In this document: positions 1 through 11,071 of the stretch, in pieces
Layout of the letters: each line of letters starts with the position of its first letter
Position numbering within the stretch: the stretch's first letter is position 1
Assembly (NCBI RefSeq): GCF_937890665.1
Contig: NZ_CALADU010000015.1
Coordinates: 1 to 11,071, forward strand
Length of the DNA stretch: 11,071 bases
Origin: an uncultured Subdoligranulum sp.
GTDB lineage: Bacteria > Bacillota_A > Clostridia > Oscillospirales > Ruminococcaceae
Direction: 5' to 3'
Made by a program: the position numbers and the translations under genes
Notes under the pieces: generated by a model
What the model was told of the DNA's origin: nothing
Database searches by the model: none
What the model saw: the letters and a program-made list of their open reading frames with translations, nothing else

Positions 1-928
1 CCATGATGGACACAGGCTCCGCCACGCCGATGGCATAGGCCAGCTGCACTTCGCACTTTTTGGCCAGTCCCGCAGCCACGATATTCTTGGCAACCCAGCG
101 TGCCGCATAAGCAGCCGAGCGGTCCACTTTACTGGGATCCTTGCCGCTGAACGCACCGCCGCCATGACGCGCATAACCGCCGTAGGTATCCACAATGATC
201 TTACGGCCAGTCAGGCCGGTGTCACCCTGCGGCCCCCCCACCACAAACCGTCCGGTGGGATTGATGTAGTACTTGGTGTTGGCATCCAGCATATCGGCCG
301 GAATGACCTTTTCGATTACTTCCCGCTTGATGTCAGCATGCAGCTGCTCCTGCGAAACTTCCGGACTATGCTGGCTGGAAATAACCACTGCGTCCACCCG
401 CACCGGCTTGCCGTCCTCATATTCCACAGTAACCTGACTCTTTCCGTCGGGGCGCAGATAGCTCAGCAGACCGCTCTTGCGCACTTCCGTCAACCGCTTG
501 GCCAGCTTGTGAGCCAAGCTGATGGGCAGCGGCATCAGTTCCTGCGTTTCGTCGCAGGCATACCCAAACATCATGCCCTGATCGCCCGCACCGGCCACCT
601 CATCGTTGGTGCCCAGAGCAATGTCGGGACTCTGTCCGTCAATGTTAACGATGATGCCGCAGGTATCGCAGTCAAAACCGTATTTGGCACGATCATACCC
701 GATAGAACGGATGACATCCCGTGCCGTCTCTGCAATATCCACATAGCAGCTGGTCGTAATCTCGCCCATGATGTGGACAAGGCCCGTAGAACAAGTGGTT
801 TCACAGGCAACACGAGCGTTGGCATCCTGCTCGAGGATCGCGTCCAGAATGGCATCGGAAATCTGGTCGCAGATTTTGTCGGGATGTCCCTCGGTCACCG
901 ACTCAGAAGTGAAAAGAACTTTGGACAT
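1..928 (-). CDS. metK: S-adenosylmethionine synthetase, N-terminal part (runs off left edge)
   Basis: MetK condenses methionine and ATP to S-adenosylmethionine, the main cytosolic methyl donor, releasing phosphate and pyrophosphate. The reading frame starts at ATG 928-926 and stays open to the window edge. About 309 codons of a family length near 390-400 are visible, so the C-terminus is missing. The N-terminus begins [18 protein letters not shown], with the GHPDK substrate/ATP motif at residues 14-18. The signature hexapeptide GAGDQG (followed by MMFGYA) and the phosphate-binding segment GGGAFSGKD are both present. The last visible residues (GVAEPVSIM) also fit the family. The ribosome binding site AGGGAGG lies just upstream. 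Expression is evidently controlled by the SAM-I riboswitch and terminator between promoter and start, that is, feedback by its own product. No frameshift or missing key residue is seen. Identification is secure. Confidence 0.97.
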
Positions 929-980
929 AGTAAAAAGCCTCCCTTAAAAATGGTTAAGCAGAAGCGCAACTGACGAGAAC

Positions 981-1010
981 AAAAAGCGCGCAGCCAAAAG
1001 ACTGCGCGCT
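981..1010 (-). terminator. Intrinsic terminator of the metK SAM riboswitch
   Basis: On the minus strand a 9-bp GC-rich stem (AGCGCGCAG, 1010-1002, pairing with CTGCGCGCT, 993-985) with an 8-nt loop is followed directly by TTTTT. It lies between the riboswitch aptamer and metK, 50-80 bases before the start codon. This is the expected expression platform: SAM binding should favour this hairpin and stop transcription before metK. Confidence 0.9.
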
Positions 1011-1014
1011 GACG

Positions 1015-1109
1015 CTTATCTTTCGGTTCCCCGCAGGATTTGGCACCTTGCACATAGGTGTAGGTTGTCGGGCTTCATAGGGCCTGTTCCCTCTGCCACT
1101 CTTGATAAG
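1015..1109 (-). ncRNA. SAM-I (S-box) riboswitch upstream of metK
   Basis: Read on the minus strand the element begins CTTATCAAGAG and ends GAAAGATAAG, so CTTATC (1109-1104) and GATAAG (1020-1015) form the closing P1 helix. Between them are the conserved S-box blocks: AGAGGGAACAGGCCC, the ATGAAGCCCGACAACC segment, AAGGTGCCAAATCC and GGGGAACCGAAAGATAAG. The position, between a strong promoter and an intrinsic terminator ahead of metK, fits transcriptional attenuation by SAM. Family and ligand follow from the S-box consensus; the switching mechanism is inferred from the adjacent terminator. Confidence 0.95.
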
Positions 1110-1131
1110 TTGCTATTCTGTTGTATGTCGA

Positions 1132-1160
1132 ATTATAGCATATTGCCATTCATTCGTCAA
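1132..1160 (-). promoter_or_regulatory. metK promoter (sigma-A type)
   Basis: On the minus strand, TTGACG (-35, 1160-1155) is followed after a 17-bp spacer by a perfect TATAAT (-10, 1137-1132). Transcription would start near 1125, about 15 bases before the SAM riboswitch. It begins only about 35 bases after the ribU stop codon, and no terminator hairpin is visible between ribU and this promoter. Confidence 0.88.
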
Positions 1161-1194
1161 TAGTCGTTTCTTCGTATTTTTTGCTGTGCATCCC

Positions 1195-1791
1195 TTACCC
1201 GCGGCCATGCAAAATCGGAGAAAGCGGTTTATAGATTAGAAAGCAGAGCACCGCATCGACAAGGCCTTTTACGAAGGTGAACGGCAGGTTAAAGACCAGC
1301 AGGCATTCCAGCAAACCGTCCGTACCGGGCCGAATAGCCTGATAGGCCGCAATGATGTTGTCCATACCGCCGAACATCGCAGCGTACACCGGGTAACTGA
1401 GGAAATAGTTAACCGGTACGCTGACCAACGCCATAACCAGTGCGCCAATCAAGCACGCCACAGCAGCGCCCTGACGCGTTTTATGGAACCGGTAAATTAC
1501 CCCCGCGGTGCCCACAAAAGATGCGCCAATCAAAAAGTTGCATACTTCCCCGATGCCGCCGGTGGAGCCGTGGAAAACCAAGTTAAAGAGATTTTTCACC
1601 AGACATACTACAATGCCATAGACAGGCCCAAGGCTGAAAGAGGCCAACAGGGCAGGCAGCTCCGAAACATCCATCTTCACAAAAGAAGGGATAATCGGCA
1701 GACTGAAGTCCATGAACATCAAAATGGTGGCAACCGCACAAAGCATAGCGGTTACAGTAAGTGCACGGATGTGGTTGTGTGTTTTGGTCAT
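1195..1791 (-). CDS. ribU: Riboflavin ECF transporter, substrate-binding S component RibU
   Basis: RibU is the membrane S component that binds riboflavin and docks on a shared energy-coupling module (EcfT with two ATPases, not in this window). The protein is 198 residues, the usual S-component size, and very hydrophobic with about six membrane segments. The early segment LPIIPSFVKMDVSELPALLA (residues 31-50) matches the P-x-x-x-x-hydrophobic-K-x-D-x-S-x-x-P-A-L signature of riboflavin S components. KNLFNLVFHG (66-75) and GEVCNFLIGA (81-90) follow as expected. The frame extends further upstream to 1980, but that stretch overlaps the FMN riboswitch and terminator. ATG 1791-1789 is chosen because GGGAGGT lies 7 bases before it. 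Control by an FMN riboswitch independently supports riboflavin as substrate. Confidence 0.93.
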   Translation of the reverse strand: MTKTHNHIRALTVTAMLCAVATILMFMDFSLPIIPSFVKMDVSELPALLASFSLGPVYGIVVCLVKNLFNLVFHGSTGGIGEVCNFLIGASFVGTAGVIYRFHKTRQGAAVACLIGALVMALVSVPVNYFLSYPVYAAMFGGMDNIIAAYQAIRPGTDGLLECLLVFNLPFTFVKGLVDAVLCFLIYKPLSPILHGRG

Positions 1792-1798
1792 TGGTAGT

Positions 1799-1805
1799 AC
1801 CTCCC
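1799..1805 (-). promoter_or_regulatory. Ribosome binding site fixing the ribU start
   Basis: GGGAGGT on the minus strand, 7 bases before ATG 1791. It rules out the longer upstream start, which would run back through the riboswitch. Confidence 0.8.
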
Positions 1806-1879
1806 GAAAAAAATGGTTTGCGAAAGCCGGTTTGCGTGATAAAACTGCGGGAGGCTGGTTATGCTTGCTGCCGGCAAAC

Positions 1880-1913
1880 AAAAACGCCCTGTTGCCATAT
1901 ATAGCAACAGGGC
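1880..1913 (-). terminator. Intrinsic terminator of the ribU FMN riboswitch
   Basis: On the minus strand GCCCTGTTGC (1913-1904) pairs with GCAACAGGGC (1895-1886) around an 8-nt loop and is followed by GTTTTTG. It sits between the FMN aptamer and ribU, where the expression platform is expected. FMN binding should favour this hairpin and lower riboflavin uptake. Confidence 0.9.
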
Positions 1914-1940
1914 AAAAAAGCATAGCAAACAGCTTTCCGT

Positions 1941-2068
1941 TTCTTTCATCCGGACTATACCGTCGGCCCCGGATTCTCACCGGATCAACAACTGCTACGC
2001 AGCTGGTCGCGGGCTTGCGGCTTCACGCCGTTTACCGCCGGTGGGGAATTTCACCCCGCCCTGAAACA
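1941..2068 (-). ncRNA. FMN riboswitch (RFN element) upstream of ribU
   Basis: The minus strand reads TTTCAGGGCGGGGTGAAATT, then CCCCACCGGCGGTAAA, AGCCCGCGA, GATCCGGTGAGAATCCGGGG and CCGACGGTATAGTCCGGATG, ending in AAAG. These are the invariant blocks of the RFN element in order. TTTCA (2066-2062) and TGAAA (1948-1944) close the P1 helix. A transcription terminator follows, so control is probably by attenuation. A variable arm between the AGCCCGCGA and GATCCGG blocks is short, which is common. Confidence 0.97.
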
Positions 2069-2084
2069 GACTTTCTACTTGCAT

Positions 2085-2112
2085 AGTATAGCACAGGTTT
2101 TACAAAATGCAA
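2085..2112 (-). promoter_or_regulatory. ribU promoter
   Basis: On the minus strand, TTGCAT (-35, 2112-2107), a 16-bp spacer and TATACT (-10, 2090-2085) place the start near 2078, about 10 bases ahead of the FMN aptamer. It overlaps the oppositely directed mscS promoter. Confidence 0.7.
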
Positions 2113-2128
2113 GGGGGTATGGTATAAT
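2099..2128 (+). promoter_or_regulatory. Promoter of the mscS-like gene
   Basis: TTTACA (-35, 2099-2104), an 18-bp spacer and a perfect TATAAT (-10, 2123-2128) lie 40 bases ahead of ATG 2168. The -35 hexamer sits inside the spacer of the divergent ribU promoter, so the two polymerase sites cannot be filled together. Confidence 0.75.
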
Positions 2129-2167
2129 GTTTTTGTTCCGCACACTCAAACGTATGGAGAATTTGTT

Positions 2168-3223
2168 ATGCAAGAATTTACTTTTAGCCTTTTGCTGGAC
2201 CTGCTGCCCACGGTGCTGCTGCTGTTGGGTTCGCTGGTTTTGCCGATGGTCTACACCAGAATTATTCGCCGCATCCTCGACAGCTTACACGGACATCTGA
2301 CAGAATGGTTGTACATTCTTTTTGACAGTTATGTGCAGCCTACCGCGCTGATTATTCGTACAGTTCTTTTGTATCTGGCCTTGTTGGTTGTCCCATTTAC
2401 GTTTAATACCCCCACCTATCTCAAGGTACTGCAGGTCCTTTTCAACTTGTCGATCACCTTCTTTTTCGGGTTGGGTGCCTGGCGGGCGGCCCCTATGTGC
2501 CGTCTATTGCTGCGCAGCGCCCAGAACAAGCTGGACCTGACCACCAACAATACGATGGCCCGCTTTTTTGAAAATATCTTCCGTGCTTTGGTGGCCATCT
2601 TCACCGGCATCGCCTTATTGGATCGTTTGGGGGTTCCGGTGGCCGGCCTGCTGACTGGCGCCGGGGTTGCCGGCCTTGCTATTTCGCTGGCTGCACAGTC
2701 TACCTTGTCCAATTTGATTGCCGGCATCACCCTTGTCTTGGAGCATCCCTTTGGCATTGGGGATTATGTCATCTTGGGTTCTTCTGAAGGTACTGTGGAA
2801 GATGTTTCCTTCCGTTCCACCCGCATACGTACCACAGACAACGTAGCGGTCACCATCGAGAATTCCAAAGTCTGCTCGGAATACATTCAAAACTGCAACC
2901 AACGCAGCAGTCGTCTGTGGCAGTTCACACTGGGCCTTACCTACGATACGTCCCGAGAGCAGCTTACTCACATTTGCCACGACTTGGCCGAAATGTTGAA
3001 AGCACAGCCTTCCGTTCGTGCCGAAACGGTCACCGTAACGGTAGATAAATTCAACGATTTTAGCATCGATATTCTGGTTCGGCTGTATGTAACCACCTTA
3101 CCGTACGGCGATTTTCTGGAGGAAAAAAGCCGCTTGAATCTGGAAATCATGCAACTGGTCGCCGAAGAGGGATGCAGTTTTGCTTTCCCCACCACTACCA
3201 TCGACATGCCCAATCCGTCTTAA
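2168..3223 (+). CDS. MscS-family small-conductance mechanosensitive channel
   Basis: This is an inner-membrane channel that opens under membrane tension during hypo-osmotic shock and releases small solutes. The 351-residue protein has hydrophobic segments at about 7-28, 57-79, 86-103 and 136-153. A Gly/Ala-rich pore helix follows at about 157-190 (VAGLLTGAGVAGLAISLAAQ, then STLSNLIAGITLV), the hallmark TM3 of MscS. The beta domain follows directly: HPFGIGDYV at 193-201, then GTVEDVSFRSTRIRTTDN at 208-225 and the IENSKV loop, close to the E. coli MscS pattern (GTV...ST..RT.D...I.N). The cytoplasmic alpha/beta domain runs to about 345. ATG 2168 has GGAG 8 bases upstream. The gene is monocistronic, between its own promoter and a strong terminator. 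It is slightly longer than E. coli MscS (286), mainly through extra N-terminal membrane sequence. The exact subfamily is not assigned. Confidence 0.95.
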   Translation: MQEFTFSLLLDLLPTVLLLLGSLVLPMVYTRIIRRILDSLHGHLTEWLYILFDSYVQPTALIIRTVLLYLALLVVPFTFNTPTYLKVLQVLFNLSITFFFGLGAWRAAPMCRLLLRSAQNKLDLTTNNTMARFFENIFRALVAIFTGIALLDRLGVPVAGLLTGAGVAGLAISLAAQSTLSNLIAGITLVLEHPFGIGDYVILGSSEGTVEDVSFRSTRIRTTDNVAVTIENSKVCSEYIQNCNQRSSRLWQFTLGLTYDTSREQLTHICHDLAEMLKAQPSVRAETVTVTVDKFNDFSIDILVRLYVTTLPYGDFLEEKSRLNLEIMQLVAEEGCSFAFPTTTIDMPNPS

Positions 3224-3239
3224 TCTTTTGGCTGCTAAA

Positions 3240-3275
3240 AAATCCCGGCAGATACGTTTGTATCCGCCGGGATTT
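3240..3275. terminator. Bidirectional intrinsic terminator between convergent genes
   Basis: AAATCCCGGC (3240-3249) pairs with GCCGGGATTT (3266-3275), extended inward by GATAC/GTATC with one mismatch and a 4-nt loop. On the plus strand it runs into TTTATTTTAT after mscS. On the minus strand it is followed by TTTTTTAG after the lipoprotein gene. It can therefore end both convergent transcripts. Confidence 0.92.
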
Positions 3276-3292
3276 ATTTTATCGGAAAAGAC

Positions 3293-3784
3293 CTAAGACC
3301 AGCTGCTCTCGCTTTCCAAACCGGGGCGCTGGCAAGTAACGATCATAGAATCCGTGCCGTCCTGCGTAGTAATCACAAAGTCAAAGGTATAAACCGTATC
3401 CAATCGATATTGAAGACCGCCGTCCTCCAACTCCGTCAGCACATAATCCAAATCCGGCTGCGGCATCATCTTGTCGTAGTATAAGTACAGATAGGAGATA
3501 TTCTCTACAAATCGGAGCTCCACTTGATCTTCTGTCACACCATACAGCGTGATTACCGGGACCCCCTGCGTGTTCAAAGCGTCCCGGTTGACCACCTGAT
3601 CGGAGTTTTCTCGGCTTTCTGCATAATCCACATGGTATGTATTAAGTAAGATACAGTTGCTCAGCTGCATCTCAACCCCGGTATTCGGCAGTGTTTCTTG
3701 CCACACCGGCGTGGTATCGATTTTTTGTGAGGCGCAACCGGTCAGCAACAGAAGCACCGGCAAAAAATAGCACCATTTCTTCAT
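3293..3784 (-). CDS. Small predicted lipoprotein of unknown function, last gene of the thiol-ligase operon
   Basis: I do not recognise a family. The 163-residue product starts MKKW, followed by a hydrophobic stretch and a lipobox LLTGC with the acylated cysteine at residue 17. It is therefore expected to be exported and anchored to the outer face of the cytoplasmic membrane. The mature part is beta-rich and acidic, with no obvious catalytic motif. An in-frame ATG at 3799 overlaps the stop of the DinB gene as ATGA. ATG 3784 is preferred because GAGGAG lies 7 bases upstream and it gives a clean signal peptide. It is the fourth gene of the operon, 11 bases after the DinB-like stop, and ends at the bidirectional terminator. 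Its link to the ligases is positional only. Confidence 0.8.
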   Translation of the reverse strand: MKKWCYFLPVLLLLTGCASQKIDTTPVWQETLPNTGVEMQLSNCILLNTYHVDYAESRENSDQVVNRDALNTQGVPVITLYGVTEDQVELRFVENISYLYLYYDKMMPQPDLDYVLTELEDGGLQYRLDTVYTFDFVITTQDGTDSMIVTCQRPGLESESSWS

Positions 3785-3795
3785 GTCTGTTCTCC

Positions 3796-4362
3796 TCATT
3801 GATAAGGGTCATAGGGCGGCCGCGGAAACTTGTCCCCCGGTTGTAAGGTACGCGGACATAAGCCGATCTCTGCCACAATAAAACCCATCAGCATCCCCAG
3901 ATGGAGGTGCAGATGACGATACTGGGACAGAATCAGCGTAAAGCGGGTCCATTCGCAATTTTCTGGCCGCTGCAACAGATCTTCATCGTGCAAAGAGGTC
4001 AAATACAAGGACAGCTTCGCCTTGATGGTGTAAAAATAGTCATCCATCTGACTGCGGTTGAGATGTGCCGCCGGATAGATGTCTAACTCATGCAATTCCG
4101 GTACATGCACCGGCGGTTCCACAAAGTCATTGGCTTTGGGGTTGATAAACCACTGGTCCAGACTGTGCAGCATATGATACAGATGCTGCCACAAAGGTGA
4201 ACCGCCATAGTGCTTATCCCATAATTCGTCCGGAATGCAATCCATCACATTTTGGGTTTCCCAAAGAGCACGGACCGTCATCTCGGTAATTACTGCATGA
4301 TACGATGTTTCCCGCACGCGGTCCGCCCCCTTTTCTTTTGGGGATAGTATGCGTGCCGGCAT
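3796..4362 (-). CDS. DinB-superfamily protein, possible metal-dependent thiol transferase
   Basis: The DinB superfamily is a four-helix-bundle fold that usually binds a metal through three histidines. Characterised members include bacillithiol, mycothiol and glutathione S-transferases and the DinB domain of EgtB. The 188-residue frame shows a helix with WQHLYHMLHSLDQW (residues 58-71; His60, 63, 66) and a later helix with QYRHLHLHLGMLMG (147-160; His150, 152, 154). This is the family layout of one histidine cluster in helix 2 and another near the C-terminus. The start is uncertain. ATG 4362 lies 6 bases after the preceding stop but has no Shine-Dalgarno, so would rely on coupling. GTG 4317 has AGGGGGCGG 5 bases upstream and would give 173 residues. 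Position behind a glutamate-cysteine ligase and an ATP-grasp ligase suggests it acts on or with the thiol they make; that is inference. Confidence 0.8.
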   Translation of the reverse strand: MPARILSPKEKGADRVRETSYHAVITEMTVRALWETQNVMDCIPDELWDKHYGGSPLWQHLYHMLHSLDQWFINPKANDFVEPPVHVPELHELDIYPAAHLNRSQMDDYFYTIKAKLSLYLTSLHDEDLLQRPENCEWTRFTLILSQYRHLHLHLGMLMGFIVAEIGLCPRTLQPGDKFPRPPYDPYQ

Positions 4363-4368
4363 CTGGGA

Positions 4369-5703
4369 TTATTCGGTTACCAGCAAAGTAGGCAATGTTT
4401 TTTCGCTGTATTGGCTGGAAATGATGGGACTGAGCGACACACGGGAATAGATGCCCTGCGCCATCCCGTCGTAGACATAGACCCCCGTCAGGTTATAGTA
4501 TCGGTTTTTCCCAAAGGCTCCCTGTAATCCTATACCATAGTTTTCCGTTACATAGGGAAAATAAAATTCCTGCAACAGATACCCTTGCCTGGGTGTATTT
4601 TGCACAATCTGTTCCCACTCTTCCTGTGTGCACTCCACACCCGCATGGACCCCACGGGAAGCGTACGAGTCCAACGGCTTTAGGATCCAACCATCTTTGT
4701 TAGCCAAAATGCGGGGCACGTCGCTTTCCTCAAGAGCTTTGGTCAATGGCACATGCGCCTCCACAAAAGCCCGCTCCTCCGCCGTCAGCATCTGCTGGGT
4801 CAGCGGCTCATGCAAAACGCGGAAAATGGTCTTGTTGTGTACCAGTTGGGTATGAAAATCCCCTACCAGAAGCACCGCATCCTCCCGCACAGCTGCCAAC
4901 AGTGCACCGCATTCATTATACCGCTCTAAAATGTCACTGGTAACAGCCCGTCGATAAATCGCATCGATCTTATGTCCTCCGGGACCGTATAAGACTTTCT
5001 CATCGGCGTCGTAGCGAAGGTCTCGCACATCACAGATTTCCGCCGGGACGTCATTCCGAATAAAATAGCCCTGAAAAACTTCAAATTCATTGACGCTGGC
5101 GCAGTCCATAAAATCCACAATAGCCACATACGGCTTTTGCTCCGTATGACGCGCACGGGCATACACCGCACACAACGTTTTGACCCAACTTTCAAACAAT
5201 TCGCAGGTCCGTGTTGCGTGCGTGTCACAGAATTGCCGGTAAACAGTGGAAAGGCGCTGTGCCAAATTGAGTTCCCGGTCCTCGTTCATCGCACTGGTTC
5301 CATCGGTGTTAAACTCACAATATTTATAGGCACCAGTCTCCTCGTTATAGAAAAAATCGATCCGCGCCATCGGCAGCAAAGAAATATCCGGGTTAGCTCG
5401 CAAAATCAATTCTTCCGTTACGGCATCAAAACCAAACAAAGCGCGGTATGCCGGGTCCCGGTAATAGGCGTGCATCACTTTTCCGAGAATACCATAGAGC
5501 GTCTGAATATCCGCTTCAAACTGCGCAAAAATCTTTTCGGTAAACAATTTGGGTTGATAGCAGGTCCGCACATATTCACCATGGTGGATGGCTGTGGACG
5601 CTTTCATATATTCGGTTATCTCATCAAATTCGCGCTGCAGACGAGCCGGGTCCGATGCAGCCGCTTCGAGATACGCCTGATTCAGTTGCTGTAATTCAGT
5701 CAT
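4369..5703 (-). CDS. ATP-grasp-type ligase, glutathionylspermidine-synthase-like, partner of glutamate-cysteine ligase
   Basis: This is probably an ATP-dependent carboxylate-amine ligase extending a gamma-glutamyl product. The 444-residue protein has RIDFFYNEETGAYKYCEFNT (114-133) followed by DGTSAMNEDREL, resembling the acidic substrate/metal region of glutathionylspermidine-synthase-type or circularly permuted ATP-grasp proteins. HNKTIFRVLHE is at 289-299. A nucleotide-binding lysine segment WILKPLDSYASRGVHAG is at 339-355, and the strand YLLQEF at 375-380. A C-terminal block GVYVYDGMAQGIYSRVS at 407-423 matches the 'hydrophobic-V-x-G-x-A-x-G-x-x-x-R-x-S' end of that group. It is not a GshB or GshF by eye. 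ATG 5703 is chosen over ATG 5742. It overlaps the upstream stop by only 8 bases, with GGAAGAAG upstream, which suggests translational coupling. The ATP-grasp assignment is moderately sure; the substrate is unknown. Confidence 0.75.
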   Translation of the reverse strand: MTELQQLNQAYLEAAASDPARLQREFDEITEYMKASTAIHHGEYVRTCYQPKLFTEKIFAQFEADIQTLYGILGKVMHAYYRDPAYRALFGFDAVTEELILRANPDISLLPMARIDFFYNEETGAYKYCEFNTDGTSAMNEDRELNLAQRLSTVYRQFCDTHATRTCELFESWVKTLCAVYARARHTEQKPYVAIVDFMDCASVNEFEVFQGYFIRNDVPAEICDVRDLRYDADEKVLYGPGGHKIDAIYRRAVTSDILERYNECGALLAAVREDAVLLVGDFHTQLVHNKTIFRVLHEPLTQQMLTAEERAFVEAHVPLTKALEESDVPRILANKDGWILKPLDSYASRGVHAGVECTQEEWEQIVQNTPRQGYLLQEFYFPYVTENYGIGLQGAFGKNRYYNLTGVYVYDGMAQGIYSRVSLSPIISSQYSEKTLPTLLVTE

Positions 5704-6928
5704 TTTCGGATTCTTCTTCCCGTATGGTTTTTTTGGTGGCAATCAGCTTTGCAAACGGCTCCAATAGGGCTCGTTCTTCTTGGGAAGGCGTGCGGCTTCT
5801 GGCTTGCAACAACAGCCACGCCAGCTCCTTACCGATGGGTTTTCCGTACACCCATGCATTATACCCATCTTTGCATACGGCCACCTTTGCATTGGCAATA
5901 TCGCCCGTTGTGGCGCCGTCATAATGGCGCAGAATATTTTGCAGCGCCGCCTGACTGCCGAAGATCGTTTTCACTAGCTGCGCATAGGCTGCAATATATT
6001 TGGGCGGCATACAATCGGCCCCGCGAATTTCCAGATAGCTTTTTAGGCGTGCATCAAAGAAAAACATAGACAGTACATGTTCCACTTCTTTTTTCAAGAG
6101 ATGGCTGCCGTAAATTTCCTGTGCATTCTTACGCCCCACGGCCTTGGTACGGTTCCCTTTCAGTGCCACAATCAAAGGCCGCGTAAGCACGGTCTGCGCA
6201 TACTGTGCAAACCCAAAGTCCGGGTCCATCAGGTGGGGCGGCACACCGCATCGGTCCAAATCAACATCCTGCCAAATCCGTGTCCGTACACTATAAGCAT
6301 TGTTTCGATTGCCTTGGTACCGCACCGCATTGTCGCTCAACAACGCAAAGAAAGGGGTCAACAGGCAAGCCACCCTCATTTTTTGTACAAAGTCTCGTTC
6401 ACTATAATAGTCAACAGACAGTTGTGTAGATGCCGTAGCCCGCATCATTTGAATACCGCAAGCACCAGTATTTTTGAAATAGCGATCCATCGCTTCATAG
6501 CGCTGCTTGGGAATCAAGGGCAGTTCTTCCGCCCGCCGGGTCGGGTGATAACTAACCGTCCACGCCCGCAATCCGCGCGCTGCCAGTGTCATACTCAACT
6601 GGAGGTAGAACTGGTTGTAAATATCCATAATTTTGAGCACAGTAGCCTGCGGGACCACACTGATCTCCACCTGACAGGCCGGTTCCAGCGAGACACTGTA
6701 CCACTCTGTTACATATCCCATGTATTCCCCATCAATCAAGATGGGGGTATCATAGGGCTGCTGCATCTGCTGCATCACGCTTTGCACTTCAGCAAAGGTG
6801 ACCGCCTCGCCTCCTGCATGGGTAACAAAGTGTTCTACTTCCAACCCCAGCGTCAATTTTCCTTCGCTTTTGCACCCCTGCTGAAAGTACTCGACTAAGA
6901 CCTTCTTCTGTTCATCCAATTTCGACAT
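5696..6928 (-). CDS. Glutamate-cysteine ligase, plant/alphaproteobacterial (GCS2) type
   Basis: This enzyme is predicted to make gamma-glutamylcysteine from glutamate, cysteine and ATP in the cytosol. The 410-residue protein carries the GCS2 landmarks in order. GLEVEH (28-33) is the metal/glutamate site. LEPACQVEIS (81-90) corresponds to the 'E-P-x-x-Q-x-E-L-S' strand. MMRATASTQLSVDYYSERD (161-179) resembles the plant 'QVNLDxSSExD' segment. RTRIWQDVDLDRCGV (215-229) and DFGFAQY (237-243) follow, then YLEIRGADCMPP (298-309), matching the plant 'RYLEMRGADGGP' motif. ATG 6928 follows AGGAG 9 bases upstream; a longer frame to 7015 crosses the promoter and is rejected. It is the first gene of a four-gene operon. 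The plant-type form as a stand-alone gene is notable, because Firmicutes with glutathione usually carry fused GshF. An EgtA-like role is the main alternative. Confidence 0.88.
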   Translation of the reverse strand: MSKLDEQKKVLVEYFQQGCKSEGKLTLGLEVEHFVTHAGGEAVTFAEVQSVMQQMQQPYDTPILIDGEYMGYVTEWYSVSLEPACQVEISVVPQATVLKIMDIYNQFYLQLSMTLAARGLRAWTVSYHPTRRAEELPLIPKQRYEAMDRYFKNTGACGIQMMRATASTQLSVDYYSERDFVQKMRVACLLTPFFALLSDNAVRYQGNRNNAYSVRTRIWQDVDLDRCGVPPHLMDPDFGFAQYAQTVLTRPLIVALKGNRTKAVGRKNAQEIYGSHLLKKEVEHVLSMFFFDARLKSYLEIRGADCMPPKYIAAYAQLVKTIFGSQAALQNILRHYDGATTGDIANAKVAVCKDGYNAWVYGKPIGKELAWLLLQARSRTPSQEERALLEPFAKLIATKKTIREEESEND

Positions 6929-6974
6929 AGATGATACTCCTGCCGGTTTAACATTCTTATTTTTCAGTTTCCCT

Positions 6975-7003
6975 ATTATACCCCGAAACCCTTTTTTAGG
7001 CAA
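6975..7003 (-). promoter_or_regulatory. Promoter of the glutamate-cysteine ligase operon
   Basis: On the minus strand, TTGCCT (-35, 7003-6998), a 17-bp spacer and a perfect TATAAT (-10, 6980-6975) give a start near 6968 and a 40-base leader. No riboswitch or clear operator is visible in the leader. All four genes down to 3293 can be read from it, with no internal terminator seen. Confidence 0.8.
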
Positions 7004-7010
7004 CGGGAAA

Positions 7011-7044
7011 CACAAAAGTTCCCAACCTATTACGGCGGGAACTT
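7011..7044 (-). terminator. Probable terminator after the P1 peptidase gene
   Basis: On the minus strand AAGTTCCC (7044-7037) pairs with GGGAACTT (7023-7016) around a 13-base loop and is followed by a short TTTTGTG tract. The stem begins 7 bases after the peptidase stop. The long loop and short T-run make it a moderate rather than strong terminator. Confidence 0.6.
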
Positions 7045-7051
7045 CTTCGTG

Positions 7052-8014
7052 TTATAACTCTGACGCCGCAGGGAATCCATAGGCACTCTTGGCCGCTTGC
7101 ACAGCACGCACAATCGCCTGCGCCATCACCTGTGCACCCAACGCACCGACAACATCTTGGTCGGCGGACACTTCCCCCAGCGATACCGCATAAATGCTAT
7201 CCCCGTCCGCCGTAGTATGTACCGGGCGAATCGCCCGGGCATATCCATCGTGGGCCATACCTGCTATTTTACACAACTTTGTTTTATCAAACCGTGCGTT
7301 GGTCAGGATCACACCCAACGTGGTATTGCCCACGAATTTATTCTCTACCACCTCGGTTTTCTGCAAAGCCACCTGCTCGGCGTCTAAAAACGTTTTATGG
7401 TCTTCTGCCAACAGTCCAGCAACCTTCTGACCATTTTTCCAATCGTAAATGTCACCCAGCGCGTTGACTGCCACAAGTGCCCCCACTTGAAGATCGCCTA
7501 CCTGTACCGCATAACTGCCGATTCCGGACTTCATGCAATGCTCCATGCCCAACAGTTTTCCCACCGTAGCGCCGGTTCCTGCACCATAGTTTCCATCTTG
7601 GTAGTTTCCCTTTTCTGCATTCTGACAAGCTGCATACGCCATGGCCGCATCCGGCCGCACCTGCGCACTGGCTACCGTCAGATCAAACAGGCAGGACTGA
7701 CACACCAATGGCACCTTCGTTACGCCCACGTCAAAACCGATGTTTCGCTCTTCCAGATACCGCATCACTCCGCCAGCAGCATCCAGTCCGAAAGCGCTGC
7801 CGCCTGATAGCAAGATGGCATGAATTGAGCTTGCCGCCGCCATCGGCTTCAACAGCTCACTTTCCCGCGAAGCCGGCCCGCCGCCGCGAACATCCAGCCC
7901 CGCCGGGGCCCCGTCTTTTCCAAATAGCAGCACCGTGCACCCTGTACCCGCAATTTCATCTTGTGCCTGCCCAATCTGTACATGGGGCAACTCCGTAATG
8001 GCAATCTCTTTCAT
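7052..8014 (-). CDS. P1-family (S58, DmpA/NylC-like) aminopeptidase
   Basis: Members of this family are self-cleaving N-terminal-nucleophile hydrolases (L-aminopeptidase DmpA, beta-peptidyl aminopeptidases, nylon oligomer hydrolase NylC). The 320-residue protein has the family landmarks: DVRGGGPASRESELL (41-55), HAILLSGGSAFGLDAAGGV (65-83), GAGTGATVGK (144-153) and KFVGNTTLGVILTNA (226-240). By analogy with NylC, autocleavage is expected between Asn230 and Thr231, making a roughly 230-residue alpha chain and a 90-residue beta chain with Thr231 as nucleophile. ATG 8014 is chosen because AAAGGAGAG precedes it at good distance; an ATG at 8041 has none. It starts 29 bases after the ogt stop with no terminator between them, so the two genes are probably co-transcribed. 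No signal peptide is seen, so it is likely cytosolic. The physiological substrate is unknown. Confidence 0.9.
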   Translation of the reverse strand: MKEIAITELPHVQIGQAQDEIAGTGCTVLLFGKDGAPAGLDVRGGGPASRESELLKPMAAASSIHAILLSGGSAFGLDAAGGVMRYLEERNIGFDVGVTKVPLVCQSCLFDLTVASAQVRPDAAMAYAACQNAEKGNYQDGNYGAGTGATVGKLLGMEHCMKSGIGSYAVQVGDLQVGALVAVNALGDIYDWKNGQKVAGLLAEDHKTFLDAEQVALQKTEVVENKFVGNTTLGVILTNARFDKTKLCKIAGMAHDGYARAIRPVHTTADGDSIYAVSLGEVSADQDVVGALGAQVMAQAIVRAVQAAKSAYGFPAASEL

Positions 8015-8043
8015 GGTATACTCTCCTTTGGCGTAAAGCATTT

Positions 8044-8607
8044 TTACTTCTCATCGTTTTCCTGCAACGCCCCCGGTCCTGTACGAGGTTTGGGATCGTA
8101 TAAATTTCGGACATCCACCCCTTCGTATTTCAAGAGGCGACGTTTCAAAGCAACCCCACCGTTATAGCCAACAAGGCTGCCGTCCCTTCCTACCACACGG
8201 TGGCACGGAATGATTAAAGAGATAGGATTATGTCCTACCGCACCGCCAACCGCCTGAGCCGACATGTTTTTCCCTTTTTCCTGTGCCATTTCCCGGGCAA
8301 TATCGCCGTAAGTCACCAAAGTGCCGTAGGGAATGTAGCATAGCCGCTCCCACACCTGTTTCCGGAAATCACTTCCCGGTGGATCCAGCCGAATTTCTTG
8401 CGGGGTAGGCCTTTTACCGCAGAAATAGCGATCCAACCAGTCGCATCCCTCTACCAACAGCGGCGCTCGATCATGGCAAGCCGCTTGTGCAAGCAGGCCC
8501 TCTTCCACGGTCTGTCCCGGCAGACAGAGGCGAATCAGTGCATCATCATTGGCCATCAAGAGAATATCCCCCAGCGGAGAATTATATTTTGTGTAATACA
8601 GTGACAA
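8044..8607 (-). CDS. ogt: Methylated-DNA--protein-cysteine S-methyltransferase
   Basis: This suicide DNA-repair enzyme transfers the alkyl group from O6-alkylguanine in DNA to its own cysteine. The protein is 187 residues, normal for Ogt/MGMT. The active-site segment IIPCHRVVGRDGSLVGYNGG (residues 132-151) holds PCHR with acceptor Cys135. The DNA-binding helix-turn-helix region FRKQVWERLCYIPYGTLVTY (81-100), with YGDIA after it, precedes this as usual. The start is probably TTG 8607-8605, preceded by AAGGGGGA about 7 bases upstream and giving the typical N-terminus (M)SLYYTKYNSPLG. The ATG at 8700 would add 31 unrelated residues across AT-rich intergenic sequence. A weak promoter may lie in that stretch (TTGATT 8669-8664 with an AT-rich -10 region near 8640), but I cannot define it well. 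The gene sits 107 bases after the MFS stop and 29 before the peptidase start. Confidence 0.95.
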   Translation of the reverse strand: MSLYYTKYNSPLGDILLMANDDALIRLCLPGQTVEEGLLAQAACHDRAPLLVEGCDWLDRYFCGKRPTPQEIRLDPPGSDFRKQVWERLCYIPYGTLVTYGDIAREMAQEKGKNMSAQAVGGAVGHNPISLIIPCHRVVGRDGSLVGYNGGVALKRRLLKYEGVDVRNLYDPKPRTGPGALQENDEK

Positions 8608-8714
8608 GGCAGTTCCCCCTTTTCCCCCGATTCTTATAGTATATTCTACATTGTAACAGATAGAATCAAAGGATTCCAGTATTCCTACCCAACTGTGCAA
8701 ACTTTTACACGCCT

Positions 8715-9947
8715 TTAGAATCTAGACAACTGTTTGAATAAATTTCGGGAGGAATAAGCCGCAAATAGCACCAAAAGCCCTGTTATACCCAGAACAGCCG
8801 CTGGTGAGCAAAAATCAAACGCAATTCCATACAGCACCTGCCCTAAAGGCTGCACACAGAGCGCCAGCGTCATAACAAACGCCATAACTTTGCCGGTCAA
8901 ACCTTCCGGCGTTCTCTGCTGAATGGCACAGAGCCCCACCACAGAAAACATGCTGCAAGTGGCCTGCCCCACGCATAAACCTGCGAGTAAAACGGCATAA
9001 CATAGCGCTGGCGATAAAACCAACGCAAAAGCCGCTGCTGCCGGCAGTAAGCCCACACCAAAAAGCGCCCACAACCAGTGCTGTTTTCGCAAGGGGATCT
9101 TATCTCCCCAGATTCCGATGAAAAGGCTCCCCATCACGGCTGCCGTCCCCAGCACACTTTCTGCCGCACCATACCACGCGGTCGGCAGTCGCAGAACCGT
9201 GCGAACCAAAAATGGAAGTCCTACTGATACAATCCCTGACGCAAAGAAATTTGTGGCAGCCGCCAGCAATAGAAGCTGGAGTACCATCGGTTCTTCCCGG
9301 CTCAAAAAGTGTATACTTTGTTTGAGGTCCCCACACAAGATTTTGCCCAGCGATTCTTGGGTGGCGTTTGCTGGGGACGGTAATACCAAAAACAGTTCCA
9401 ACAGCGCCGTGCAGAAAAAGCATCCACAGACCAGCATCAGCACAGGCTGAATTCCCAGCAAAGTATAGGCGATACTCCCAGTAAAAGGTGTAACCATCGC
9501 GGCAAGGGCCTGCACTTGATTGGCAACGCTATTGGCTCGCATTAAGTTTTCCCCACGATGCATCTGCGGCACACAGGCCTGAACTGTCGGAGATTCAAAA
9601 GCACCAAATATTCCCAAAATAATTTGTAATATTGTGATGAGTGTCAAATGGTTTGCCGCGCCCCATAATAGCCATACTATCCCAACCGAAATCCCCGATA
9701 AAGTATCCAGCGCTATCATAATCGTTCTCCGATTAATCCGGTCCGCCAGCACACCTCCCACCGGAGAAAGCAATATAACCGGCACTGTGGATGCCGCCAA
9801 AATTGCTGCGAACCGACTTGCCGAACCGGTTTGTTCCAGCACATACATAGAAAGAGCAAATTTTAGAGTGTAGTTCCCCAATAACGAAAAAATTTGCCCC
9901 CACACCAAGAGCGTAAAATTGCGGGTAAAAAGTCGCTTTGCGTGCAT
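8715..9947 (-). CDS. MFS efflux transporter, TetR-controlled
   Basis: This is a proton-driven major facilitator, most like the small-molecule or macrolide exporter branch. The 410-residue protein shows about 12 hydrophobic segments in two halves. Motif A is in the loop between segments 2 and 3, as GGVLADRINRRT (residues 64-75; Asp69, Arg70, Arg73-Arg74). A central basic loop (about 186-215) divides the halves, and the second half repeats a weaker motif A at GIWGDKIPLRKQ. ATG 9947 is preceded by a perfect AGGAGG 7-8 bases upstream. The gene follows tetR on the same strand, separated by a terminator, its own -10 box and two operator-like repeats. Expression is therefore probably induced when the regulator binds a drug or other ligand. 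The exported substrate cannot be read from the sequence. Confidence 0.92.
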   Translation of the reverse strand: MHAKRLFTRNFTLLVWGQIFSLLGNYTLKFALSMYVLEQTGSASRFAAILAASTVPVILLSPVGGVLADRINRRTIMIALDTLSGISVGIVWLLWGAANHLTLITILQIILGIFGAFESPTVQACVPQMHRGENLMRANSVANQVQALAAMVTPFTGSIAYTLLGIQPVLMLVCGCFFCTALLELFLVLPSPANATQESLGKILCGDLKQSIHFLSREEPMVLQLLLLAAATNFFASGIVSVGLPFLVRTVLRLPTAWYGAAESVLGTAAVMGSLFIGIWGDKIPLRKQHWLWALFGVGLLPAAAAFALVLSPALCYAVLLAGLCVGQATCSMFSVVGLCAIQQRTPEGLTGKVMAFVMTLALCVQPLGQVLYGIAFDFCSPAAVLGITGLLVLFAAYSSRNLFKQLSRF

Positions 9948-9968
9948 TTTGTTATCCTCCTATGACTG

Positions 9969-9999
9969 ATTATATCAACCAATACATACCAACGGTATG
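9969..9999 (-). promoter_or_regulatory. MFS pump promoter with extended -10 and overlapping operator
   Basis: On the minus strand TGATATAAT gives an extended -10 (TATAAT at 9974-9969). The -35 position, near 9997-9992, has no consensus hexamer and lies inside the palindromic operator at 9983-9999. A start near 9962 leaves a leader of only about 15 bases, just containing the AGGAGG site. Binding of the regulator to the palindrome should block polymerase. Confidence 0.7.
9983..9999. promoter_or_regulatory. Operator-like palindrome A in front of the MFS gene
   Basis: ACATACC AAC GGTATGT is a perfect 7-bp inverted repeat around 3 bases. Symmetry extends to 10-bp arms over 9981-10003. The size and symmetry suit a TetR-type dimer. 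The GGTATGT half recurs at 10055-10061 and 10781-10787. Confidence 0.8.
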
Positions 10000-10044
10000 T
10001 ATTCAAGCAAAAAGAACACCGCAGCCGCGGCAGTTTCATCATAT

Positions 10045-10061
10045 AGATACTTTTGGTATGT
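10045..10061. promoter_or_regulatory. Operator-like site B between tetR and the MFS gene
   Basis: AGATACT TTT GGTATGT has the same 7-3-7 layout as sites A and C. The right half is identical and the left half degenerate (matches ACATACC at A, A, T, A, C). It lies 10 bases downstream of the tetR terminator stem and 46 bases upstream of site A, which would allow cooperative binding or a roadblock. Confidence 0.55.
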
Positions 10062-10070
10062 ATCATCACA

Positions 10071-10096
10071 AAATAAAATTGCCCGAAGGCAATTTT
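10071..10096 (-). terminator. tetR terminator with UUCG loop, overlapping the stop codon
   Basis: On the minus strand AAAATTGCC (10096-10088), loop TTCG and GGCAATTTT (10083-10075), followed by ATTTTG. The C(UUCG)G loop is an exceptionally stable tetraloop. The stem includes the last two bases of the tetR stop codon (10095-10097), so termination occurs right at the gene end. Confidence 0.85.
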
Positions 10097-10754
10097 ATGT
10101 ATTTTTTTGTTGCTCTTGTTCGATTTCCTCAAAATACGGTTTCAGTTCCTGCAGCATGGCCTCATCTACCAGCGGCAGCCCCATATTGTCCAGCAGTTCC
10201 CCAATAAATCGAAACTTGCGCAGCATCTGCTCGGCGGATGCCGGGTATACAGCGGGTACCATCCACAACCCCGTCAGCAAAATCATGACTTCCGCCAATT
10301 CCTGCGGATATTCGGTATGAATGGAGCCATCTTGTATCCCCTCCTCAATGAATTTTCTCAGATAAGGAACAAGTGTTTTTTGATTCTCTTTGATCATTTC
10401 GGCCAGAAAACGAGGATTTTCCAAGATCGGCATGCTTTGTACCGTGATAGCCATCCGCTCCTCATCTCTTTGGTTCAGCCGGATGGATTCTCGGATTTTT
10501 TCCAGCCCGTTCAAATCACTTCGTTTTGCTGCCGCGGCAAAGGGATTGCTGCGCAAAAACATGCGGTCACTTACTGCATCAATAATTTCTTCTTTCGACT
10601 TAAAGTGGTGGTATACAGCCCCCTTCGTCAAATCCCCCAAAGCATCTACAATATCTTGAATGGTGGTTTGCTCGAACCCCTTCTCTAAAAAGAGACGTTC
10701 TGCCACTTCCAGAATTCGTTCCTCGGTAATCTCTGGATATTTATTACGCGCCAT
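10095..10754 (-). CDS. TetR/AcrR-family transcriptional regulator of the adjacent MFS pump
   Basis: This is a cytosolic ligand-responsive DNA-binding dimer, usually a repressor. The 219-residue protein has the N-terminal TetR helix-turn-helix at about residues 10-56: EERILEVAERLFLEKGFEQT (11-30), TTIQDIVDALGDLTKGAVYHHF, and SKEEIIDAV. It includes the near-universal 'KGA-x-YHHF' recognition-helix end. The remaining 150 or so residues form the divergent helical ligand and dimer domain, with no recognisable ligand signature. ATG 10754 follows GAAGGTGG with short spacing. The gene has its own consensus promoter with an operator-like site over the start point, and sites A and B lie before the downstream pump gene. 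Autoregulation plus control of the pump is the natural reading. Repression, rather than activation, is inferred from operator position. Confidence 0.95.
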   Translation of the reverse strand: MARNKYPEITEERILEVAERLFLEKGFEQTTIQDIVDALGDLTKGAVYHHFKSKEEIIDAVSDRMFLRSNPFAAAAKRSDLNGLEKIRESIRLNQRDEERMAITVQSMPILENPRFLAEMIKENQKTLVPYLRKFIEEGIQDGSIHTEYPQELAEVMILLTGLWMVPAVYPASAEQMLRKFRFIGELLDNMGLPLVDEAMLQELKPYFEEIEQEQQKNT

Positions 10755-10770
10755 AAGCCACCTTCTTCAT

Positions 10771-10787
10771 ACATTCTTTTGGTATGT
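10771..10787. promoter_or_regulatory. Operator-like site C at the tetR start point
   Basis: ACATTCT TTT GGTATGT follows the same 7-3-7 layout as site A, with an identical right half and a left half differing at two positions (ACATTCT against ACATACC). It begins 5 bases downstream of the tetR -10 box and covers the expected transcription start near 10785, so bound regulator would repress its own gene. Confidence 0.65.
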
Positions 10788-10791
10788 TTAG

Positions 10792-10820
10792 ATTATAGCA
10801 GATGCTATGGTCCTCGTCAA
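10792..10820 (-). promoter_or_regulatory. tetR promoter
   Basis: On the minus strand, TTGACG (-35, 10820-10815), a 17-bp spacer and a perfect TATAAT (-10, 10797-10792). This is the same arrangement as the metK promoter. Operator-like site C sits immediately downstream. Confidence 0.87.
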
Positions 10821-10927
10821 ACATTTATTTTTAGAATATAACACCATTTACAGGCGGGTTTATTTCGCTAATCTTTTGTGACACCGTTTGGCTTATCCTA
10901 CCATGTGAACACGCTTTTTCATTAAGA

Positions 10928-10956
10928 TTGACGTTTGTAGTACAGTATGCTATTGT
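10928..10956 (+). promoter_or_regulatory. Upstream promoter of a tandem pair reading rightward
   Basis: TTGACG (10928-10933), a 17-bp spacer and TATTGT (10951-10956). No open reading frame or RNA gene is visible downstream inside the window, so its gene lies past the right edge. Confidence 0.6.
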
Positions 10957-10960
10957 TTTA

Positions 10961-10988
10961 TTGAAAAATCCCCTGTTTTGTTTATACT
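10961..10988 (+). promoter_or_regulatory. Downstream promoter of a tandem pair reading rightward
   Basis: TTGAAA (10961-10966), a 16-bp spacer and TATACT (10983-10988). It directly follows the first promoter in the same direction. Closely stacked promoters are typical of rRNA operons. Confidence 0.6.
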
Positions 10989-11071
10989 TGTAGAGCACTA
11001 ACACTATTTATTTTTAACTCAAACTTCGCACATAAATTTTAGCTATGCACCTTGAAAATTCAATATCTGGC
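10989..11071 (+). other. Possible rRNA operon leader (box at 11047-11064), runs off right edge
   Basis: From 10755 to the end there is no credible gene, only the tetR promoter region and the tandem promoters. Near the right edge GCACCTTGAAAATTCAAT (11047-11064) resembles the 'CCTTGAAAA-x-T-x-AAT' box found in leaders and spacers of Firmicute rRNA operons, before 16S or 23S rRNA. With the two stacked promoters upstream this suggests an rRNA operon begins just outside. No mature rRNA sequence is seen, so this stays tentative. Confidence 0.4.

Follow-up and report, generated by a model that had tools for sequence, protein, structure and literature searches.

A GCS2-family ligase and a circularly permuted ATP-grasp-type ligase as a probable glutathione-type thiol pathway in gut Clostridia

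Background

In GshF (GshAB) a gamma-glutamylcysteine ligase is coupled to an ATP-grasp ligase, with a PF04262-type GshA and an ATP-grasp domain joined in one chain (NCBIfam model lengths 719 and 756). Other points of comparison are eukaryotic glutathione synthetase (GSS, hGSS), E. coli Gss, which carries an amidase domain, and the peptide-spermidine ligases YgiC and YjfC. A fungal GSS-fold ligase from the E-64 pathway, Cp1B, was a 'hypothetical' protein without a Pfam domain until it was tested; it is reported to join epoxysuccinate with amino acids into pseudodipeptides (PMC12568646).

Here we describe a locus that couples two ligases as GshF does, with halves drawn from the GCS2 and GSS/GspS-fold families that are mostly separate neighbours, the fused form measuring 832-891 aa. 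We considered and rejected GshF itself as an identity for this pair: the first ligase carries PF04107 and not PF04262, the two genes are separate, and the likeness lies solely in the coupling of two steps. The second enzyme, which we call CPG, has the fold of eukaryotic GSS but is bacterial, shares 10-16% identity with it, and matches the GSS Pfam families in none of 38 members. With Gss and YgiC it shares both the fold and an R-x-D...E-x-N core, but it is without the amidase domain of Gss, and its link to gamma-glutamylcysteine ligases sets it apart from enzymes that take preformed glutathione. Cp1B has the same fold and R/D/E/N core, and would differ in its substrates.

Results and discussion

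Organization and source of the locus

On the minus strand of the window (the whole stretch of 11,071 nucleotides that was analysed), four same-strand genes between 3240 and 7003 encode a GCS2 ligase, CPG, a DinB-fold protein and a lipoprotein-like protein:

6975..7003, minus strand: promoter-like site TTGCCT-17-TATAAT, 10 of 12 positions matched
5696..6928, minus strand: GCS2-family glutamate-cysteine ligase, 410 aa (PF04107, 100.7 bits)
5696..5703, minus strand: 8-base overlap of the GCS2 and CPG genes, read from the sequence (relatives also show overlaps or short gaps)
4369..5703, minus strand: CPG, circularly permuted ATP-grasp-type ligase, 444 aa, candidate second step
3796..4317, minus strand: DinB_2-fold protein, 173 aa, probable GTG start at 4317 and not at 4362 (PF12867, homologue length)
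3293..3784, minus strand: small lipoprotein-like protein of no known family (LLLTGC, presumably a lipobox)
3240..3275, minus strand: intrinsic terminator hairpin (-27.4 kcal/mol, z -7.7)

This four-gene operon is real, and within it GCS2 and CPG are the conserved pathway unit. The terminator proposed in an earlier note on this DNA is borne out by a hairpin of 16 bp and the U run behind it, with none of 200 shuffles equally stable. The promoter proposed there is plausible from its sequence match, but such sites are nearly as frequent in shuffles (10 in the 4.8-kb region against 6.2 +/- 2.7, a count not clearly greater than chance). The close packing described for the genes holds for their common strand and for the ligase overlap, but not for the DinB gene, which had been placed 6 bases after CPG: most full-length DinB homologues among the matches listed are 173 aa, a length that fits the GTG at 4317 and so suggests a gap of 51 bases. 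The lipoprotein gene most likely starts at 3784, judged by its reading frame.

The window derives from a member of the Gemmiger clade, a group of gut clostridia. Its closest named relatives are Gemmiger-clade MAGs, among which L001 has 84% identity in CPG, 90% in the GCS2 ligase, and the complete gene order TetR-MFS-OGT-S58-GCS2-CPG-DinB-lipoprotein. Genome-wide checks reported below were run on the genomes of relatives, not on the window's own genome.

The two ligases

The first ligase belongs to the GCS2 family, its PF04107 score lying well above the cut-off of 21, and PF04262 was absent from its Pfam scan. It has been described as a plant-type glutamate-cysteine ligase, a label that stands as far as family and structure go, since plant-type ligases and EgtA are both GCS2 proteins and the closest solved structures are plant GCL (2gwc/6gmo, E 6e-39), but that fails at the finer level: the enzyme scores 180.8 bits against the plant-type equivalog TIGR01436 (cut-off 463) and 89.9 bits against the EgtA model TIGR03444 (cut-off 371), far under both. 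Because of the TIGR01436 score we assign it to the GCS2 family only.

For CPG, a fold search was necessary because a sequence search against the PDB returned chance matches only, and the hits of a profile search, Cp1B and trypanothione synthetase, had E 0.016-0.02. The predicted model (pLDDT 92) appears to have the fold of eukaryotic glutathione synthetase, glutathionylspermidine synthetase and YgiC, and its fold matches include the gamma-EC-bound glutathione synthetase entries 3kak, 5oes and 1m0w. The fold alignment with Gss spans only Gss residues 206-618, and a Pfam scan of the 444-residue window protein found no amidase domain. A pattern search recovers the R-x-D...E-x-N core in CPG, GspS and YgiC; an hhalign comparison with E. 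coli Gss, at 2.7% probability, was used solely for the RxD...ExNxD motif, which the pattern search confirms. In Cp1B, changing the residues that match this R/D/E/N core to alanine is reported to abolish or attenuate activity (PMC12568646).

An ATP-grasp identity, as first suggested for this ligase, is weak from sequence, PF14403 (CP_ATPgrasp_2) reaching 22.8 bits against a cut-off of 32, although 35 of 38 CPG members match that family at E 0.01; it is the structure model that points to it. GshB was rejected as an identity: the window protein has no PF02955 or TIGR01380 match at E 0.1, and PF02955 appears in one of the 38 members (E 0.006). The NCBIfam 'glutathione synthetase' subfamily model NF009110 is matched by 7 of 38 at E <=0.01 (best 3e-5), the window protein scoring 11.8 of the 408 bits required, and PF03738 (glutathionylspermidine synthetase) by 13 of 38 at E 0.01, the window protein not among them. 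Eight Pfam families are matched overall, and those of eukaryotic GSS are not among them at E 0.01. Where sources give CPG proteins any name it is 'hypothetical' or, for fusions, a name that fits the first half only.

Genomic context of CPG

A CPG alignment was used to scan contigs of GTDB genomes; of 235 confirmed loci, the best 80 were analysed. Among these 80, GCS2 adjoins CPG on the same strand in 45, and in 8 more (L049, L051, L052, L055, L056, L060, L065, L072) the two are one reading frame; the ligase pair is therefore conserved as neighbours across relatives, an adjacency check that the earlier note had called for. In the remaining 27 loci GCS2 is not beside CPG, although two of them (L022, L025) lie close to a contig end on the upstream side, which in L025 comes just upstream. 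Matches to one fusion (best 120 of 226) are nearly all 770-901 aa with PF04107, and five of the 120 are named: two as 'glutamate--cysteine ligase', one as 'glutamate-cysteine ligase family protein' and two as 'hypothetical protein'. The eight fusions fall in two places on the CPG tree; we do not claim several origins, because the AU test does not reject a single one (p 0.154).

The pairing was also examined in a class sample, less biased, of 291 genomes around a chosen centre, G007. Strong CPG matches occur in 20 genomes, the centre included (weak matches in G114, G117 and G214, E 4e-15 to 5e-5, were left out), and strong GCS2 matches in 28 (weak ones in G172 and G282 left out), among which are all 20 CPG genomes. 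In 19 of the 20 the two either share a contig, their matched stretches no more than 113 bases apart, or are fused; in the other they lie on two contigs. The hypergeometric P for this co-occurrence, uncorrected for relatedness, is 8e-25 (8e-24 without the centre genome). PF04262 exceeds its cut-off in 19 genomes (a match under the cut-off in G320 left out), GshF-sized in 7 of them (frames of 765-790 aa), and none of the 19 has a strong CPG match, although G114 and G214 have weak ones.

Dependence is thus one-way: CPG is accompanied by a ligase, and the ligase needs no CPG, since in the class sample 8 of the 28 genomes with GCS2, and every one of the 19 with PF04262, have no strong CPG match. 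At four of these eight GCS2-only loci a gene of 252-257 aa overlaps the ligase gene, and the two such genes that were scanned are class-II amidohydrolases of GATase_4 type, suggesting that gamma-glutamylcysteine may also be used in other ways.

First-step ligases of two families

Whole genomes were searched for 46 of the 80 loci: 26 of the 27 without an adjoining GCS2 (L025 omitted) and 20 of the 53 with one. GCS2 is found in exactly the 20 genomes where it is linked to CPG, one copy each. PF04262 GshA is found in exactly the other 26 and in none of the 20. A gamma-glutamylcysteine ligase is therefore present in every CPG genome examined, the 46 here and the 20 of the class sample (G007 is in both sets).

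The two arrangements do not follow a single split. The 27 rows without an adjoining GCS2 (the 26 with GshA, and L025) are rejected as a single clade on the CPG tree (AU p 2e-5), and presence or absence of the adjoining GCS2 takes 7 changes on that tree, at least 5 of them forced by well-supported branches. This pattern indicates that CPG was retained while gamma-glutamylcysteine ligases of two families were gained and lost, which is the strongest argument for gamma-glutamylcysteine as the CPG substrate.

Other routes to the second step were sought in the same 46 genomes, as had been advised for gshF, gshB and bshC. Judged by PF04262 frame length alone, none has a GshF-sized GshA, because frames in the 26 GshA genomes do not exceed 495 aa. 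PF02955 is above cut-off in 9 genomes, all GshA genomes, and was considered as evidence of GshB and set aside: proteins from three of the nine look RimK-like, with 136.8-209.8 bits to TIGR00768 (cut-off 143.4; one of the three just under it) and 50-55 bits to the GshB model TIGR01380 (cut-off 299), the other six being judged on PF02955 scores of 34-47 bits only. On these tests (PF02955, with TIGR01380 for the proteins from three genomes) none of the 46 has a convincing GshB, and BshC occurs in none of them.

Proposed pathway and its alternatives

Adjacency and fusion, exchange with GshA, and co-occurrence in 20 of 20 class-sample genomes together make gamma-glutamylcysteine very probably the substrate of CPG, and uphold the earlier view that the two ligases serve one pathway. 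On balance we read the operon as one for glutathione-type thiol synthesis by GCS2 and CPG, and think this reading probable. Given its family, the GCS2 ligase would use ATP to join L-glutamate and L-cysteine into gamma-glutamylcysteine; its exchange with GshA among CPG genomes speaks indirectly for the use of cysteine. CPG, as comparative genomics and fold suggest, would phosphorylate the cysteine carboxylate of this dipeptide and then join the activated molecule to an amino compound; with glycine, the likeliest one, the product would be glutathione. It would then be a glutathione synthetase outside the GshB, GshF and eukaryotic GSS Pfam families, yet one with the eukaryotic fold.

Our preference for glycine as the acceptor is a modest one. 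Glutathione is the likeliest product because glycine is universal, the fold is that of a glutathione synthetase and the coupling is GshF-like. The caution that the thiol need not be glutathione keeps some force, as acceptors of both kinds, amino acids and polyamines, occur within the fold family; even so, we now take glutathione as the default.

Polyamine ligases belong to this fold family too, and the main alternative is accordingly that CPG joins gamma-glutamylcysteine to an amine (spermidine or another polyamine), producing an analogue of glutathionylspermidine or trypanothione. We consider this rather unlikely: glycine is in every cell, CPG is without a GspS-like amidase domain, and a strong spermidine synthase (>=140 bits) occurs in 19 of the 46 CPG genomes, namely 15 of the 20 GCS2 genomes and just 4 of the 26 GshA genomes. 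Counting weaker matches above the Pfam cut-off, most of them in frames of 530-650 aa, brings the total to 30 of 46. A spermidine conjugate is possible for the window's own clade and poor as a universal explanation, because so few GshA genomes, and fewer than half of the 46, have the strong synthase. A wider form of the idea, that many gut Clostridia make a non-glutathione thiol by capping gamma-glutamylcysteine with a polyamine or other amino compound through two-gene or fused GCS2-CPG, we entertain tentatively, as possible though not likely. Such a capped thiol would be the bacterial parallel to glutathionylspermidine or trypanothione, with one residue fewer.

Returning to glutathione-type synthesis by GCS2 and CPG, the chemistry is most likely known and the second enzyme unrecognised so far. 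In the open-licence literature searched, by title and start of abstract, we recognised neither a GCS2 ligase paired with a CPG-type second enzyme nor such a fusion. A genome lacking gshB and gshF is, in our view, easily taken as incapable of making glutathione, and CPG is a candidate for the missing second step. If the proposal is true, thiol predictions for many gut commensals need to be redone, and a further bifunctional glutathione-type synthetase architecture exists besides GshF; if the acceptor is other than glycine, the product is a new low-molecular-weight thiol.

The DinB-fold and lipoprotein-like genes

The earlier note's full scheme had the two ligases make a dedicated thiol for which the DinB protein would be the S-transferase user. 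It is compatible with the other readings, and parts of it have support. The DinB protein scores 27.5 bits against PF12867 (cut-off 24.8; scanned as a longer 188-aa frame), and its confident model (pLDDT 94) has weak fold matches to DinB/YfiT structures (best E 3e-3, none <=1e-3), among them a mycothiol S-transferase (9e-3) and BstA (2e-2). Four histidines (H48, H51, H135, H139) are at least 90% conserved in 34 sequences, and we take them as candidates for the usual DinB metal site. The gene is present in 18 of the best 80 loci.

Its distribution speaks against the scheme. All 18 loci fall within L001-L020, and among the 46 whole CPG genomes DinB is found in 11, all of the Gemmiger clade, while the L006 and L015 genomes lack it. 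Of the 291 class-sample genomes, 11 have DinB, and only the centre G007 combines it with CPG; a gamma-glutamylcysteine ligase is present in 3 of the other 10 (GCS2 in G181 and G188, PF04262 in G131), which would suit a thiol user, but 7 have neither GCS2 nor PF04262. The class-sample DinB closest outside the Gemmiger clade is in one of these, G289, a genome without a CPG, GCS2 or PF04262 match, and the best copy outside the clade (L112) is flanked by a beta-lactamase-family gene and a methyltransferase gene. The probable 51-base gap, in place of 6, also loosens its tie to CPG. The DinB gene is a Gemmiger-clade accessory; that its protein uses the operon's thiol product is unlikely, and the full scheme with a dedicated S-transferase is more doubtful still.

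The lipoprotein-like gene is likewise in 18 of the best 80 loci, all within L001-L020, and neither it nor the DinB gene has a match in PHROGs.

Stand-alone CPG genes

That CPG ligates some other peptide or protein tail, its link to the ligase reflecting a shared stress regulon or metabolic niche, is very unlikely: to our knowledge many circularly permuted ATP-grasp relatives have unknown substrates, and GCS2 is not beside CPG in the 27 loci noted above, but the eight direct fusions and the presence of GshA in all 26 GCS2-less genomes searched are difficult to account for unless the enzymes share an intermediate.

A recurring substitute partner beside stand-alone CPG was considered and rejected, as the neighbours examined were mixed: a galactanase gene upstream in L015, an esterase gene in L029, a small ABM monooxygenase gene upstream in L045, and DUF308, MatE, HD-domain and TetR genes downstream in L023 and L024. 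As a separate observation, the DUF308-MatE-TetR group repeats in about 10 related Lachnospiraceae loci.

Genes upstream of the operon

Upstream of the operon in the window, and on the same strand, lie four genes and a stable hairpin:

7052-10754, minus strand: genes for TetR, an MFS exporter, O6-methylguanine-DNA methyltransferase and an S58 peptidase
7005-7056, minus strand: hairpin (-21.7 kcal/mol, z -5.1) lying after the S58 peptidase gene and ahead of the operon

The hairpin is possibly the terminator of the upstream gene. The order of the four genes is the same in L001, a close Gemmiger-clade relative. Among the best 80 of 235 confirmed loci of CPG, the candidate second-step ligase, some of which are cut by contig ends, the S58 peptidase was detected at 5, O6-methylguanine-DNA methyltransferase at 2, and the MFS exporter and TetR at 1 each.

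Neighbors of the ligase genes in related genomes

In four loci from genomes that have the glutamate-cysteine ligase GCS2 and lack CPG (L103-L106), a gene of 252-257 residues overlaps the GCS2 gene; both copies scanned (L103, L104) match Pfam GATase_4, and that of L104 also gives an EgtC-like match of 52 bits, below the cut-off of 219. A GATase_4 gene also occurs in a CPG genome, where it comes after the PF04262-family ligase GshA (L091:2708-3475). Such ligase-adjacent genes perhaps encode a gamma-glutamyl hydrolase, EgtC- or Dug3-like.

Immediately upstream of stand-alone CPG in GshA genomes (L042, L045, L046, L066) is a gene of about 100 residues; it falls in a single sequence cluster (n = 6 loci), and the copy scanned, from L045, belongs to the antibiotic-biosynthesis-monooxygenase (ABM) family.

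GshA stands alone in six genomes of the class sample (G047, G131, G243, G301, G308, G325; frames of 383-447 residues), and searches of these six for GCS2 and CPG gave no match to either. GshA at L092:207-3421 has two notable neighbors: a Mur-ligase-like gene (PF08245/PF02875), with which it overlaps, and a HAD hydrolase gene that comes after it.
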